From: Planctomycetota bacterium
Lineage (GTDB): Bacteria; Planctomycetota; Phycisphaerae; Phycisphaerales; Phycisphaeraceae
DNA: 64,000 nt
Reading direction: 5' to 3'
Assembly: GCA_024276075.1 (NCBI GenBank)
Contig: JAJRXX010000055.1
Location: forward strand, 1 to 64,000
Within the stretch, counting starts at the first letter, position 1. The number at the start of each line of letters is the position of its first letter. Both the position numbers and the translations under genes were made by a program. The notes under the pieces were generated by a model. That model was not told the origin of the DNA, made no database searches, and was given only the letters and a program-made list of their open reading frames with translations. Shown in pieces: positions 1-64,000 of this stretch.

Positions 1-180
1 GTCGATGGCATCGAAGGCAACAGGCAGTTCGACGAGGTGGTATCCGGCACGCAGTTGGTATTCGACTCGTCGCAACGATTCCACACGCTGATCGCCGACC
101 AACCGGGGCCGAAGTATTCCCGGCTAGAAGTGCAGATCGGCTCGGAGTCCTCGATCAGCACCGTAATGAAGTCACCGTGA
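1..180 (+). CDS. C-terminal end of a secreted beta-propeller (PD40-like) protein, partial
   Basis: Frame 1 is open from the first base and ends with TGA at 178-180, giving 59 residues of a protein whose start lies outside the window. The visible tail (VDGIEGNRQF, then GTQLVFDSS, then YSRLEVQI) lines up with the tail of the next gene (YVDGVSSAFAF, ASLVFGSMD, FFRLELQM). The two are therefore probably tandem paralogues. Function unknown. The assignment rests only on similarity to the neighbour. Confidence 0.7.
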   Translation, partial: VDGIEGNRQFDEVVSGTQLVFDSSQRFHTLIADQPGPKYSRLEVQIGSESSISTVMKSP

Positions 181-248
181 CGAGGCCGTTGGCTCGTCGC
201 ACCGATTTCGATGGCGATCGTGGGTCAGAGATGAGCAGATAAAAAATT

Positions 249-1844
249 ATGATTGCAAGGCGATTAATCGTGGTGGCAGTAGCGTTTTTGAGAGCGGTGA
301 CAAAGCGGATTGGGCCGTCAGGTGCGATATGGGTAAGTGCTTTTGTGGTGACCCTAGGGTCGGCCCTGGTGCCGACGGCTGTTGCTGCGGGCGATGAGCA
401 AGCGGCGGTTGATGAGCAATCGGCCCGGCAACCTCCTTTTACCGAGCGTGTATTTCCAATTAATTCGGCACCGGATGGCTGGACGATCCTCCGTGATAGT
501 TACGTCGCCAGCCCGGACGCCAAGCGCGTGGCGTACCGTGTGGTGCGGGCGGTGAAAGGTGCGTACGCACAAGCAGTGGTTTCAGACAACCGCGTGGGGC
601 GTACGGGAACGATAGTGTTCGGCCCAACGTTTAGCCCAGACTCGAAGCGTATCGCGACGGCGGTCATTAACGGAGGTAGGGGGTTGCTTGATGTGAGTGG
701 CCGTTCAATGACCCGAACACCCGATCCGGTGTCCGCACCTATTTTCACCCCCGACTCGATGCATACCGCGTTCGTGGCGCGTGAAGCGAAAAACGAATTT
801 GTTGTTTTTGACGGCAAATCGCAATTGGTTGTGTACGACGAGGTGCCCAAGGAGACGCTGGCGTTTAGCCCGGATTCACAACACCTTGCGTACACCGCTA
901 AGCGTGGCGATGCGTGGTTTGTCGTGCTCAACGGCCAGGAAGGCCAAGCGTACGCGGATGTAAGCCAGCCCGTCTTTAGCCCGGATTCGCAACGCCTGGC
1001 CTATTGGGCGTTGAAGCCTTCAGGTCTGTGGGTCATCGTGGTAGATGAGCAAGAAAACCAACTGGTGGCTGCGGACGACCAAGCGGGGCTGTGGTTTAGC
1101 CCCGACTCGACACGGCTCGTGGGCTTTGCACACCGGGCGGGGCGGTGGCACGCTGTGGTGGATAACCGGTTCGAGCGGGGGTACGACGCCTTGGGGCACG
1201 GCAGCGTCGTGTTTAGCCCGGACTCAAAACACCTGGCGTACGGGGCCATGGACGGGCGCAGGTGGAAAGTCGTCGTCGATGGGGAACGAGTCGGTGATTA
1301 CGAAGCCCTGCTATCGGGTAGCCTGAAGTTTAGCCCTAGTTCAAAGCGGATCGTCTTCGCCGCACGTGACGATGAGGGACGCTGGTTTGTCGTCGAGGAT
1401 GGCCGGTACCACGGGTCGTACAAGCGCATCGCTGGGGACAGCATCCAGTTTAGCCCCGACTCTCAACGCCTGGCGTACGTCGCGCAGGACGAGACAGAGC
1501 TTGCCGCGGTGATCGTGGACGGCCAGCGCTGGGCCCTGAGCCAAGGCGTCGAAAAGCTGGCGTTTAGCCCGGATTCCAAGCACATCGTCTGGGTGGCACG
1601 CGAGGGTGGGTTTAGCCGTGCTTACGTCGATGGCGTGAGCAGCGCGTTCGCGTTTGAGCGCATGGTGCCGGGTGCGTCGCTGGTGTTTGGCTCTATGGAT
1701 CAGTGCAACACGGTGGTGATGCGTCGGCCCGGGCCTGTGTTCTTCAGGCTCGAGTTACAGATGCGTCCCGACGACGGGGCCATTGACCGTTACGCCCACC
1801 CCTGGGTGATCGGCGCGTCGGACCGAGACGCAACAGGCCGATAA
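249..1844 (+). CDS. Secreted beta-propeller protein with FSPDS repeats (PD40/TolB-like)
   Basis: The 531-residue product has a basic N-terminus and a hydrophobic stretch at about residues 27-47 ending in VAAG, which reads as a signal peptide, so it should be exported. The rest is about a dozen repeats of roughly 40 residues carrying the core FSPDS[QK][RH][LI]AY, followed by strands such as WFVVLNG and WKVVVDG. That is the PD40/WD40-like blade pattern of TolB-type propellers. Such propellers are usually binding scaffolds, and no catalytic motif is visible. The start ATG at 249 has no strong Shine-Dalgarno site (upstream is AT-rich, GATAAAAAATT). A paralogue ends 69 bases upstream. Ligand and function unknown. 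Confidence 0.85.
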   Translation: MIARRLIVVAVAFLRAVTKRIGPSGAIWVSAFVVTLGSALVPTAVAAGDEQAAVDEQSARQPPFTERVFPINSAPDGWTILRDSYVASPDAKRVAYRVVRAVKGAYAQAVVSDNRVGRTGTIVFGPTFSPDSKRIATAVINGGRGLLDVSGRSMTRTPDPVSAPIFTPDSMHTAFVAREAKNEFVVFDGKSQLVVYDEVPKETLAFSPDSQHLAYTAKRGDAWFVVLNGQEGQAYADVSQPVFSPDSQRLAYWALKPSGLWVIVVDEQENQLVAADDQAGLWFSPDSTRLVGFAHRAGRWHAVVDNRFERGYDALGHGSVVFSPDSKHLAYGAMDGRRWKVVVDGERVGDYEALLSGSLKFSPSSKRIVFAARDDEGRWFVVEDGRYHGSYKRIAGDSIQFSPDSQRLAYVAQDETELAAVIVDGQRWALSQGVEKLAFSPDSKHIVWVAREGGFSRAYVDGVSSAFAFERMVPGASLVFGSMDQCNTVVMRRPGPVFFRLELQMRPDDGAIDRYAHPWVIGASDRDATGR

Positions 1845-1962
1845 ACGCGGACATCCACAGCATTTCCGTCTGATGACCTTCTGGCCCGATACCTCCGCAG
1901 TTGCCAATCAACTTAATCCGATTACAATGCGGGGCTGCTATTTGCCCTAGGAGTGTCGTGCG

Positions 1963-2175
1963 ATGTCTAAACTGAAGTCCCACAAAGGCCTTCTCAAGCG
2001 AATCCGGGTCACTGCCAAGGGCAAGGTAAAGTTCCATAAGTCGAATAGCGGACACCTCCGCAGCCACAAATCAGGGTCAACGCTCATGGAGCTTCGGACC
2101 AAGAGCGTGGCGAAAAAAGGTGACCTGCCTCGGCTAGAGAAGATGCTGAACCGAAAATTGCAACCCGGTGGGTGA
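1963..2175 (+). CDS. rpmI: Ribosomal protein bL35
   Basis: The 70-residue basic protein has the bL35 pattern: a Lys-rich N-terminus with SHKGLLKRIRVT, then GKVKFHKS, then HLRSHKS. It is a component of the large ribosomal subunit and binds 23S rRNA. A good ribosome site (AGGAG at about 1950) precedes the ATG. In most bacteria rpmI directly precedes rplT and follows infC. Here rplT follows after an unusual 177-base gap holding a dispersed repeat, and infC is absent upstream. Confidence 0.95.
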   Translation: MSKLKSHKGLLKRIRVTAKGKVKFHKSNSGHLRSHKSGSTLMELRTKSVAKKGDLPRLEKMLNRKLQPGG

Positions 2176-2177
2176 CG

Positions 2178-2285
2178 AATACGCATCCGCGTATGTTTTG
2201 ACCGCGTCGTAATAGACATAAGTATTTGTGACATCTGATCCCGCGTACAAAGGACAGTCGGATAATACTTGTGGTGATTGGTATA
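2178..2285 (-). repeat. R3 dispersed element, copy a (between rpmI and rplT)
   Basis: About 105-bp AT-ended element read on the minus strand from TATACCAATC to a terminal TGCGTATTCG. It shares its ends and inner blocks (TGTCACAAATAC, GACGCGGTCAAAACATACGC) with copies near 4.66, 37.97, 42.2 and 43.2 kb. It separates two ribosomal protein genes that are normally adjacent. Confidence 0.75.
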
Positions 2286-2352
2286 ACAATCGTCGTCGGC
2301 CCCGTGCCACATGGTGTGTGGGTCGAGACGGATGGTAATTGGGAGTTTTCTG

Positions 2353-2730
2353 ATGCCCCGTGCACTCAAAGGCGCTGCGCGTCGTCAAGCGAAGAACCGC
2401 TGGTTAAAAGCCGCCAAGGGCAAGCGCGGCTCGCGCAGCAGGTGTTGGCGTAAGGTCAAGGAAGCCGTCGTCCGCGCAGGGGTCTACGCGACCGAGCACC
2501 GCAATCTGGTCAAGCGCGACTATCGCAGGCTGTGGGTGACGCGTCTAAACGCCGCAGCACGTATGCGTGGGGTGTCGTACAGCCGGTTCATCGCGGGCCT
2601 CAAAGCCGCCAACATCACGCTCAACCGCAAGATGCTCAGCGAGATCGCCATTGCCGACCCGAAGGCGTTTGACAAGATCGTCGAGCAAGCCACCGGCGCG
2701 ATGCCATCGCAGCAAAAAGCGGCCCCGTAG
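2353..2730 (+). CDS. rplT: Ribosomal protein bL20
   Basis: The 125-residue protein from the ATG at 2353 begins MPRALKGAARRQAKNR and contains RGSRSRCWRKVKEAV, YRRLWVTRLNAAAR and YSRFIAGL. These are the landmarks of bL20, which is needed for early 50S assembly. A GGGAG lies 8 bases before this ATG; the frame stays open upstream, but bL20 proteins begin with this M(P/A)R segment. The C-terminal tail (SQQKAAP) is slightly longer than usual. The stop TAG (2728-2730) coincides with the left end of a TA-flanked repeat, so its G is the first base of the element. Confidence 0.95.
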   Translation: MPRALKGAARRQAKNRWLKAAKGKRGSRSRCWRKVKEAVVRAGVYATEHRNLVKRDYRRLWVTRLNAAARMRGVSYSRFIAGLKAANITLNRKMLSEIAIADPKAFDKIVEQATGAMPSQQKAAP

Positions 2731-2815
2731 AGCGTTTCCATTTCAGATAAAGCAGTTGCTACGAGCCGCGCGCGTCAGCAAGCGGATTCTGTGGTTAGAT
2801 TTCACTTGTTTGCGA
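2730..2815 (+). repeat. R2-like TA-flanked element beginning in the rplT stop codon
   Basis: Starts GAGCGTTT directly after TA of the stop codon and carries the block ACGAGCCGCGCGCGTCAGC, as in the R2 copies at 35464, 40326 and 43507. The right end is not clear; the given end is approximate. Confidence 0.5.
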
Positions 2816-2840
2816 TCATGGATCGTGTTCTACTCCCATT

Positions 2841-2935
2841 CGTCGGGTGGCACAGCTTGCTTGCAAGCTGTGAAGGGGCCGTTCGTGACTTCACTGGTTG
2901 CAAGCAACCCGTGCCACCCCTATTTCGTGACAACT
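2841..2935 (+). repeat. R5 dispersed element, copy a
   Basis: Two hairpins, the first GGCACAGCTTGCTTGCAAGC and the second around GGTTGCAAGCAACC, between a GGTGGCAC start and a GTGCCACCCC end, followed by TATTTCGT. Near-identical architecture recurs at 20551 and 50411. Confidence 0.7.
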
Positions 2936-2936
2936 A

Positions 2937-3037
2937 GAGCACCTTGCATAAATAATCGCCATGTCAGTTCTGGAGTAGGGCAGGTCATTGACCTGCCTTC
3001 TTCTTGGGGAGATGGAGAATAATTACGCAAGTTGCTC
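2937..3037 (+). mobile_element. R1 miniature element (101 bp), copy a
   Basis: Begins GAGCACCTTGCATAA and ends TTACGCAAGTTGCTC; the ends are imperfect inverted repeats of about 26 bases. The centre has the perfect palindrome GCAGGTCATTGACCTGC (inverted arms GCAGGTCA/TGACCTGC). It is flanked by TA on both sides. Three further copies in this window are identical over all 101 bases. There is no coding capacity. TA targets and this size fit a MITE mobilised by an IS630/Tc1-mariner-type transposase. The right end forms the guaA stop codon. Confidence 0.85.
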
Positions 3038-4644
3038 TATTCCCACTCGATGGTGGCAGGGGGTTTGCTAGAGATGTCGTACACGACGCGGTTAATGCCT
3101 CGCACCTCGTTGATGATGCGGTTGCTGATCCGTGCCAGCACGTCGTAAGGCAGGCGTGCCCAGTCCGCGGTCATGAAGTCCTGCGATTCGACAGCTCGGA
3201 TGGCGATCACCTGCTCGTAGGAGCGTCCGTCACCCATGACGCCGACAGCCTTGACCGGAAGCAACACCGCGAAGACCTGCGCGGTCTTGCGGTAGAGATT
3301 ATGAGCGACGATCTCTTCGAGCAGTATCTCGTCCGCGTCGCGTAGCAGATCGAGCTTTTCGCGGGTAATGTCGCCCAGGATGCGTACCGCCAAGCCGGGT
3401 CCGGGAAACGGGTGTCGCCAAACGATCTGCTCGGGCAGCCCCAGCACCTCGCCTAGCTTGCGTACCTCGTCCTTAAACAGTGACCGCAACGGCTCGACGA
3501 GCTCGAAGCCGAGTTGTTCGGGTAGGCCTCCGACGTTGTGGTGGAGCTTGATATTAGCCGCGGCGCCGCTGTGGCCGTGGCCGGATTCGATCACGTCGGG
3601 GTAGAGCGTGCCTTGTGCAAGGAAGCGTGCGTCGGGCAGGTCGGCGCTGGCGCTCTTGAAGACGTCGATAAATCGGCTGCCGATGCGTCGGCGTTTTTCC
3701 TGTGGATCATCGATGCCCTTGAGGTCGCCTAGGAACTGGTCGGTGGCGTCGACGACGCGTAGGTCGATGTCGAAGTGGTCGCGGAACGTGGATTCGACGA
3801 ACTGACGCTCGTTTTTTCGCAGCAAACCGTTGTCGACGAAGATGCAGGTGAGTTGTTTGCCGATGGCCTTGGCGAGCAGCGCTGCGACGACCGCGGAATC
3901 GACGCCTCCGCTCAGGCCGCAGACGACTCGGCTGGTACCGACGGTGCGTCGCACATGGTTGACCTGTGCGTCGAGGAAGTCCGCCATGCGCCAGGTGGTT
4001 TTGGCGTGGCAGATGTGCAACAGGAAATTACTGAGGATATCACTGCCGTGAGGCGTGTGCGTGACCTCGGGGTGAAACTGCAAGCCGTAAAACGGCAGGC
4101 GGTTGTGTCGCACCGCTGCGTAGGGGCAGGTGGGGGTCGTGGCCAAGCGTGTGAAGTCGTCGGATAGCTGATCGACCTGGTCGCCGTGACTCATCCAGAC
4201 CGTAGTGGCGTCGGGCACAGCGGCGAGCAGATCGGATTGATCGTTGATCGTTAGCGGAGCACGCCCGTATTCGTGTGAGGTGGATCGTTGGATCTTGGCA
4301 CCGAGGACTTGGCAGGCGATCTGCATGCCGTAGCAGATGCCCAGAATCGGCACGCCCAAGTCGAAAATGCGCTTGTCGCAACGGGGCGCGCCGTCTTCGT
4401 AGACGCTGGCGGGTCCGCCCGAGAGTATCAGACCCACCGGTTTCATAGCGGCAAGCTGCTCGATCGGGGTGTCGGGTGCGACCAGCAGGCTAAACACGCC
4501 AGCCTCACGGACACGCCGGGTGATCAGTTGAACGTACTGCGAGCCGAAATCGAGGATGGGCACGACCTGGCCGATCATCTGCTGGGGCAGTTCGGCGAGC
4601 TGATCGGTGCGGCGTTGGCTGGGGTTGGTGGCAGTGCTGGGCAT
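3037..4644 (-). CDS. guaA: GMP synthase (glutamine-hydrolysing)
   Basis: The 535-residue enzyme converts XMP to GMP using glutamine and ATP, the last step of guanine nucleotide synthesis in the cytosol. The N-terminal class I amidotransferase domain shows GICYGMQ (nucleophile Cys about residue 104) and FHPEVTHT (His/Glu of the triad). It is followed by the ATP-pyrophosphatase P-loop [15 protein letters not shown] and the C-terminal dimerisation domain ending PPATIEWE. The length matches the family, with an extra N-terminal stretch of about 25 residues before [10 protein letters not shown]. The ATG at 4644 is preceded by TATTAT (4658-4663), which sits at the edge of repeat R3b. The TAG stop is made from TA plus the first base of the R1 element. 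Confidence 0.96.
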
Positions 4645-4659
4645 CGGTCAAGGGTCCAT

Positions 4660-4765
4660 AATACCAATCAAAATTGGTATTAGCGTGGTATCTGCGAATG
4701 CGGAGACAGAACAGACAATAACTTACATCGCCTACGACGCATTAAAAATATACGCAGTGCGTATA
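4660..4765 (+). repeat. R3 dispersed element, copy b
   Basis: Starts ATACCAATCAAAATTGGTAT and ends GCAGTGCGTATAG, with the inner block CAGACAATAACTTA shared with copy c (37967). It lies between the diverging guaA and the unknown gene at 4850 and supplies the TATTAT upstream of guaA at its border. Confidence 0.75.
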
Positions 4766-4835
4766 GGGAGAATCATAGCATGATCGCAGGGCAGGAGAAG
4801 ATCACGACGCAGCCGAACGGGCGACGATGATTGGC

Positions 4836-4841
4836 TACAAT
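4836..4841 (+). promoter_or_regulatory. -10 box TACAAT 8 bases before a start codon (leaderless candidate)
   Basis: TACAAT ends 8 bases before the ATG at 4850 and no Shine-Dalgarno sequence lies between. Transcription would begin at or next to the start codon. Inferred from spacing only. Confidence 0.45.
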
Positions 4842-4849
4842 CAGCGTCG

Positions 4850-5626
4850 ATGAACGCGGTAATACTAGCCATGCTGTGCGTTGTGATACGGGGTGTCGCG
4901 CCGTTGTCGGAGGGGCAGCGTGTGCAATTAGATACTGCGATGGATTTCAATAGCACTTTTGACGAGGCCGGCCTGTACCCGCTGCTGAACAATGCGCTGC
5001 AATGGGAAAAAGGCGACGAAGCCGGCGCGATGATCCCGGATTACAAAGCCATCTTCGAGTCGCCCGGCGAGCATCGGGGGCAATTGTTTCTGATCGAGGG
5101 CGCGTTTGCGGGCGGCTCGCAACGGGTGCGGCAACTGAGCCGACCAGGGTCTTGGGACGGCAAGCTCAATCAGTGGGTGGTCGTGGTCGACCGGGCTACC
5201 GATGAGGTGGCGGTGGTGTACCTCGTGGACCCGCCTCCCGCGCCGAAGGCGGGGGCGAAGGTGCGGACGGTGGGGCGATTTTACAAGGTGCTGTCCGACA
5301 CCGACCGGGAAGGCCGACCCACGAATTACCTGACATTTGTCGGGCACGGTGCCCAGGTCGAAGAACGGTCGAGTGGCAGTGGCGTCGGTTCGGGCTCCGC
5401 GGGCGGGGCACTGGTATTGGTGTTGGTCATTCTGGCGGGGGGTTGGGTGGTGTTGCGGCAGACGATACGTGTCAAAAAAGTACGGACGCGGCTACGAGTT
5501 GGCGCGACTGTGGGCGGGGATACAGAAGGGGGGATCGGAGAGGAAGGCGATGAGGTTAATCTGCCAAAAGACCCGGTCCAGGCGTTGGATGTGCTGCACG
5601 ATCGCCACGAGGAAGATGGGTCATAG
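4850..5626 (+). CDS. Unknown membrane-anchored protein
   Basis: The 258-residue product starts with a short hydrophobic segment (MNAVILAMLCVVIRGVA), likely a signal sequence. A soluble domain of about 150 residues follows (FLIEGAFAGGS, WVVVVDR, VYLVDPPPAPKAG, VRTVGRFYKVL). Next come a Gly/Ser linker, a transmembrane helix at about residues 187-204 (ALVLVLVILAGGWVVL), basic residues and an acidic tail. It is probably anchored with the main domain outside the cytoplasm. No family was recognised. The mainly beta pattern and the word-like GRFYKVL might be an OB-like fold, but this is a guess. The gene is monocistronic, between guaA and aroB. Confidence 0.7.
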   Translation: MNAVILAMLCVVIRGVAPLSEGQRVQLDTAMDFNSTFDEAGLYPLLNNALQWEKGDEAGAMIPDYKAIFESPGEHRGQLFLIEGAFAGGSQRVRQLSRPGSWDGKLNQWVVVVDRATDEVAVVYLVDPPPAPKAGAKVRTVGRFYKVLSDTDREGRPTNYLTFVGHGAQVEERSSGSGVGSGSAGGALVLVLVILAGGWVVLRQTIRVKKVRTRLRVGATVGGDTEGGIGEEGDEVNLPKDPVQALDVLHDRHEEDGS

Positions 5627-5794
5627 GCATTGCGATTAATCTTCGTATTTCAAGCGCAGCAAAGAGGCCCGCTCCCTGACGGTCGTGGCTCGTCGTGAAC
5701 GCATAAGGATTACGTTAATGCGTGTAAGATATTGTTGTTGCTGTGCCGCGTTCGAACGTAGCGCATGGGTTAAATTCGAGTTGGGCTAAATTTC

Positions 5795-6898
5795 ATGGCC
5801 GTTGTCGAAATCAATCTACCTCACCACCGTTACGAGGTGCGTATCGAGCCCGGCGCTCTGAGTCAGCTTGGCCAATGGGTGCATCAGGTGGCTCCGCACG
5901 ACCGCGCCGCAGTGTTAGCCGACTCGGCGGTGTTCGACTCGTACGGCTCGGCGGCGAAGCAGTCGTTGGGAAAACACTATCGACACGTGACCGTGCAACC
6001 GCTAACCAGCGGCGAAGACCACAAGAATCTCGATGCGGTGGAACGGCTGTACAGCGTACTGATCGACGCGAAGCTCGAGCGTGGCAGTCCCGTCGTGGCG
6101 CTGGGTGGGGGCGTGGTGGGCGACACAGTCGGGTTCGCAGCGGCGACGTACCTGCGTGGCGTGCCGTTTATTCAGTGCCCCACGACGCTATTGGCGATGG
6201 TCGACGCGTCGGTGGGGGGCAAGGTTGGTGTAAACCTGCCGCAGGGGAAGAACCTGGTGGGCAGCTTCTACCAGCCTCGCCTGGTGGTCGTTGATACCGA
6301 TACGCTCGGGACGCTACCGGAACGTGAGCTGCGGTGCGGCCTAGCGGAGTGCGTCAAGCACGCGGTGATCCGTGACGCGGACCTGTTTACATGGATCGAG
6401 ACACACGCGGCCGACGTGCTGTCGCTGGAGCGCGACGCGCTGGTCGAACTGGTCGAGCGGAACGTGCGGATCAAGGCGGCGGTGGTCATAGCGGACGAAA
6501 AGGAAACGGGCGAGCGAGCGCACCTGAACTTCGGCCACACGTTTGCTCACGCGATCGAGGCGGTCGTAGGCTACGGCGTTGCCCAGGGCTACCACCACGG
6601 CGAAGCGGTGTCGCTTGGGATGGTGGCAGCGGCGTGGCTGGCGGTACAGACGGGCCGATGTAGCTCGGAGGTGCCTGAAAAGGTAACGCGGCTGCTCGAC
6701 CAGATCGGGCTACCCACCCGGGTGAAGGGGTTGCCACCGACCGCGGGTTTGATGGAGGCGATGCAATTGGACAAGAAGGTATCGGGTGGTCGGCTACGGT
6801 TGGTGCTGCCGACGAAACTCGGCGAGGTCTCGGTGGTCGATGACGTGGGCCAGGACGAGGTGGCACGTGCGTGGGAGACGATCCGAGGGTCGTCCTGA
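5795..6898 (+). CDS. aroB: 3-Dehydroquinate synthase
   Basis: The 367-residue enzyme makes 3-dehydroquinate from DAHP in the shikimate pathway, using NAD and a divalent metal. Visible landmarks are GEDHKNLDAVERLY, the NAD-binding GGGVVGDTVGFAAATYLRG, PTTLLAMVDASVGGKVGVN, the metal ligand Glu in GLAECVKHA, His in NFGHTFAHAIE, and His in YHHGEAVSLGM. Length and order match the family. The ATG at 5795 is used because MAVVEINL leads directly into the first strand. The gene stands alone. Confidence 0.96.
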   Translation: MAVVEINLPHHRYEVRIEPGALSQLGQWVHQVAPHDRAAVLADSAVFDSYGSAAKQSLGKHYRHVTVQPLTSGEDHKNLDAVERLYSVLIDAKLERGSPVVALGGGVVGDTVGFAAATYLRGVPFIQCPTTLLAMVDASVGGKVGVNLPQGKNLVGSFYQPRLVVVDTDTLGTLPERELRCGLAECVKHAVIRDADLFTWIETHAADVLSLERDALVELVERNVRIKAAVVIADEKETGERAHLNFGHTFAHAIEAVVGYGVAQGYHHGEAVSLGMVAAAWLAVQTGRCSSEVPEKVTRLLDQIGLPTRVKGLPPTAGLMEAMQLDKKVSGGRLRLVLPTKLGEVSVVDDVGQDEVARAWETIRGSS

Positions 6899-7026
6899 CC
6901 GGCTCGACGATACGCTCTAGAATCTAATACGCATCGCGCATGTTTCTAGCGCGATGGAAGGTTGAAAATCATTGTAAGAACAGCACCCGTGATCGGGAGA
7001 GCGCCCCAAAACGTTGATGGATTGGC

Positions 7027-7467
7027 ATGATGCGATCAATACGCCGCCACGATCTGTCTCCCCGCGTCGAGATGCTGCCGCTGATCGACGTGGTTTTTTT
7101 GCTGCTGACGTTTTTTATTTACAGCATGATCGTGATGGTGCGTGCCGAAGTGCTCCCGGTGACGTTGACGACACTGAGCACGGGCGGGCCTGCTCAGCCG
7201 GGCCGGGTGCAGGCGATCACCATCGACGGCGAAGGTGGGCTGTACCTGAACCGCGAGCCGATAGACGACACCGAGTTGAGCCGTCGACTTCAAGAGATGG
7301 CCAATGGGCCGGATCAGCCGAAGCTGTACCTGGCACTGGAGGCCCAGGGTACGACCGACCGTGGCCCGCTCCTGATCGAGTTAATCGAGCAGGTGCGCTC
7401 GGCGGGTATCGAAGACTTCGCCATCGTGGGCCAACCCGTTACGCCAGACCCGCAGAACACGGAATAA
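7027..7467 (+). CDS. exbD: ExbD/TolR-type biopolymer transport protein
   Basis: The 146-residue protein has a short cytoplasmic N-terminus (SPRVEMLPLIDVVFLLLTFF), one membrane helix with the essential Asp in PLIDVVFLLL, and a periplasmic domain (VQAITIDGEGGLYLN...GPLLIELIEQVR). That is the standard ExbD/TolR layout: a proton-driven stator subunit that energises a TonB or TolA partner. The partner stator ExbB is not encoded next to it. The next gene, 12 bases downstream, is TonB-like, so this is probably one transcription unit. Confidence 0.9.
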   Translation: MMRSIRRHDLSPRVEMLPLIDVVFLLLTFFIYSMIVMVRAEVLPVTLTTLSTGGPAQPGRVQAITIDGEGGLYLNREPIDDTELSRRLQEMANGPDQPKLYLALEAQGTTDRGPLLIELIEQVRSAGIEDFAIVGQPVTPDPQNTE

Positions 7468-7479
7468 CGGTAGGCCGCC

Positions 7480-8454
7480 ATGAGTAACCGCGAACCGATA
7501 TGGCCGTTGATCGTCGGTGCGATAGCCGCGGTGATTGCGCACGCAGGGTTGCTGCCTGTTGCTGCGAAGTGGTTGGCAGCCCCTTCGCCGGCGTCGCGCT
7601 CTGATCGACCCAGCACGCACGCGCTCGAACCCGTTTTACCCGAGCCGAACCCGATCAACCTGGGTCGGGAAGCGCCGCAACGGTCGTCGGTGGCGTGGAT
7701 ACCGTACGATGCTTTTCTCGAGTTAATCGCTCCGCAGAGCAAGACCGAGCAGCCCGCGTTGCAGCAACAGGCTGACCCTGTGCCCCAAGCGCCCATGCCG
7801 ATCGATCCGACCCCTGCATCAGCGAGCGCGAGCCGGGCTGCCGCCGCTGCGCGTCAGGCGGAAGATCAAGCGGAACCCACCCAGGCGGCTCGTAATGTGA
7901 AACCCGCGCCCGCTGCAGCGTCGGGGTTGCCGTTGCTAGCGTCAACCGAGGTGGCAGATGCAGTGTTGGCTGGGGCTCAGCAATCACCGATAGCGGACCG
8001 TACCGAAGCCGATCGCGTCGTACCCACACCCGTGTCGAGCGGGGCCCAGGCAAACCGTCGTGCGTCGTCGTCGGCTAACGCGGCACCGTCGAATCCGACT
8101 TCCGCTGCGCGGTCCGACCGTGAGTCGTCGCCGGTGAAACTCAGATCAAACCAGCGCGTTGTTCGGCCCGGCGCGGTGATCGTGGGCGACGGCATTGAGA
8201 TTAAAACTGTTCAGCCGCGGTTCAGTGTCGTCACGCGAGTGAGCACCCTGCCGCATAACCCGTTGGCCAGGGTAACGTTTGATCATAGAGATGGTCGTGT
8301 GATCCAGGCGGAGTTGATCCGATCGAGCGGCTACCCAGACGTGGACGGCCCGGTGGAGGCGAGCCTGTACTTGTGGCGTGCCAGCGGGCGACGCTTGGCA
8401 GAGTTAGACCGACCGTTTGAATTGAAAATCGAGTTGATTATGACGGGACACTGA
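7480..8454 (+). CDS. TonB-like energy-transducing protein
   Basis: The 324-residue protein has an N-terminal membrane helix (PLIVGAIAAVIAHAGLLPVA), a long Ala/Pro/Ser/Gln-rich low-complexity spacer (about residues 35-225) suited to span the periplasm, and a C-terminal domain. That domain (LARVTFDHRDGRVIQAELI, SSGYPDVDGPVEASLYLWRA, ending KIELIMTGH) resembles the TonB C-terminal fold, where the DG.V..... SSG..D......W pattern is typical. With exbD just upstream it should couple the inner-membrane proton motive force to an outer-membrane receptor. A GGTAGG sequence precedes the ATG. Receptor unknown. Confidence 0.75.
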   Translation: MSNREPIWPLIVGAIAAVIAHAGLLPVAAKWLAAPSPASRSDRPSTHALEPVLPEPNPINLGREAPQRSSVAWIPYDAFLELIAPQSKTEQPALQQQADPVPQAPMPIDPTPASASASRAAAAARQAEDQAEPTQAARNVKPAPAAASGLPLLASTEVADAVLAGAQQSPIADRTEADRVVPTPVSSGAQANRRASSSANAAPSNPTSAARSDRESSPVKLRSNQRVVRPGAVIVGDGIEIKTVQPRFSVVTRVSTLPHNPLARVTFDHRDGRVIQAELIRSSGYPDVDGPVEASLYLWRASGRRLAELDRPFELKIELIMTGH

Positions 8455-8490
8455 TCCGAGACCAGCCACAAGCAACAAAGGAGAAACGTA

Positions 8491-8820
8491 ATGCAACGCA
8501 CGGAGCCTGACGGGGTGGTGATCGCCTGCGACTTCTGTGGCACCGATTGGGACGAGGTCAAGTCCATGGTCGAGGGGCACCGCGGCTCGGTGTTGTGCCT
8601 GGCGTGTTTGAAGTTGGCGTTGGATCAGGTGCAGACGGGTAGCGAGGGGTTTACCTGCACAATGTGTCTGCGTGATTTGCCTGCCCACGTGCCGCGGTGG
8701 GCGCACCCATCGCCGGGGAGCGGGGCGAATGCGGAAGCGGTGGCGTGCAGGGACTGTCTCGATCAGGCGACAAACACGTTTAGCAAGGACCCGGACGTGG
8801 CGTGGGAAAAGCCTGTGTAG
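8491..8820 (+). CDS. Small zinc-finger protein, ClpX-type C4 finger followed by a second CxxC pair set
   Basis: The 109-residue product has four CxxC pairs: CDFC, CLAC, CTMC and CRDC. The first half (ACDFCGTDWDEVKSMVEG, then VLCLACLKLAL) resembles the zinc-binding N-terminal domain of ClpX (CSFCG...V..ML.G...ICDEC). The second half could bind another zinc. No ATPase part is present. A textbook ribosome site (AAAGGAG, 9 bases upstream) fixes the start. It follows the TonB-like gene by 36 bases and may be co-transcribed with it. Role unknown; a ClpP/X adaptor-like or regulatory role would be a guess. Confidence 0.7.
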   Translation: MQRTEPDGVVIACDFCGTDWDEVKSMVEGHRGSVLCLACLKLALDQVQTGSEGFTCTMCLRDLPAHVPRWAHPSPGSGANAEAVACRDCLDQATNTFSKDPDVAWEKPV

Positions 8821-8827
8821 CGTGGGA

Positions 8828-9059
8828 GAGCATTCTCAACGCATCTGTAGCGTTTGATTAGAACTCGTTTCATAAGTCCCCTCCCTGTCAGGGAGGGGGT
8901 AGGGGGAGGGTCGTGTGCCCATGATTTACGGGGCTTTCACCCCTCACCCAACCTCTCCCCTCAAGGGGAGAGGGGTTTTGAAACAGCTTCTACAACAAAT
9001 TGCCCGCTCGCTTACGGTCGCGGCTCGTTGTGTACGCCACAGGTTAATTGAGAATGCTC
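8828..9059 (+). mobile_element. TA-type element with perfect 12-bp ends, carrying a nested R4 copy
   Basis: GAGCATTCTCAA at 8828 and its exact complement TTGAGAATGCTC at 9048-9059 bracket 232 bases, with TA following on the right. Inside, an R4 copy sits between TA dinucleotides (8859-8860 and about 8991). No ORF is visible. It fills the gap between the zinc-finger gene and proB. Confidence 0.6.
8861..8990 (-). repeat. R4 dispersed element, copy a
   Basis: Palindromic element with the G/C hairpins CCTCCCTGTCAGGGAGG and CTCTCCCCTCAAGGGGAGAG and ends GAACTCGTTTCA...TGAAACAGCTTC, bordered by TA. The same unit recurs near 13.24, 31.65, 43.44-43.81 (split), 44.63 and 60.38 kb. Confidence 0.75.
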
Positions 9060-9072
9060 TAGACACTGCGCA

Positions 9073-10245
9073 TTACCGATCGGTCAGGACGAGGTTGTTA
9101 CGATGGATAACAGCAGCAAACGCGGGTCGGCCTAAAAGTTTTTCAAATTGGTTTGATCGTTTACCCATGATCAGGTGAGTCTCTTGTGCGGAGTAATTGC
9201 TCAGGCCCCGTGCGATTTCGCGCCCGTCGGTGTCTTGCACGGCGATGACCTGCCCGGGGTTGAATCGTCCGGTGACAGCGGTGATCCCGCTGGCGAGCAG
9301 GCTCTTGCCCTGTCGGGTAATTGCAGCGGCGGCGCCGTCGTCGACGGTGATGGTGCCTGCCGGTCGCTTGGTCAGCCCGATCCAGCGGTCGCGGCTGTTG
9401 AGCTTGCGGCCCGCGGGAGCGAAAACGGTCCCCAGCGGCTGAGCGTCGAACAGTCGCAGCAGGACGTCGGGCTCGCGGCCGTTGGCGATCACGGCGATTT
9501 CGCCTGCTTCGGTGACGAGTTGCGCCGCCTTGAGCTTGGTGGTCATACCACCGGTGCCCATCGAGCTGGTGTGTTTGCGTGTCATGCGTGAGGCAGCACG
9601 GATGTCGCTAACCAGATCGATCTTGTGCCCGTCTGTGTCGAGCAGGCCGTCAACCGCTGTCAGGAGGATCAACGCGTCGGCACGCAGCGCATTGCACACG
9701 AGAGCGGCGAGCAGGTCGTTGTCGCCGAAGCGCAGCTCGTCTATGGAGACGGTGTCGTTTTCGTTGAGGATGGGTACGCATTGAAGCTTGTGCAACTCAG
9801 CGATGCAGTTTCGGATATTCAGAAAACGGGTGCGGTCGTCGAAGTCGTCGCGTGTCAGCAGGACCTGGCCGACCTGAAGATCGTGCGGTGCAAATGCGTC
9901 GTGCATGCGCGTCATGAGTCGTCTCTGACCGATGGCGGCAACAGCCTGCTGCTGGGCGACGTACCGGGGTCGTTTATCGAGGTCGATCTCGGCGCAGCCG
10001 GCACCGATCGCGCCGCTGGAGACGATCGTGACCTCAAACCCTTGTTGGCGCAGTGTCGCGACTTGGCCGGCCATGCTGCTGAGGTATTTCTGATCGAGTC
10101 CGGGCTGTGCGGGATCGTGGCTGGTGATCACCTGCGTGCCGAGCTTGACGACGATGCGTCGGGCACTGGCCAACGTGTGTTGTCGGAATTCAGTAGAGGG
10201 CATGGCCGAAGCTCGCTGTGTGTTTTTCGGGGCTGTGTCCGTCAC
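9073..10245 (-). CDS. proB: Glutamate 5-kinase with C-terminal PUA domain
   Basis: The enzyme phosphorylates glutamate with ATP, the first step of proline synthesis. The amino-acid kinase domain shows RIVVKLGTQVI, VSSGAIGAG, ILNENDTVS, FGDNDLLAALV and MGTGGMTTKLKAA. After about residue 290 a PUA domain (ITVDDGAAAAITRQGKSLLASGI...QVIAVQDTDGREIARGLSNYS) completes the standard 370-residue layout. The frame opens with GTG at 10245; an internal ATG at 10203 (MPSTEF) is a possible start because only after it does family-like sequence begin. A TATACT lies at 10260-10265 and would give a very short leader for the GTG start. proA is not adjacent. Confidence 0.95.
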   Translation of the reverse strand: MTDTAPKNTQRASAMPSTEFRQHTLASARRIVVKLGTQVITSHDPAQPGLDQKYLSSMAGQVATLRQQGFEVTIVSSGAIGAGCAEIDLDKRPRYVAQQQAVAAIGQRRLMTRMHDAFAPHDLQVGQVLLTRDDFDDRTRFLNIRNCIAELHKLQCVPILNENDTVSIDELRFGDNDLLAALVCNALRADALILLTAVDGLLDTDGHKIDLVSDIRAASRMTRKHTSSMGTGGMTTKLKAAQLVTEAGEIAVIANGREPDVLLRLFDAQPLGTVFAPAGRKLNSRDRWIGLTKRPAGTITVDDGAAAAITRQGKSLLASGITAVTGRFNPGQVIAVQDTDGREIARGLSNYSAQETHLIMGKRSNQFEKLLGRPAFAAVIHRNNLVLTDR

Positions 10246-10289
10246 CGGGCTTCGATACGAGTATAGGCAGCCTCGGCGTGTGGCAAAGT

Positions 10290-11588
10290 TTACGCACGAC
10301 CAACGGTTGCGGGCATGAGTTCCAGGAGCATGTCCGCGTGCCGGTCGGTGGCGCCTCGCCTTGTGAGGATCACACCGCGTCCGCGGTCGGCGATGGCACG
10401 GGCACGGTCGGGATGGGCCAGCAGGTCGGACACAGCCTGGCCGGGGCTGTCCGTGACGACGATACCCTCAGCGGCTCGCAGGGCATTGACGATATCGGCG
10501 AAATCACTGTGGTGAGGCCCGATGATCGTAGGCTTGCCCAAGGCGACGGGTTCCATAGGGTTTGAGCCGTACATGCCCAGGAAGCTGCGCCCGACGATCG
10601 CGGCGTCCGCCAGTGCGTAGGCCTTGAGCAGCTCACCCATCGTGTCGACCAGGAAGAGCTTCGATCCGGCAGGCGGCGGATCACTGCCGTCAGGGTGGCG
10701 AGTGCGGCGGACCACCTGGGCAGACAGCGAGGCGACTTCGTCGAAACGCTCCGGCTTGCGCGGCACGAGCACGAGTTGGGCGTGCGGTGGGCAGGTGTCG
10801 ATGAGTAATTTTTCCTCACCCGGGCCGGTCGAGCCGGCGACGATCACGGGCTGGGTCGTGTCGATGCCCATGGCCCGCGCCAGGTCGGCGGCGCCGGGAA
10901 TACTGTCGGGGGTGTGCGTGGCCTCGGGTGGGGCGATGTCCAGCGGGGCGGTGTCCCATTTCATGGAGTCGAGTACGCGCACGTGGTCGGTCGGCACGCC
11001 GAGCTGAGTAAACCGCTGAGCGTAATCGGGTGTCTGTGCGGCGACGGCGGTGAGCTTGCTAAATGTCGGTCGCACCAGCGGTGTCAGTCGGCGGTACCAG
11101 CGGAAGCTGCGTGGGCTTAGCCGTCCATTAATCACAGCGATGGGTATCTCGCGGCGGTGGCATTGATCGACGAAATTTGGCCAGACCTCCAACTCGGTCA
11201 GCGCAACGACCGTGGGTTGCACCGTGTCCAAGAACCGTCGCACGCAATGGCCCAGGTCGAAGGGGTATCGCACGACGGTGTGGCGGGGCTCGAACAGCCG
11301 GCGTGCACGTGCGGCGCCCGTGTCGGTCGTGACGCTCACGACGATGCGCAAGGCCCCATGTGTTCGCTCGTCGAGCGTATCGACGAGACGGCTCACCGCG
11401 TTGACCTCACCGACGCTCACCGCGTGGATTAGCAGCGTGTGTCGCGCGGGGGCCAGCGGGGTGTTGCACCTCCCGAAACGCGCAGGCCAATCGGTGCGCC
11501 ACTTGCCGGTGCGCGCCATGCGGTATGCCCATACGGGGCTGGTCAGCAGTGCGACGGAGGCATAGAGCATGTCATAGGCGAGGCCCAT
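10290..11588 (-). CDS. waaA: 3-Deoxy-D-manno-octulosonic acid (Kdo) transferase
   Basis: From the ATG at 11588 the product has 432 residues. It is an inner-membrane-associated GT-B enzyme that adds Kdo to lipid IVA. Landmarks: an N-terminal membrane anchor (MLYASVALLTSPVW), IHAVSVGEVNAVSRL with the catalytic Glu, VSVTTDTGAARA, YPFDLGHCVRRFLD, LTELEVWPNF, PIAVINGRLSPRSFRWY, and the C-terminal donor half with FLVDTMGELLKAYALADAAIVG. The frame is open to 11684 without family-like sequence. TACAAT lies 7 bases before this ATG. It diverges from metG with about 80 bases between starts. With lpxB in this window it indicates a real lipid A/Kdo outer membrane. Confidence 0.93.
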   Translation of the reverse strand: MGLAYDMLYASVALLTSPVWAYRMARTGKWRTDWPARFGRCNTPLAPARHTLLIHAVSVGEVNAVSRLVDTLDERTHGALRIVVSVTTDTGAARARRLFEPRHTVVRYPFDLGHCVRRFLDTVQPTVVALTELEVWPNFVDQCHRREIPIAVINGRLSPRSFRWYRRLTPLVRPTFSKLTAVAAQTPDYAQRFTQLGVPTDHVRVLDSMKWDTAPLDIAPPEATHTPDSIPGAADLARAMGIDTTQPVIVAGSTGPGEEKLLIDTCPPHAQLVLVPRKPERFDEVASLSAQVVRRTRHPDGSDPPPAGSKLFLVDTMGELLKAYALADAAIVGRSFLGMYGSNPMEPVALGKPTIIGPHHSDFADIVNALRAAEGIVVTDSPGQAVSDLLAHPDRARAIADRGRGVILTRRGATDRHADMLLELMPATVGRA

Positions 11589-11595
11589 GGCCGCC

Positions 11596-11601
11596 ATTGT
11601 A
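11596..11601 (-). promoter_or_regulatory. -10 box TACAAT 7 bases before waaA start (leaderless candidate)
   Basis: Read on the minus strand, TACAAT is followed by 7 bases and the ATG at 11588, with no Shine-Dalgarno sequence. An alternative ATG overlaps the box itself at 11597, which argues for 11588 being the start. Confidence 0.45.
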
Positions 11602-11658
11602 GGCGGGGGGGTGCGGCAAGCCGAAGCGGGGCGAGCGAGCGGCCCGCGTGCTGTGGCG

Positions 11659-11664
11659 TATAAT
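11659..11664 (+). promoter_or_regulatory. -10 box TATAAT 7 bases before metG start (leaderless candidate)
   Basis: A perfect TATAAT in a GC-rich setting, 7 bases before the GTG at 11672. Transcription from it would start on the start codon. No convincing -35 box is seen. Confidence 0.5.
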
Positions 11665-11671
11665 CCGCCCC

Positions 11672-13237
11672 GTGTCATCCGCAAAACCGTTCTACATCAC
11701 GACGCCGATCTACTACGTAAACGATCGACCGCACATCGGTCACGTCTACACGACGACGATCGCTGACATTGTGGCGCGGTATCACAGGCTAGCGGGGCAG
11801 CAGGTGTTTTTCTTAACGGGTACGGACGAGCACGCCGCTAAGGTGGTGGACGCCGCTGCCGAGCGTGGCATGACGCCTCAGCAGTGGGCCGACCAGAACG
11901 CCAAGGCGTTTCAAGACACGTTTGCACGCCTGGGCATTATCAATAACGACTTCATCCGCACCAGCCAGGACCGCCACAAGAAGCAGGTTGTTGAATACAT
12001 CCGTCGGCTGCTGGCATCCGGTGACGTGTACGTAGGCGAATACGAGGGATGGTATGACGCGGGGCAGGAGGAATACGTCCCCGAAAACAAAGCCAAGGAG
12101 TACGGGTACAAGTCGCCCGTGAACGGCAAGCCGCTGGTGCGCAAGAGTGAGAAGAACGATTTTTTCGCGCTAAGCAAATATGAGCCGCAGCTGCGCGAGT
12201 TGCTCGAGAGGGGTGACTTCGTGCAACCCGAAGCCCGCCGCAACGAGGTGCTGGGGCGGATCAGTGAGGGGCTAAACGACGTGCCGATCTCGCGGACGGG
12301 TGCGCGGGGCTGGGGCATCTCGGTGCCCGACGACCCGGATCAGACGGTCTACGTCTGGATCGACGCGCTGTTTAATTACCTGTCGGCGATCGACACGGAC
12401 GAGCTGCGTGGCTGTTGGCCCGCGGACGTGCACCTGATCGCCAAGGACATCTTGTGGTTCCACGCGGTGATCTGGCCGGCGATGCTCATGGCCCTGGGGC
12501 TTGACCTTCCCAAGAGGGTCTACGCGCACAGCTTCTGGATCAGCGAGGGTCAGAAGATGAGCAAGTCGCTGGGCAACTTCATCGACTTGGAGAAGATCGA
12601 CCACTACGTCGAAACGTTTGGGCTCGACGCGTTGCGGTACTTCCTGGCGACGACGGGACCGATGGGCACGACGGACAGCGACTTCGCGGAGGCAGGGTTC
12701 ATCGAGGTGTACAACGCCGACCTGGCCAACACGCTGGGTAATTGTTTTAGCCGAATCGCGAATATGACGAACCGGTACTTTGAGGGGAAGCTGCCTAGCA
12801 AGAGCAGCAATCCCTATGCATCATCCTTAGAAGGCCCTGCCGCAAATGCGGCATTTGACGTTCAACAAGTTGCAGCAAAACTCGATCTTGCGCAGATGGC
12901 TGCCCACGCCCTTCAGCTAGTCCGCAACATCGACGCATTCATTGAAAACACTGCGCCGTTCAAGCTCGCCAAAGACCCCGCCAAGCTGCCGGAGGTGGGG
13001 ACAATCTTGTACAACTGCGCGGAGGCGATGCGTATCGCGTCGGTGCTGCTGTGGCCGATCATGCCGAGCAAGATGCAAGAGCTGTGGCGGCGGATCGGGT
13101 GCGACCATTACACGCAGGCGCTGGCGGATCACGGCACGGGTAAGCTCAGCGAGTGGACCCAGTGGGGCCAACTATCGCCAGGCACAGCGATCCTCCAGGG
13201 CGAAGCACTGTTCCCGCGGTATCAAGCGGTGAAGTAG
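11672..13237 (+). CDS. metG: Methionyl-tRNA synthetase
   Basis: The enzyme charges tRNA-Met. The class I signature appears as YYVNDRPHIGHVYTT, the KMSKS loop as GQKMSKSLGNFIDL, and the catalytic core continues through GARGWGISVPDD and FWISEGQ. The product has 521 residues from the GTG at 11672 (MSSAKPFYITTPIYY). An earlier in-frame GTG at 11648 lies upstream of the TATAAT and is unlikely. It is the short type: no C-terminal tRNA-binding (EMAP-like) domain, and the compact helix-bundle anticodon domain ends at about residue 520. The stop TAG (13235-13237) is formed where a TA-flanked R4 element begins. Confidence 0.96.
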   Translation: MSSAKPFYITTPIYYVNDRPHIGHVYTTTIADIVARYHRLAGQQVFFLTGTDEHAAKVVDAAAERGMTPQQWADQNAKAFQDTFARLGIINNDFIRTSQDRHKKQVVEYIRRLLASGDVYVGEYEGWYDAGQEEYVPENKAKEYGYKSPVNGKPLVRKSEKNDFFALSKYEPQLRELLERGDFVQPEARRNEVLGRISEGLNDVPISRTGARGWGISVPDDPDQTVYVWIDALFNYLSAIDTDELRGCWPADVHLIAKDILWFHAVIWPAMLMALGLDLPKRVYAHSFWISEGQKMSKSLGNFIDLEKIDHYVETFGLDALRYFLATTGPMGTTDSDFAEAGFIEVYNADLANTLGNCFSRIANMTNRYFEGKLPSKSSNPYASSLEGPAANAAFDVQQVAAKLDLAQMAAHALQLVRNIDAFIENTAPFKLAKDPAKLPEVGTILYNCAEAMRIASVLLWPIMPSKMQELWRRIGCDHYTQALADHGTGKLSEWTQWGQLSPGTAILQGEALFPRYQAVK

Positions 13238-13366
13238 AAACTGTTTTGGAACGCCTCTCCCCTCGAGGGGAGAGGCAGGGTGAGGGGTGAAAGCCTCGTA
13301 AATTACGAATGCCCAACCCTCCCCCTGCCCCCTCCCTCGCAGGGAGGGGGATGTGAAACCGGCTCG
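13237..13366 (+). repeat. R4 dispersed element, copy b (starts in the metG stop codon)
   Basis: Begins TA|GAAACTGTTTTGG, continues with CTCTCCCCTCGAGGGGAGAG and CCTCCCTCGCAGGGAGG, and ends TGTGAAACCGGCTCG. It is the TA-bordered R4 unit. It fills the gap between the convergent metG and lptC-like genes, where its hairpins could also stop transcription from both sides. Confidence 0.7.
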
Positions 13367-13375
13367 AATGTATTT

Positions 13376-16300
13376 CTATTCCGTGGGCGTCAGTGACATC
13401 CGGGTCGGGCCTAGCTTGACGATCTCGAGGCGGTTTTCCCGGAGGTACCAGCGGAACCGTTCCGCGGTCAGCGCGGTGGGTGGGCTGTGCTCGTGGATCT
13501 CGGTGAGCCTGCCTTGGTCGGCGCGTAGGAGGACCGTCTCGTCAAAGCCGGTGTACTCGAGGTGGTCGGTGCGGATGGTGCGGTCGTCGGAGATGATGCG
13601 AACGTTTTCGTCTGCGTAGACGGCTTTGAGCCGGGGCTGGGGTGCGTGCCCAGCCACCCACACGCCCAAGCCGCCGGTGGATTCGAGGTCGCCCAGCAGC
13701 CGTTGGCAGTCGACCTGGACGGTCAGTTGTGAGTCGAGTGAGCGGTGGATCATCTGCACGCCTGTGTCGGCACGCATATCGTTGTGGTAGGCGTCGAATG
13801 ACAATTGATTGCGCCATTTGAGTAGCGTAGCGCCTCGGCCGGTGAACTTGGCCTGCCCGGTGCGCTCGGAGCCGAACAGCGAGGTGGCGCGTTGATCGTG
13901 TTTGCGGCGCTTGGACCGGACGCGGTAGTCCTCGATGAGCATCGAGCCGGGGCCGATGACCTGGAACTGTTCAGCGACGTTGTCGAAGCTCATCAGCGGG
14001 CCGGCGAGGTGCACGCGGGTCTCGAATGGCCCGCCGGGCTCGTCGGACCATTTTGTAGCCTGGAACACGACGTCTTGTTGCGCGGTCACGAGCCGTACGG
14101 ATCGATCGGTACTTGTGAATGAGTCCAGCGAGCGGTTAGCCAGGGGGTCGTCCGTCGTCGGCGTGGTGGAGAAGGTCTCGGGCAGTTCGGTGAACTCCAG
14201 GCGTAGGTCCTGGGCTGACAGGAGGGTGGTTTCGCGATCCGTCTGTGCTTCGGAGACCACGTCGCCGAGGAACTGCGCCAGGCCGAAGCGGTTGTCGAAG
14301 TGCATCGCGTCGGCCCAAGTCACCGTCACGCGCATACCCTGGTCATCGGGTCGTACCGCGGTGATGGCGGGGGGCGCGGGGGGTTGGATTGGTTCGCCGG
14401 TATCGGTTGATTGATCGACGGCGGCGACCTGCTGATCCGCAAGGGGTTGATCGGTGATCGGCGGTGGCAGGTCTTCGGGCAGCGGTTGTGCGGGGTTGAG
14501 GGGGGTATTGATAAACGTGATTGTACCGGGGCCTGTGACGTGCACCGTTTGGCCCGCTTGGTTCATGATGATGTGATTGCCGGTCAAAGCCCCGTCGAAG
14601 CGCTCGACCCGGGCAGGCTGATCGTCGTGGCCAAAGAACTCGATCTGATCGCCCTGCGCGTCGGCTTCAAGACGATCGGCGGTGACGCGGACACCCAGGT
14701 CGTTCAGGTGGACGCGCACGTCGTCTCGGGCGGTCATTCGGCTGACCACGAACCGATCCGAGCGTGCTGTGTCGTCGCTAACATCGGGTTTCGTGACGAG
14801 GGGCGTGACCTGGACAGCAGTGGTAGGCAGTAATGCTGAATGATCCGGTGTGCCTAGTACGTCGAAATCGGACCACGCATCCGCGTCGATCCAGGACGAA
14901 AGCGCGTCGAGGTGGGTAAGGGGTTGAGCGTTGTCCGTATCCAATGTGTCCAACGGTGACGACAATTCAAACATCGGGTCGAGGACCCCGATCGGTTTCA
15001 AGATCGGCTGTGCAGCGGCGAGCGAGAGCGGTGCTGGCGGCGGCGCTACCGTGTCCCAGGACAAGGGTGCGGCCTCGAGAGAGGAGGCGGTCTGCGGCTG
15101 GGCGTCGATGGCCAATTCGAGGCGCCCCGCGTGCATGGAGCGCTGAGCCTGGCGCGCGACGACGTGCCCGACAGCTATAAGGCTCGTCGGTTGAATCGAG
15201 GCGTCGTCGTGTGTCAGTTCGACTTCGAGACGGTCGGATTGGATTTGTGCGGATTGGGTGTCGCCATCGGCGTGGACGCTGACCAGGGCGTGGCCCACAG
15301 CTTGGATCGCGTCGAGCGTCTGACGACCGTCGCCCGAGGGTGCATTAAACCTTGCGACGAGCATATCGGTGTCCAGGGCAAATTGACGGTGCTCCATGCG
15401 CACGTCGCCGCGGAAGACCGCGTCTTTGAGTCCCGTAATCTGGCTAAACATCGATCCAGGCCCAGCGGTAGAGCCAGCGGATTCAGAATTGAAAAACGTC
15501 AGGTCTACGCGGTCGTTCCATGTGATCTGTAACGGCTCGTGGCGATCGGGCTGGTCGGCGATCGTCGTGAGGCTGTCGATCGATTGATCCGTCGTCGCCT
15601 GCGCGGGGGTGCCCCCACCCGTCTTGAGGCTGCCGGCACCGATGATCTGGCCGATGCCCTGGTTCTGGTGGATGACCAACCGTTGGCCACGCAGCACGCC
15701 CATGTTCGGGGTCGTGATCTCCAGCGGATACGGATCGGTTGCGAACATGCGCACCCGGCCGTCGTTGGCGAGGTAATCCACACTCGCTGCTGTGATCACC
15801 TCGTGGCGCACGGTGGTGATACGCACCGGTCGACCCACCAGCACCAGCAGGAGATCGTCAGGCCCGGTCATGTCGATCGGGGGCGACTCCTCCGGCTCGA
15901 TCAGCAGCCGGCCGGTCCAGGTGATCACGACCTCGTCGCCCTGCGGGGGCGCTGCCACAGCCGTCTCAAGCGACGCGGGTGATGCCCCTTCTGGGTTGGA
16001 CTGGGCAATGACCAGTGTGACGAGCTGTGTGAGCATGCCCTGGATCGAGCCGTGGGCTGACGGTCGGCGAACGCCTAAGGCGCTTAGAGGCAGGCTCATC
16101 ACGGATGGTTTGGTGATTGAGTTGGTGTGATGGATTGCAACTTGCTCAGCTTTTCCGCCCCAGCCGCGGCCCAGCAGGTTTAAGCCTTGGTCCGATTGGG
16201 CGTCGAGGCTAAAAACGACGTCGAGCCGATCGGCGTTGATCGTGGCGGTGCGGCTGCGGACGCGGACTCCGTCCTCAAACCGGGCACGGTAATATTGAAC

Positions 16301-17212
16301 AATACGATCCGAGGCAGGCTCGATCCGTGCAGGGGCTTGGAGACGATCGCGGGGCTGCGTCATGTCGGCCAGGGGCGACTGCTCGTCTGTGGGCGTAGCG
16401 TTGTGCTCGGGCTCTGGTTCGTGGCCTTCGTGGCGAGCGGCTTGTGCGGGATCGGAAGGATCATCATCGCGGGTGGCGGGTATGGGGTCGGGAGGCCCAT
16501 CATCGTTGGCAATTTGCGCGGAACCGCTGGCGGCTTGTGCGGACGGCGTGAACCGCAACTCCTTACCCTGCATGATCTCGAGTCGATCGATCCGGTGTCG
16601 CAGGTTGTTGTAGATCAGGTCCAAGCCCACACCGCTGAAGTCGATGTTCTGGCCGATCAAGTGAACGTTCTTGTCGCTTTCGACCCGTCCTAGCTCGAGA
16701 TCAAACCGGGCTTGATCGAGGTAGAGGTTTAGCTTCGCGTCTTGGGAGTCGTCGGATAGGTCGAGCTTCCGATCGGGCGGGCTGTGAAAAAGTGTTAAGA
16801 CGACTTGGTCGTCAAAGTGGCCGCTGCGGACTTGGTTATCGGGTGCGAGGACCGTGCCTTCCTTGGCACGAATCTGCAAGACCCGGTTAGGCTCGAAGTG
16901 GATCCGTGCGCCGGGCGAATCAACACGCGACACACCCTCAGGTAGCGGTGTGAGCGAGTCGCCGTACAACTCGACAAGCTGTCCGCGTTTGTTCGTGCTT
17001 CTGATCTTGTACTTTTTTGCCTGCCCGCGGGGATCGATTCGGCTAGTCGTGGTGCGGTTGGGGTCGAACGTGGGCATCTCGTCGAGCTTGACGGGGTCGT
17101 CGATGGTCCTTTTTGCGACGCGTGGCGTGGAGGGTTCGGACAACAGCGTCAGGACGAGCACAAAGATCGCCAAGACCGTCGCCAGACCAATCACCACAAA
17201 ACGCTCGACCAT
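13376..17212 (-). CDS. Giant LptC/LptA (OstA)-like envelope protein
   Basis: The 1278-residue protein has one N-terminal membrane helix (residues 7-27, VIGLATVLAIFVLVLTLLS) and an otherwise periplasmic body. After the anchor come LptC-like features (VELYGDSLTPL, RIHFEPNRVLQIRAKEGTVLA, DNQVRSGHFDDQVVLTLF, DQARFDLELGRVESDKNVHLIG). Further on are several OstA/LptA-like strand blocks, such as ITGLKDAVFRGDVRMEH, LIAVGHVVARQAQRSMHAGRLEL and VTADRLEADAQGDQIEFFG. Known LptC is about 190 and LptA about 185 residues, so this looks like a multi-block chain of the LPS-bridge fold. Proline/Asp-rich linkers separate the blocks. Role in carrying lipopolysaccharide across the periplasm is inferred from the fold resemblance. 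Convergent with metG; waaA is two genes away. Confidence 0.7.
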   Translation of the reverse strand: MVERFVVIGLATVLAIFVLVLTLLSEPSTPRVAKRTIDDPVKLDEMPTFDPNRTTTSRIDPRGQAKKYKIRSTNKRGQLVELYGDSLTPLPEGVSRVDSPGARIHFEPNRVLQIRAKEGTVLAPDNQVRSGHFDDQVVLTLFHSPPDRKLDLSDDSQDAKLNLYLDQARFDLELGRVESDKNVHLIGQNIDFSGVGLDLIYNNLRHRIDRLEIMQGKELRFTPSAQAASGSAQIANDDGPPDPIPATRDDDPSDPAQAARHEGHEPEPEHNATPTDEQSPLADMTQPRDRLQAPARIEPASDRIVQYYRARFEDGVRVRSRTATINADRLDVVFSLDAQSDQGLNLLGRGWGGKAEQVAIHHTNSITKPSVMSLPLSALGVRRPSAHGSIQGMLTQLVTLVIAQSNPEGASPASLETAVAAPPQGDEVVITWTGRLLIEPEESPPIDMTGPDDLLLVLVGRPVRITTVRHEVITAASVDYLANDGRVRMFATDPYPLEITTPNMGVLRGQRLVIHQNQGIGQIIGAGSLKTGGGTPAQATTDQSIDSLTTIADQPDRHEPLQITWNDRVDLTFFNSESAGSTAGPGSMFSQITGLKDAVFRGDVRMEHRQFALDTDMLVARFNAPSGDGRQTLDAIQAVGHALVSVHADGDTQSAQIQSDRLEVELTHDDASIQPTSLIAVGHVVARQAQRSMHAGRLELAIDAQPQTASSLEAAPLSWDTVAPPPAPLSLAAAQPILKPIGVLDPMFELSSPLDTLDTDNAQPLTHLDALSSWIDADAWSDFDVLGTPDHSALLPTTAVQVTPLVTKPDVSDDTARSDRFVVSRMTARDDVRVHLNDLGVRVTADRLEADAQGDQIEFFGHDDQPARVERFDGALTGNHIIMNQAGQTVHVTGPGTITFINTPLNPAQPLPEDLPPPITDQPLADQQVAAVDQSTDTGEPIQPPAPPAITAVRPDDQGMRVTVTWADAMHFDNRFGLAQFLGDVVSEAQTDRETTLLSAQDLRLEFTELPETFSTTPTTDDPLANRSLDSFTSTDRSVRLVTAQQDVVFQATKWSDEPGGPFETRVHLAGPLMSFDNVAEQFQVIGPGSMLIEDYRVRSKRRKHDQRATSLFGSERTGQAKFTGRGATLLKWRNQLSFDAYHNDMRADTGVQMIHRSLDSQLTVQVDCQRLLGDLESTGGLGVWVAGHAPQPRLKAVYADENVRIISDDRTIRTDHLEYTGFDETVLLRADQGRLTEIHEHSPPTALTAERFRWYLRENRLEIVKLGPTRMSLTPTE

Positions 17213-17387
17213 GGATTTATTATAAAACGGTTGAAGCTTGAAAGTTCGCGAGGGCCTAATCCATACGCCGTTTCCCGTGACCAGTGACCTGGATAAGGGG
17301 GTGGTCGCGGGTGGGCGGTTAAGCGGTTATGATCGGTCCTCTCCTCTCGGGAGAGAGATGGGGTCTGACATAAATGAGGTGATGGTA

Positions 17388-18788
17388 ATGATTAGCGAGA
17401 TATTTAAAGCCTATGACATCCGAGCAATCTACCCCGATCCGCTCAGCGAAGAAGCGGCGTGGAAGGTGGGCTGCGCTACGGGGCGGTTCTTGGCCCAGCA
17501 GGTCGGGCAAACCCAGGACCCGATGATGCGAACGGTGGCGGTGAGCCGGGACATGCGTCCGCACTCCCAGTCGCTGGCGGGTGCGTTGATCGAAGGCGTA
17601 CGTGCCGCGGGCATGGACGTGATCGACCTTGGCATGTGCGATACGTCGTTTATCTATTTCGCGGTCAACCATCTGGGCTGTGCTGGGGGTATCCAGACGA
17701 CCGCCAGCCACAACCCGGTCGAGTACAACGGCTTCAAAATTTCAGGCCCCCTGGCCAAACCCATCGGCGGGTCGACCGGGCTCGAGGAGATACAGGTGAT
17801 CGCGGAATCCCTAGGCACGCCCAGCTCGATCGAAGCGACGGGTAAGCTCGAAAAACGCGACCTGTGGCCGCAGTACAAACAGCATGTCCTGAAGTTTTAT
17901 CAACCGGGCAAACGGAAGCTAAAAGTTTTTATCGACGGCTCCAACGGGATGGCGGGCAAGCTGATCCCGACGGTGTTCGGCGATCAGCCGGGGCTCGACA
18001 TCGTCCCGCTGAACTTCGAGATCACCGGCTCGTTCAAGCACGACCCGAACCCGCTGGTGGCGGAAAACATGGTCCCGACGCAGCAGGGCGTGGCCCAGCA
18101 CGGTGCGGATATTGGCGTGTGCTTCGACGGCGACGCCGACCGCTGCATCCTCACCGATGAGAAGGGCCAGCTTATCGGCTGCGATCACCTCACCGCGCTG
18201 CTCACGGAGCACTTCTTGCGACAGTCGCCGGGCGCCACCGTGCTGTACGACCTGCGATCGAGCAAAGCTGTCGAGGAGACGATTCGTCAATACGGCGGCA
18301 AGCCGCACCGCGGCCGGGTCGGCCACGTGTTTTTGAAAGCACTGATGCGTGAGACGAACGGCATCTTCGGCGGCGAGCTTTCGGGGCACTTTTATTTCCG
18401 TGACAACTTCTTCGCGGACTCGGGCGCGATCGCGTTCGCCGCAGCGGCTACCGTGCTGGGGCAATCAGATAAACCCCTTAGCGAGTTGGTCGCTCCGTAC
18501 AGGCGGTACCCGCAGAGCGGCGAGACGAACTACCGCGTCGCGGACAAAGACGCAGTCTTGACGTCGTTAAAACAGAAGTACGCCGGCGTGGCCGACCAGG
18601 ATGACCTTGACGGCATTACCATCGACGCATGGGACCGGAAGACGGGCGGTGGGTGGTGGTTTAACGTTCGTGCCAGCAACACGGAACCGCTGCTACGGCT
18701 CAACGCGGAGGCTAAGACTCAGCAGGCGTTGGAAGGGCTCATTGAAGACCTTAAACCCATATTGGGCGAGCCTTTGGTGGGACACTGA
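17388..18788 (+). CDS. manB: Phosphomannomutase/phosphoglucomutase
   Basis: The 466-residue alpha-D-phosphohexomutase interconverts hexose 6- and 1-phosphates for nucleotide-sugar synthesis. Landmarks: FKAYDIRAIYPD at the N-terminus, the phosphoserine loop TTASHNPVEYNGFKISG (Ser about residue 107), the metal loop CFDGDADRC, the sugar-binding loop GGELSGHFYFRD, and the C-terminal phosphate loop RASNTEPLLRL. GAGGTG at 17376 sits well for the ATG at 17388; the open frame further upstream shows no family sequence. It probably supplies mannose 1-phosphate to the manC product (41-42 kb). Confidence 0.93.
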   Translation: MISEIFKAYDIRAIYPDPLSEEAAWKVGCATGRFLAQQVGQTQDPMMRTVAVSRDMRPHSQSLAGALIEGVRAAGMDVIDLGMCDTSFIYFAVNHLGCAGGIQTTASHNPVEYNGFKISGPLAKPIGGSTGLEEIQVIAESLGTPSSIEATGKLEKRDLWPQYKQHVLKFYQPGKRKLKVFIDGSNGMAGKLIPTVFGDQPGLDIVPLNFEITGSFKHDPNPLVAENMVPTQQGVAQHGADIGVCFDGDADRCILTDEKGQLIGCDHLTALLTEHFLRQSPGATVLYDLRSSKAVEETIRQYGGKPHRGRVGHVFLKALMRETNGIFGGELSGHFYFRDNFFADSGAIAFAAAATVLGQSDKPLSELVAPYRRYPQSGETNYRVADKDAVLTSLKQKYAGVADQDDLDGITIDAWDRKTGGGWWFNVRASNTEPLLRLNAEAKTQQALEGLIEDLKPILGEPLVGH

Positions 18789-18982
18789 GGTTTCTTGGCT
18801 TAGCGGTTTTCCACAATTGCGCCCCATCATCCATAAGCAAGACTTCTATGGCCCGCTGATCCGGGGTGGCTCTGGCGTTGTGGCCCCTACTTACTAATAT
18901 CGTTAACTTCGAGTTTCGTATTCCCAATCACTGCTGCGACGCGATAAGTGTTGATAATCATCGCAAAACAAAGGGCTTCACG

Positions 18983-20395
18983 ATGACACCCAAACAAGTA
19001 CTGCAATTGATTAAGAACAAAGGCATCGAATTTGTCGACTGCCGTTTTATGGACTTCCCAGGGTTGTGGCAGCACACGACGTACCCATCGAGCGAGCTGA
19101 CGGAGCAGAGCTTTGTCGACGGCTTCGGCTTTGACGGCTCGTCGATCCGCGGGTGGCAGGCGATCAACGAGTCGGACATGCTCCTGGTGCCGTCCTCGGA
19201 AACCGCGAAGATCGATCCGTTTCTCCAGCACCCCACGCTCTCGCTGATCTGCGACATCAAGGACCCCATTACCAAGAAGGAATACTCGCGTGACCCCAGG
19301 TCGATCGCACGCAAAGCCGTCGACTACCTGCGCGAGACGAAAATCGCAGACACCGCGTACTTTGGCCCGGAGCTGGAGTTCTTTATCTTCGACAACGTGT
19401 GGTACGACCAGTCGGTCAACCAAGCCAGCTACAGGGTGGACTCGCAGGAGGGCGTCTGGAACCGGGGCAAGCAAGACCCGACAAACCTGGGCTACCAGAT
19501 TCGGCTAAAGGAGGGGTACTTTCCGTGTGCCCCGATGGACACGGGCGTCAACATCCGCTCGGAGATGGTGGACGTGATGCTGCAGTTGGGCATCCCGGTC
19601 GAATGCCATCACCACGAGGTAGCGACCGGCGGCCAGGCCGAGATCGACCTGCGGTTCCAGGAACTGGTGCACATGGCCGACACGTGTATGTACTACAAGT
19701 ACATCGTGAAAAACGTCGCTGCCCGGCACGGCAAAGTCGTGACGTTTATGCCCAAGCCCCTGTTCCAGGACAACGGGTCGGGTATGCACACGCACCTGTC
19801 GCTGTGGAAGGGTGGCAAGCCCCTGATGGCGGGTAAAAAATACGCGGGCATGAGCGAACTGGGCCTGTACGCGATCGGCGGGATACTCAAGCACGCCAGG
19901 TCGTTGATCGCCTTTACGAACCCGACGACCAACAGCTTCAAGCGCCTGGTGCCCGGCTTTGAGGCCCCGGTCAATCTCGTGTACTCCTCGCGGAACCGTT
20001 CCGCGGCGATTCGTATCCCCATGTACCAGGACAACCCCAAGACCAAGCGGCTCGAGTTCCGCTGCCCCGACGCCTCGTGCAACCCGTACCTGGCGTTCTC
20101 CGCGATGCTCATGGCCGCTTTGGACGGCATCCAGAACAAAATCCACCCAGGCGATCCGCTCGATAAGGACCTGTACGACCTCGAGCCCCATGAGTACGAA
20201 GCGATCGGTTCGGCACCGGTGGACTTGGCCTCGGCGCTCGACGAGTTGGAACAGGACCACAAGTACCTGCTCAAGGGCAACGTCTTCACCGACGACGTGA
20301 TCCATTACTGGATCAAGTACAAGCGGGATAACGAAGTAGCTGCCCTACGCACGCGGCCGCACCCGTACGAGTTCTGTATGTACTTCGACATCTAA
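18983..20395 (+). CDS. glnA: Glutamine synthetase type I
   Basis: The 470-residue enzyme forms glutamine from glutamate, ammonia and ATP as a cytosolic dodecamer. Seen are [40 protein letters not shown], the ATP-binding [17 protein letters not shown] and [10 protein letters not shown]. Tyr398 (counting Met) in [10 protein letters not shown] aligns with the adenylylation site Tyr397 of E. coli, so control by GlnE-type adenylylation is plausible. The ATG at 18983 begins [12 protein letters not shown], where family similarity begins. The gene is monocistronic; no GlnB gene is nearby. Confidence 0.96.
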
Positions 20396-20513
20396 ATCGA
20401 GCGACACGATTAGGTCGTTTTATCAATGGGTATAAGCGATTGAATCGCTACGAGCCGCGACCGGGAGCGGGCCTGTCTTTACCGAAGCCTACGCATTGAA
20501 ATGCGTGGGCTCC

Positions 20514-20545
20514 CACTTAGCCACGGGTGATTACACCCGTGGCAT
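20514..20545. repeat. R7 small palindrome
   Basis: Hairpin GCCACGGGTGATTACACCCGTGGC written as arms GCCACGGGTG/CACCCGTGGC around ATTA. The same unit with the ACTTA prefix and ATC suffix occurs at 24684 and, slightly changed, at 52630. Confidence 0.65.
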
Positions 20546-20550
20546 CCAAC

Positions 20551-20647
20551 AGCGGCGTGGCACAGCTTGCTTGCAAGCTGTGGGGGAGGGCTGGTCGTGA
20601 TTCACGGGTTGCAAGCGACCCGCGCCACCCTTATTTCGTAGCAGCTA
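20551..20647 (+). repeat. R5 dispersed element, copy b
   Basis: CGTGGCACAGCTTGCTTGC hairpin, then TTCACGGGTTGCAAGC and GCGCCACCC, then TTATTTCGTAGCAGCTAT. It matches copies at 2841 and 50411. Confidence 0.7.
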
Positions 20648-20656
20648 TTTTGTGCG

Positions 20657-23305
20657 TCACGCCGCGTCGAGCGTGTCGCCGCCGGAGGTGTCGTCTTCGG
20701 GGGTATCTTCGTCGACGATGCGGGGTATGTAGTCGTCGCCGACCACACGCCCGTCGGTCGTGCGGATGTCCGGCTGAGGGTGTGCGTCGTGGTGCTTGTC
20801 CAACGCCTCGGTCAGCGCGGTTTGCTTCTCCTCGTCGATGGTGGACCACGCGGTTCGGCCACGGCACTTGGGGAAGCGTGAGCACGACAGCCACGGCCCG
20901 CGCTTCGATTGCCGTAGGTTCATCGGGCTATCGCATTTGTTGCACGCCAGGTCGGTCAGCAAAGGCGGGGGTTTGGGCAGCTTGATGGTGCCCTTCTTGG
21001 CGTCGATGTTTACGATACCTTTGCACTTCGGATAATTTTCACAGCCGAGGAACGGGCCGAACCGGCCCACTCGCTTGGTCATCCCGGACCCGCACACGGG
21101 GCAAAGGATGTCCGATAGTTGAGGAACTTGTGGCTGACCCTCACGATCGACGGGCGCGGCAAAATCACAATCGGGGTAGCGGCTGCACGACAGGAATCGG
21201 CCGTTGCGTCCGAACCGGTACACCGTCGAGGCATCGCATTTGTCGCACTTAAACGGCGCGGGTTCCATCTCGGCCTTCGCGTGCACCATCGACTCGTGCG
21301 CCGTCTCCAGGTTCTGCTTGAACGGCCCGTAGAACTGACGCAGCATCGACACCCAGTCGTGGTGCTCTTCCTCGATCTTGTCGAGCTCAGCCTCCATCTG
21401 CCGCGTGTAGGCCACGTCCATGATCTTGGGAAAACCCTCGATGAGCTTGTCGGTAACGACCTTGCCCAAGTCGGTGGCGTACATACGGCGGTCGCGTGGT
21501 GCGAGCTGCTGAACGTATTTGCGGTCCTGGATGGTCTGGATAATCGGCGCGTAGGTGCTGGGCCTGCCGATGCCCTCTTCTTCGAGCTTCTTTTGTAGCG
21601 ACGCTTCGGTGAATCGTGGCGGCGGGTTTGTGAATCCCTGCACAGGATCGACCTGCATCGGTGCCAAGGTCTGACCTTCTGACAAGGGTGGGAGGATGGC
21701 GGTGTCGCCGCTGTCCGGGACACCCGTGGCTTTGTAAAAACCGTCGAACACGAGAGTCCGGCCGGTGGCTTTGAACGCGGCGCGGTGCGGGTCGCTTTCG
21801 ATCAGCACGCTCGTCGAGTCCCACTGTGCTGGCGTCATCTGACAGGCCAAAAACCGCTGCCAAATCAGTTGGTAGATGCGGAATTGGTCCTTGGTCAGCG
21901 AGCTTTTGATCTGCTCGGGTGACAAGCTAGCGTCGGTGGGCCGGATCGCTTCGTGTGCTTCCTGCGCCGATTTGTTGCTCGATTTATAGAAGTTCGGCTT
22001 CGCGGGCAGGTAGGGCTCGCCCCATTGGTCGGCAATGTACGAGCGTGCCATGTTGATCGCTTCACCTGAGATGTGCGTCGAATCGGTACGCATATAGGTG
22101 ATCAGACCGACGGAGCCTTGGCCCCGGACCTCGATACCTTCGTAGAGTTGTTGTGCGACCCGCATCGTGTGTTGCAGCGCGTAGCCCATGCGGTTGGCAG
22201 CTGCCTGCTGGAGCGTGCTTGTAATAAACGGCGCCGAGGGGCGGCTGGTCGTGCGCTTGGTCTGGATCGACCGGATGGCGAAATTGGGCGGGCTGTCGAG
22301 ATGACCCTGGTAGCTCACGCGCTCCTTGGCGGGACCCTTGGCTTTCGGCTCTTCCCACTGGTTGGTTTGATCAACGACAAAGCCCAACTTCTGAACAGCA
22401 CCCAGCGCGTCGTCGCGGTTTTTCGCGCTAAATGCCTTGCCGTCCCACTCGACCAATTCAGCACGCAGACACTTTTGCCGACCCAGCCAAGCGAGCTTTT
22501 CTTTAATCGTGCGGTCTTTGCCCTCCGGGGCCTGTTCGAGCCAGTCACGCCAATCGTCGGTGATCTTGCCCACCCCAGCCACGTCGGTGGCGAAGTACCC
22601 GGTGATCTTCCAGAACTCCTCGGGGATAAATGCCTCGATCTCACGTTCACGCCCCACCACGACGCGCACAGCCACGGACTGCACGCGGCCGGCACTGAGC
22701 CCGCCTGCGACCTTCTTCCACAGCAGCGGCGAGACCTGGTACCCAACGATCCGGTCGAGGATACGCCGTGCCTGCTGGGCGTTGACCTTGTTCTCGTCGA
22801 TGGATCGGGGCTGGGAAAACGCGTTTTCGATTTCGGTTTTGGTAATCGCGTTAAAGACCACGCGCTTGGCGGTGTTAACCGGCACGTCCAGCGCCTGCGC
22901 CAGGTGCCATGCGATGGCTTCTCCCTCGCGGTCCAAGTCGGTAGCGAACCAGACGTCCGCAGCCTTCTTCGCGGCCTTTTTCAGCTCGGCGACTACCTTC
23001 TTCTTCGCGGGCAGGACCTGGTAGGTGGGTTCGAAGTCGTTTTCCAGATCGACTCCGGGGACCGTTTGTTTTACGCCTTTGGGTGCGCGTGCGGGCAGGT
23101 CCCTGACGTGGCCGACGCTCGCCATCACCACATAACCGCTGCCCAGGTATTTATTGATCGTCTTGGCCTTGGTGGGACTCTCGACGATGACCAGGTGCTT
23201 GCCGTCGACCGGCGCGGAAGGGGCACTCGACCGGCTCTTGGTTTTGGTCTTAGAAGCCCGTTTCGAGCCGGCGGGCGATCGTTTTTTCTTGCTGGATTTG
23301 GCCAC
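20657..23305 (-). CDS. topA: DNA topoisomerase I
   Basis: The 882-residue type IA enzyme relaxes negative supercoils. After a Lys/Arg/Ser-rich N-terminal extension of about 35 residues come the Toprim domain (LVIVESPTKAKTINKYLG, WFATDLDREGEAIAWHL), the catalytic region (GLITYMRTDSTH, Tyr near residue 400), and GIGRPSTYAPII. The C-terminus carries three four-Cys zinc ribbons (CDKC...CSRYPDC, CPVC...CENYPKC, CNKC...CSRFPKC) and an acidic tail. The start is GTG at 23305, read as MAKSSKKKRS; GGAT lies upstream. The basic extension suggests extra DNA contact. Confidence 0.96.
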   Translation of the reverse strand: MAKSSKKKRSPAGSKRASKTKTKSRSSAPSAPVDGKHLVIVESPTKAKTINKYLGSGYVVMASVGHVRDLPARAPKGVKQTVPGVDLENDFEPTYQVLPAKKKVVAELKKAAKKAADVWFATDLDREGEAIAWHLAQALDVPVNTAKRVVFNAITKTEIENAFSQPRSIDENKVNAQQARRILDRIVGYQVSPLLWKKVAGGLSAGRVQSVAVRVVVGREREIEAFIPEEFWKITGYFATDVAGVGKITDDWRDWLEQAPEGKDRTIKEKLAWLGRQKCLRAELVEWDGKAFSAKNRDDALGAVQKLGFVVDQTNQWEEPKAKGPAKERVSYQGHLDSPPNFAIRSIQTKRTTSRPSAPFITSTLQQAAANRMGYALQHTMRVAQQLYEGIEVRGQGSVGLITYMRTDSTHISGEAINMARSYIADQWGEPYLPAKPNFYKSSNKSAQEAHEAIRPTDASLSPEQIKSSLTKDQFRIYQLIWQRFLACQMTPAQWDSTSVLIESDPHRAAFKATGRTLVFDGFYKATGVPDSGDTAILPPLSEGQTLAPMQVDPVQGFTNPPPRFTEASLQKKLEEEGIGRPSTYAPIIQTIQDRKYVQQLAPRDRRMYATDLGKVVTDKLIEGFPKIMDVAYTRQMEAELDKIEEEHHDWVSMLRQFYGPFKQNLETAHESMVHAKAEMEPAPFKCDKCDASTVYRFGRNGRFLSCSRYPDCDFAAPVDREGQPQVPQLSDILCPVCGSGMTKRVGRFGPFLGCENYPKCKGIVNIDAKKGTIKLPKPPPLLTDLACNKCDSPMNLRQSKRGPWLSCSRFPKCRGRTAWSTIDEEKQTALTEALDKHHDAHPQPDIRTTDGRVVGDDYIPRIVDEDTPEDDTSGGDTLDAA

Positions 23306-23452
23306 GATGATCCGTTTTTAATTAAGACAACCTACCCGGGTCAAGGCATGTATTCGTGCGGCTGCGACCGCGTTACCACCCGGTGAAGATCGGTCGGTAA
23401 CTTGAGCAATCTTTAGCCGTATTGTCAAGCTGTGATCGTAAATAGCGTTTAA

Positions 23453-24595
23453 TTAGCAATTTACGATATCCATAATTTTATCCAATAGCTCCCCAGGCTG
23501 GCAATCAGGGGCTTCGAGCCACGCCACGGACCGGAATCGCCGCAGCCAAGTCCGCTGTGTTTTAGCAAATCGGCGGGTAAGAATCTTCGTCTTTTCGTAC
23601 GCTTCGTCCAGAGAACACCGGCCTTCGAGGTGTTCGAGGACCTGTTTGTAGCCTAGTGCCTCGCGTGCCTGCGTGCCCAGCAGCCCTTGCCGGTGCAGCC
23701 CCGCCACCTCGTCGGGTAGGCTCTGCGTTTCGCCTGTGTCGGCGTCGATCGCCAGCTTGGCCAGCGCTTCATCGGTCATCTTATGTGGGTAGAACATGGC
23801 CTTGACGCGCAGATTGATGCGGCGGTTGATGGCATCGACGGGCCAGTCCAGACCGACGAGGATCGGGTCGTGACGGTAGAAGGGCGTCTCGCCTGAATGT
23901 GCCTGCGACGGGGCGGACTCCTTCACATCCGACGCCGCCTGACTCGCCTTCACGACCGATGCCTGACGACTCGCCTTCACAGCCGATGCCTGACGACTCG
24001 CCTTCACAGCCGATGCCTGACGACTCGTCACATTGGCTGGGGGCTGATCCCACTGCGTCTGCTGCTCGCTGATCGTCTTGCCGGTGGCGTGGTAGACCTC
24101 CAGGGCACGCACGAGCCTTTTTTGATCGTTGGGGTGGATACGCTGCGCAGCTTCGGGGTCGACGGCTCGCAGGCGATCGTGCAACTGGGTGCGAGGGACA
24201 GCTTCGAGGGCTTGACGCAGTTCAGGATCAGTGGCTGGCCCGTCGAACATCCCTTCGAGCAGGACCTTGATATAAAGGTTCGTCCCCCCGACGATGATGG
24301 GGCAGATACCGTCACCTTGTAGCTTGGTAATCAGCGCGTCGGCTTGGGTCGACCAGTTGGCTACCGTAAACCGCTCGGTGGGCTCGACAATGTCGATCAG
24401 GTGGTGCGGGACTTGGCGTCGCATGGTCGGCGACGGCTTGGCGGTGCCCGCGTCCATGTGTCGGTACACCTGCATGGAGTCGGCGCCGATGACCTGGCCA
24501 CCCAGCGCCAGAGCGAGATCAACGGCTAGTTGGCTCTTACCCCCAGCGGTCGGGCCTAGGATCACGATCGGTCGGGGCTTGGCGGTGCCTGGCAT
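23453..24595 (-). CDS. miaA: tRNA dimethylallyltransferase with an internal repeat insertion
   Basis: The enzyme isopentenylates A37 of tRNAs that read UNN codons. Seen are the P-loop VILGPTAGGKSQLAVDLA, VIGADSMQVYRHMDAGTAKPS, PHHLIDIVEP, VGGTNLYIKVLLEGMF and the C-terminal RRFAKTQRTWLRRF. From the ATG at 24595 it has 380 residues, against about 310 typically. The surplus is largely a low-complexity insert near residues 190-230 built from 9-residue units (SRQASAVKA), placed in the helical insertion domain that grips the anticodon loop. AAGGA precedes the ATG at 24595; a GTG at 24682 is open in frame but lies in poor-match sequence. Confidence 0.93.
   Translation of the reverse strand: MPGTAKPRPIVILGPTAGGKSQLAVDLALALGGQVIGADSMQVYRHMDAGTAKPSPTMRRQVPHHLIDIVEPTERFTVANWSTQADALITKLQGDGICPIIVGGTNLYIKVLLEGMFDGPATDPELRQALEAVPRTQLHDRLRAVDPEAAQRIHPNDQKRLVRALEVYHATGKTISEQQTQWDQPPANVTSRQASAVKASRQASAVKASRQASVVKASQAASDVKESAPSQAHSGETPFYRHDPILVGLDWPVDAINRRINLRVKAMFYPHKMTDEALAKLAIDADTGETQSLPDEVAGLHRQGLLGTQAREALGYKQVLEHLEGRCSLDEAYEKTKILTRRFAKTQRTWLRRFRSVAWLEAPDCQPGELLDKIMDIVNC
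23925..24020. repeat. 27-bp tandem repeat inside miaA
   Basis: Three to four head-to-tail 27-base units of the type GACTCGCCTTCACAGCCGAT plus GCCTGAC, with small differences in the outer units. The unit length is a multiple of three, so copy-number changes keep the miaA frame. Confidence 0.85.
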
Positions 24596-24683
24596 CTCGG
24601 TGGGGTCCTTGTGGTGTGAGCGATCGTCAATTAGATCGAAAATCCGGTCGTGGGTCAGTTTGAATTCGGGCCCTCCCTCCACT

Positions 24684-24712
24684 TAGCCACGGGTGATTAC
24701 ACCCGTGGCATC
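24684..24712. repeat. R7 small palindrome
   Basis: Second copy of the GCCACGGGTG-ATTA-CACCCGTGGC hairpin, located just upstream of miaA. Confidence 0.6.
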
Positions 24713-24843
24713 TTGATACTGGCATCTCGAATGACAAACCCTGTCAAATATTCAAACTGACCCACGACTGAAAATCCCCGCGTTCCATGCTAGGATTCTT
24801 CGCTCGACAAAAAAAGTGAACCCCTAGACGATTGAGGCCATTT

Positions 24844-27615
<2,772 letters not shown>

Positions 27616-27634
27616 GCAATCGACCAATCAAGGG

Positions 27635-27640
27635 TATAAT
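27635..27640 (+). promoter_or_regulatory. -10 box TATAAT 6 bases before the 27647 gene (leaderless candidate)
   Basis: TATAAT followed by TTTCAC and the ATG. No Shine-Dalgarno sequence and no clear -35 box. Confidence 0.5.
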
Positions 27641-27646
27641 TTTCAC

Positions 27647-28393
27647 ATGCACTGTGAAAAAATCCTCGTCACAGTCCGAACCTATCCAACCATCAGTACC
27701 AAGTACAAGGAGACTGTTTGCACAGGAGGCGTCACCGATCACGGTGAATGGCGTCGGCTATACCCAGTTCCATTAAGGTATCTTGGAAATAAGCAACAAT
27801 ATAAAACCTTCGATGTGATTACCGTGAAAGTCAAAAGCGGCAAAGATGGGCGACCTGAAACACGAACCCCAGATAATACTTCTATCCAGATACACACACA
27901 TTTGAAAGAATGGTCGTCTCGTTGCGAATGGATTAACAATTCGATTTTCGATTCTCTTCAAGAAATGATGGGTGAAGAGAGAACTATTGGCCCTGTCAGA
28001 GTCCGAAAAGTTTTGGATTTTGTAGCGAAACCAGAAAGTCCCGATTGGAGCAAGGCCGAAAAAGATAAGCTCCGACAGTTAGAGTTGTTTGATTCCCGCA
28101 AACCGCTTGAAAAAATACCTTTCGATTTTCGGTTGATATGGCAAGATGGCAATTCAGTTGAACACAATACCATGTTCAAAGCATGGGAAGTTGGCCAGAC
28201 TTGGCGACAATATCAATTGAGTTACGATGATCCTATCCAGGTTATGCGAGAAAAATGGCTTAATGATATCTGTGGATCAGATCGTGACATCTCATTTTTC
28301 ATGGGAAATCTAGCGGCACACCGAAGAGTATTCATGGTGTGTGGTATTTTCAATCCCCCTAAAAAGGTCAATACAAGTGAAACACTTTGGTGA
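27647..28393 (+). CDS. Conserved unknown protein, first gene of an AT-rich DUF488 cassette
   Basis: The 248-residue soluble protein starts MHCEKILVTVRTYPT, then TKYKETVCTGGVTDHGEWRRLYPVPLRYL. It contains FDVITVKV, TIGPVRVRKVLDF, IPFDFRLIWQDG and ends in the block DISFFMGNLAAHRRVFMVCGIFNP. The sequence looks like a conserved family, with an N-terminal strand and many charged and aromatic positions. I do not recognise a catalytic motif. Base composition is clearly poorer in GC than acnA and the HD-GYP gene on either side, suggesting recent transfer. It overlaps or abuts the DUF488 gene, so the two are translationally coupled. Function unknown; a defence or stress role is only a guess from the composition and pairing. 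Confidence 0.75.
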   Translation: MHCEKILVTVRTYPTISTKYKETVCTGGVTDHGEWRRLYPVPLRYLGNKQQYKTFDVITVKVKSGKDGRPETRTPDNTSIQIHTHLKEWSSRCEWINNSIFDSLQEMMGEERTIGPVRVRKVLDFVAKPESPDWSKAEKDKLRQLELFDSRKPLEKIPFDFRLIWQDGNSVEHNTMFKAWEVGQTWRQYQLSYDDPIQVMREKWLNDICGSDRDISFFMGNLAAHRRVFMVCGIFNPPKKVNTSETLW

Positions 28394-28937
28394 GATGGTT
28401 GCGAATCGACGTTCCAAAAATGCTGCGGCTTTAAGTGCTTTTGGTGGCTCTTGTGGCTTAGTTGGATCAGCGCACTACCGCACGATTCGAGAAGGTGGAA
28501 AAAGAACAATCTTTACGATTGGATACGAAAAACGATCTGGGGATGAGTTAATCAGTTTATTGCTTGATGCTGACGTGGACATCCTAGTGGATGTCAGGGA
28601 AAAAGCGATGTCTCGTAAACCCGATTTTCGCGGCTCGGCGTTACAAGCACGATGCGAAGAAGCCGGGATCCAATATGAACCAATCCCTGGGCTCGGGTCC
28701 ACAGAAGACCAACGATCAGCATTGCGGGAAAGCAGAGATATTGAAACTTTCCAGCGTCGTTTTCGAAAATATGCGAAGCGGCACTGTATCGAATCATTGG
28801 ATCAATTAGCAAGTATTGCTAAAAAGAAATCCGTGGCATTAATGTGTTACGAACGATGTCATGAAGATTGCCACAGAACTGGAGTCGCGGAACTCGTGGC
28901 TGACGCAATTAATGCGTCAATCATTGCAATTACTTAA
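28377..28937 (+). CDS. DUF488 family protein, second gene of the cassette
   Basis: The product carries the DUF488 pattern: IFTIGYEKRSGDELISLLLDADVDILVDVREK, then MSRKPDFRGSAL, GIQYEPIPGLGS, and the C-terminal VALMCYERCHEDCHRTGVAEL with clustered Cys/His. The biochemical role of DUF488 is not established; the CxExxxxxCHR stretch may be a metal or catalytic site. Start is uncertain: GTG at 28377 has AAAAAGG 9 bases upstream and overlaps the first gene by 17 bases, while ATG at 28395 is 1 base past that gene's stop. Either way it is one operon. AT-rich like its partner. Confidence 0.8.
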   Translation: MKHFGEMVANRRSKNAAALSAFGGSCGLVGSAHYRTIREGGKRTIFTIGYEKRSGDELISLLLDADVDILVDVREKAMSRKPDFRGSALQARCEEAGIQYEPIPGLGSTEDQRSALRESRDIETFQRRFRKYAKRHCIESLDQLASIAKKKSVALMCYERCHEDCHRTGVAELVADAINASIIAIT

Positions 28938-28996
28938 GTAATGCTATTCCAACGCTCCAGTGCATCTCGCCCTCACCCCCTGCCGTGCAAAATTCC

Positions 28997-30259
28997 TCAC
29001 GGAAACGCCGCTTCGAACAGATTCCTACGCTGATTGTGGTCGGTCATCCAGCCGCAGTGGCAGGACGTGCAGCACACCCCTCGCTCGTAGATAAAGGATA
29101 ATTCCTCTTCCTCGAACGAGTCGATCCGTAGGTCCGAACAGGCGTCGAGCCTGAACGGTCCTTCGAGCCGGTTGGCGGGCAGGTGGTGCCCCTTCGGGTC
29201 GAACGCGACCATGACCGTCGGCCCGAACGGATTGACCCGGTTGTGTTTGACGACCACCGCGGTGCACCCGTCCGTGAGTTGGAGCATCGACCCGATCGGG
29301 AACGGCTGGATGACCCTACCCAGCAGCTTGACCAGCACGGGGTCGTAGAAGTGCTCGCACGGGCCGTTACCCATCTCCCACAGCACGCACGGGTCGGTCC
29401 CCGCGTCGGCGTAGATCTTCCGGGCAGTCGCCGCGGTGAATGCATCAGCGATACGCACGATGCGTGTGAACACGTGCTGGTGGTCGCCTTCGACCCGGTT
29501 GGGGTAGCCCGTGCCGTCGAAGTTTTCGTGATGAGTTCTGACGATCATCTTGGCTATCGACGGGAAATCCGCGGGCAGCATGTGCGTGCCCATTGCCGGG
29601 TGCTTGGCCAGAAGCAAGCGGTCGCGAACCGATAGCTTGCCTGTATGCCGGAACATGTGTTGCAGCGGAACCATACCCACGTCGGCGAACATCGCGCCAA
29701 GCGCCAGGGGCACCAGATCAGCATTGAGGAACGGCACCAGGCCCGGCGGCGACAGGCGCCTGGGTAGGTGGCACCACAGAGCCTTGTTCGACCGAAATGC
29801 CAGTGCCATCACCAGGCTCAGGTAGCAGACGTTTACCGAGTGCACGATCAGGTAGTTGTCGTTGTCTACGTCTCGCTGCAGGTAAGCGATCGAGACCGGA
29901 TGTTCCTGCAAGTAATCAACGACTTCTTGGACCGTGTCGGTGATTTCATTCCACATCGCGGGGCTTACCGGTCTGTCAGCGGCCAGCCGATCATAGACTG
30001 CCGCTAGACAGCCGGTAAGTTTGCCCTGGACCATTTCGGCTACGTTCAGGTCGCGGGAGTCGTTCTCAAATTCGACCGCTCGGTCGAGGATCGGGTCACT
30101 AACCTGTAGATACGTGCCGGGGAATTGCAGGCAGAGTTTTTCGGCTTCCGGCTGGGTCAGTGTTTTTCCCGCAGGCAGCATGGTGCGGGTGTGGTAGATA
30201 AACGGCTCGGCTAGACGCATCCCCATCAGCGCCCATTTGGATTGGATTCGTAGAGGCAT
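28997..30259 (-). CDS. HD-GYP domain protein with a degenerate HD motif
   Basis: HD-GYP proteins hydrolyse cyclic di-GMP with a metal centre. Of 420 residues, the central part shows IVHSVNVCYLS, then ALGAMFADVGMVPL, LAKHPAMGTHML, THHENFDGTGYPNRVEG and RIADAFTAATARKIY. The GYP half is intact (HHENFDGTGYP, about residue 243). In the HD half the usual LLHDIGKI reads MFADVGMV: the metal-binding His is Ala and the following Lys is Met. The C-terminus has CCTSCHCGW. It may bind rather than cut cyclic di-GMP; this is inference. AAAGGAG lies 8 bases before the ATG at 30259. No receiver or membrane domain is seen. Confidence 0.85.
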   Translation of the reverse strand: MPLRIQSKWALMGMRLAEPFIYHTRTMLPAGKTLTQPEAEKLCLQFPGTYLQVSDPILDRAVEFENDSRDLNVAEMVQGKLTGCLAAVYDRLAADRPVSPAMWNEITDTVQEVVDYLQEHPVSIAYLQRDVDNDNYLIVHSVNVCYLSLVMALAFRSNKALWCHLPRRLSPPGLVPFLNADLVPLALGAMFADVGMVPLQHMFRHTGKLSVRDRLLLAKHPAMGTHMLPADFPSIAKMIVRTHHENFDGTGYPNRVEGDHQHVFTRIVRIADAFTAATARKIYADAGTDPCVLWEMGNGPCEHFYDPVLVKLLGRVIQPFPIGSMLQLTDGCTAVVVKHNRVNPFGPTVMVAFDPKGHHLPANRLEGPFRLDACSDLRIDSFEEEELSFIYERGVCCTSCHCGWMTDHNQRRNLFEAAFP

Positions 30260-30560
30260 GGCTCTTACTCCTTTCATCCGCGATCACGTTCCGTCTCGCT
30301 TACTACTTAAATGATCGGATTCAGAAAGGTGCGATGCAGTGAAAATTCTCGGTAGGGTAGCCTGTTCGGCGCTGGGTACGCGTTGTGGTGAAACTGGGCA
30401 AGCCCGGCTGGGTAAAGTGGGGAATCTAGCGGCGTCAACTAGATCGAAATAAGGGGTATCCCTATATCCCCAGGACGGATAGAAGTGGGTCGATTTCGTA
30501 CTCGACGATAGCTGGGCCAATCGCTTGAATGGCGGCGGTATCCAGCGTGAAATCAGCAGG
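30260..30560. other. Intergenic stretch without recognised gene
   Basis: Holds the ribosome site and presumably the promoter of the HD-GYP gene. I see no repeat, hairpin or gene in it. A 78-codon minus-strand frame here has no start context or family-like sequence. Confidence 0.5.
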
Positions 30561-31604
30561 TTACGCCAGCGACCCCGTGCAGCTCGACCCCGCCCCAGCC
30601 GTGCAGCCGAAGCAGTGCGAGCCCGTGCCGATCGTCCTGCCGATCAACTGCTGCGGGGTAAAGTCCCACAGCTTTCGGCTGTGCGATTCCACCGCGTGCT
30701 CGTCGGTGATGTTGGCAGTGGTCCCCGGGTCCAGCGGCATCAGCAGCATCTGGTTGAAGTCACAGTCGTAGACCGAGCCCTCCCAGCCGATGCTCACGAG
30801 GCTTCGGCACATGACAGCATCGACGTTGGTTCCGCTGTGCGCGCCGGTCAATCGCTCCATATACGCTTCGTACTGACCGTCGCGGCGTAGCTGATGCTCA
30901 AACCGTTTGATCGGCATGTTCGTGATGGTCCAGAGTTTGTTAAACACAATGCCGAACCGCTCCGCGAGTTCACGCTTGTAGTCCGCTTCCAGTGACCGCT
31001 GACCCGGCGGCAGGTCGTAGCCCACGGGGTTGTACACCAGATCGAGGCGCAGCCCCGAGCCGTCGCGTCCGTAGCCGACGCTGTTGAGACGGCGTAGCGT
31101 GTCGATCGATCCCTGGAACACGCCCCGCCCACGCTGCTTGTCCACGTTGTCTTCGAGATAGCAAGGCAGGCTCGCGATAATCTCGACATGGTGTTGAGCC
31201 AGGAAGTCGGTCAGGTCCTCGTATTCGGGTTCGAGCAGGATGGTCAGGTTGCACCGGTCTAGCACGTGCAGATCACGGTCGCGTAGTGCCCGCACCAGCC
31301 GCTTGAAGTGCGGGTTCATTTCCGGCGCCCCGCCCGTCAGGTCCACCGTCGATAGCGTCATGTCGGCGCGGTGCTGATCGATCCAATTGAGGATACGTTC
31401 CATCACGGGCCAGGTCATGATCTCGGTGCGGCCCGGGCCCGCTTCGACGTGGCAGTGGTGGCACGCCAGGTTGCACATCTTCCCCACGTTCAGTTGCAGC
31501 GTACTCAACTCGACGCGTGTGAGCCGTTGACCGTCCGCAGCCAAACGCCCAGCGAACAGATCGTCAGCGTCGGCGGCAATAGGCAGGGGGATCGTCTGGG
31601 ACAT
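30561..31604 (-). CDS. arsS: ArsS-like radical SAM protein (arsenosugar pathway type)
   Basis: The 347-residue protein has the radical SAM cluster motif CNLACHHCHV (Cys near residues 43-50), VDLTGGAPEMNPHFKRLVRAL, IASLPCYLEDNVDKQRG, LDLVYNPVGYDLPP and the C-terminal cysteine-rich tail CDFNQML...HCFGCTAGAGSSCTG. This order is typical of the ArsS family, which builds arsenosugars by attaching the SAM-derived deoxyadenosyl group; many members sit outside ars operons. No arsM or other arsenic gene is adjacent, so the substrate is not certain. A TAGAAT lies 7 bases before the ATG at 31604 and no Shine-Dalgarno site is seen. Confidence 0.85.
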   Translation of the reverse strand: MSQTIPLPIAADADDLFAGRLAADGQRLTRVELSTLQLNVGKMCNLACHHCHVEAGPGRTEIMTWPVMERILNWIDQHRADMTLSTVDLTGGAPEMNPHFKRLVRALRDRDLHVLDRCNLTILLEPEYEDLTDFLAQHHVEIIASLPCYLEDNVDKQRGRGVFQGSIDTLRRLNSVGYGRDGSGLRLDLVYNPVGYDLPPGQRSLEADYKRELAERFGIVFNKLWTITNMPIKRFEHQLRRDGQYEAYMERLTGAHSGTNVDAVMCRSLVSIGWEGSVYDCDFNQMLLMPLDPGTTANITDEHAVESHSRKLWDFTPQQLIGRTIGTGSHCFGCTAGAGSSCTGSLA

Positions 31605-31611
31605 AGCGTGG

Positions 31612-31617
31612 ATTCTA
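31612..31617 (-). promoter_or_regulatory. -10 box TAGAAT 7 bases before arsS-like start (leaderless candidate)
   Basis: On the minus strand TAGAAT is followed by 7 bases and ATG at 31604. Confidence 0.4.
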
Positions 31618-31650
31618 CAGGATAAAACACACCCCAGACGATGATTATTC

Positions 31651-31780
31651 CAAATCATTTCAAAACCCCTCTCCCCTCGAGGGGAGAGGTTGGGTGAGGG
31701 GTGAGAGTCTCGTTAATCACGAACGCCCAACCCTCCCCCTGCCCCTCCCTGGCAGGGAGGGGAGTTATGAAACAGCCTTC
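31651..31780 (+). repeat. R4 dispersed element, copy c
   Basis: TTTCAAAACCCCTCTCCCC start, CTCGAGGGGAGAG hairpin, CTCGTTAATCACGAACGCC middle, CCTCCCTGGCAGGGAGG hairpin and TTATGAAACAGCCTTC end followed by TA. This copy is uninterrupted and serves as the empty-site reference for the split copy at 43.44-43.81 kb. Confidence 0.75.
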
Positions 31781-31878
31781 TAAAAACCTGCTAATCTACT
31801 GCCCCGCTAGATCGTTGCGTGCAGGCGACCAACACTCGGCACCGCGATGTACGCCGAGAACCACACGAGAAAACGGCA

Positions 31879-33534
31879 ATGGGTGAATCAAACAAAGCCA
31901 CGACCCCCAGCAACGCGGGCAAGTCAATGGACGCCATCGTCGCGCTGTGCAAGCGACGCGGGTTCATCTTCCAATCCTCCGAAATCTATGGCGGTATCAA
32001 CGGGTTCTGGGACTACGGCCCGCTGGGCGTCGAGCTCAAGCGCAACCTCAAAGACGCTTGGTGGCACGACGTCGTGCGCTGCCCACCCGATGGCCCCGAC
32101 GGTCAGCCCATCGACATGGTTGGCCTCGATAGCTCCATCATCATGAACCCAAAGGTCTGGGTCGCCAGCGGCCACGTGGGGGGATTCAATGATCCGATGC
32201 AAACCTGCCATCAGTGCAAGAAGCTCCTTCGCGCGGACCATGTTCTTGATCTATTGTGGGAAAGCAAATGGCTAATGTCATTAGCTGAATACCTTGACGG
32301 CCTAACTAACACCGACCCCGAAGCGCAAGAACGCGCTCAAAGCTGGGCAAAAAAAGAAGGTAAAAAACTTGCTCCGGGTTTGGCATTTGTACGTGGAGAC
32401 GCGAAAGCAATATCTCTGCTTATTATCGAACTAGCATTATGCCTACCGTCACGAAACAAGCTTCATCCCAACCCTCCATTTTGTCCCTACTGCGGTGGTG
32501 ATCTGACCGAGCCCCGCCAATTTAACCTGATGTTCGAGAGTCATGCGGGACCGATCAAGGACGATGACAACAAAGTCTACCTCCGCCCCGAGACGGCTCA
32601 GGGCATCTTCTGCAACTTCCGAAACGTCGTCGACACCTCGCGCGTCAAGGTCCCGTTCGGCATCGCGCAGGTGGGCAAGGCATTTCGCAACGAGGTGACG
32701 CCACGCAATTTCACGTTTCGATCGCGTGAGTTCGAGCAGATGGAGATCGAGTTTTTCATCAACCCCGACTCAGCGAAGCAGTGGTACGCATACTGGCGAG
32801 ACAGCCGATACGCGTGGTGGCAGTCGATCGGCCTAGCGGGTGAGAATCTCATCCTACGCGAGCACGACAAGGACGAGCTAGCCCACTACGCCAAGGACGG
32901 TGCCGGCACCAGCGACATCGAGTACAAGTTCCCGTTCACCGCTCCCGGCTTCGGCGAGCTCGAGGGCGTCGCGCACCGCACCGACTTCGACCTGCGCCAG
33001 CACGCCCAACACTCGGGCTTGCGCGACAAGCTCAAGTACTTCGACCAGGACCTTCAGGTGCAGTTGCAAAGCCAGGGCGTGTCGAAGGAAGAGATCGCCA
33101 AGCGGTCGAAGTATTTTCCGCACGTCATTGAGCCCAGTGCCGGTGCCGATCGCGGCGCGCTGGCGCTGCTGTGCGAAGCCTACACGCCCGACGACACTCG
33201 GCCCAGCAAGGTGTACATGCGGTTCCACCCGCGCATGGCACCGATCAAAGCGGGCGTGTTCCCGTTGGTGAACAAGGACGGCATGCCGGAGGTAGCTCGC
33301 AAGCTATACAGAGAACTCCGGGGTAGATTTGCTGTGCAGTACGACGCGAAGCAGAGCATCGGCAAACGCTACGCACGCATGGACGAAGCCGGTGCTCCGT
33401 ACTGCTTCACCATCGACGGCCAAACGCTCACCGACCAGACCGTCACCGTGCGCCACCGCGACACGCAGCAGCAGGAGCGAGTCAGCATCGACCGCGTACC
33501 CGCGTTCCTTGCTGAAAAAGTCGGTAGCCCCTAA
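31879..33534 (+). CDS. glyS: Glycyl-tRNA synthetase (dimeric type)
   Basis: The 551-residue class II enzyme charges tRNA-Gly. Seen are MDAIVALCKRRGFIFQSSEIYGG, GFWDYGPLGVELKRN, SGHVGGFNDPM, a zinc pair CHQC...CPYCGG, QFNLMFESHAG, motif 2 GKAFRNEVTPRNFTFRSREFEQMEIEFF, PHVIEPSAGADRG and the anticodon-binding domain near the C-terminus. The start ATG at 31879 is chosen because it leads into the conserved segment. Between the zinc pairs (about 32225-32480) the DNA is distinctly more AT-rich than the rest and encodes an insert of about 75 residues. Confidence 0.95.
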   Translation: MGESNKATTPSNAGKSMDAIVALCKRRGFIFQSSEIYGGINGFWDYGPLGVELKRNLKDAWWHDVVRCPPDGPDGQPIDMVGLDSSIIMNPKVWVASGHVGGFNDPMQTCHQCKKLLRADHVLDLLWESKWLMSLAEYLDGLTNTDPEAQERAQSWAKKEGKKLAPGLAFVRGDAKAISLLIIELALCLPSRNKLHPNPPFCPYCGGDLTEPRQFNLMFESHAGPIKDDDNKVYLRPETAQGIFCNFRNVVDTSRVKVPFGIAQVGKAFRNEVTPRNFTFRSREFEQMEIEFFINPDSAKQWYAYWRDSRYAWWQSIGLAGENLILREHDKDELAHYAKDGAGTSDIEYKFPFTAPGFGELEGVAHRTDFDLRQHAQHSGLRDKLKYFDQDLQVQLQSQGVSKEEIAKRSKYFPHVIEPSAGADRGALALLCEAYTPDDTRPSKVYMRFHPRMAPIKAGVFPLVNKDGMPEVARKLYRELRGRFAVQYDAKQSIGKRYARMDEAGAPYCFTIDGQTLTDQTVTVRHRDTQQQERVSIDRVPAFLAEKVGSP

Positions 33535-33958
33535 CCCTCCCACCCGTATGGCTCGCAGCGTATAAGCCTAAACGGACTGTGATTAATGCACTCGGCGAGA
33601 GATATTCGAGGTGGCGAAGCGGGTCGTCATTTTCAAGGTACGCAGAAACTTACATAAAAAACGGATAGTATAATTCCGTATTTTGTGGCGTCGCGCTCTA
33701 AATACCCTGAAGTCAGACATCAAGATTCGTAACCGTTTGGCCGAAAAGAATTAAAGGTGATTGCCGCGAGGTTTGCCAGTCGATGCGAGCGTCGTTTTTC
33801 TAGAGATCCATCCGGGGTAAATCGCACAACATGGATGCCTTGTGGCCGTTTAGTGGTTGATGGTGGACAAGGCTGCGAATTTAGCTGGTGTTCAATTGCC
33901 CCGAAGAGATGCGATTGCGTCACGGGCTTGTGGCCGCGGCACCGTCGAGTAATGACCC
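33535..33958. other. Intergenic stretch without recognised gene
   Basis: Contains a short A/T-rich hairpin (ACGGA-TAGTATAAT-TCCGT at about 33661-33679, with TATAAT at 33669) that could be a terminator for glyS or part of a promoter. Nothing else is recognised. Confidence 0.45.
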
Positions 33959-35464
33959 ATGACCGATGAAGCCCAACTCATCATTGATAAGCAGTGGACG
34001 TCCAAGCAACTCGAGCGGAACCTGACGCGCGTTTTGAGCCCAGCGGTTTGCCGTCAGGCACTCGACGCGCTGGGCGACCCGAACGCGGACTTCTTACAGT
34101 TGGCGACGATTCTTCAGGGCGATCCGTTCGTCGCGGCGAAGGTGGTCGGCATGGCCAATCTGGTCGTGCGCGAGGGCCGAGGCGCGACCGTTCAATCAAT
34201 CGATCGTGCGGTGCGGGTCCTGGGCACGCGAAACGTGCATATGCTCGTGCTGAGCGTCATGCTTGCCGGGCCGTTGTTGAGCCTCGATGAGAATGTCCCG
34301 CGGCGAGTAGACCTGTGGCGGTGGGTGCTGGCGTGCGGGTTGGCGGGCGATTGGTTGGCAGGGGCGGCCACCGACGCTGGGCCGACCCACGAAGACACGC
34401 AGGAGCCCGAACAGGACACTACTGGGCACATGGTTAGCGGTTTGCTGCTGGGCTTGGGCTGCTTGGTGCTGCACGCGGGTTTGGGGGCAGCCTACACCAA
34501 GGCGCTGGGCACCAAGCTCAGGCCGATGTCACTGTCGCAACGCGAGCAGAAGCACCTTGGTGTGACGCATCATCGGGTGACGCTCTGGGCGCTCGAGTCG
34601 ATGTCGTGTCCCAAAGAAATGGGGCAGTTATCAGCGGCCCTAGACCGTGCGGACGACAAATCGACAGGTCTGTATGCCCGCGCGGTGGAGGTGATGGGCG
34701 CGAAGATCGCAGGCTTTGAATCGGGTAAGGCAGAGGCGTGGCTGATCGATGCGCTGCCGCGGATCGGGATGGACCCAAGCGGGTTGCTCGACGGTGACAT
34801 GCGAGACCTTCGTCGTCGGCTACGCGAGATTGCGAAAGTCTTTCAGGTCGACCTAGGCGATTGGCGTGGGCAGAAAGACGATTACCAAGAGGTGCTGCTC
34901 GCTGCGGGTAGCGCTATGCAATCGCTGATGGTCGACAACCTAAAAATGGCTGACTCTGAAGGTGTGAAAACCGAGGCATCAGAGGCGCACACCGACACGC
35001 TCACAGGGGCGGTCGAGCATGCCGGCTGGGAAAAAGCACTGGCCAAACTATCGAACGAAAATGATCGCGTCGGGCTGATGCTGGTCGACGTGGATGGTAT
35101 GGAGAAGCTCAATAATCGGCTGGGCCGTGCCAACGGCGATCGGGTGTTAAAGACCGTGGCGCAGGCGTTAGGGGCAGCGACCCCGGGGCCGTTACTGGTT
35201 GGCCGTTTCGACGGGGATAAATTTGTAGCGATCTTCCCGGTTTCCACGACCGGGCAGCTCAGTGAGGCCCGGGACGCGATCGTGGCGTATCTCAACCGTG
35301 GCGAGGCGACGATCATGGGCCAGCAAGTGAGCGTGAGCTTCGGCGGCGTGCTCACGGACTCGCAGACGCTAAAACAGAACTGGTCCGACACCTACCGCAC
35401 AGCCCAAGAGAGGCTCGACCAAGCACAACGGCAGGGGGCAAACGCATCGGTTCTAGAGGGTTAG
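33959..35464 (+). CDS. HDOD plus degenerate GGDEF signalling protein
   Basis: The 501-residue cytosolic protein has an N-terminal HDOD domain (residues about 15-125: LSPAVCRQALDALGDPNADFLQLATIL, GDPFVAAKVVGMAN, SIDRAVRVLGTRNVHMLVLSV). A helical middle follows, then a C-terminal GGDEF domain (residues about 345-495: HTDTLTGAVEHAGWEKAL, MLVDVDGMEKLNNRLGRANGDRVLKTVAQAL). The signature motif reads GRFDGDKFVAI instead of RGGDEF: one Gly is Asp and the Glu is Lys, so diguanylate cyclase activity is doubtful. It may act as a cyclic-di-GMP or protein-binding module. The stop TAG is formed with the first base of an R2 element. Confidence 0.85.
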   Translation: MTDEAQLIIDKQWTSKQLERNLTRVLSPAVCRQALDALGDPNADFLQLATILQGDPFVAAKVVGMANLVVREGRGATVQSIDRAVRVLGTRNVHMLVLSVMLAGPLLSLDENVPRRVDLWRWVLACGLAGDWLAGAATDAGPTHEDTQEPEQDTTGHMVSGLLLGLGCLVLHAGLGAAYTKALGTKLRPMSLSQREQKHLGVTHHRVTLWALESMSCPKEMGQLSAALDRADDKSTGLYARAVEVMGAKIAGFESGKAEAWLIDALPRIGMDPSGLLDGDMRDLRRRLREIAKVFQVDLGDWRGQKDDYQEVLLAAGSAMQSLMVDNLKMADSEGVKTEASEAHTDTLTGAVEHAGWEKALAKLSNENDRVGLMLVDVDGMEKLNNRLGRANGDRVLKTVAQALGAATPGPLLVGRFDGDKFVAIFPVSTTGQLSEARDAIVAYLNRGEATIMGQQVSVSFGGVLTDSQTLKQNWSDTYRTAQERLDQAQRQGANASVLEG

Positions 35465-35632
35465 AGCGTTTTCTGACTTCGCTTAGAGCACCTTGCATAA
35501 ATAATCGCCATGTCAGTTCTGGAGTAGGGCAGGTCATTGACCTGCCTTCTTCTTGGGGAGATGGAGAATAATTACGCAAGTTGCTCTAGGGGTTCTCAAC
35601 GAGCCGCGCCCGTCAGCAAGCGGGTCTTTGGT
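35464..35632 (+). mobile_element. R2 element, copy b, split by R1
   Basis: Starts GAGCGTTTTCTGACTTCGC right after the TA of the upstream stop codon. After the R1 insert it resumes with GGGGTTCTCAACGAGCC and GTCAGCAAGCGGG, matching the 40326 copy. The right end is not well defined; 35632 is approximate. Confidence 0.6.
35486..35586 (+). mobile_element. R1 miniature element (101 bp), copy b
   Basis: Identical over 101 bases to the copy at 2937. It is flanked by TA at 35484-35485 and 35587-35588, nested inside R2 sequence. Confidence 0.85.
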
Positions 35633-35721
35633 TTTAGAGCAGATAGCGTAATTAATGGTAACTATATACAAGGCTCATCAATTCAGGATGGGCTAGCGTA
35701 ATGGTACGCCAAGCCACTCAA

Positions 35722-35883
35722 TCACTTCTTCGGCTTTGGCTTCTTGGGCTTACTGCTCCGATCCTTCTTCCTCTGATCTTTTCGTATCTCGTCCTCTAAC
35801 TCGTCCTTTGAGACGGCTATCAAGCCCCGCATGAGGCGGTCGAATTTTATTTGACTGCCACGGCTCTTTTTGCGATCATTCAT
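35722..35883 (-). CDS. Small basic protein of unknown function
   Basis: A 53-residue frame starts MNDRKKSRGSQIKFDRLM, continues RGLIAVSKDELEDEIR and ends in a Lys/Pro tail (KPKKPKPKK). AAAGGGG lies 6 bases before the ATG at 35883, which supports it as a real gene. It diverges from the 160-residue gene at 35988, and both lie in a locally GC-poor accessory patch. The repeating KDEL/EDEIR helix plus basic tail could bind nucleic acid; this is a guess. Confidence 0.55.
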   Translation of the reverse strand: MNDRKKSRGSQIKFDRLMRGLIAVSKDELEDEIRKDQRKKDRSSKPKKPKPKK

Positions 35884-35987
35884 GTCATACCCCTTTCGTG
35901 TCGCGCCACGAGTACCAATTTGCCATGAAAGGCCGTAAGGTTACAATACCGCTTGGTTAACATGTATATGGCCAAGATTAAGAAAAA

Positions 35988-36470
35988 ATGAACGATACTC
36001 AAACGGCATTATTGGACCACTACCTGAAGCTGAGCGCTCAATTGAAGCGCTACGAGAGGGCCGCGCGTAGGGCTCATGATAAAGCGGAAAAGGTTCGGCA
36101 AGCTCGTGACGGCTTGAGGGTAGCGATGGAGCTAGACGGTAGCTGGAGTGATGAATACGAGTCTCCCAACGGCGCTCATCGTGTGCTATCTGATCGTGGA
36201 ACATTAACTAAAGCTATCCGTGAGGTTTTGCCGGAAATTCAAGGTCTTATTACGGTCAACAACGTGATCGACGCAGTTAATCTTAAATCCCCAGGACTAA
36301 TCAAACAAGGAAAGGCTTCGAGTGTTTCGAGAGCATTGCGAAGATTAACAGACGATGGCATTTTAGAGATTCTGAAGAAGGGGCATGGCAAAAGACCTTC
36401 AGAATATTGTCTCCCCGAAACCACTGGGCTACCTGCAAACAACGATGGGGGAGGTGGTCATGATAGCTAG
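35988..36470 (+). CDS. Unknown coiled-coil plus winged-helix-like protein
   Basis: The 160-residue protein has an N-terminal charged coiled coil (residues about 8-48: LLDHYLKLSAQLKRYERAA, HDKAEKVRQARDGL). The second half has a helix-turn-helix or winged-helix look (ITVNNVIDAVNLKSPGL, ASSVSRALRRLTDDGILEIL, KGHGKRPSEYCL). The SSVSRALRRLTDDGILEI stretch fits a recognition helix followed by a wing. It could be a small DNA-binding regulator of the accessory patch. No family recognised. A strong terminator follows downstream. Confidence 0.65.
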   Translation: MNDTQTALLDHYLKLSAQLKRYERAARRAHDKAEKVRQARDGLRVAMELDGSWSDEYESPNGAHRVLSDRGTLTKAIREVLPEIQGLITVNNVIDAVNLKSPGLIKQGKASSVSRALRRLTDDGILEILKKGHGKRPSEYCLPETTGLPANNDGGGGHDS

Positions 36471-36627
36471 ATAAGCGCCGAACAGACGGCCATGAAAAAA
36501 GCGGACATCGGCATCCTTCTTCTCACGGAAAATGCCGTGCCCGCATCTGGGCGCCCTGCAGGGCATCTGTGATCAACTGGGTGACTGTCGTAACTTGACC
36601 CAGTGATTCATTGGGATTTAATTCATC

Positions 36628-36657
36628 GGCTGGATGGTTGCGCATCCAGCCTTTTTT
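36628..36657 (+). terminator. Rho-independent terminator
   Basis: Stem GGCTGGATG / CATCCAGCC with a 6-base loop, followed by TTTTTT. It points along the + strand and would end transcription from the 35988 gene. Confidence 0.8.
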
Positions 36658-36717
36658 CATCTATCCTCGTAGTACGCTGATATTCTTACCTAAGAATACC
36701 AAACGACATGATGCAAG

Positions 36718-37671
36718 TCAATAGATGTGTGTAAGTTGCGCGCCGCCAACCAGTTGCGACCATGTTAGACGGCATCCAAGGACACGCCCCATAACCCGCT
36801 GGAATCGCCCGCCGTCGTCTAGCTTGCGAGCATTGAATCTCTCTACTTGCTCGTCGAGGTAGGCGTCTAGGTGATCCGGGGCTACGGCAACGTATGTACC
36901 CGCCAAGGATCGCTTGAGAAGACTCCAGAAGTTCTCCATGCAGTTTGTGTGAACTTCGCCACGAACATATTCGATGGCATGGTCAATCATCTTGTGGACG
37001 TAGCTGTCGTGTAGCCCAACATAGCTGGACAAGGTGTCTGTATAGACAGCAGAGCCAGGGTCAACGTTCTCTCGGATTATCCGCTGCAACGTACCACGTT
37101 TTTGGTTGGGGACGACTTTGGCCTTTACCTCGCCACCGCGTTCGATGATCCCCTGAACCACGGCTTTGCCAACCTAACCTCGGCCCTTGGGCTTCTTCGC
37201 GCGTTTGCTCTTGTGCATGTTTGAGAACTTGCCGCCTACGAAGGTTTCGTCACCCTCGATTGTACCTCTTATCTTTTTGAAGCTCTTGGTCTGCATTGCG
37301 AGCCGAATACGGTGCAGCATGAACCAAGCGGTCTTCTGAGTGACCTTGATAGCCCGTGCTAGCTCACAAGAGCTAATCCCGTTCTTAGCGTTGGCGATGC
37401 ACCAGACCGCCACAAACCACTTCTGTAGCGGCAAGGGGCTATCCTCAAAAATCGTGTCTACCTTGGTCGAAAACTGCTTGCGGCAATCCTTGTCCCGGCA
37501 CTGTAACATGCAGCGGGATTTAATTTGGCCTACGTTTTCACTCTGACACTTAGGGCAAACGACCACGCCATCAGGCCACTTGATCGACTTCATGTATTCG
37601 TGGCATACTTGTGGATCGGCGAAGAATGTGACGGCTTCGATTAGACTGGTGGGGTGTGTTTCACTCATCAT
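36718..37671 (-). pseudogene. IS1595/ISXO2-type transposase interrupted by an in-frame stop
   Basis: Two minus-strand frames in the same reading frame make one transposase. The first (37671 to 37174) has the N-terminal zinc ribbon (CPKCQSENV...CRDKDCRKQFS), then WFVAVWCIANAKNGISSCELARAI, TAWFMLHRIRLAM, GTIEGDETFVGG. The second (after 37161) has VYTDTLSSYVGL, the Asp-rich core part, VRGEVHTNCMENFWSLLKRSLAGTY and ERFNAR. Between them is a single TAG (37174-37176) in GRG-stop-VGKAVVQG, where intact relatives continue. It is therefore a nonsense mutation, not a frameshift. DDE-type residues appear present on both sides. The terminal inverted repeats were not identified with confidence. Confidence 0.85.
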
Positions 37672-37717
37672 GCCCTTATTCTAAGAACATAGGTCTGATG
37701 AGTCAAGTATATAATTA

Positions 37718-37828
37718 CCTAATTAATCTCCGTTAGTCGGGTGGCACGGCTTGCTTGCAAGCCGTGAGATACAGAGACGTGGCGCACCAGCGACCCACCG
37801 GGATGGCGATTGTTTTTGCCACCTGCTC
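37718..37828 (+). mobile_element. R1-variant element (R1 ends, R5-type core), left end missing
   Basis: From TAATTAATCTCC through GGGTGGCACGGCTTGCTTGC to GATGGCGATT and a GCTC end followed by TA. It aligns with the complete 122-bp element at 49812, except that the first about 10 bases are replaced by unrelated sequence next to the transposase. This could mark the IS border. Confidence 0.5.
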
Positions 37829-37966
37829 TAATTGGCCCGCTCCCTGACGGTCGCGGCTCATTGCGGCGACGCTCGAATCCAAGCTGACCCACGACCCAAT
37901 TTTGCGTAAAATCTTGACGCGGTGGAGACAGGCAGATAGTGTCTATTTGAAGCGGTTTGCCAGCAT

Positions 37967-38074
37967 AATACCAATCGAGATTAATATTATCGCGATATCT
38001 GCGAACGCGGGGACCCAACAGACAATAACTTATACATCACTTACGACGCGCTAAAAATATACGCAATGCGTATA
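37967..38074 (+). repeat. R3 dispersed element, copy c
   Basis: Starts ATACCAATCGAGATTAATAT, contains CAGACAATAACTTA and ends GCAATGCGTATAAT. Its right end contributes a TATAAT (38071-38076) in front of the SH3b gene. Confidence 0.7.
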
Positions 38075-38076
38075 AT
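38071..38076 (+). promoter_or_regulatory. -10 box TATAAT at the edge of R3c
   Basis: TATAAT 25 bases before the ATG at 38102, leaving room for a short leader with a GGAG ribosome site. The box belongs to the repeat's end sequence. Confidence 0.45.
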
Positions 38077-38101
38077 ATCCTGCCTTTTTTGGAGCCTTAC
38101 G

Positions 38102-39322
38102 ATGACGCGATGGATCAGTTTCCCTGCCGTGGTGCTGTGGGGTGTAGCGCTGGGTAGCGCCGTAGCACAGGAGGTCCCTTTCACGGGCGTGGTTGTTGAC
38201 GAGGCGGTCCCTATCCATGCCGGTGCGGGGCGTTCGTTTTACGTCGTGGGTGAATTGACCGTGGGGTCTGAAGTGAAGGTCGAGGAGGTGGTATTCGGGT
38301 GGTACAAAATCGCGCCGCCCCAAGGCACTTACAGCTATGTCTCGCAAGCATTCGTTGACGCCGACAGCGAGGAGAAGCTGGGTAAGGTCAACATCGGCCG
38401 CGCCGCGGTCAGGGCAGCGAGCATAAACGGTGCGGTGGAAAGCTACCGCCGACAGATCGATTTAATCAAGGGCGACGTCGTCGAGATTGTCGGTGAAGAG
38501 AACAGCTTTTATAAGATTGTTCCGCCCAAGAACGCGTATGTATTCCTGCCGCCGGGATCGGTCCGTGCTTCGGCGGATGATGGCGGTGGTTTGGCTGCCA
38601 AAGCCCTTGCCGGCGTGCCCGGGCAAGCGTCCCCGCTGAAAGACAACGCCCAGTCTGTGGCCTTGAACGGCGCCGACACAACCGCCCGAGACGCTCAATC
38701 CGATACCGCCGCTGGGGCGGACTTGTCGGTGGTAGGCGGCACATCTGGGCAGATCGAGGCCAACTTTACCCTCGCGCCGGTTTCCCAAGCCCTCAAAGAC
38801 GCTGAGAAGCAACTCATCGAAGCGCAGCGTTTGCCGCTTGAGCAACAGCCCACGCCGGAGTTGTTGGCTAGCTACAGGTCGCTTGCCCAACAAGAAAGTC
38901 TGAGCATCGTGGACAAACACATCATCTTGATGCGTATCGCGCAGCTAAAGCGTAATGTGGCGATCACAGAGACACTTCGAGAAATCGGTTTAGCCCGTGA
39001 GGCGGATGCGACGGCTCAAATTAAGGAAGTGACCATTGAACTGTCACGCCGTTTGAAAGCGGGGCAGCGATATGCTGTGCAGGGTCGATTTGTGGCAAGT
39101 GGTGTCTACAACGGCAAGACGATGCCAAGGCTCTACCGGATCGCAGCGCCGACGAATGATCGTACGGTGGCGTATGTAAAATTATCGTCGAATACGAAAC
39201 CAGGCCCCTTCATCGGTCGGCACGTCGGAGTGGTCGGGAAAAGTAAATTTGACCCCTCCGTAGGGTTAGAGGTCATCGAAGCCGATCAGATTGATTTGGT
39301 TGCTGTCACTGCAGCGCGTTAG
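38102..39322 (+). CDS. Secreted protein with two SH3b domains
   Basis: The 406-residue product has a signal peptide (MTRWISFPAVVLWGVALGSAVAQ). Two bacterial SH3-like modules follow (VPIHAGAGRSFYVVGELTVGSEVKVEE...WYKIAPP and VRAASINGAVESYRRQIDLIKGDVVEIVG...FYKIVPP). Next come a linker, a helical segment (ALKDAEKQLIEAQRLPLEQ...) and a C-terminal beta domain (RYAVQGRFVASGVYNGKTMPRLYRI). SH3b domains typically bind peptidoglycan or cell-envelope polymers; the exact partner is unknown. The start ATG at 38102 has GGAG 8 bases upstream. The stop TAG is followed by AGCCTG, which might be another element end, but I could not establish this. Confidence 0.75.
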   Translation: MTRWISFPAVVLWGVALGSAVAQEVPFTGVVVDEAVPIHAGAGRSFYVVGELTVGSEVKVEEVVFGWYKIAPPQGTYSYVSQAFVDADSEEKLGKVNIGRAAVRAASINGAVESYRRQIDLIKGDVVEIVGEENSFYKIVPPKNAYVFLPPGSVRASADDGGGLAAKALAGVPGQASPLKDNAQSVALNGADTTARDAQSDTAAGADLSVVGGTSGQIEANFTLAPVSQALKDAEKQLIEAQRLPLEQQPTPELLASYRSLAQQESLSIVDKHIILMRIAQLKRNVAITETLREIGLAREADATAQIKEVTIELSRRLKAGQRYAVQGRFVASGVYNGKTMPRLYRIAAPTNDRTVAYVKLSSNTKPGPFIGRHVGVVGKSKFDPSVGLEVIEADQIDLVAVTAAR

Positions 39323-39598
39323 AGCCTGTACATCCTGCATATAGCTCCTGCACCCCACGTCGTGACCAGCCGGTACAAAGCAATGCCTGCGCGTCGTGGC
39401 GCCTCGTGTCGAGGCCTGGTTTTACGCCAATTACCCATGTGTTGTAACCGGCCGCGTGCCTGTTGCCTACCTTTCACAGACGTCACAGGCAAGCACGAAT
39501 GTGGCACTGTGCCTCGGGTCTGCTACACCTCCCCCAAGTCGCGTGCCGATGCCCTTAGCTAGACAGAGGGGTACTCGGTTTTTACGGGGGTAATTGAG

Positions 39599-40114
39599 GT
39601 GTCGAAAGCTATCCATATCGGGCAGATTCTCGTTGAACAAGGTGTTCTCAACGAACAGCAGGTCTTTGAGATCCTCGAAGCACAGCGGAAAAAAAGCATC
39701 CCGTTCGGCGTATTGGCCGAGCGCATGTTCGAGGTCACGATCGAGAGCATCGAGCGGGCATGGGCCCAACAGTATCACCGCTACACGGGCACGATCGATC
39801 TAGCCACGCAGACGCCGGATAAGAAGGCCCTGGGGCTAATTAATCGCCGTCAGGCTTGGCAGTTTGAGATGATGCCCATCGGTTTTGAATCCACCGGTGA
39901 GGTGGTGATCGCCGCGTCGCGTCAGCGTTTGGCCAGGGCGGTGACGTTTGTCATGAACAAGCTTGAACCGGTCGCGTATTTCCGGATCGCCGACCCCGAC
40001 CAACTGCGGGAGTATCTCAAGAAGCACTACGCCATGCCGGAGGTCTCCCCGGACCTGATCGACCGCGCCAAGAGCCTGGTTTGGCCGCCGACAGCCCACC
40101 CGTCGGGGCAGTAA
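39599..40114 (+). CDS. Stand-alone MshEN/GspE N-terminal-like protein
   Basis: The 171-residue protein starts (GTG) with MSKAIHIGQILVEQGVLNEQQVFEILEAQ, the pattern of the first half of MshEN domains (LGxxLVxxGxLxxxxxxxxLxxQ) found at the N-terminus of type II secretion/type IV pilus ATPases. A second, more divergent unit follows (PFGVLAERMFEVTIESIERAWAQQ), and then a beta-rich part (GEVVIAASRQ...VAYFRIADP). MshEN domains bind cyclic di-GMP in known cases. No ATPase follows, so this is an isolated sensor or adaptor. Binding is inferred. Planctomycetes often carry such isolated domains. Confidence 0.7.
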   Translation: MSKAIHIGQILVEQGVLNEQQVFEILEAQRKKSIPFGVLAERMFEVTIESIERAWAQQYHRYTGTIDLATQTPDKKALGLINRRQAWQFEMMPIGFESTGEVVIAASRQRLARAVTFVMNKLEPVAYFRIADPDQLREYLKKHYAMPEVSPDLIDRAKSLVWPPTAHPSGQ

Positions 40115-40159
40115 TATCTAGAACCCATCCCAAAACCCTCGATGGGGTTTGATTCGGGT

Positions 40160-40215
40160 GCCACTGGCTGCTTGTCAGCCAGTGTAAATGGCGAAGGTTT
40201 ACACCGGTGGATTCG
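40160..40215 (+). repeat. R5-like hairpin, short copy
   Basis: GTGCCACTGGCTGCTTGTCAGCCAGTG hairpin, a diverged piece of the R5 family. The rest of the 40115-40325 gap shows only a duplicated TTTTGGGATGGGTTCTA-like segment (about 40130 and 40240). Confidence 0.5.
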
Positions 40216-40325
40216 TTGTCGGTGGTCTATCGTTTGGGTTTTGGGATGGGTTCTACTGATACCGCGCTGGACGCGGGTAGGTTAGGTAGGTGGTGATCAT
40301 GGCCGATTCGTTGACGGCAAGGCCA

Positions 40326-40463
40326 GAGCGTTTTCTGATTTCGCATGCGGGATTCTCAACGAGCCGCGCGCGTCAGCACGCGGTTTTTTGGCTCTAATTG
40401 GCTCCTGATAGTCGCGGTCCGTAGCGAAGTCCTGTCAGCCTTACACTCATTCAGAAAACGTTC
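40326..40463 (+). mobile_element. R2 element, copy c (138 bp, uninterrupted)
   Basis: Ends GAGCGTTTTCTGA and TCAGAAAACGTTC are inverted repeats with one mismatch; TA follows on the right. The inside holds GGATTCTCAACGAGCCGCG and GTCGCGGTCCGTAGCGAAGT. It is the uninterrupted reference for the split copies at 35464 and 43507. Its right end lies 2 bases from the ruvX stop codon. Confidence 0.7.
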
Positions 40464-40465
40464 TA

Positions 40466-40873
40466 TCACTGCGACTCGAAGAACGCTCCCAAGATGACCG
40501 CTGCTGCCAATGCGTCGCGGCGTGCACGCTTGCGCTTCCTCGTTAGGCCCGTACCGTTCATCTGTAGGTCCGCAGCGTAGGAGCTTAGCCGTTCGTCGAC
40601 GAGATGGGTTTTTAGGCCAAACCGCTGCGATAGCTGGTCCGTGAATGCCCGGGCGTGGCGCGCGGGTATACCCTCCGTCCCAGCCATGTCCAGGGGCAGC
40701 CCGACTACGAGTGCGTCGGGGTGATGCTCCTGGATAGCCAAGCCGATTCGGCGCAGTCGTTCCTCGCGGTTACTCGTTTCGATGACCGTCAGGGGGCTGG
40801 GGATGCGGGTCACGTCGTCGCCCACCGCCAGGCCTGTGCGCTTGTCGCCGAGGTCAATCGCCAGGTAGCGCAT
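40466..40873 (-). CDS. ruvX: YqgF/RuvX family nuclease
   Basis: The 135-residue RNase H-fold protein (MRYLAIDLGDKRTGLAVGD, VVGLPLDMAGTEGIPARHARAF, THLVDERLSSYAADLQM, RRDALAAAVILGAFFES) matches the RuvX/YqgF family, which matures the 5' end of pre-16S rRNA and has been proposed as a Holliday-junction resolvase. The catalytic acidic residues Asp (AIDLG), Glu (VDERLS) and Asp (RRDALAAA) are in place. The ATG at 40873 begins the conserved first strand. The upstream gene manC is close on the same strand. Confidence 0.93.
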   Translation of the reverse strand: MRYLAIDLGDKRTGLAVGDDVTRIPSPLTVIETSNREERLRRIGLAIQEHHPDALVVGLPLDMAGTEGIPARHARAFTDQLSQRFGLKTHLVDERLSSYAADLQMNGTGLTRKRKRARRDALAAAVILGAFFESQ

Positions 40874-40975
40874 GGTTTGGGTAGGCTCCAAGGTCTTGGT
40901 CGTACCTCTATCCAGTACCTTATCGCACGATGTCGTCAATCGCGGGCCGTTGATCCAACCAGGGGGGGGATTGGG

Positions 40976-42076
40976 CTAGAGCATCGCGTCGCCGAACTTT
41001 TCGCCGACCATTTTATGCACAGCCTTGACGTCCTCAGCACGGTTGGCACGACAGACAAGTGTAGCATCGGGCGTGTGGACGATCATGAGGTTTTCGCAGC
41101 CGACCGCCGCGATCAGGTGGTCGGGGTCGCTCGATGCCAAGAGCGTATTGCGCGTGTCGATAGTGATGTGCCTTGCCACAGCCAGGGCGTTTTCGTGGTC
41201 GTCGCGTCGGCAGGTCTCGGCAAACGCGGGCCACGAACCGACGTCCAGCCACTGCAAGGGCATGGGTACCGCCGCGACGCGGACATTCGGATCACCGGCG
41301 GCGGGCTCCATCACGGCGAAGTCAATGCTGATCTTTTCCAGGGTCGGATACACCTGTGCGAAGACAGCGTCTCGACGGTCGGTGTGCCACGCCTGTGCGA
41401 TTTTCATCAGGCCCGCGTGGACGTCCGGCTTATACCGCTGTATGCAGCCCAGCAGTGTGCTTGCCCGCCAGACGAACATCCCGCTGTTCCAGAGGTAGCG
41501 GTCCGGCCCGTCCTTGAAATAATCGTGGGCAGTGTCCTGATCCGGCTTTTCCTTAAAACGCGATACGACATAGGCGTCGTCGCGCCCATCGACGGGGCCA
41601 CCTAGTTGCAGGTAGCCATAGGCTGTGGCGGGGTGCGTGGGGGTGATGCCGAACGTGACGAGCGTGTCGGATTGGTCTTGGGCGAGCTGATATCCCTGCT
41701 CGACGATTTTACAAAACTGTTCGATCGGCCTGATCACATGGTCAGCGGTAAATACCCCGACGACCGCGTCCGGGTCGCTTTGGCAGATGACCGCAGTGCC
41801 CAGCCCCACCGCATTGAGCGTGTCACGCCCCATGGGCTCGCCGATGAATCGGTCAGCATCCAGATCGGGTAGTGCTTCGGTGATGGCGCTGCGGTGCGAC
41901 TGCCCAGCACAGATGTAACGTCGGTCGGGGTCGATCAGCCCTTCGAGTCTGTCGTAGGCGATCTCCAGCAGGCTCGTCCCGTCGATAAAGGGGATGAGCT
42001 GTTTAGGCAGCCGTTGACGGCTCATGGGCCACAGGCGGGTGCCCGAACCGCCGGCGATGATCAGGGCGTATCGCAT
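40976..42076 (-). CDS. manC: Mannose-1-phosphate guanylyltransferase
   Basis: The 366-residue nucleotidyltransferase makes GDP-mannose from mannose 1-phosphate and GTP. Seen are the nucleotide loop ALIIAGGSGTRLWPMSRQRLPKQ (Gly-rich at residues 9-13), FIGEPMGRDTLNAVGL, VGVFTADHVI, FKEKPDQDTAHDYF, YLWNSGMFVWRA, SIDFAVMEPA and LQWLDVGSWPAF. It lacks the C-terminal isomerase domain of bifunctional ManC/AlgA. It probably uses product of the phosphomannomutase at 17.4 kb. It precedes ruvX by about 100 bases on the same strand. Confidence 0.93.
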   Translation of the reverse strand: MRYALIIAGGSGTRLWPMSRQRLPKQLIPFIDGTSLLEIAYDRLEGLIDPDRRYICAGQSHRSAITEALPDLDADRFIGEPMGRDTLNAVGLGTAVICQSDPDAVVGVFTADHVIRPIEQFCKIVEQGYQLAQDQSDTLVTFGITPTHPATAYGYLQLGGPVDGRDDAYVVSRFKEKPDQDTAHDYFKDGPDRYLWNSGMFVWRASTLLGCIQRYKPDVHAGLMKIAQAWHTDRRDAVFAQVYPTLEKISIDFAVMEPAAGDPNVRVAAVPMPLQWLDVGSWPAFAETCRRDDHENALAVARHITIDTRNTLLASSDPDHLIAAVGCENLMIVHTPDATLVCRANRAEDVKAVHKMVGEKFGDAML

Positions 42077-42194
42077 GGGTCTGGTGTCTCCAAAGACAGC
42101 GTATCGCTGATGCGCCGGTCAGCGCTTTGTAGGGTTGATGGCGGCTGGCGTAGTCGGCGATGAGGTGTCATGGTGTGACCTGCTTCTTTTAGTC

Positions 42195-42299
42195 TATACC
42201 AATCTCCGTAAGTATTGTCGCGGTGCCCATGTACGTGGGAGCGGATATCACAAACACTGATGCCTACTCGACGCGGTCAAAACATACACAATGTGTATA
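42195..42299 (+). repeat. R3 dispersed element, copy d
   Basis: TATACCAATCTCCGTAAGTA start, GATATCACAAACAC and GACGCGGTCAAAACATACAC inside, ATGTGTATA end. It lies between divergent manC and the ferredoxin gene. Confidence 0.75.
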
Positions 42300-42434
42300 G
42301 ATACGATCGCAGCGTACCGATAATGAGGCAAGGGCACATATGCCCAACCGACCGCACAACTGTAGGATGAACCGCCCCGACTGCCAAGGAAGGCTATTGG
42401 AAGTTACACAAACAGGGTTCTAGAATGGTGGCTT

Positions 42435-42704
42435 ATGGCGAAAAAACTTCCTAAACAACTTGCCCTGCTCGACGAGGACCTCTGCACCGGTTGCGAGGCG
42501 TGTGTCTCGGTGTGTCCGGTGGATTGCATCGACACGCTTCCGGGTCCGTCGCACAGCCAGGTGATGCAGAATTGCTCGATCGATCTGCCGCGGTGTATCG
42601 GGTGCACCCTGTGCGCCCAGGTCTGCCCGTGGGACTGCATCACGATGGTGCCTACTGACCAGATGCTCCGTGAGAGCAGGTTCGCCCAAGAGCTGGTGCA
42701 TTAA
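42435..42704 (+). CDS. 2[4Fe-4S] ferredoxin
   Basis: The 89-residue protein has two clusters' worth of cysteines: CTGCEACVSVCPVDC and CIGCTLCAQVCPWDC, each in the CxxCxxCxxxCP pattern. It is a soluble electron carrier. Short extensions flank the core. A ferritin-like gene starts 16 bases after its stop, so the two are probably co-transcribed, linking iron storage or redox to this electron carrier. No specific partner enzyme is visible. Confidence 0.92.
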   Translation: MAKKLPKQLALLDEDLCTGCEACVSVCPVDCIDTLPGPSHSQVMQNCSIDLPRCIGCTLCAQVCPWDCITMVPTDQMLRESRFAQELVH

Positions 42705-42720
42705 CGCGGAGACCGATCCG

Positions 42721-43188
42721 ATGGACGAGCAAAAACGTAAACAGATCGTCGACTTGCTGTGCGTCAGCTACAACATGGAACTGGAGACGGTGATGAATTA
42801 CCTCGCCAATTCCATCCACCTCGACGGCATTCGTGCGAAGCATATCAAGGACAGCCTGGCAGCCGACGTGAGCGAAGAACTGGGGCACGCTCAACTACTA
42901 GCCAAAAGGATCAAGGTGCTCGACGGCCGGGTGCCCGGATCGATGCAGTTGAAGATGACCCAGCCGATGATGCAGCCACCGGAGAATACGCTGGATGTGA
43001 AGTCGATCATCGAAGGCGTAATCGCCGCCGAGCAGGGCGCGATCGATCAATACCAGAAGATCATCGAGGCGTGCGAGGGTGTCGACCCGGTGACGCAGGA
43101 CCTGTGCACCACACTCATGGGCGACGAAGAAGAGCACCGCAGGTTGTTCAAGGGATTCCTGGTCGAAGCAGAGTCGATGTCTGTGTAA
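42721..43188 (+). CDS. Ferritin-like (bacterioferritin family) diiron protein
   Basis: The 155-residue four-helix protein shows ferroxidase-type ligands: Glu in YNMELETVMNYL, ExxH in EELGHAQLL, Glu in AAEQGAIDQY and ExxH in GDEEEHRRLF. That is the ferritin/bacterioferritin/rubrerythrin-like pattern. A long loop (RVPGSMQLKMTQPMMQPPENT) divides the helices. It probably stores or oxidises iron in the cytosol, or detoxifies peroxide; the haem-ligating Met of true bacterioferritin was not assigned. Start ATG at 42721; the preceding ferredoxin gene is in the same operon. Confidence 0.85.
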   Translation: MDEQKRKQIVDLLCVSYNMELETVMNYLANSIHLDGIRAKHIKDSLAADVSEELGHAQLLAKRIKVLDGRVPGSMQLKMTQPMMQPPENTLDVKSIIEGVIAAEQGAIDQYQKIIEACEGVDPVTQDLCTTLMGDEEEHRRLFKGFLVEAESMSV

Positions 43189-43206
43189 ATCGCCTGATAC
43201 CTGCCT

Positions 43207-43439
43207 TATACCAATCACCATAAGTATGGCCCTGCTGTCCGTGTATGCGGGGTCGGATGTCACAAATACACGACGCGGCGGCTCTGTTGAAACCAGCTCA
43301 AAGGGTGCTGCTGGCGGCTCGCCCGCCAGTGTTTGGCTGACTCATCTCCGTAACGTCGCGTGTTTCTCGCAGTAAGACTCGCCACCCAAGCAAGGGTTTC
43401 AACAGGGCCCGACGCGGCCAAAACATACGCGGATGTGTA
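43207..43439 (+). repeat. R3 dispersed element, copy e, split by a 130-bp insertion
   Basis: Left part TATACCAATCACCATAAGTA to CACAAATACACGACGCGGC; right part CGACGCGGCCAAAACATACGC to GGATGTGTAG. The two parts join into a normal R3 copy once the insert (43280-43409) and one CGACGCGGC are removed. Confidence 0.8.
43280..43409 (+). mobile_element. 130-bp MITE with 15-bp ends and 9-bp target duplication
   Basis: Ends GGCTCTGTTGAAACC and GGTTTCAACAGGGCC are inverted repeats with one mismatch. CGACGCGGC is duplicated on both sides (43271-43279 and 43410-43418). The end sequence and the 9-bp duplication resemble the IS5 family, IS903 group (ends starting GGCTTTGTTGAAT); that assignment is inferred. 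No coding capacity. Confidence 0.8.
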
Positions 43440-43506
43440 GAGTTGGTTTCATAGCTCCCCTCCCTGTCAGGGAGGGGCAGGGGGGAGGGTAGAGCGCCCG
43501 TGATTA

Positions 43507-43744
43507 GAGCGTTTTCTCTGATTTCGCATGGGGGATTCTCAGCAAGCCGCGCGCGTCAGCAAGCGGTTTTTTGGCTCTAGAGCAACTTGCGTAATTATTC
43601 TCCATCTCCCCAAGAAGAAGGCAGGTCAATGACCTGCCCTACTCCAGAACTGACATGGCGATTATTTATGCAAGGTGCTCTAAGGGGTCCGCTCCCTGAC
43701 CGTCGCGGCTCGTTGCGAAGTCCTGTCAACCGTACACTCTGCTC
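43507..43744 (+). mobile_element. R2 element, copy d, inside R4 and itself split by R1
   Basis: GAGCGTTTTCTCTGATTTCGC start after TA (43505-43506), GGGATTCTCAGCAAGCCGCG, then the R1 copy, then GTCCGCTCCCTGACCGTCGC and a CTGCTC end followed by TA (43745-43746). Confidence 0.7.
43580..43680 (-). mobile_element. R1 miniature element (101 bp), copy d, inverted
   Basis: Reverse complement is identical over 101 bases to the copies at 2937, 35486 and 52495. TA on both sides (43578-43579, 43681-43682). Confidence 0.85.
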
Positions 43745-43851
43745 TAACGAGACTTTCACCCCTCACTCAACCTCTCCCCTCGAGGAGAGAGGGTTTTTGA
43801 AACAGCTTCTAGTACAATGGTCCAGACCTGTTGTAACCGGAGGCATCTTTC

Positions 43852-44598
43852 ATGCGCACCGCTAATCCCGCGCTAAACGCTGGCACGTTTCGTGGCCTTG
43901 AACAAGCCCACGCTGATGATCGGGTGATGACCCTTCAGGGCACGGTCAATAAGACCATGATCATGCTCGCGCTGCTGGTCACCTCAGCGGCGTGGGTGTG
44001 GAACCTGTTTTACCAGACACAGGATGCGGCTACGGTCACGCCTTGGATTCTCGGGGGCGCCATCGGCGGCTTAATCGTCGGGTTCGTTACCGTGTTCAAG
44101 AAAACCTGGGCGCCCGTGACAGCTCCGATCTACGCGATACTTGAGGGGTTGATGCTGGGCGGTATCTCCGCGATGCTCGAGCTGAGCTACCCCGGGATCG
44201 TCATTCAGGCGGTGGGGCTGACGTTCGGCACAATGTTTGCCTTGCTGGTGGCGTACTCGACGGGTGTGATCCGCGTCACGGAAAACTTCAAGCTAGGCAT
44301 CGTCGCGGCGACGGGCGGTATCGCGCTGGTCTATATGGTCTCGTTCGTGATGGGCTTCTTCGGCATGCAGGTGCCCTATATCCACGGCAGCGGGCTTATT
44401 GGGATCGGGTTCAGTGTTTTTGTCGTGGTCATCGCCGCGTTGAACCTGGTGCTCGACTTTGATTTCATAGAGAAGGGAGCGCAGCAGCGCGTGCCGAAAT
44501 ACATGGAGTGGTACGGCGCGTTTGGCTTGGTGGTGACGCTGGTTTGGCTGTATCTGGAGATACTGCGCCTGTTGGCGAAGCTACGCAGCCGCAGGTAG
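43852..44598 (+). CDS. Bax inhibitor-1/YccA family membrane protein
   Basis: The 248-residue protein has an N-terminal cytosolic tail (MRTANPALN... TLQGTVNKT) and seven hydrophobic helices, for example MIMLALLVTSAAWVWNLF, ILGGAIGGLIVGFVTVF, GLTFGTMFALLVAYST and LIGIGFSVFVVVIAALNLVLD. The end is LDFDFIEKGAQQRVPKYMEWYGAFGLVVTLVWLYLEILRLL; the Asp-rich LDFDFIE and EWY...VWLYLEILRLL are typical of the YbhL/BI-1-like family. These proteins are linked to ion (Ca2+/H+) leak and stress, but the bacterial role is unclear. GGAGG precedes the ATG. Confidence 0.9.
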   Translation: MRTANPALNAGTFRGLEQAHADDRVMTLQGTVNKTMIMLALLVTSAAWVWNLFYQTQDAATVTPWILGGAIGGLIVGFVTVFKKTWAPVTAPIYAILEGLMLGGISAMLELSYPGIVIQAVGLTFGTMFALLVAYSTGVIRVTENFKLGIVAATGGIALVYMVSFVMGFFGMQVPYIHGSGLIGIGFSVFVVVIAALNLVLDFDFIEKGAQQRVPKYMEWYGAFGLVVTLVWLYLEILRLLAKLRSRR

Positions 44599-44627
44599 TT
44601 AGTTCTAAAAATTGAAACGGCCTACAA

Positions 44628-44757
44628 GAAGCTGTTTCAAAACCCCTCTCCCCTTGAGGGGAGAGGCGGGGTGAGGGGTGAAAGCCTCGCAAATCATGGG
44701 CACACGACCCTCCCCCTACCCCCTCCCTGACAGGGAGGGGAGTTATGAACCAGCTTT
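44628..44757 (+). repeat. R4 dispersed element, copy e (ends in a stop codon)
   Basis: GAAGCTGTTTCAAAACCCC start, both hairpins, TTATGAACCAGCTT end. The right edge overlaps the TAA stop of the minus-strand gene beginning at 46417. Confidence 0.7.
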
Positions 44758-46417
44758 ACATGATGCCGGTGACCTTGCCCAGAATCAGCGCCGATCCGAT
44801 GGCCAGGTGTGCAATAGCGGTGTAACCGACCATGGTGCGTATGTTATCGGGGAGGGTTTGCAGCGGGCGGTTTACCACCGCACAGACACGACGCAGGACC
44901 CGGTCACAGATTACGACCTTCGCGGCTAAGCCTGAGGGCGGGTCCTCAGCCTGATCGGGCTCCGACATCTGTGCAACGCTCACCAGCGACGCATTCTTAT
45001 CCTCTTGCTCATCGAGTTCCTTTGCCACCGCGTCGGCGTCGGCGTCAAAATCACCAGCTCCACCATTCGCCGATGAACTGCCCTCAGCTTGCGCAACGGC
45101 GGTTTTGTCGTCGGCAGCTTCCGGTTGTGGCTGCTGGGTCTGTGACAGGTCCACATGAACCGCGGCTTGAGCTGTCGAGGCGGTGTCAAACTCGTCGCCG
45201 AGTGTATCGTCAGCCTGTTCCGCCAACAGCGCATCGATCTGGTCGACGTTTAGGACGGCGTCGGCGTCCGGCGTCAGTTCGGCCTCCGCTTGTACTTCAG
45301 GTGAAGCGGCCTGCGGCTTGTCCGCGCCTTGTTCGCTCGCCGGCTTTTCCGGAGCTTTGTCTTGCGGTGCTAAAATTTCCTCGTCTTTGCTCTCATCGAG
45401 CAGTTCTGTGAGCTGCCGCGCTAAGTCCTCATCGATTGCTGGATCATCCTCTGCTACAAGGGTAATCTCCTCCTTCTCCTGGGCTGCAGCGGTGGACGCA
45501 GTGGTAGAAGGCTGTGCCTGTACCTGCTCGGTTTGGGCGGGAACTTCGGTGGCTTCAAGTGCCTCAGTTGGTGCCTGTGGTTGCGGTTCTTCACTGGCGA
45601 CGACCGCTTGCTCGACCGGTTTGGCTTCGGATACCTCTTCTGCGGCTACGACGTTCTCGGTTTCCGGCTGGGCCTGTACTTCACCGGAATCAATCGGATC
45701 GACAACCGTCGCTTCAGCAATGTTCGACGCTTGAGGCTCACCGAACTCATCTACGACTTCGTGTTGACTTAGTAATGCGTCAAGCGACGCGGCGGTCGGC
45801 TCAGGGTCGTCTGCGGCTTGCTCGGTCGGCTCGGCAGAGCCGCCATCGACAGTAGCCCCGATGGGTGGGGCCTGCGCCTCCTCGGACGGTGGCGAGGGCT
45901 CAACCGCTGCTGCGGTGGCGTCTGTCGAACCGTTGTCTTCGGCTGCCACTTCTACGGTGGCGGTGTCTTCTTGATTGAGCAATGCGTCAAGCGACGCGGC
46001 GGTCGGCTCAGGGCCGTCTGCGGCTTGCTCGGTCGGCTCGGCAGAGCCGCCATCGACAGTAGCCCCGATGGGTGGGGTTTCTGCCTGGTCTTCGGCTGCG
46101 GTGTCAAGCTGCTGATCTATAGCCGCGGCGATGGGATCAACCGCGGGTTGATCGGCTTTAGGCTCAGGGGCAGGCTCAGGGGGCGTCTCACTGACTGCGG
46201 GTTCGGCTGTGGGTGCTTTTTCAGCTACGACTTCTGCCGGCTTGGGGTCGTCGGCCTGTTTGGGTGCCGGTGTCGGCGCAGCAGCGGGTGGGGGTGTCGC
46301 ATCCTTCACGATACCCTTGAGCAGGCCGGGCTCGAGTTGCTGAAGCTCAGCGAGCAGGGCATCGAGTTGCTGGTCGATGTCCAGTTCTTCTTCGGTTGTC
46401 TCGTTGGGATCAGGCAC
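44756..46417 (-). CDS. Acidic low-complexity protein with repeated DALL motifs and a C-terminal hydrophobic domain
   Basis: The 553-residue product is rich in Ala, Glu, Pro, Asp and Gln over about 490 residues. A 36-residue unit (PPIGATVDGGSAEPTEQAAD, then PEPTAASLDALL) occurs twice. The short motif [IL]DALL recurs at least four times: DQQLDALLAELQQLE near the N-terminus, ASLDALLNQE, ASLDALLSQHE and DQIDALLAEQADD. The C-terminus is a distinct conserved-looking domain (VICDRVLRRVCAVVNRPLQTLPDNIRTMVGYTAIAHLAIGSALILG) with one likely membrane segment. The motif resembles the FliM N-terminal EIDALL motif known to bind CheY; this is only a resemblance. Start GTG at 46417. Stop TAA is shared with an R4 end. 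Function unknown. Confidence 0.75.
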   Translation of the reverse strand: MPDPNETTEEELDIDQQLDALLAELQQLEPGLLKGIVKDATPPPAAAPTPAPKQADDPKPAEVVAEKAPTAEPAVSETPPEPAPEPKADQPAVDPIAAAIDQQLDTAAEDQAETPPIGATVDGGSAEPTEQAADGPEPTAASLDALLNQEDTATVEVAAEDNGSTDATAAAVEPSPPSEEAQAPPIGATVDGGSAEPTEQAADDPEPTAASLDALLSQHEVVDEFGEPQASNIAEATVVDPIDSGEVQAQPETENVVAAEEVSEAKPVEQAVVASEEPQPQAPTEALEATEVPAQTEQVQAQPSTTASTAAAQEKEEITLVAEDDPAIDEDLARQLTELLDESKDEEILAPQDKAPEKPASEQGADKPQAASPEVQAEAELTPDADAVLNVDQIDALLAEQADDTLGDEFDTASTAQAAVHVDLSQTQQPQPEAADDKTAVAQAEGSSSANGGAGDFDADADAVAKELDEQEDKNASLVSVAQMSEPDQAEDPPSGLAAKVVICDRVLRRVCAVVNRPLQTLPDNIRTMVGYTAIAHLAIGSALILGKVTGIM

Positions 46418-46598
46418 AGCTAGCGTCTCTCTGTTGTCTGCCTATCCGTCTCAACGGTTGCCCTGGGGTCACGCCATTTTACCGTGGCGAGCGATCCGAG
46501 GCAGCCCTTGGTTTACCCAGTTTTATCGGCCTGTTGGGGCTGATACTCAACATAATCAGACAATTGAAACGTCAGCCGCTTTTGGCCTCGCAGCAGGG

Positions 46599-46604
46599 TA
46601 TAGT
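46599..46604 (+). promoter_or_regulatory. -10 box TATAGT 6 bases before rsmE start (leaderless candidate)
   Basis: TATAGT followed by GCTGCG and the ATG at 46611; no Shine-Dalgarno site. Confidence 0.45.
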
Positions 46605-46610
46605 GCTGCG

Positions 46611-47378
46611 ATGCATCGATTTTACTGCCCCGATTTGGCCACGTTGTCGAGTGGCACCGACGCGCCCGTAGCGCTGGATCACCAGCAGACGCACCACGCG
46701 ATGAGGGTGCTGAGGTTGCAAATGGGCGATCCCGTGACGGTATTCGACGGGCAGGGGGCTGTGGGGCGGGGTGTGCTCGAGCAGGTGGGTGACGGCGTGG
46801 CGGTACGGCTGGCGGGAGTCCGCAACGCACCGCCGCTGACGCCGATGATTGACGTAGCGGGGGCGGTCCCCAAAGGGCCCCGTGCCGGCGAAATGGTCAA
46901 CCAGCTAAGCCAGGCCGGCGCCGACGCCTATATCCCACTGCTCACTCGACGTAGCGTGGTCGAACCGAGCCAATCCCAGCTTGCACGGTTTACGCGTGTA
47001 GCGGTCGAGTCGGGCAAGCAGTGCCTGCGATTGCACCTGATGCGGGTCGGACAACCGTCGCCGCTCGATTCGGTGCTGGCTCAACCCCACGACCTGCGCC
47101 TGATCACCGCACCGGCCAAACCCGACGGCACACAACTCGCCGGCGCAGCGCTATCGCAGCGATTAGTAGCTGCGAAACGGGTATTAATCCTCGTCGGTCC
47201 CGAGGGTGGTTGGGCTGACGATGAGTTTGAATTAGCCAAACAACACGGCTGCGAACCCTGGACGCTTGGGCCTCATGTCCTGCGGATCGAGACCGCAGCG
47301 GTGGCGGCGGTGACGATCGCACGGTACCTGACCCTCTCAAGCGACGCCGGGGCAGACGCCTCGATGGTGGCAGTTTGA
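46611..47378 (+). CDS. rsmE: 16S rRNA m3U1498 methyltransferase
   Basis: The 255-residue SPOUT enzyme methylates U1498 of 16S rRNA using SAM. Seen are the N-terminal PUA-like part (MHRFYCPDL, DHQQTHHAMRVLRLQMGDPVTVFDGQG), then AVPKGPRAGEMVNQLSQAGADAYIPLLTRRSVV, ESGKQCLRLHLMRV and the SAM knot VLILVGPEGGWADDEFELAKQHG...LGPHVLRIETAAVAAV. An upstream in-frame extension lacks family sequence, so the ATG at 46611 is used. Confidence 0.94.
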   Translation: MHRFYCPDLATLSSGTDAPVALDHQQTHHAMRVLRLQMGDPVTVFDGQGAVGRGVLEQVGDGVAVRLAGVRNAPPLTPMIDVAGAVPKGPRAGEMVNQLSQAGADAYIPLLTRRSVVEPSQSQLARFTRVAVESGKQCLRLHLMRVGQPSPLDSVLAQPHDLRLITAPAKPDGTQLAGAALSQRLVAAKRVLILVGPEGGWADDEFELAKQHGCEPWTLGPHVLRIETAAVAAVTIARYLTLSSDAGADASMVAV

Positions 47379-47613
47379 AATTGATCATTATCGTGACGAG
47401 CCGCGACCGTTAGGGAGCGGTCTTCTACTTTTACGCGGTTCGAAAATCATATTGTTTGCCCTGGCATGTTCGATGGCTATCCCTGCCAAAATATTCAAAT
47501 TGGCCCACCATCGAAAACGCCGTGCTTTGAATTTACGGTTTAGCCCTGTAAACTCCCGCGAACCGTTTCTCTATGGATTTATCAAGACGTACCCTATTTT
47601 GGCGAGCCAACCT

Positions 47614-48330
47614 ATGCAGCGTAAACCAATTGAAAAGCCCGACCTGCGAGAGAAGGGCAGCCCCAAGGAAGGCCAACCCCAGGTTTCGGATCGAAGACTG
47701 TTCATGCAATTACTGGTCTTTGGCGGCTGCGGCGACGTCGGTGCGGTGGCGCGTAGCCTCGAGCAAGCGTCGGTGCCGGCCGTCCTTTACCAGGACATCA
47801 ACGACCCTCAAGGCATCGGCCTGTTGACGTTCCACGAGCAGCCGGATTATTTCGTTACGGAATTGCGGGCATTGTTGAACAAAGAGCCGTTCACGACGCT
47901 CACTGCCAAGCCTGAATACACCATGTTCGGCAGGACGTACTCGATCGGTTACGAGCCGGACCTTGAAAACTGGCTGATCGATCGGCCCCGTCAGACCGCG
48001 CTGAACCCCGATTGGCCCTGGGCGGTCTGGTACCCACTGCGTCGCAGCGGCGCGTTCATCCAGCTACCCGATGATCAGCAGCGAGGCATCCTCATGGAGC
48101 ACGGCACGATTGGCAGATCGTTTGGTGAAGCCGACTACGCGCACGACATCCGCCTAGCGTGCTACGGGCTCGATAAGAATGACAACGACTTCGTGATCGG
48201 CCTGGTCGGGCGTGAGTTATACCCGTTGTCAGCACTCGTTGGCACCATGCGCAAGACCACTCAAACCTCGCAATACCTCGAAAAGCTCGGGCCGTTCTTT
48301 ATCGGCAAGGCATTCTGGCAGTCTAAATAA
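47614..48330 (+). CDS. Chlorite dismutase/HemQ-like family protein
   Basis: From the ATG at 47614 the product has 238 residues. The C-terminal half has the family's pattern: DWPWAVWYPLRRSGAFIQLPDDQQRGILMEHGTIGRSFG (Tyr in WYPL, and the HGxxGR stretch containing the usual proximal-haem His), LDKNDNDFVIGLVGRELYPLSALVGTMRKT and FFIGKAFW. In coproheme decarboxylases (HemQ/ChdC) the Tyr is the radical site. The N-terminal half (FMQLLVFGGCGDVGAVARSLEQA, VLYQDINDPQGIGLLTFHEQPDYFV) fits the duplicated ferredoxin-like fold. A role in haem synthesis is possible. No haem genes are adjacent. Confidence 0.75.
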   Translation: MQRKPIEKPDLREKGSPKEGQPQVSDRRLFMQLLVFGGCGDVGAVARSLEQASVPAVLYQDINDPQGIGLLTFHEQPDYFVTELRALLNKEPFTTLTAKPEYTMFGRTYSIGYEPDLENWLIDRPRQTALNPDWPWAVWYPLRRSGAFIQLPDDQQRGILMEHGTIGRSFGEADYAHDIRLACYGLDKNDNDFVIGLVGRELYPLSALVGTMRKTTQTSQYLEKLGPFFIGKAFWQSK

Positions 48331-48360
48331 CCCAGCCAAAACTCAAGAGCCTCAACCACC

Positions 48361-49800
48361 ATGACCACCCCATCACTGACAGATCGTTTCGATGCTGCCC
48401 GTGAAACGCTCAAAAATGTGCGACAGGATCACGCCCTTCATTTTTACGACCGCCTCGACGACGATCAGAAGGACCACCTGCTCAAACAGATCGAGGCAAT
48501 CGATTGGCCGGAGGTGTCGCGCCTGGTCGAATCGCATGTCCAGAGCAAACCTCACTTCGCGCTGCCTGCCGATATCCAGCCCGCGCCGTATTACACGCAC
48601 GTTCCATCGTCCGAGCTTGAAGGCAAATACCGAGACGCCCGGGCGATGGGTGAATCATTGCTGCGCCAGGGCCAAGTCGCGGCGTTTACCGTGGCAGGGG
48701 GGCAGGGCACCCGCCTGGGCTGGTCAGGCCCCAAGGGGACCTATCCCGCCACGCCCATCCGCAAGCTGCCGCTGTTTGCCTGTCTAGCGGAGTACCTCCA
48801 GAGGATCGAGCGGAAATACAGCCAATCCTGCCGGTGGTACATCATGACCAGCGAGGTCAACGACACAGCGACCCGAGCGTACTTTAAAGAGAACAAGTGG
48901 TTTGGGCTCGACCCCGAATGTGTGATGTTCTTTCCGCAGGCAATGTTGCCGGCCATTGATATCACTACGGGCAAGGTCCTGCTCGACTCGCCGATGAGCC
49001 TGGCGTTGTCGCCCAATGGTCATGGCGGCTCGCTCAAGGCATTACACACTAGCGGTGCGATCGACGACATGAAGCGCCACGGCATCGAGCAGATCAGCTA
49101 CACCCAGATTGATAACCCGCTGGTGAAAGTGGTCGACCCGCTTTTCCTGGGCCTGCACGCGATCGACGGGTGCGAGATGTCGTCCAAGATGCTGCCCAAA
49201 GCGTTCCCGAAGGAGAAGCTGGGCAACCTCTGCATGGCCGACGGACGCGTCACGGTGATCGAGTACTCCGACCTGCCCGACGAGTTAGCCGAGCAGAAGC
49301 TGCCCAACGGCGACCTGCGCTTCCGGGCCGGCTCGATCGCGATCCACGCCATCCGCGTCGATTTCGTCGCGTCGCTCAACGGCGCAGCCACGGGATTCCA
49401 ATTGCCCTACCACCGCGCCGAGAAGAAAGTCCCTTACGTGAGCCTCGACACCGGCGACCGCGTCGAACCCGACTCGCCCAACGCGGTGAAGCTCGAAGCC
49501 TTCGTCTTCGACGCGCTACCCTTGTGTTCACAGTCGATCGTCTACGAGACCGATCGGATCGAGGAGTTTGCCCCGATCAAGAACGCCGAAGGTGTCGATA
49601 GTCCCGTCAGCAGCAATCAGATTCAGATCGAGCGTTCGGCTAGGTGGCTAGAGAGCCGGGGCGTGAGCGTTTCCCGCGATGACCAGGGGCGTGTGGACGC
49701 GGTGATCGAGATCAGCCAGATCACCGCCATTGAGCCGGACGATCTTCAAGGGGTAAAACTCCCCGCCGCCATCGACCCCGGAGCTTCGGTCTTGCTGTAG
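48361..49800 (+). CDS. UDP-sugar pyrophosphorylase of the UAP1/UDPGP type
   Basis: The 479-residue nucleotidyltransferase carries the UDPGP-family loop VAAFTVAGGQGTRLGWSGPKGTYPATPI (about residues 107-134), YIMTSEVNDTATRAYFKENKWFGL, FFPQAMLPAID, SPNGHGGSLKALHTSG, YTQIDNPLVKVVDP and the substrate region LCMADGRVTVIEYSDLPDE. This pattern is that of eukaryote-like UDP-N-acetylglucosamine pyrophosphorylases, so the product is probably UDP-GlcNAc or UDP-glucose. The start ATG follows the previous gene by 30 bases, suggesting co-transcription with the HemQ-like gene. Confidence 0.88.
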   Translation: MTTPSLTDRFDAARETLKNVRQDHALHFYDRLDDDQKDHLLKQIEAIDWPEVSRLVESHVQSKPHFALPADIQPAPYYTHVPSSELEGKYRDARAMGESLLRQGQVAAFTVAGGQGTRLGWSGPKGTYPATPIRKLPLFACLAEYLQRIERKYSQSCRWYIMTSEVNDTATRAYFKENKWFGLDPECVMFFPQAMLPAIDITTGKVLLDSPMSLALSPNGHGGSLKALHTSGAIDDMKRHGIEQISYTQIDNPLVKVVDPLFLGLHAIDGCEMSSKMLPKAFPKEKLGNLCMADGRVTVIEYSDLPDELAEQKLPNGDLRFRAGSIAIHAIRVDFVASLNGAATGFQLPYHRAEKKVPYVSLDTGDRVEPDSPNAVKLEAFVFDALPLCSQSIVYETDRIEEFAPIKNAEGVDSPVSSNQIQIERSARWLESRGVSVSRDDQGRVDAVIEISQITAIEPDDLQGVKLPAAIDPGASVLL

Positions 49801-49811
49801 GGTTAGTGTTA

Positions 49812-49933
49812 GAGCACTTGGCGTAATTAATCTCCATTGACCGGGTGGCACGGCTTGCTTGCAAGCCGTGAAATACAGATGTTTGTTACACCTGCGGTCC
49901 AATCAAGATGGCGAATATTGACGCAAGTTGCTC
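49812..49933 (+). mobile_element. R1-variant element (122 bp) with R1 ends and an R5-type core
   Basis: Ends GAGCACTTGGCGTAATTAATC and GAATATTGACGCAAGTTGCTC match the R1 ends in inverted orientation, and TA flanks both sides (49810-49811, 49934-49935). The core is different from R1: GGGTGGCACGGCTTGCTTGC hairpin plus ACCTGCGGTCC. It sits between the UDP-sugar gene and the YjbQ-like gene. Confidence 0.7.
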
Positions 49934-49955
49934 TAGCCACACGGGGATATGTAAT

Positions 49956-50375
49956 ATGAAACACCTACGCGAAGAGCTTTGGTTTAAGACGCCCAACCGG
50001 CGCGACTATCTCAATATCACCGAAAAGGTCGAGCAACTCGTCGAGCACAGCGGCGTCAAGAACGGGCTGTGCCTGGTCAACGCCATGCACATCACCGCTA
50101 GCGTATATATCAACGACGCCGAGTCGGGCCTGATCCAGGACTACGACGATTGGCTAGAAAAGTTGGCACCCCACGAACCGATCTCACACTACCGCCACAA
50201 CCGCACCGGCGAAGACAATGGCGACGCGCACCTCAAACGCCAGATCATGGGTAGGCAGGTCGTCGTGGCGATCACCGACGGCGAGCTCGACTTCGGCCCG
50301 TGGGAACAGATCTACTACGCTGAATTCGACGGCAAGCGTAAGAAACGTGTGCTGGTGAAAATTATCGGCGAGTGA
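49956..50375 (+). CDS. YjbQ/UPF0047 family protein
   Basis: The 139-residue protein has the family pattern: [109 protein letters not shown]. Conserved Asn/Asp/His residues in NGDAHLKR and the final [13 protein letters not shown] suggest a small enzyme; UPF0047 members have been reported with weak thiamine-phosphate synthase-like activity, but the true role is unclear. A GGGGA 9 bases upstream supports the ATG at 49956. Confidence 0.9.
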
Positions 50376-50410
50376 AACTCGGGGAATGGGGGTGATCGCT
50401 AACAGCCGTA

Positions 50411-50508
50411 TTCGGGTGGCACAGCTTGCTGGCAAGCTGTGGTGGAGGCCGATTGTCATTCACGGGTTGCAAGCAACCAGTGCCACTCTTATTTCGTAGC
50501 AGCTATTC
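50411..50508 (+). repeat. R5 dispersed element, copy c
   Basis: GGGTGGCACAGCTTGCTGGC hairpin, ATTCACGGGTTGCAAGC, then GTGCCACTC and TTATTTCGTAGCAGCTAT, matching copies at 2841 and 20551. An R6 motif (GAGCCGCGACCGTCAGGGAG) follows at 50524. Confidence 0.7.
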
Positions 50509-50562
50509 GTGTGTGTATATCACGAGCCGCGACCGTCAGGGAGCGGACCTCCCACGACCGAC

Positions 50563-50886
50563 TCACGCCTTGATGGAAGTGACCTTGACCTTCAGGTAGT
50601 CCTGGCGGTGGCTCTTGCGGCGGAGGTAGGTCTTACGCCGTTTAAACTTCACCACGCCGACGCGACGCGTCCGCTCCTGTGCGAGGATGTCGGCTGTCAC
50701 AGCGGCGCCCTCGACCAGGGGTTGGCCGACTTTTAACGACCCCTTTTTATCCACGTCGGAAACCAGCAAGACCTTGTCGAAGGTGATCGTAGCGGCATCG
50801 GCGGGCAGATCGCGTATCGCGACCTTCACCACATCGCCTTCGGCTACCTTGATCTGCGTCCCGCTGTCTTGAATCACTGCATACAT
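50563..50886 (-). CDS. rplU: Ribosomal protein bL21
   Basis: The 107-residue protein (MYAVIQDSGTQIKVAEGDVV, FDKVLLVSDVDKKGSLKVGQPLV, VTADILAQERTRRVGVVKFKRRKTYLRRKSHRQDYLKVKVTSI) is bL21, a 50S subunit protein. In most bacteria rpmA (bL27) follows directly; here the next gene on that side is on the other strand, and no rpmA is seen in the window. GAGG about 10 bases upstream supports the ATG. Confidence 0.95.
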   Translation of the reverse strand: MYAVIQDSGTQIKVAEGDVVKVAIRDLPADAATITFDKVLLVSDVDKKGSLKVGQPLVEGAAVTADILAQERTRRVGVVKFKRRKTYLRRKSHRQDYLKVKVTSIKA

Positions 50887-51004
50887 ATCTAAAACCTCAT
50901 CAAATCAGGGGCGAAATCCTACCCGATAATCTGCTATCCGCCAAATACCATACCACCCGACAGTCGGGCCGGTCGTGGGTCAGATTTGAATCCGAACGTC
51001 ACCG

Positions 51005-51037
51005 TAACGAGCCGCGACCGTCAGGGAGCGGTCTTCT
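51005..51037 (+). repeat. R6 short repeat
   Basis: GAGCCGCGACCGTCAGGGAG followed by CGGTCTTCTTCT. The unit GAGCCGCGACCGTCAGGGAG (or close variants) occurs in either strand near 5.66, 37.84, 43.69, 47.40, 50.52 and 61.87 kb and, interrupted, at 63.11 kb. GACCG...CGGTC can pair. Confidence 0.55.
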
Positions 51038-51124
51038 TCTGCTTTGAAAACCCCTTGTTACCGTCGTCTTGAACGACAATCCCTGCCAAAACTTCGCACC
51101 CTCCTCCGACAGCCCCGTCCACTC

Positions 51125-51136
51125 GGGGGGGGGGGG
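51125..51136. repeat. Homopolymer of 12 G
   Basis: Uninterrupted run of 12 G just beyond the stop codon of the lipoprotein gene. Prone to slippage or assembly error. Confidence 0.9.
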
Positions 51137-51139
51137 CGA

Positions 51140-51559
51140 CTACTGAGCGGGCCTGACCTCCAGCCGCCAATCCTTCGCCTGGTCGTTCGGAGCGGTTCCG
51201 TCCATGGACCGTTGAACCCACGCCGATAGCAGCATATTTTGCCACCCCGTCGCCTGGTCTAGCGGGGCGTCGGATTCATCAAAAAACAGGAATCGATACT
51301 GCACAGCCAAGTCATTGTCCCCCCTGGCCTGGATTGGAATCACCACACGCATGGGGTCGCCGGGCAGCCGGTCAACTTGAGGTTGGCCAAAGACCAAATC
51401 TTTGCCAACACCTTCCAAGGCTGTAACCTGTGGCAGGGGATTAGAAGTGTGTGAACCGCTCAGGCCAGCGTTTGGAACGTAGACGCGTTCGCAGCCTACC
51501 ACTGCCACCACACCCAAACACACCGACACCACCAGTAGCATCAAATAGCCGCGAAGCAT
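51140..51559 (-). CDS. YcfL-like (DUF1425) lipoprotein
   Basis: The 139-residue product has a lipoprotein signal with hydrophobic MLMLLVVSVCLGVVAVVGC-type sequence and a Cys at about residue 23 (VVGC, an acceptable lipobox). The remainder (LVFGQPQVDRLPGDPMRVVIPIQARGDNDLAVQYRFLFFDESD, WQNMLLSAWVQRSM, AKDWRLEVRP) follows the YcfL/DUF1425 pattern of an outer-membrane-associated beta protein. In enterobacteria YcfL neighbours LpoB, an activator of a penicillin-binding protein; no such gene is adjacent here. Role unknown. Confidence 0.8.
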   Translation of the reverse strand: MLRGYLMLLVVSVCLGVVAVVGCERVYVPNAGLSGSHTSNPLPQVTALEGVGKDLVFGQPQVDRLPGDPMRVVIPIQARGDNDLAVQYRFLFFDESDAPLDQATGWQNMLLSAWVQRSMDGTAPNDQAKDWRLEVRPAQ

Positions 51560-51834
51560 TTAAACCTCCAAGCGTTATAGCCTGACCGGGTAATTCATTA
51601 CCAGGATACCGTCTAACGAGCATGGCTTACAAACGTAGCAGGTCTACTCTTAGCCGCCTAGGGGTATCCCCGGCTAGTCGGATTCGCCAGGCCCCGCGTC
51701 GCGGGCAAGCCACGGCCCGTGTGGTCCAGGATACACACCCCACCCCACCCGGCACAGCGTGGGCGAAAACGGGATTGGTGTTTAAAATGTTGCGTTTCAA
51801 GTGATTACGTGCTTCGACGCCCCGTTTTTGGTTG

Positions 51835-51849
51835 TGGCACGGCTCTTGC
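51835..51849 (+). promoter_or_regulatory. Sigma-54 (RpoN) promoter
   Basis: TGGCACGGCTCTTGC fits the -24/-12 consensus TGGCACG-N4-TTGC with correct spacing. The predicted start is near 51861, 17 bases before the ribosome site of the 51890 gene. It implies activation by an enhancer-binding ATPase. No -10/-35 pair competes. Confidence 0.7.
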
Positions 51850-51889
51850 GATACCCTTTAGCGTCACACGGACAACAAGGAGAATTGCA

Positions 51890-52423
51890 GTGACTAAAAC
51901 GGCGCAACGATACGCAATGATCATCGCATTGGTACACATTGTTTGCCTCGCCCCTCTGGCCACAGCTGAGGCTGGCACCAACGGCAAGGCCCACCGAATG
52001 GGTAATCGGCGTGTGTGGGTTTATACACCCGCCGTCAAGCCCGCGAGAGTCATCACAAAGAGCACCGGTGCTTACGCTGATCGCGCGGAACAGATCAAGG
52101 TGCGGGTGATCGACACCACGGTCTACCTTGACGCGGATGCCGATTACATCCGTGGTGAAGAGAATCGTATCAGTGCAAACCACTACATCCCAGCCGCCCA
52201 GCGTCTGTACCACAGCCTCAACGCCAAGCCCGCTCGGATCGTGCAGAATAGCAGAGCGGTCGAACACTTCGATATACCGGTCATGCAGCCCCGGATGATC
52301 TTCCTGAAGCCCAACCACCTTCGTCGTCAACGGCCCGACGATGGCAAGAGAAAGCGGGTCCCGATCCCCAGTGTGCCGGCACCGCCCAAGAAAAACACTC
52401 GGCTCATGGCCATGTCACAATAA
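51890..52423 (+). CDS. Small secreted protein of unknown function behind a sigma-54 promoter
   Basis: The 177-residue product starts GTG with AAGGAG 8 bases upstream. A signal peptide (MTKTAQRYAMIIALVHIVCLAPLATAEA) leads to a basic mature part: RRVWVYTPAVKPAR, VRVIDTTVYLDADADYI, RLYHSLNAKPARIVQNS, and a Lys/Arg/Pro-rich tail. No family recognised. The sigma-54 promoter and terminator make it a single-gene unit, probably produced under a specific signal such as nitrogen, surface or motility state. An envelope-structural role is a guess. Confidence 0.75.
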   Translation: MTKTAQRYAMIIALVHIVCLAPLATAEAGTNGKAHRMGNRRVWVYTPAVKPARVITKSTGAYADRAEQIKVRVIDTTVYLDADADYIRGEENRISANHYIPAAQRLYHSLNAKPARIVQNSRAVEHFDIPVMQPRMIFLKPNHLRRQRPDDGKRKRVPIPSVPAPPKKNTRLMAMSQ

Positions 52424-52460
52424 ACTGACAACGCCAAGCCCAATTAAAATCTAATAATGA

Positions 52461-52493
52461 CTGCCCTGGCCAATCCAGCCGGGGCAGTTTTTT
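52461..52493 (+). terminator. Rho-independent terminator
   Basis: Stem CTGCCCTGGC / GCCGGGGCAG (one mismatch) with a CAATCCA loop and TTTTTT. It ends the 51890 unit. An R1 element is inserted at the TA directly after its T-run. Confidence 0.85.
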
Positions 52494-52494
52494 A

Positions 52495-52595
52495 GAGCAC
52501 CTTGCATAAATAATCGCCATGTCAGTTCTGGAGTAGGGCAGGTCATTGACCTGCCTTCTTCTTGGGGAGATGGAGAATAATTACGCAAGTTGCTC
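52495..52595 (+). mobile_element. R1 miniature element (101 bp), copy c
   Basis: Identical over 101 bases to the copies at 2937 and 35486. TA at 52493-52494 and 52596-52597. Confidence 0.85.
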
Positions 52596-52629
52596 TAACG
52601 CAGGGTTGCAACCAAATATGAAAATGCTC

Positions 52630-52656
52630 TAACCACGGGTGAATACACCCGTGGCA
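52630..52656. repeat. R7 small palindrome
   Basis: Third copy of the R7 hairpin, CCACGGGTGAATACACCCGTGG. Confidence 0.55.
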
Positions 52657-52767
52657 TCCCTCGTATCCGGGTATGCCCCCCCGTGGCCACACCCGGGGCT
52701 AAGTGTGGGCAGCCCCCTGACCGGGTATTCTGCTACATCACCTGGGTGTTACGTGATCGGGCATCGC

Positions 52768-54858
52768 ATGGGCACAGCCACCTTAGACCAAGCCGTCACG
52801 CTTGCGGTCGAGCATCATCAAGCCGGTCGGCTCGCCGATGCCATTACGCTGTACCGTCGAGTGCTTGATGCCGTGCCGCGACACGCCGGGGTATTGCAAT
52901 TGCTGGGCGTGGCGGAGCATCAATCCGGCCGACACGAAGCGGCCGTCGATTTTTTGCAACGCTCGCTCGCCATCGACGATCAGCAAGCCGATGCCCACTT
53001 TAATCTGGGTTGTGCACTGACCGCGCTGGATTGCGCCGACGAAGCGATCGCCGCGTTTGAGCGGGCGCTCGACATCGAGCCCAAACACGCCGCGGCTCAA
53101 ATCAATCTTGGCAACGCGCTGAGTAGGCGGGGTGAATACGAATCGGCCTTGGCCTATTTTCTGCAAGCAGTCGGCGCTGCACCTCACCTGGCGCAGCCGC
53201 ACTTCCTCGCGGGCAACATGCTCGACAAGCTCGACCGACCCAGCGAAGCAGCCGAGTATTACCGCCAAGCCATCACGATCGATCCCACCTACGCCCAGGC
53301 ACACAATAACCTCGGCGTGATCTTGCTAGACAGCGACCTCGACCGTGCCATCGAGCACTACAGACAAGCCCTTGTCTCGCAGCCGAACCACGACGGCGCC
53401 AAACAAAACCTCGCCAACGCATTGTCCCCGCGTGGCCTGACAGCTCTGGAAGAAGGGCGGTACGCCGACGCCATCATGGACTATGACGCCGCCCTGGCAG
53501 CCAAGCCGACCGACGGCATGCGCATCAGACGCGCACTGGCACTACCCGTCATTCCCCAATCCGTTGACCAGATCGATCTGCACCGTTCTCAGCTACGCGA
53601 CGACCTGCAATCGCTGCGACGAGAAGGTATCCAGATCGAGGACCCGATCCGCGAGGTGGACGCGACGCCGTTTTATTTAGCCTACCACGGGCGCAACGAC
53701 CGTAGCCTGCTCGAATCATTAGCAGCTTTGTACCGCCAAGCGTCGCCTGTGTTGACCTACACCGCCAAACACCCCCCACAACACAGTCGGCTGCGTGTCG
53801 GCTTCGTCTCACGGAACCTGCACCGTCACACCATCAGTTCGTTTATGGAAGGTTGGATACGCCACCTGGACCGTAAACGTTTTGAGGTCGTTGTCGGGCG
53901 GCTGCCCCAACCCACCGATGAGGTGTCCGCTCGGATCGGTCGGGCTGCGGACCGGGTCATTGAATTGCCAAACGACCTGGCGCACGCGCAGCGCATCATT
54001 GCCCAGCAAGAGCTTGACGTCCTGATCTACCCCGACGTCGGCATGGAGCCGATGACGTACTTTTTAGCCTTTGCTCGCTTGGCGCCGGTGCAGTGTGCTT
54101 GGTGGGGCCACCCGACCACGACCGGCATCGACACGATCGACTACTACCTCTCCTGCGATGACCTTGAGCCCGACGACGCCGATTCGCACTACAGCGAAAC
54201 GCTCGTACGCCTGCCTACTTTGGCCATGTACACCGCCAAGCCGACCCTGCCCGACTACGCCAAGACACGCCGTGATTTTGGCTTCAACGATCGTGGCCAC
54301 CTGTACCTGTGTCCGCAGAGTCTGTTCAAGCTACACCCCGATTTCGATGAGAGGCTCGGCAAGATACTCAACACCGATCGCGAAGGGCACGTGGTGCTGT
54401 TCGAGGGTCGAAAGCCCGCTTGGACGCAACTGCTGCGGGATCGCCTGACCCGCACAATCCCCAGCGTCATGGACCGTGTCGTGTTTCTCCCGCGTCAGCC
54501 GTTCAGCGCGTACCTCGGCCTGGTCGCCACCGCCGACGTCGTCTTGGACACGCTGCACTTCAATGGCGGAAATACCACGCTACAAGCCCTGGCACTGGGC
54601 ACGCCGGTCGTCACCGAGCCGGGCGACATGGCGCGAGGACGCATTTCGCTGGCGTGTTACCGTCAGATGGGCATGACAGACCTCGTCGCCGACGATGAAC
54701 AAGCCTACGTCGATTTAGCGGTGCGCCTCGGAACGGATTTAGCCTTCCAAGACGCCCTCCGAGCGAAGATCACGCAGACTCACAGCATGCTCTATGAAAA
54801 CACCACTTCGGTCGATGAATTAGCCTCGTTCATCGAGCGTGCTGCGCAACGCAGATGA
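52768..54858 (+). CDS. TPR protein with OGT/SPINDLY-like glycosyltransferase domain
   Basis: The 696-residue protein has seven or more tetratricopeptide repeats in residues about 5-255 (for example AEHQSGRHEAAVDFLQRSLAIDDQQ, AHFNLGCALTALDCADEAI, YAQAHNNLGVILL). An O-GlcNAc-transferase-like catalytic region follows: LRVGFVSRNLHRHTISSFMEG (conserved H in this loop), LDVLIYPDVGMEPMTYFLAFARLAPVQCAWWGHPTTTGIDTIDYYLSCD, LYLCPQSLFKLHPDF, VVLDTLHFNGGNTTLQALALGTPVVTEPGDMARGR. This is the GT41 architecture. Bacterial GT41 enzymes modify proteins such as adhesins or flagellins; the target is unknown. The start ATG at 52768 begins the first TPR; earlier in-frame sequence is not family-like. Confidence 0.88.
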   Translation: MGTATLDQAVTLAVEHHQAGRLADAITLYRRVLDAVPRHAGVLQLLGVAEHQSGRHEAAVDFLQRSLAIDDQQADAHFNLGCALTALDCADEAIAAFERALDIEPKHAAAQINLGNALSRRGEYESALAYFLQAVGAAPHLAQPHFLAGNMLDKLDRPSEAAEYYRQAITIDPTYAQAHNNLGVILLDSDLDRAIEHYRQALVSQPNHDGAKQNLANALSPRGLTALEEGRYADAIMDYDAALAAKPTDGMRIRRALALPVIPQSVDQIDLHRSQLRDDLQSLRREGIQIEDPIREVDATPFYLAYHGRNDRSLLESLAALYRQASPVLTYTAKHPPQHSRLRVGFVSRNLHRHTISSFMEGWIRHLDRKRFEVVVGRLPQPTDEVSARIGRAADRVIELPNDLAHAQRIIAQQELDVLIYPDVGMEPMTYFLAFARLAPVQCAWWGHPTTTGIDTIDYYLSCDDLEPDDADSHYSETLVRLPTLAMYTAKPTLPDYAKTRRDFGFNDRGHLYLCPQSLFKLHPDFDERLGKILNTDREGHVVLFEGRKPAWTQLLRDRLTRTIPSVMDRVVFLPRQPFSAYLGLVATADVVLDTLHFNGGNTTLQALALGTPVVTEPGDMARGRISLACYRQMGMTDLVADDEQAYVDLAVRLGTDLAFQDALRAKITQTHSMLYENTTSVDELASFIERAAQRR

Positions 54859-54897
54859 TTGAAACGTCCCTCGCGTCTGATTTGAGGTCGTAGTAAG

Positions 54898-54983
<86 letters not shown>

Positions 54984-55186
54984 TTCTCATCGCGCCGCCG
55001 TACCGCGTTGTTTCACACACCGCTGCACGGGGCACCTCTGTCATTGAGTTTACCGCCCACCGGGTCTGATGGCCAAGGCAGCAGAGTTCCGTCCATAAAA
55101 ACCCTCAAGCCAGCCGACCCAGAAGGGCACGGGCAATGGCTGTGTATGAACAGTTGACTTGTGTTGAGGTCACACCGCCGTCGCCG

Positions 55187-55948
55187 TCACGCGGTACGCC
55201 GTCGTGCCAGCAGCAGGCAGCCGACGACCAGCAATGCAGCGGAGGCGGGTTCAGGGATCATTGAAACTTGGCCCGTCAATCCAGAGGTTGGGGGGATCGT
55301 GACCGTCGTTCCGAAATTGGTCAGCAACAGGCTCAGGTCAGCGTCGTCGACCTTGCCGTTGCCGGTGAAGTCGCCGTTGACCCAGGAAGCGTCTTTCTTG
55401 CCGAAATTAGTTAGCATCAGGCTCAGGTCGGCGTCGTCGACAGCTAAATCAAGGTTCGCATCGCCCGGGACGGTGGTAAATAGCGTTAGCGTGTTGGGCG
55501 TGGCCGCGAAGGGCGTGTTGGCAAAGAGCGAGTCGCTTGAACCAGGAAAGTCGTAGACCGGTGCCAGAGCGAGGTCTTTCCGTAGAACGGAACCGGTGAC
55601 ATGGTCGAAGCGACCGGTGCGCGAGCCGTAGCGGATGATCGAAAACGTATCGCCGTACTTCGGCGTGAAGGACTTGTCATGGTCGTCGTCATCTCCGTCG
55701 CCATGGCCTTTGATTTTTAGCTTCAGTTTTAGCCTACTGTCGAAGGTCAAGTTGCCGGTGACAATAATCTGATCAAACTCGACGGGCGCAGCGGCGCTGG
55801 TGCCCTCGATTTCAATTTTAACGTTGTGACTGAGTTTGACGTCACCCGGAAACGTTCGAACGGAGGGGGACGCGTGGGCGGTAGTTAAGATGCCCGCTGT
55901 CAATATCAGGGCGAGCAAGGGACGAGAAAAATACATGTGGGGCCGCAT
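55187..55948 (-). CDS. PEP-CTERM exported protein with dockerin-like repeats
   Basis: The 253-residue product begins at the ATG at 55948 (GGAGG 7 bases upstream) with a signal peptide (FSRPLLALILTAGILTTAHA). A beta-type domain (KLSHNVKIEIEG...LTFDSRLKLKLKIKG) with an acidic HGDGDDDDHD loop follows, then two dockerin-like units (GDANLDLAVDDADLSLMLTNFG and GDFTGNGKVDDADLSLLLTNFG) and a C-terminal PEP-CTERM anchor (IPEPAS, hydrophobic run, RRR). PEP-CTERM proteins are processed by an exosortase and placed at the cell envelope or matrix. The first 44 codons before 55948 are in frame but not used in my reading. Confidence 0.82.
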   Translation of the reverse strand: MRPHMYFSRPLLALILTAGILTTAHASPSVRTFPGDVKLSHNVKIEIEGTSAAAPVEFDQIIVTGNLTFDSRLKLKLKIKGHGDGDDDDHDKSFTPKYGDTFSIIRYGSRTGRFDHVTGSVLRKDLALAPVYDFPGSSDSLFANTPFAATPNTLTLFTTVPGDANLDLAVDDADLSLMLTNFGKKDASWVNGDFTGNGKVDDADLSLLLTNFGTTVTIPPTSGLTGQVSMIPEPASAALLVVGCLLLARRRTA

Positions 55949-56039
55949 TCTCTTTCCTCCATTCCAAGCTGGCAGAGTGTAGCGGTGATTGTTTAGGAAA
56001 AACCACCCCACCAGTCGAGTAATAAAATAACTGGCACCT

Positions 56040-56045
56040 ATTATA
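56040..56045 (-). promoter_or_regulatory. Likely -10 box TATAAT of the PEP-CTERM gene
   Basis: On the minus strand TTGCGA (56062-56067), 16 bases, TATAAT (56040-56045). It would give an about 85-base leader before the ATG at 55948. Inferred. Confidence 0.4.
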
Positions 56046-56201
56046 AAGGCAGTGGCCTTTTTCGCAAGGATTTTTTTCAATAAATTAGCTACGGATTCGC
56101 CCGTGTCCGTTGCCCTTTGGCTTGACCAGATCGCCGCCTAAAACGCCGATGTAAAGGTTTGTTACGCTAGGATATAGCCACACCAGGGGCCCGTGTCGAG
56201 G

Positions 56202-57254
56202 ATGTCAAAATTGGAACCGAAACTCGAGCTGACAGGGTCGCGGCAGTTTACAGCCTGGCTAGCCCAGCAGCGCGTCAGCTTGGCGTTTACCACCTATCAG
56301 ACCGGAAAGCTGTTCTTCGTCGGGCTTCAACCCGACGCGAAGCTATCGATCTTTGAGCGCACCTTTAACCGGTGCATGGGCCTGTGGTCCGATGGCCAGA
56401 CCCTTTGGATGAGTTCGCTATACCAGTTGTGGCGTTTTGAAAACGCGCTGCAACCCGGACAACTCGCCAACGGCTACGACCGCCTTTACGTTCCGCGGGT
56501 CGGCTACACCACCGGTGACTTGGACATCCACGACATCGCGGTTGATCACACCGGCCGAGCCGTCTTCGCCAACACCTTGTTCGGCTGCCTCGCCACGGTC
56601 AGCGAGCGAGAAAGCTTCGTACCACTCTGGCAGCCCCCGTTCCTCAGTAAACTCGCCGCCGAGGACCGTTGCCACCTCAACGGCTTGGCTATGGATAACG
56701 CGAAACCGCGATACGTCACCACGGTCAGTCAATCGGACGTCGCCGATGGTTGGCGAGACCGGCGCCGCGATGGGGGATGTGTGATCGACATCCAAACCGG
56801 CGAGACTATTTGCTCCGGGTTGTCCATGCCACACTCGCCGCGCGTGTACCGTGACCGATTGTGGCTGCTCGACTCCGGCACCGGCTTTTTCGGTTGTGTG
56901 GACATACAGAGCGGTCAATTCGAGCCGATCACCTTTTTGCCCGGTTACCTCAGGGGGTTGGCATTTGTGGGCGATTACGCCATCGTCGGTCTATCGAAGC
57001 CGCGTGAGAACCGCACTTTTACCGGCCTTGCACTGGACGATAATCTTGCAACCCGTGACGCCCAGGCTCGCTGCGGGCTGTACGTCATCGACCTACGTAC
57101 CGGCGACACGGTCCACTGGCTGCGGATCGAGGGGATTGTGTCCGAACTTTACGACGTGGTCATTTTGCCGGATGGGGTCCGCCCAATGGCGTTGGGATTC
57201 AAGACCGACGAGATACGCCGCACGCTTTCAATTGCCGACCCCGGTAAAATTTAG
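56202..57254 (+). CDS. TIGR03032 family protein
   Basis: The 350-residue protein shows the family's landmarks: TYQTGKLFFVGLQPDAKLSIFERTFNRCMGL, MSSLYQLWRFENAL, YDRLYVPRVGYTTGDLDIHDIAVD, VFANTLFGCLATVSE, SFVPLWQPPFLSKLAAEDRCHLNGLAM, YVTTVSQSD, GLSMPHSPRVYRDRLWLLDSGTGFFG and FLPGYLRGLAFVGDYAIVGLSKPRE. It is predicted to be a six- or seven-bladed beta propeller. Function of the family is unknown. The GTG at 56193 or ATG at 56202 may be the start; I use the ATG because the AGGGG site is 12 bases upstream of it and only 3 from the GTG. Confidence 0.85.
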   Translation: MSKLEPKLELTGSRQFTAWLAQQRVSLAFTTYQTGKLFFVGLQPDAKLSIFERTFNRCMGLWSDGQTLWMSSLYQLWRFENALQPGQLANGYDRLYVPRVGYTTGDLDIHDIAVDHTGRAVFANTLFGCLATVSERESFVPLWQPPFLSKLAAEDRCHLNGLAMDNAKPRYVTTVSQSDVADGWRDRRRDGGCVIDIQTGETICSGLSMPHSPRVYRDRLWLLDSGTGFFGCVDIQSGQFEPITFLPGYLRGLAFVGDYAIVGLSKPRENRTFTGLALDDNLATRDAQARCGLYVIDLRTGDTVHWLRIEGIVSELYDVVILPDGVRPMALGFKTDEIRRTLSIADPGKI

Positions 57255-57573
57255 CCTATCAGTCTGCCATCGCTGACGTCGACAAACGCGACAAGAAGGT
57301 GGGTAATCTACGCAAATCAGGCAAGCGATTGCGCGTTCTGCCGGGACGTTTATGCGTTTCGAGATCGTTCATCCAAGCGTGCCTGTTTTAATTTGCCGCA
57401 TTTATTGCGGTTATATCGCAAAAAAACCTTCTCGTTTACCCCCAGCGTGGGTATAATTAAAAGAGCGAAAAAACAAGGTGGCCGTCTGTTCGGATGCCCC
57501 CGGCCAACTGAGCATATGGATTCGTTCACGTCGCGATCGTTGGTGTTCTAACTGGGTGCGGAAAGAATAGGTT
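57255..57573. other. Intergenic region with promoter-like TATAAT
   Basis: AT-rich for this genome. TATAAT at 57452-57457 in GCGTGGGTATAATTAAAA probably serves the large 57574 gene with a leader of over 100 bases. No repeat element recognised. Confidence 0.45.
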
Positions 57574-60369
57574 ATGTTCTCCGGGTCACGTGCCTATAAA
57601 TGGCTGCTCGCTAGGTACGCCAACATCGTTGCGCAGCAGCGTTCCGTTAGATATCGGCATCGCCGAAGGTTCGACGTTCACCCATCACCGTGCAGCCTCG
57701 AACAGCTCGAGCCGCGCGTCTTGCTGTCGGCCACGTTTGAGCTTTCATCCTTTCTACCGACCAACGGGGGCGACGGGTCCGACGGGGTTGTGGTGAACGG
57801 CATCGCTGGATCGGACCAATCCGGCTACGCGGTAAGCTCTGCTGGCGATGTCAACGGTGATGGTTTCGACGATGTCGTCATCGGGTCTACCAAGAGCGGC
57901 GCGGGTGAAAGCTACGTAGTATTTGGCCGGGCTGGGGGGGTCAACGCTATTTTCGATTTATCGAGTTTCGATGGCAGCAATGGGTTTGTCATCAGAGGCA
58001 TCAATGCGGGCGATTTTGCCGGCGGGGCAGTGAGCTCTGCTGGTGATGTTAACGGTGACGGTGTCGGCGACCTGCTCATCGGCGCCCAATTCGCCGATCC
58101 GAACGGCAATGTTTTCGCGGGTGAAGCCTACGTGCTGTTCGGTACCACAGGCGGATTCCCTAGTGTCTTTAATCTCTCCGACCTCCTGCCAGCCAACGGC
58201 GGTGACGGGACCGGCGGGTTTGTCATCAACGGGATCGACCCCGTTGATCTTACCGGCAACTCGGTTAGCTCGGCGGGCGACGTCAACGGCGATGGGTTCG
58301 ATGATTTGATGATTGCTGCTAGGGGGGCAGGCCCCAACGGCCAAAGCGACGCGGGTAGAACCTACATCGTATTTGGCAAAAGCGGTGGTTTCACCGCCAC
58401 CATGGACTTATCGTCATTGCTGCCGACCAATGGTGGTGATGGGACCGATGGCTTCATCATCGACGGCATCGGTTTATATGACAAATCTGGGAGCTCGATC
58501 AGCTCCATCGGTGATTTTAACGGCGATGGCTTCGACGACCTGCTCATCGGCGCACCTTACGCCGACATCAACAGACTCGATTCGGGAACAGGCTACGTGC
58601 TGTTTGGTACAGCCGGTGGGTTTCCATCCTTTGTTGAACTGTCCGATCTGTTTCCCATTAGTGGCGGTGACGGCACAGCGGGGCTGGTGTTACCGGGGTT
58701 CAATGTGGATGATCGGGTTGGCGCGTCCGTCAGTTCAGCGGGTGACATCAACGGTGACGGCTTGGACGATCTGATCATCGCGCCTCCGCGCGGCGATCCC
58801 GGTGGTCGAGCCAATGCCGGCCAAGCCTACGTCGTCTTCGGCAATACAGCCGGATTAGGCTCTACGTTCGATTTGTCTAGCCTGTTACAGAGTAATGGGG
58901 GTGATGGAAGCAATGGATTCGTCATCAACGGGATCGACCCGAATGACAACATTGGGTTTGTCAGCTTGGCGGGAGATATCAACGGCGATGGGTTCGATGA
59001 CATTGCGATCGGCACGCCCCTTAACGACTTTGATCTCAAAACAAACGCCGGCACAACCTATCTTGTATTCGGTACCGCCACCGGATTCGGCGCCGAGCTG
59101 GAGCTATCAGCTTTGGACGGCACAAATGGCTTGATGCTGCGAGGCATCAACTCCGGAGATATGTCGGGGTTTTCCGTTGCCTCAGCGGGCGATATGAACG
59201 GCGACGGCTTCGACGACCTGATCATCGGTGCACGCGACGCCGATCCAAACGGTACGGATTCCGGCCAGAGCTATATCTTTTTCGGTGGAGACTTTACCGG
59301 GGCAGTCACGCAGACCGGAGACGACACGGACAACACCCTCATCGGCACCGCGGCTGTGGACATCTTGGTCGGAGGCCGAGGCGACGATGTACTGGTCGGC
59401 AACGGAGCCGCCGACACCCTCCGCTCAGGTCAGGGCGACGACACCCTCGCGATCTCCGATACCGCATTCCAGAGACTCGTTGGCGGCAGCGGTACCGACA
59501 CCCTACGCCTTGACACTTCCAGCTTGACGCTCGACCTCAGGGCCATACCCGACAACAAGATCACCGGTATCGAGCGCATCGACATTACCGGCCTGGGCCC
59601 AAACACGCTGGTGCTCGATGCACTTGAGGTGCTGCACATCTCAGACACATCCAACACCCTGATCGTGATAGGCGACGCCGACGACGCCGTCCAGCTCGGC
59701 TTCGGCTGGACACTCGCAGGTATCGAGACGATCAACAACCAGCAATTCAACGTATTCAATCAAATCAACGGCATCGCCACGGTCAAAGTCTCGACGACTG
59801 GGTTCACATCGTTTGCAGATCAGCCCGGTGACTTTAATAACGACGGCATCATCGACGCGACCGATATCGACCTGCTCGCCCAGGCACGACGCACCGGCAG
59901 CACCGACCCCTTGTTCGACCTGGACGCGGACGGCTCCGTCGAGTTCGGTGATACCGACCACCTCGTCACAGTGATCCTCGGCACCGTCTTCGGCGACGCG
60001 AACCTAGACCGGCAGGTCGAAGACGCCGACCTGAGTTTGCTGTTGACCAACTTCGGCACGCAACAGACCGCTACGTGGTTACAGGGAGATTTCAACGGGG
60101 ACGGCGACGTCGAAGACGCCGACCTGAGCCTGCTATTGACTAACTTCGGGACAAACCTCAGCAGCAATTCCCTTGCCAGCAACTCGACGATCGCTTCCGA
60201 TCCCAGCGCCACGGCCAATTCGTCAACCGCCGCTGTTCCCACCGTCGAGTCCCTGTCATTTTCTTATCTAGCCGTCGTTTTCGCATCCAGCGATGGCTCT
60301 ACGACTGACACGGACGCGCCCTCTTCCGACTTGAATTGGGACCACATCACCAGCGTGTTGAGCACATGA
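57574..60369 (+). CDS. LEPRVLLSA-type exported protein with FG-GAP, RTX-like and dockerin-like regions
   Basis: The 931-residue protein starts with a basic N-terminus and the planctomycete export-associated signature LEQLEPRVLLSA at about residues 43-54. Eight or so FG-GAP (integrin-alpha-like) repeats follow (VSSAGDVNGDGFDDLLIG, SYVVFGRAGG type, each with a calcium-binding DVNGDG loop). Next come an RTX-like nonapeptide stretch (LVGGRGDDVLVGNGAADTL, SGQGDDTLAI), a DFNNDGIIDATDIDLLAQARR unit and two dockerin-like units (GDANLDRQVEDADLSLLLTNFG, GDFNGDGDVEDADLSLLLTNFG). It should be a large calcium-binding surface or matrix protein. GGAAAG precedes the ATG. Confidence 0.88.
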   Translation: MFSGSRAYKWLLARYANIVAQQRSVRYRHRRRFDVHPSPCSLEQLEPRVLLSATFELSSFLPTNGGDGSDGVVVNGIAGSDQSGYAVSSAGDVNGDGFDDVVIGSTKSGAGESYVVFGRAGGVNAIFDLSSFDGSNGFVIRGINAGDFAGGAVSSAGDVNGDGVGDLLIGAQFADPNGNVFAGEAYVLFGTTGGFPSVFNLSDLLPANGGDGTGGFVINGIDPVDLTGNSVSSAGDVNGDGFDDLMIAARGAGPNGQSDAGRTYIVFGKSGGFTATMDLSSLLPTNGGDGTDGFIIDGIGLYDKSGSSISSIGDFNGDGFDDLLIGAPYADINRLDSGTGYVLFGTAGGFPSFVELSDLFPISGGDGTAGLVLPGFNVDDRVGASVSSAGDINGDGLDDLIIAPPRGDPGGRANAGQAYVVFGNTAGLGSTFDLSSLLQSNGGDGSNGFVINGIDPNDNIGFVSLAGDINGDGFDDIAIGTPLNDFDLKTNAGTTYLVFGTATGFGAELELSALDGTNGLMLRGINSGDMSGFSVASAGDMNGDGFDDLIIGARDADPNGTDSGQSYIFFGGDFTGAVTQTGDDTDNTLIGTAAVDILVGGRGDDVLVGNGAADTLRSGQGDDTLAISDTAFQRLVGGSGTDTLRLDTSSLTLDLRAIPDNKITGIERIDITGLGPNTLVLDALEVLHISDTSNTLIVIGDADDAVQLGFGWTLAGIETINNQQFNVFNQINGIATVKVSTTGFTSFADQPGDFNNDGIIDATDIDLLAQARRTGSTDPLFDLDADGSVEFGDTDHLVTVILGTVFGDANLDRQVEDADLSLLLTNFGTQQTATWLQGDFNGDGDVEDADLSLLLTNFGTNLSSNSLASNSTIASDPSATANSSTAAVPTVESLSFSYLAVVFASSDGSTTDTDAPSSDLNWDHITSVLST

Positions 60370-60376
60370 TGTTCTC

Positions 60377-60508
60377 GAAGCTGTTTCAAACCCCCTCTCC
60401 CCTCCAGGGGAGAGGCCCGGTGAGGGGTGAAAGCCTCGCAAATCATGGGCACACGACTCTCCCCCTACCCCCTCCCTGACAGGCGGGGGAGTTATGAAAC
60501 CAGCTTTC
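60377..60508 (+). repeat. R4 dispersed element, copy f
   Basis: GAAGCTGTTTCAAACCCCC start, CTCTCCCCTCCAGGGGAGAG hairpin, CCCTCCCTGACAGGCGGGGG and TTATGAAACCAGCTTTC end. It lies between the convergent LEPRVLLSA and glycosyltransferase genes. Confidence 0.75.
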
Positions 60509-60551
60509 TTGAGAAGTTCACATCGATTTTGGGAACGCACGACGTCTTGCC

Positions 60552-61817
60552 TCAAGTAACTTGATCACCGACCGCCTCGATTGCGTCGCACGCAGCCCGG
60601 ATCGCCACGTCCCCATCACACTGGCTTGCTAGTCCCTGACACCGATGCTTCCACCCCGGATCGTTTAACAGGTCCCCCAGCACACCCGCCGCCCGTCCCC
60701 GGCAATACGCTCGCGGTGATACCGACCCGCCCGCACCCAATTCCACGATTCGGCTTGCGTTGTCGGGCTGATCATGCGTCAACGGCACAATCAACTGAGG
60801 TATCCCCGCCGCCAGCCCTTGTGCCGTCGTCCCGATCCCACCGTGATGCACCAACGCCGCCGACCGCACCAGCAATTGGCTCAACGGGATATAGCTGAAA
60901 TGCCTCACCGTCTTGGGCAGACCCGACGGAATCTGATCCGCGTATCGTGTCAGCAGTACACCCCGTCGGTTTAGCTGTTGACAAAGGTCAACCGACGCCC
61001 CAAACAGTTCCGCCCCCTGCACCATTGCTGAGCCGAACGTAAAAACGATCGGCGCCTCACCCTCGTCTAAGAACCGTACCGCATCGTCACCCAATTCAGA
61101 CACACCCGTTTCGTCGTACAGCGGGAACCCGGTTAATTCCATGCTCGTCGGCCAGTCCGGCTGAATCGACGCGAACCACGGGGGCCAGACGCCCAGCGTC
61201 AGCCCCGGGCTGTGAAGCCAACCGTCCATGATGTGATCGATCGGGGCCAGCCCCAACTCGGCACGGAACACATTGACAGGCCGCGTCAGCACGCGATCGA
61301 CGACCAGCAGATCACCCAAGCGAAATAAGCCTCGTTTGAGAAGCCGTGGCATACCCCCAGGCATCCACAGACCAGGCAGCACCGGGTTACGCCACACACT
61401 GCGCAGCGCGCCGGGCGACAGATTGACCGTGACCGTTTGCACCCCCAACTTTTCCTGAGCCAGCCTTGCTCCGATCGCTAGCAACGAATGCACCACGATG
61501 ATCGGACCCGCTGCGTGTCGCTGTGAGATCATTTCATAGATCAGCCGCATCGGACCCAGAAACCCGTATTGGGCTACGAATTCAAAGCCTCGCGTTTTGT
61601 GCCACAGATCGGGGTTGTGGATCGCTTCGTGGTATTCCTGGGCTGTGCCCTGTTCAATAAACCCTAACCCCACCCGCTCGATCAGTGCCTTGAAATGACC
61701 GTTAGCCAGCACAGTCACAACATAACCGCGGCGCTTCAGCTCCAAGCCCAGTCCCACGAACGGGTGTACGTCTCCGCTGCTGCCCCGCGCCACGATGACG
61801 ATTTCTGTTCGTTTCAC
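60552..61817 (-). CDS. GT1-type (UDP-glucuronosyl/sterol-glucosyltransferase-like) glycosyltransferase
   Basis: The 421-residue GT-B enzyme begins (GTG at 61817) MKRTEIVIVARGSSGDVHPFVGLGLELKRRG, the GxxGDxxPF motif typical of the MGT/sterol-glucosyltransferase group. Its C-terminal donor-binding half has FTFGSAM, VRHFSYIPLSQLLVRSAALVHHGGIGTTAQGLAAGIPQLIVPLTHDQPDNA. That is the HHGG..T..A...G.P....P...DQ signature. It uses a nucleotide sugar to glycosylate a small molecule or lipid; the acceptor is unknown. A TAGAAT sits 7 bases before the GTG. Confidence 0.88.
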   Translation of the reverse strand: MKRTEIVIVARGSSGDVHPFVGLGLELKRRGYVVTVLANGHFKALIERVGLGFIEQGTAQEYHEAIHNPDLWHKTRGFEFVAQYGFLGPMRLIYEMISQRHAAGPIIVVHSLLAIGARLAQEKLGVQTVTVNLSPGALRSVWRNPVLPGLWMPGGMPRLLKRGLFRLGDLLVVDRVLTRPVNVFRAELGLAPIDHIMDGWLHSPGLTLGVWPPWFASIQPDWPTSMELTGFPLYDETGVSELGDDAVRFLDEGEAPIVFTFGSAMVQGAELFGASVDLCQQLNRRGVLLTRYADQIPSGLPKTVRHFSYIPLSQLLVRSAALVHHGGIGTTAQGLAAGIPQLIVPLTHDQPDNASRIVELGAGGSVSPRAYCRGRAAGVLGDLLNDPGWKHRCQGLASQCDGDVAIRAACDAIEAVGDQVT

Positions 61818-61824
61818 AGCCAAT

Positions 61825-61830
61825 ATTCTA
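61825..61830 (-). promoter_or_regulatory. -10 box TAGAAT 7 bases before the glycosyltransferase start (leaderless candidate)
   Basis: On the minus strand TAGAAT, ATTGGCT, then GTG at 61817. No Shine-Dalgarno site. Confidence 0.4.
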
Positions 61831-62029
61831 ATTACGCATTTAGATTGGTTCGTGCGTCACCGTAACGAGCCGCGCGCGTTAGCAAGCGGTCCTCTTTTGC
61901 TTTAATCTTCGTTTAAATCTACTTTCCGCCAACATCTTGCAGTGATAAATCTTTCTCAATATTCAAACTAGGACACCATCCGTATGCCACCCATTCACCC
62001 GTCGCCATGCCTCACGCGGGTTGGTCTGC

Positions 62030-62035
62030 TATAAA
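62030..62035 (+). promoter_or_regulatory. Extended -10 box TGCTATAAA before the YpdA-like gene (leaderless candidate)
   Basis: TATAAA preceded by TGC and followed by TCAGTC and the ATG at 62042. No Shine-Dalgarno site. Confidence 0.45.
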
Positions 62036-62041
62036 TCAGTC

Positions 62042-63088
62042 ATGGTCAACCCTCATGTGGCGATTATCGGTGCCGGCCCCATCGGCCTCGAACTAGCCGT
62101 CGCGCTCAAGCGAGCCCGCGTCGATTACACCCACCTCGAAGCAGGACAGATCGCACAGACCGTCGATCGCTACCCCAAGATGACTCGGTTCTTCAGCTCA
62201 CCCGAGCGTATCGCCATCGCAGGCGTACCCCTGCAAACACCCGATCAGGCCAAAGCCACACGAGAGCAGTACCTCGACTACCTCCGTGGCATCGTGACTC
62301 AGTTTGACCTTGATGTCCACACCTACGAGCGTGTTACCAAGATCGACCAGGAAGACAGCCAATTCACGCTCCACACCGACCGTCAAGGCGTCGTCACCAG
62401 GTACTCAGCCACGCACGTCGTCCTGGCGGTCGGTGATATGGCGTTCCCAAGGCTGCTGCACGTCCCCGGCGAGGACCTGAGCCACGTCAGTCACTACTTC
62501 GATGAGCCGCACCGTTACTTCCGCAAACGTCTGTTCATCGTTGGCGGAAAAAACTCCGCTGTCGAAGCCGCTCTCCGGTGCCACCACGCCGGCGCCACCG
62601 TGTCGATGAGCTATCGCGGGGACCGATTCGATCCCGAGCGGATCAAGTATTGGCTATTGCCCGAGCTTGAGTCATTAATCAAGGTCGGCCAAATCGCCTT
62701 TTATCCCAACACCATCCCCGCAGCCATGACACCCACGCACGTCGATCTCTCACCAGCTCCGGGACTGATCGGCGATTCCATACAGGTCGAAGCGGACTTT
62801 GTCCTCCTATTAACCGGGTACGTCATGGACGCCACACTCTTCAAGATGCTGGGCGTCGAACTCGTCGGAGGCAATCAAGCGCCAGCCCACGACCCCCAGA
62901 CCATGCAGACCAACGTCCCCAATGTATTCGTCGCTGGTACTGCCGCAGCGGGCACCCAGGAGACGTTTAAGCTCTTTATCGAAAATTGCCACGCCCATGT
63001 CCCTCGCATCGTCGCCACCATCACGGGCCACCCTTGCGATACACCCGACATCATTGATACCCACGATGGCCAAGCTCCGGAGAGCTAA
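62042..63088 (+). CDS. YpdA-like FAD-dependent reductase
   Basis: The 348-residue flavoprotein has the FAD-binding motif VAIIGAGPIGLELAVALKRA at the start, the YPKMTRFFSSPERIAIAGVPLQTPDQAKATREQYLDYLRGIV stretch characteristic of YpdA/bacillithiol-disulfide reductases, a second nucleotide loop RLFIVGGKNSAVEAALRCHHAG (NAD(P)H) and the C-terminal VFVAGTAAAGTQETFKLFIENC. It lacks the CxxC pair of thioredoxin reductases, as expected for this group. It may reduce bacillithiol or a related low-molecular-weight disulfide; the substrate in this organism is unknown. Start ATG at 62042. Confidence 0.88.
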   Translation: MVNPHVAIIGAGPIGLELAVALKRARVDYTHLEAGQIAQTVDRYPKMTRFFSSPERIAIAGVPLQTPDQAKATREQYLDYLRGIVTQFDLDVHTYERVTKIDQEDSQFTLHTDRQGVVTRYSATHVVLAVGDMAFPRLLHVPGEDLSHVSHYFDEPHRYFRKRLFIVGGKNSAVEAALRCHHAGATVSMSYRGDRFDPERIKYWLLPELESLIKVGQIAFYPNTIPAAMTPTHVDLSPAPGLIGDSIQVEADFVLLLTGYVMDATLFKMLGVELVGGNQAPAHDPQTMQTNVPNVFVAGTAAAGTQETFKLFIENCHAHVPRIVATITGHPCDTPDIIDTHDGQAPES

Positions 63089-63125
63089 AGCGGTTTAGCT
63101 TGCACAACGAGCCGCGACCGTCAGG

Positions 63126-63285
63126 ATATTATGCACGTATCACACGGGAATAGTTCTCAAGGAACGGGGGTGGCACTGGTTGCTTGCAACCAGTGAGTCA
63201 CGACTGGCCCAACCACAGCTTGCAAGCAAACCGTGATTGACGCAAGAGGTTACAAAAAGAGGTTACAAAAATTGGTGCATAATGT
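63126..63285 (+). mobile_element. 160-bp miniature element with 8-bp target duplication, inserted in an R6 repeat
   Basis: Ends ATATTATGCAC and GTGCATAATGT are inverted repeats with one mismatch. The sequence CCGTCAGG is repeated at 63118-63125 and 63286-63293. Without insert and one duplicate, the flanks restore the R6 unit GAGCCGCGACCGTCAGGGAG. The core holds an R5-like hairpin (GGTGGCACTGGTTGCTTGC) and a GAGGTTACAAAAA direct repeat. Not assigned to an IS family. Confidence 0.8.
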
Positions 63286-63375
63286 CCGTCAGGGAGCGGG
63301 CCGGTTATTCCGCTTGCTGTTCGATTTACGCTGCTCGCCCGACGCTCGCCATTTCCACAGCACGCACGCTACCCT

Positions 63376-63381
63376 ATGCTC
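63376..63381 (+). promoter_or_regulatory. -10-like TATGCT 8 bases before lpxB start
   Basis: TATGCT, CATAGCCC, then GTG at 63390. Weaker box than in the other leaderless candidates. Confidence 0.3.
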
Positions 63382-63389
63382 ATAGCCCG

Positions 63390-64000
63390 TGCCTGATAGC
63401 CCAAACATCCTGTTCACTGCCTTCGAGCCTAGCGGCGATGCGTTGGCCGCGCCGATGATCCAGCGCCTCCTCCAGCTCAGGCCCGACCTTAACATCCACG
63501 CCTTCGGTGGGCCGAAGATGCGCGACGCCGGTGCGCGACTGATCGATACCACCACCGAACACGCAGCGATGCTCCTGGGTGCCGCATCCCAGATCATGTC
63601 GCACCGCCGCCGTTTGCATCGACTCGACGATTGGCTCGCCGACCATCAGATCGCCGCTCTGGTCCCTGTCGACAGCCCAGCCGCCAATTGGTCTATTTGC
63701 AAGCTCGTCCGCCGCACACAGCCCGACGCCAAGATCGTCCACCTCGCCGCACCCCAGCTATGGGCCTGGGCACCGTGGCGCATTAATAAGCTCCGACGTC
63801 TCACCGATCACGTCCTGTGCTTATTACCGTTTGAGCAGGATTGGTTTACCCACCGCCGTGTTCCCGCCACCTTCGTGGGCCACCCCCTGTTTGACCCATC
63901 GCTGTCACACGCCGACAACGCACAGGTTCTGTTCTCGGACGGTCAGCCTCGCCTCGCGCTCCTGCCAGGCTCACGCGCCGGTGAGATACGCGCTAATTGG
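63390..64000 (+). CDS. lpxB: Lipid-A-disaccharide synthase, 5' part
   Basis: From the GTG at 63390 the frame stays open to the window end (203 residues; the gene continues outside). LpxB joins UDP-2,3-diacylglucosamine and lipid X to make the lipid A disaccharide at the inner membrane. Seen are NILFTAFEPSGDALAAPMI (family motif GEPSGD, here FEPSGD), IHAFGGPKMRDAG, VHLAAPQLWAWAPWRINKLR (AP..WAW..R), HVLCLLPFEQDWF, FVGHPLFDPS and LALLPGSRAGEI. All fit the family. Confidence 0.93.

Follow-up and report, generated by a model that had tools for sequence, protein, structure and literature searches.

Phage-defence candidates (PDCs) were derived by a 'guilt-by-embedding' approach, according to a preprint (Payne et al. 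2024, cited in PMC12988326), and are described as mostly unvalidated (PMC12988326). Two of those catalogued in PADLOC are close to the gene pair analysed here. PDC-M19 comprises the components M19A and M19B and commonly has a long M19A, carrying an N-terminal domain, ahead of M19B; its embedding in restriction operons, which is the basis of the PDC approach, is visible in locus L085 and others. PDC-M45 is a three-gene candidate, and the PDC-M45-like loci of the Pfam class DuOB (PF22557, dual OB) encode a tandem-OB protein adjoining an active DUF488-N3a protein, usually with two DUF488 genes. The open literature searched yielded no paper on PDC-M19 or DuOB and no experiment on the M19 pair, and no assayed precedent for a DUF488 reaction was found in the accessible literature.

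The DUF488 domain is reportedly placed in the rhodanese-phosphatase superfamily, within the RapZ-C-DUF488-DUF4326 clade. DNA-end processing is said to be predicted for parts of the DUF488 clade, and activities on RNA termini are reportedly predicted in the superfamily. In the archaeal plasmid versions of the pair analysed here, DUF488 is fused to ParB-N and HTH domains. An archaeal DUF488-HTH fusion with a ParB-CTPase fold binds CTP, as stated in a published survey (PMC12704722).

The window, i.e., the whole 64,000-nt stretch of planctomycete DNA under analysis, carries two adjacent genes whose products both match the PDC-M19 component models. On these matches, the pair is a PDC-M19 module, already catalogued as a phage-defence candidate; the first-pass annotation, which had proposed an undescribed two-protein system, thus holds for the biochemistry and not for the pair itself. 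Unlike the common form of PDC-M19, the Phycisphaerales clade represented here encodes M19B first and then a short M19A. The window DUF488 protein also lacks the ParB and HTH domains of the archaeal fusions, and M19 has one DUF488 gene, whereas DuOB loci usually have two.

Layout and base composition of the locus

The pair and its surroundings comprise the following features.

Ending at 27615: acnA (aconitase), upstream neighbour of the pair
27635-27640, plus strand: TATAAT, 7 nt 5' of the M19B ATG, read in the sequence as a candidate -10 box of a leaderless promoter
27647-28393, plus strand: M19B (ORF1, gene 1), 248 codons, predicted tandem-OB protein, PDC-M19B
28377-28393, plus strand: 17-nt overlap of the two ORFs, provided that GTG 28377 is the start of M19A
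28377-28937, plus strand: M19A (ORF2, gene 2), DUF488 protein, 186 aa from GTG 28377
28997-30277, convergent to the pair: HD-domain gene, downstream neighbour

M19A probably starts at GTG 28377. The alternative is ATG 28395, one base past the ORF1 stop, and the GTG is favoured because relatives conserve the residues encoded ahead of this ATG (KHFGE...RR..N..AL.AFG) and because the same 17-nt overlap recurs in locus L002; the ORFs overlap likewise in the closest relatives of the window pair. With either start, the genes overlap or abut (17-nt overlap or 1-nt gap), as had been proposed from the sequence. The leaderless-type promoter of the first-pass annotation fared less evenly. TATAAT is suitably placed and a leaderless start of M19B is possible on this reading, but AAGGG lies 12 nt 5' of the ATG, no -35 partner for the TATAAT passes the promoter scan, and the scan for sigma-70 promoters and terminators gave counts no higher than in shuffled sequences, with none at 27620-27647. 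An Rfam search gave no match.

The sharp drop in composition exactly over the two genes was confirmed, with 43.9% G+C at 27647-28937 against 60.6% in the 4-kb flanks; the change falls where the two genes begin and end, near 27600 and 29000. By gene, G+C amounts to 42.6% in ORF1 and 45.8% in ORF2 (acnA, 63.2%; HD gene, 60.0%), and GC3 to 0.40 and 0.37 in the pair vs 0.80 in acnA. No other 1.3-kb stretch in the window has a lower G+C (z about -5.4). Across the M19 family, the G+C of the pair is generally lower than that of its flanks (85 of 89 surveyed loci; median difference, 5 points). Low G+C is thus to some extent a family trait and does not on its own prove a recent arrival; the 17-point drop in the window is among the two largest across the surveyed loci. 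A further AT-richer region in the window, at about 35450-38000 with ~50% G+C, contains an IS1595-family transposase (36718-37671, minus strand) split in two reading frames, a zinc ribbon and a DDE part.

Fold classes of M19B and M19A

The view that gene 1 is devoid of any recognised motif is overturned by its match to PADLOC PDC-M19B (PDLC04508), which covers residues 1-243 of 248 with an E-value of 1.5e-52; phrog_25907 is matched as well (E 7e-39). Pfam returned nothing above cut-off for M19B taken alone, and DuOB was not among its matches even at E up to 1. The class could be recognised by way of the structure and of the homologues. The AlphaFold2 model, built on a 58-member alignment, reaches a pLDDT of 93.2 and a pTM of 0.89, and its sole Foldseek match in the PDB with E <0.001 is CST on telomeric ssDNA. 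Later matches include an RPA filament, baculovirus LEF-3 on ssDNA, Teb1, a HIN domain, BRCA2, and POT1, with small-subunit ribosomal proteins lower down the list, and the top three matches in a viral structure library are LEF-3 proteins. A different arrangement of the two OB domains keeps the TM-scores low (0.2-0.4); the fold class of M19B is thus fixed, its domain arrangement is not, and the ligand can be transferred by class only.

Besides these structural matches, 6 of the 58 M19B homologues match the DuOB model directly (best E 4.9e-7). Profile-profile comparison with hhalign gives P of about 2e-6 in global and 8e-6 in local mode; the local score is 45, whereas none of 30 column shuffles exceeds 18. 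Judged by sequence and model together, M19B is a tandem-OB protein and a divergent relative of the DuOB class; it is filed as a relative rather than a member because the window protein alone falls short of the DuOB model. From the model, it is predicted to bind single-stranded nucleic acid or DNA ends, and its resemblance to RPA, CST, Teb1, and LEF-3 holds at the level of fold class. A match of gene 1 to KptA_kDCL (E 0.01, below cut-off) was rejected, the model being a tandem OB. Broader alignments yielded no searchable pattern.

M19A scores above cut-off against both Pfam DUF488 (E 5e-25) and DUF488-N3a (PF22751; E 9e-8, 32.9 bits vs a cut-off of 27). Against PADLOC PDC-M19A (PDLC04505), the E-value is 1.5e-35, and the match covers profile positions 147-285 of 294 only; the window protein is without the N-terminal domain of that profile. 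The Cys/His site noticed earlier is present, as part of a set of residues invariant across 47 homologues (D72, R74, Y100, G107, C157, E159, C165, H166, and R167). The AlphaFold2 model (pLDDT 91) finds as its top folds phosphatases of the PTP fold (DUF442, a plant phosphatase, SsoPTP, and KAP) together with diphthine synthase, at weak E-values, and such a PTP-like fold is what membership of the rhodanese-phosphatase superfamily predicts. M19A is thus an active-type DUF488 protein of the rhodanese-phosphatase fold class and a probable cysteine enzyme. The window genome holds one further DUF488 gene, a 147-aa open frame on another contig (G000:C42:7216-7542; L136, L141).

Unlike DUF488 and DUF488-N3a proteins in general, those of the Phycisphaerales clade carry a conserved N-terminal extension of ~48 aa, which in the window M19A is modelled partly at low confidence. 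Long M19A proteins of ~295 aa, with an additional N-terminal ~145 aa, are common among the homologues, and this additional domain shows weak similarity to SocA/Panacea (E 0.017-0.04) and DarG (E 3e-4 to 5e-3), as in L026 (7114-7998), L032 (7084-7974), and others. The domain in L032 bears a weak likeness to a type I specificity model as well. An antitoxin domain is absent from the window M19A, and the likeness to DarTG and Panacea-type toxin-antitoxin systems is confined to the long homologues.

Coupling, neighbourhoods, and transfer of the pair

DUF488 adjoins the gene 1 homologue in 92 of the 93 loci surveyed, which include genomes, plasmids, and one phage. Gene 1 is found in 14 of 392 evenly sampled planctomycete genomes, each time with DUF488 alongside (14/14), and the two occur together in 36/36 loci on IMG/VR viral contigs. 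Coupling of M19B with DUF488 is thus nearly universal, as the first-pass annotation had anticipated, and the lone homologue standing without DUF488 is that of the Sulfolobus plasmid pSOG2 (L012); on its sister plasmid pSOG1, the corresponding position is taken by a ParB-DUF488 gene. Two other apparent exceptions, L073 and L095, were rejected as an ORF-finder artefact or a contig end, since DUF488 is present in them.

The two genes are kept together in more than one order. Of the 89 tree rows in which gene 1 has a partner, 61 have DUF488 upstream and 21 downstream, on the same strand in both cases, and seven have it convergent; the arrangement changes at least four times along the tree, which means that the genes were reshuffled yet kept together. 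The distances of M19A and M19B co-vary (Mantel r 0.83, reached in 0/2000 permutations), as is also expected from the shared history of a linked pair. No natural M19A-M19B fusion was seen in the first survey. The same plan extends to DuOB proteins of planctomycetes, which have one DUF488 gene or two beside them, including one of the active N3a type where scanned, and M19 can therefore be regarded as the one-DUF488 version of the DuOB plan. The planctomycete DuOB genes of L101-L105, L014, L015, and L098 mostly have two DUF488 neighbours, which fits PDC-M45.

Carriers of the pair are found in Planctomycetota, Bacteroidota, Cyanobacteria, Armatimonadota, Actinomycetota, Pseudomonadota, Nitrospirota, archaea, and temperate phages. 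A laboratory strain, Niabella aurantiaca DSM 17617, has the pair as well. Eight Phycisphaerales-type rows, the window copy among them, form a clade with full support (46-56% identity). Among the 101 related genomes searched, none from the family of the window genome shares the pair with it, and the four further carriers come from outside that family but within the order. These genomes thus give no sign of vertical inheritance in close relatives. No other pair-bearing relative has acnA or the HD gene beside the pair. The pair is therefore a mobile module, acquired as a unit, in line with the transfer suggested earlier. No direct repeats were found flanking it, and although acnA is present in almost all relatives, the gene downstream of it is not conserved, so that the comparison through acnA showed no clean empty site.

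In some genomes, the pair is surrounded by restriction genes. In L085, it sits between HsdS and HsdR. It is preceded directly by a type I HsdR-HsdM-HsdS set plus a further small gene in L052, by HsdS in L060, and by a type ISP restriction enzyme in L025; in L095, an AIPR gene lies downstream. The restriction neighbours are individual examples, to be read without a background rate for random loci. Ordinary genes surround many of the homologues as well as the window copy: next to the window pair, no defence genes were found, and the neighbours are housekeeping or signalling genes. The stress or defence module that had been suggested is thus plausible by its PADLOC class and by the restriction-modification neighbours in some genomes, but no sign of a defence island was seen in the window.

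Mobile elements carry the pair as well. It is found on conjugative plasmids of Rhizobium and others. Plasmid neighbours include RadC and an SSB protein in L158, and RecT and a PD-(D/E)XK nuclease in L011. In a Gordonia temperate phage, it adjoins the immunity repressor, with the integrase nearby. In this Nymphadora group (L006, 5018-7265), genes 43 (M19B) and 42 (DUF488) are convergent, stand directly beside the annotated repressor, and are both annotated as hypothetical. In archaea, a ParB-HTH-DUF488 fusion precedes the M19B homologue on pBEU9E1 and pSOG1, and the homologue on the Haloquadratum walsbyi plasmid PL100 (L197, 2893-5083) stands beside a ParB-DUF488 fusion, in a locus adjoining two DNA methyltransferase genes. 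On Sulfolobales plasmids (L157, 2936-5352; L198, 3001-5423; L012, 5995-7355), the M19B homologue is followed by a protein of 163-168 aa without Pfam match, whose motif IEID...AFExKLAS could fit a PD-(D/E)XK nuclease.

Possible roles of the module

The reading that we favour, tentatively and at somewhat less than an even chance, is that a tandem-OB reader brings the DUF488 cysteine enzyme to nucleic acid ends in conflicts with mobile elements. M19B would grip single-stranded DNA or exposed DNA ends, for which phage or plasmid entry, replication, and restriction are candidate sources. M19A would be recruited to it, in a physical complex that we infer, and its invariant Cys/Asp/Arg/His site would act on a nucleotide or on the end of a nucleic acid, by modification or cleavage. 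As an outcome, the invading element might be hindered, or the ends left by neighbouring restriction systems might be processed. This reading brings together the matches to PDC-M19A and PDC-M19B, an adjacency that is nearly universal through three arrangements in bacteria, archaea, and viruses, and the co-variation of the two proteins. It also accommodates the proximity of the M19B model to ssDNA binders (CST, RPA, LEF-3, Teb1, and POT1), the DUF488-N3a match of M19A with its catalytic-type residues and PTP-fold matches, and the DuOB proteins of the same phylum, which likewise adjoin one or two DUF488 genes. The restriction neighbours of L085, L052, L060, and L025, the AIPR gene of L095, and the position beside a phage immunity repressor would fit conflict as the purpose. 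Against it stand the ordinary neighbourhoods of the window copy and of many homologues, a ligand assigned by class from low TM-scores, and a literature in which neither an experiment nor an assayed DUF488 reaction was found.

A toxin-antitoxin or abortive-infection module, in which one toxic protein is restrained by its partner or by an additional domain until infection and DUF488 would act on nucleotides, NAD derivatives, or DNA, is unlikely. The compact, overlapping, and mobile two-gene format, the SocA/Panacea- and DarG-like domains of long M19A homologues, and the abortive-infection-type AIPR gene adjoining L095 would all suit it. However, those antitoxin-domain matches are below cut-off, the window M19A has just its ~48-aa extension in their place, and gene order varies among three arrangements, whereas many toxin-antitoxin operons keep theirs.

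A role as an accessory of DNA repair or replication, i.e., an end-cleaning module of mobile elements and hosts rather than a weapon, seems a little more unlikely still. The likeness of M19B to RPA, CST, and Teb1, the plasmid neighbours of L158 and L011, and the ParB-DUF488 fusions on archaeal plasmids are consistent with such a role, but the rare and patchy occurrence (14/392 planctomycete genomes) and the embedding in restriction operons, unusual for repair genes, argue against it. Repair or modification of RNA ends, for instance of tRNA, is improbable: OB folds also bind RNA, ribosomal proteins figure lower in the fold list, and RNA-terminus activities are, as noted above, reportedly predicted in the superfamily, but the best fold matches are ssDNA binders, no recurrent RNA ligase, kinase, or tRNA-related neighbour was found among the homologues, and the KptA-like match is contradicted by the OB model. 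That two unrelated genes lie side by side and share their low G+C only is refuted by a pair that stays together through rearrangements in nearly all loci, in every planctomycete genome with gene 1, and on all the viral contigs.

Going beyond the reading favoured above, the M19 and DuOB-DUF488 loci might belong to a single ancient class of systems that spans the domains of life and senses and processes nucleic-acid ends, each made up of a tandem-OB reader and its obligate partner, a cysteine enzyme of the PTP/rhodanese fold. The reaction of this enzyme on DNA (or nucleotides) would be new to defence systems, and archaea would have added a ParB-type CTP switch and possibly a nuclease. We regard this wider proposal as doubtful at present.

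New here are the recognition of gene 1 as a tandem-OB protein related to DuOB, the PTP/diphthine-synthase-type model of gene 2, the near-absolute coupling of gene 1 with DUF488 in bacteria, archaea, and viruses alike, the occurrence of homologues within type I restriction operons, by a phage repressor, and on plasmids, and the link to ParB in archaea. The M19 and DuOB-type M45 candidates, listed separately in PADLOC, thereby join the archaeal ParB-DUF488 proteins in a single kind of system. Few families of 'unknown function' are older than DUF488, and an obligate mobile partner with an ssDNA-binding fold suggests which class of substrate it is likely to act on and brings its function within reach of a test on a single reconstituted pair.
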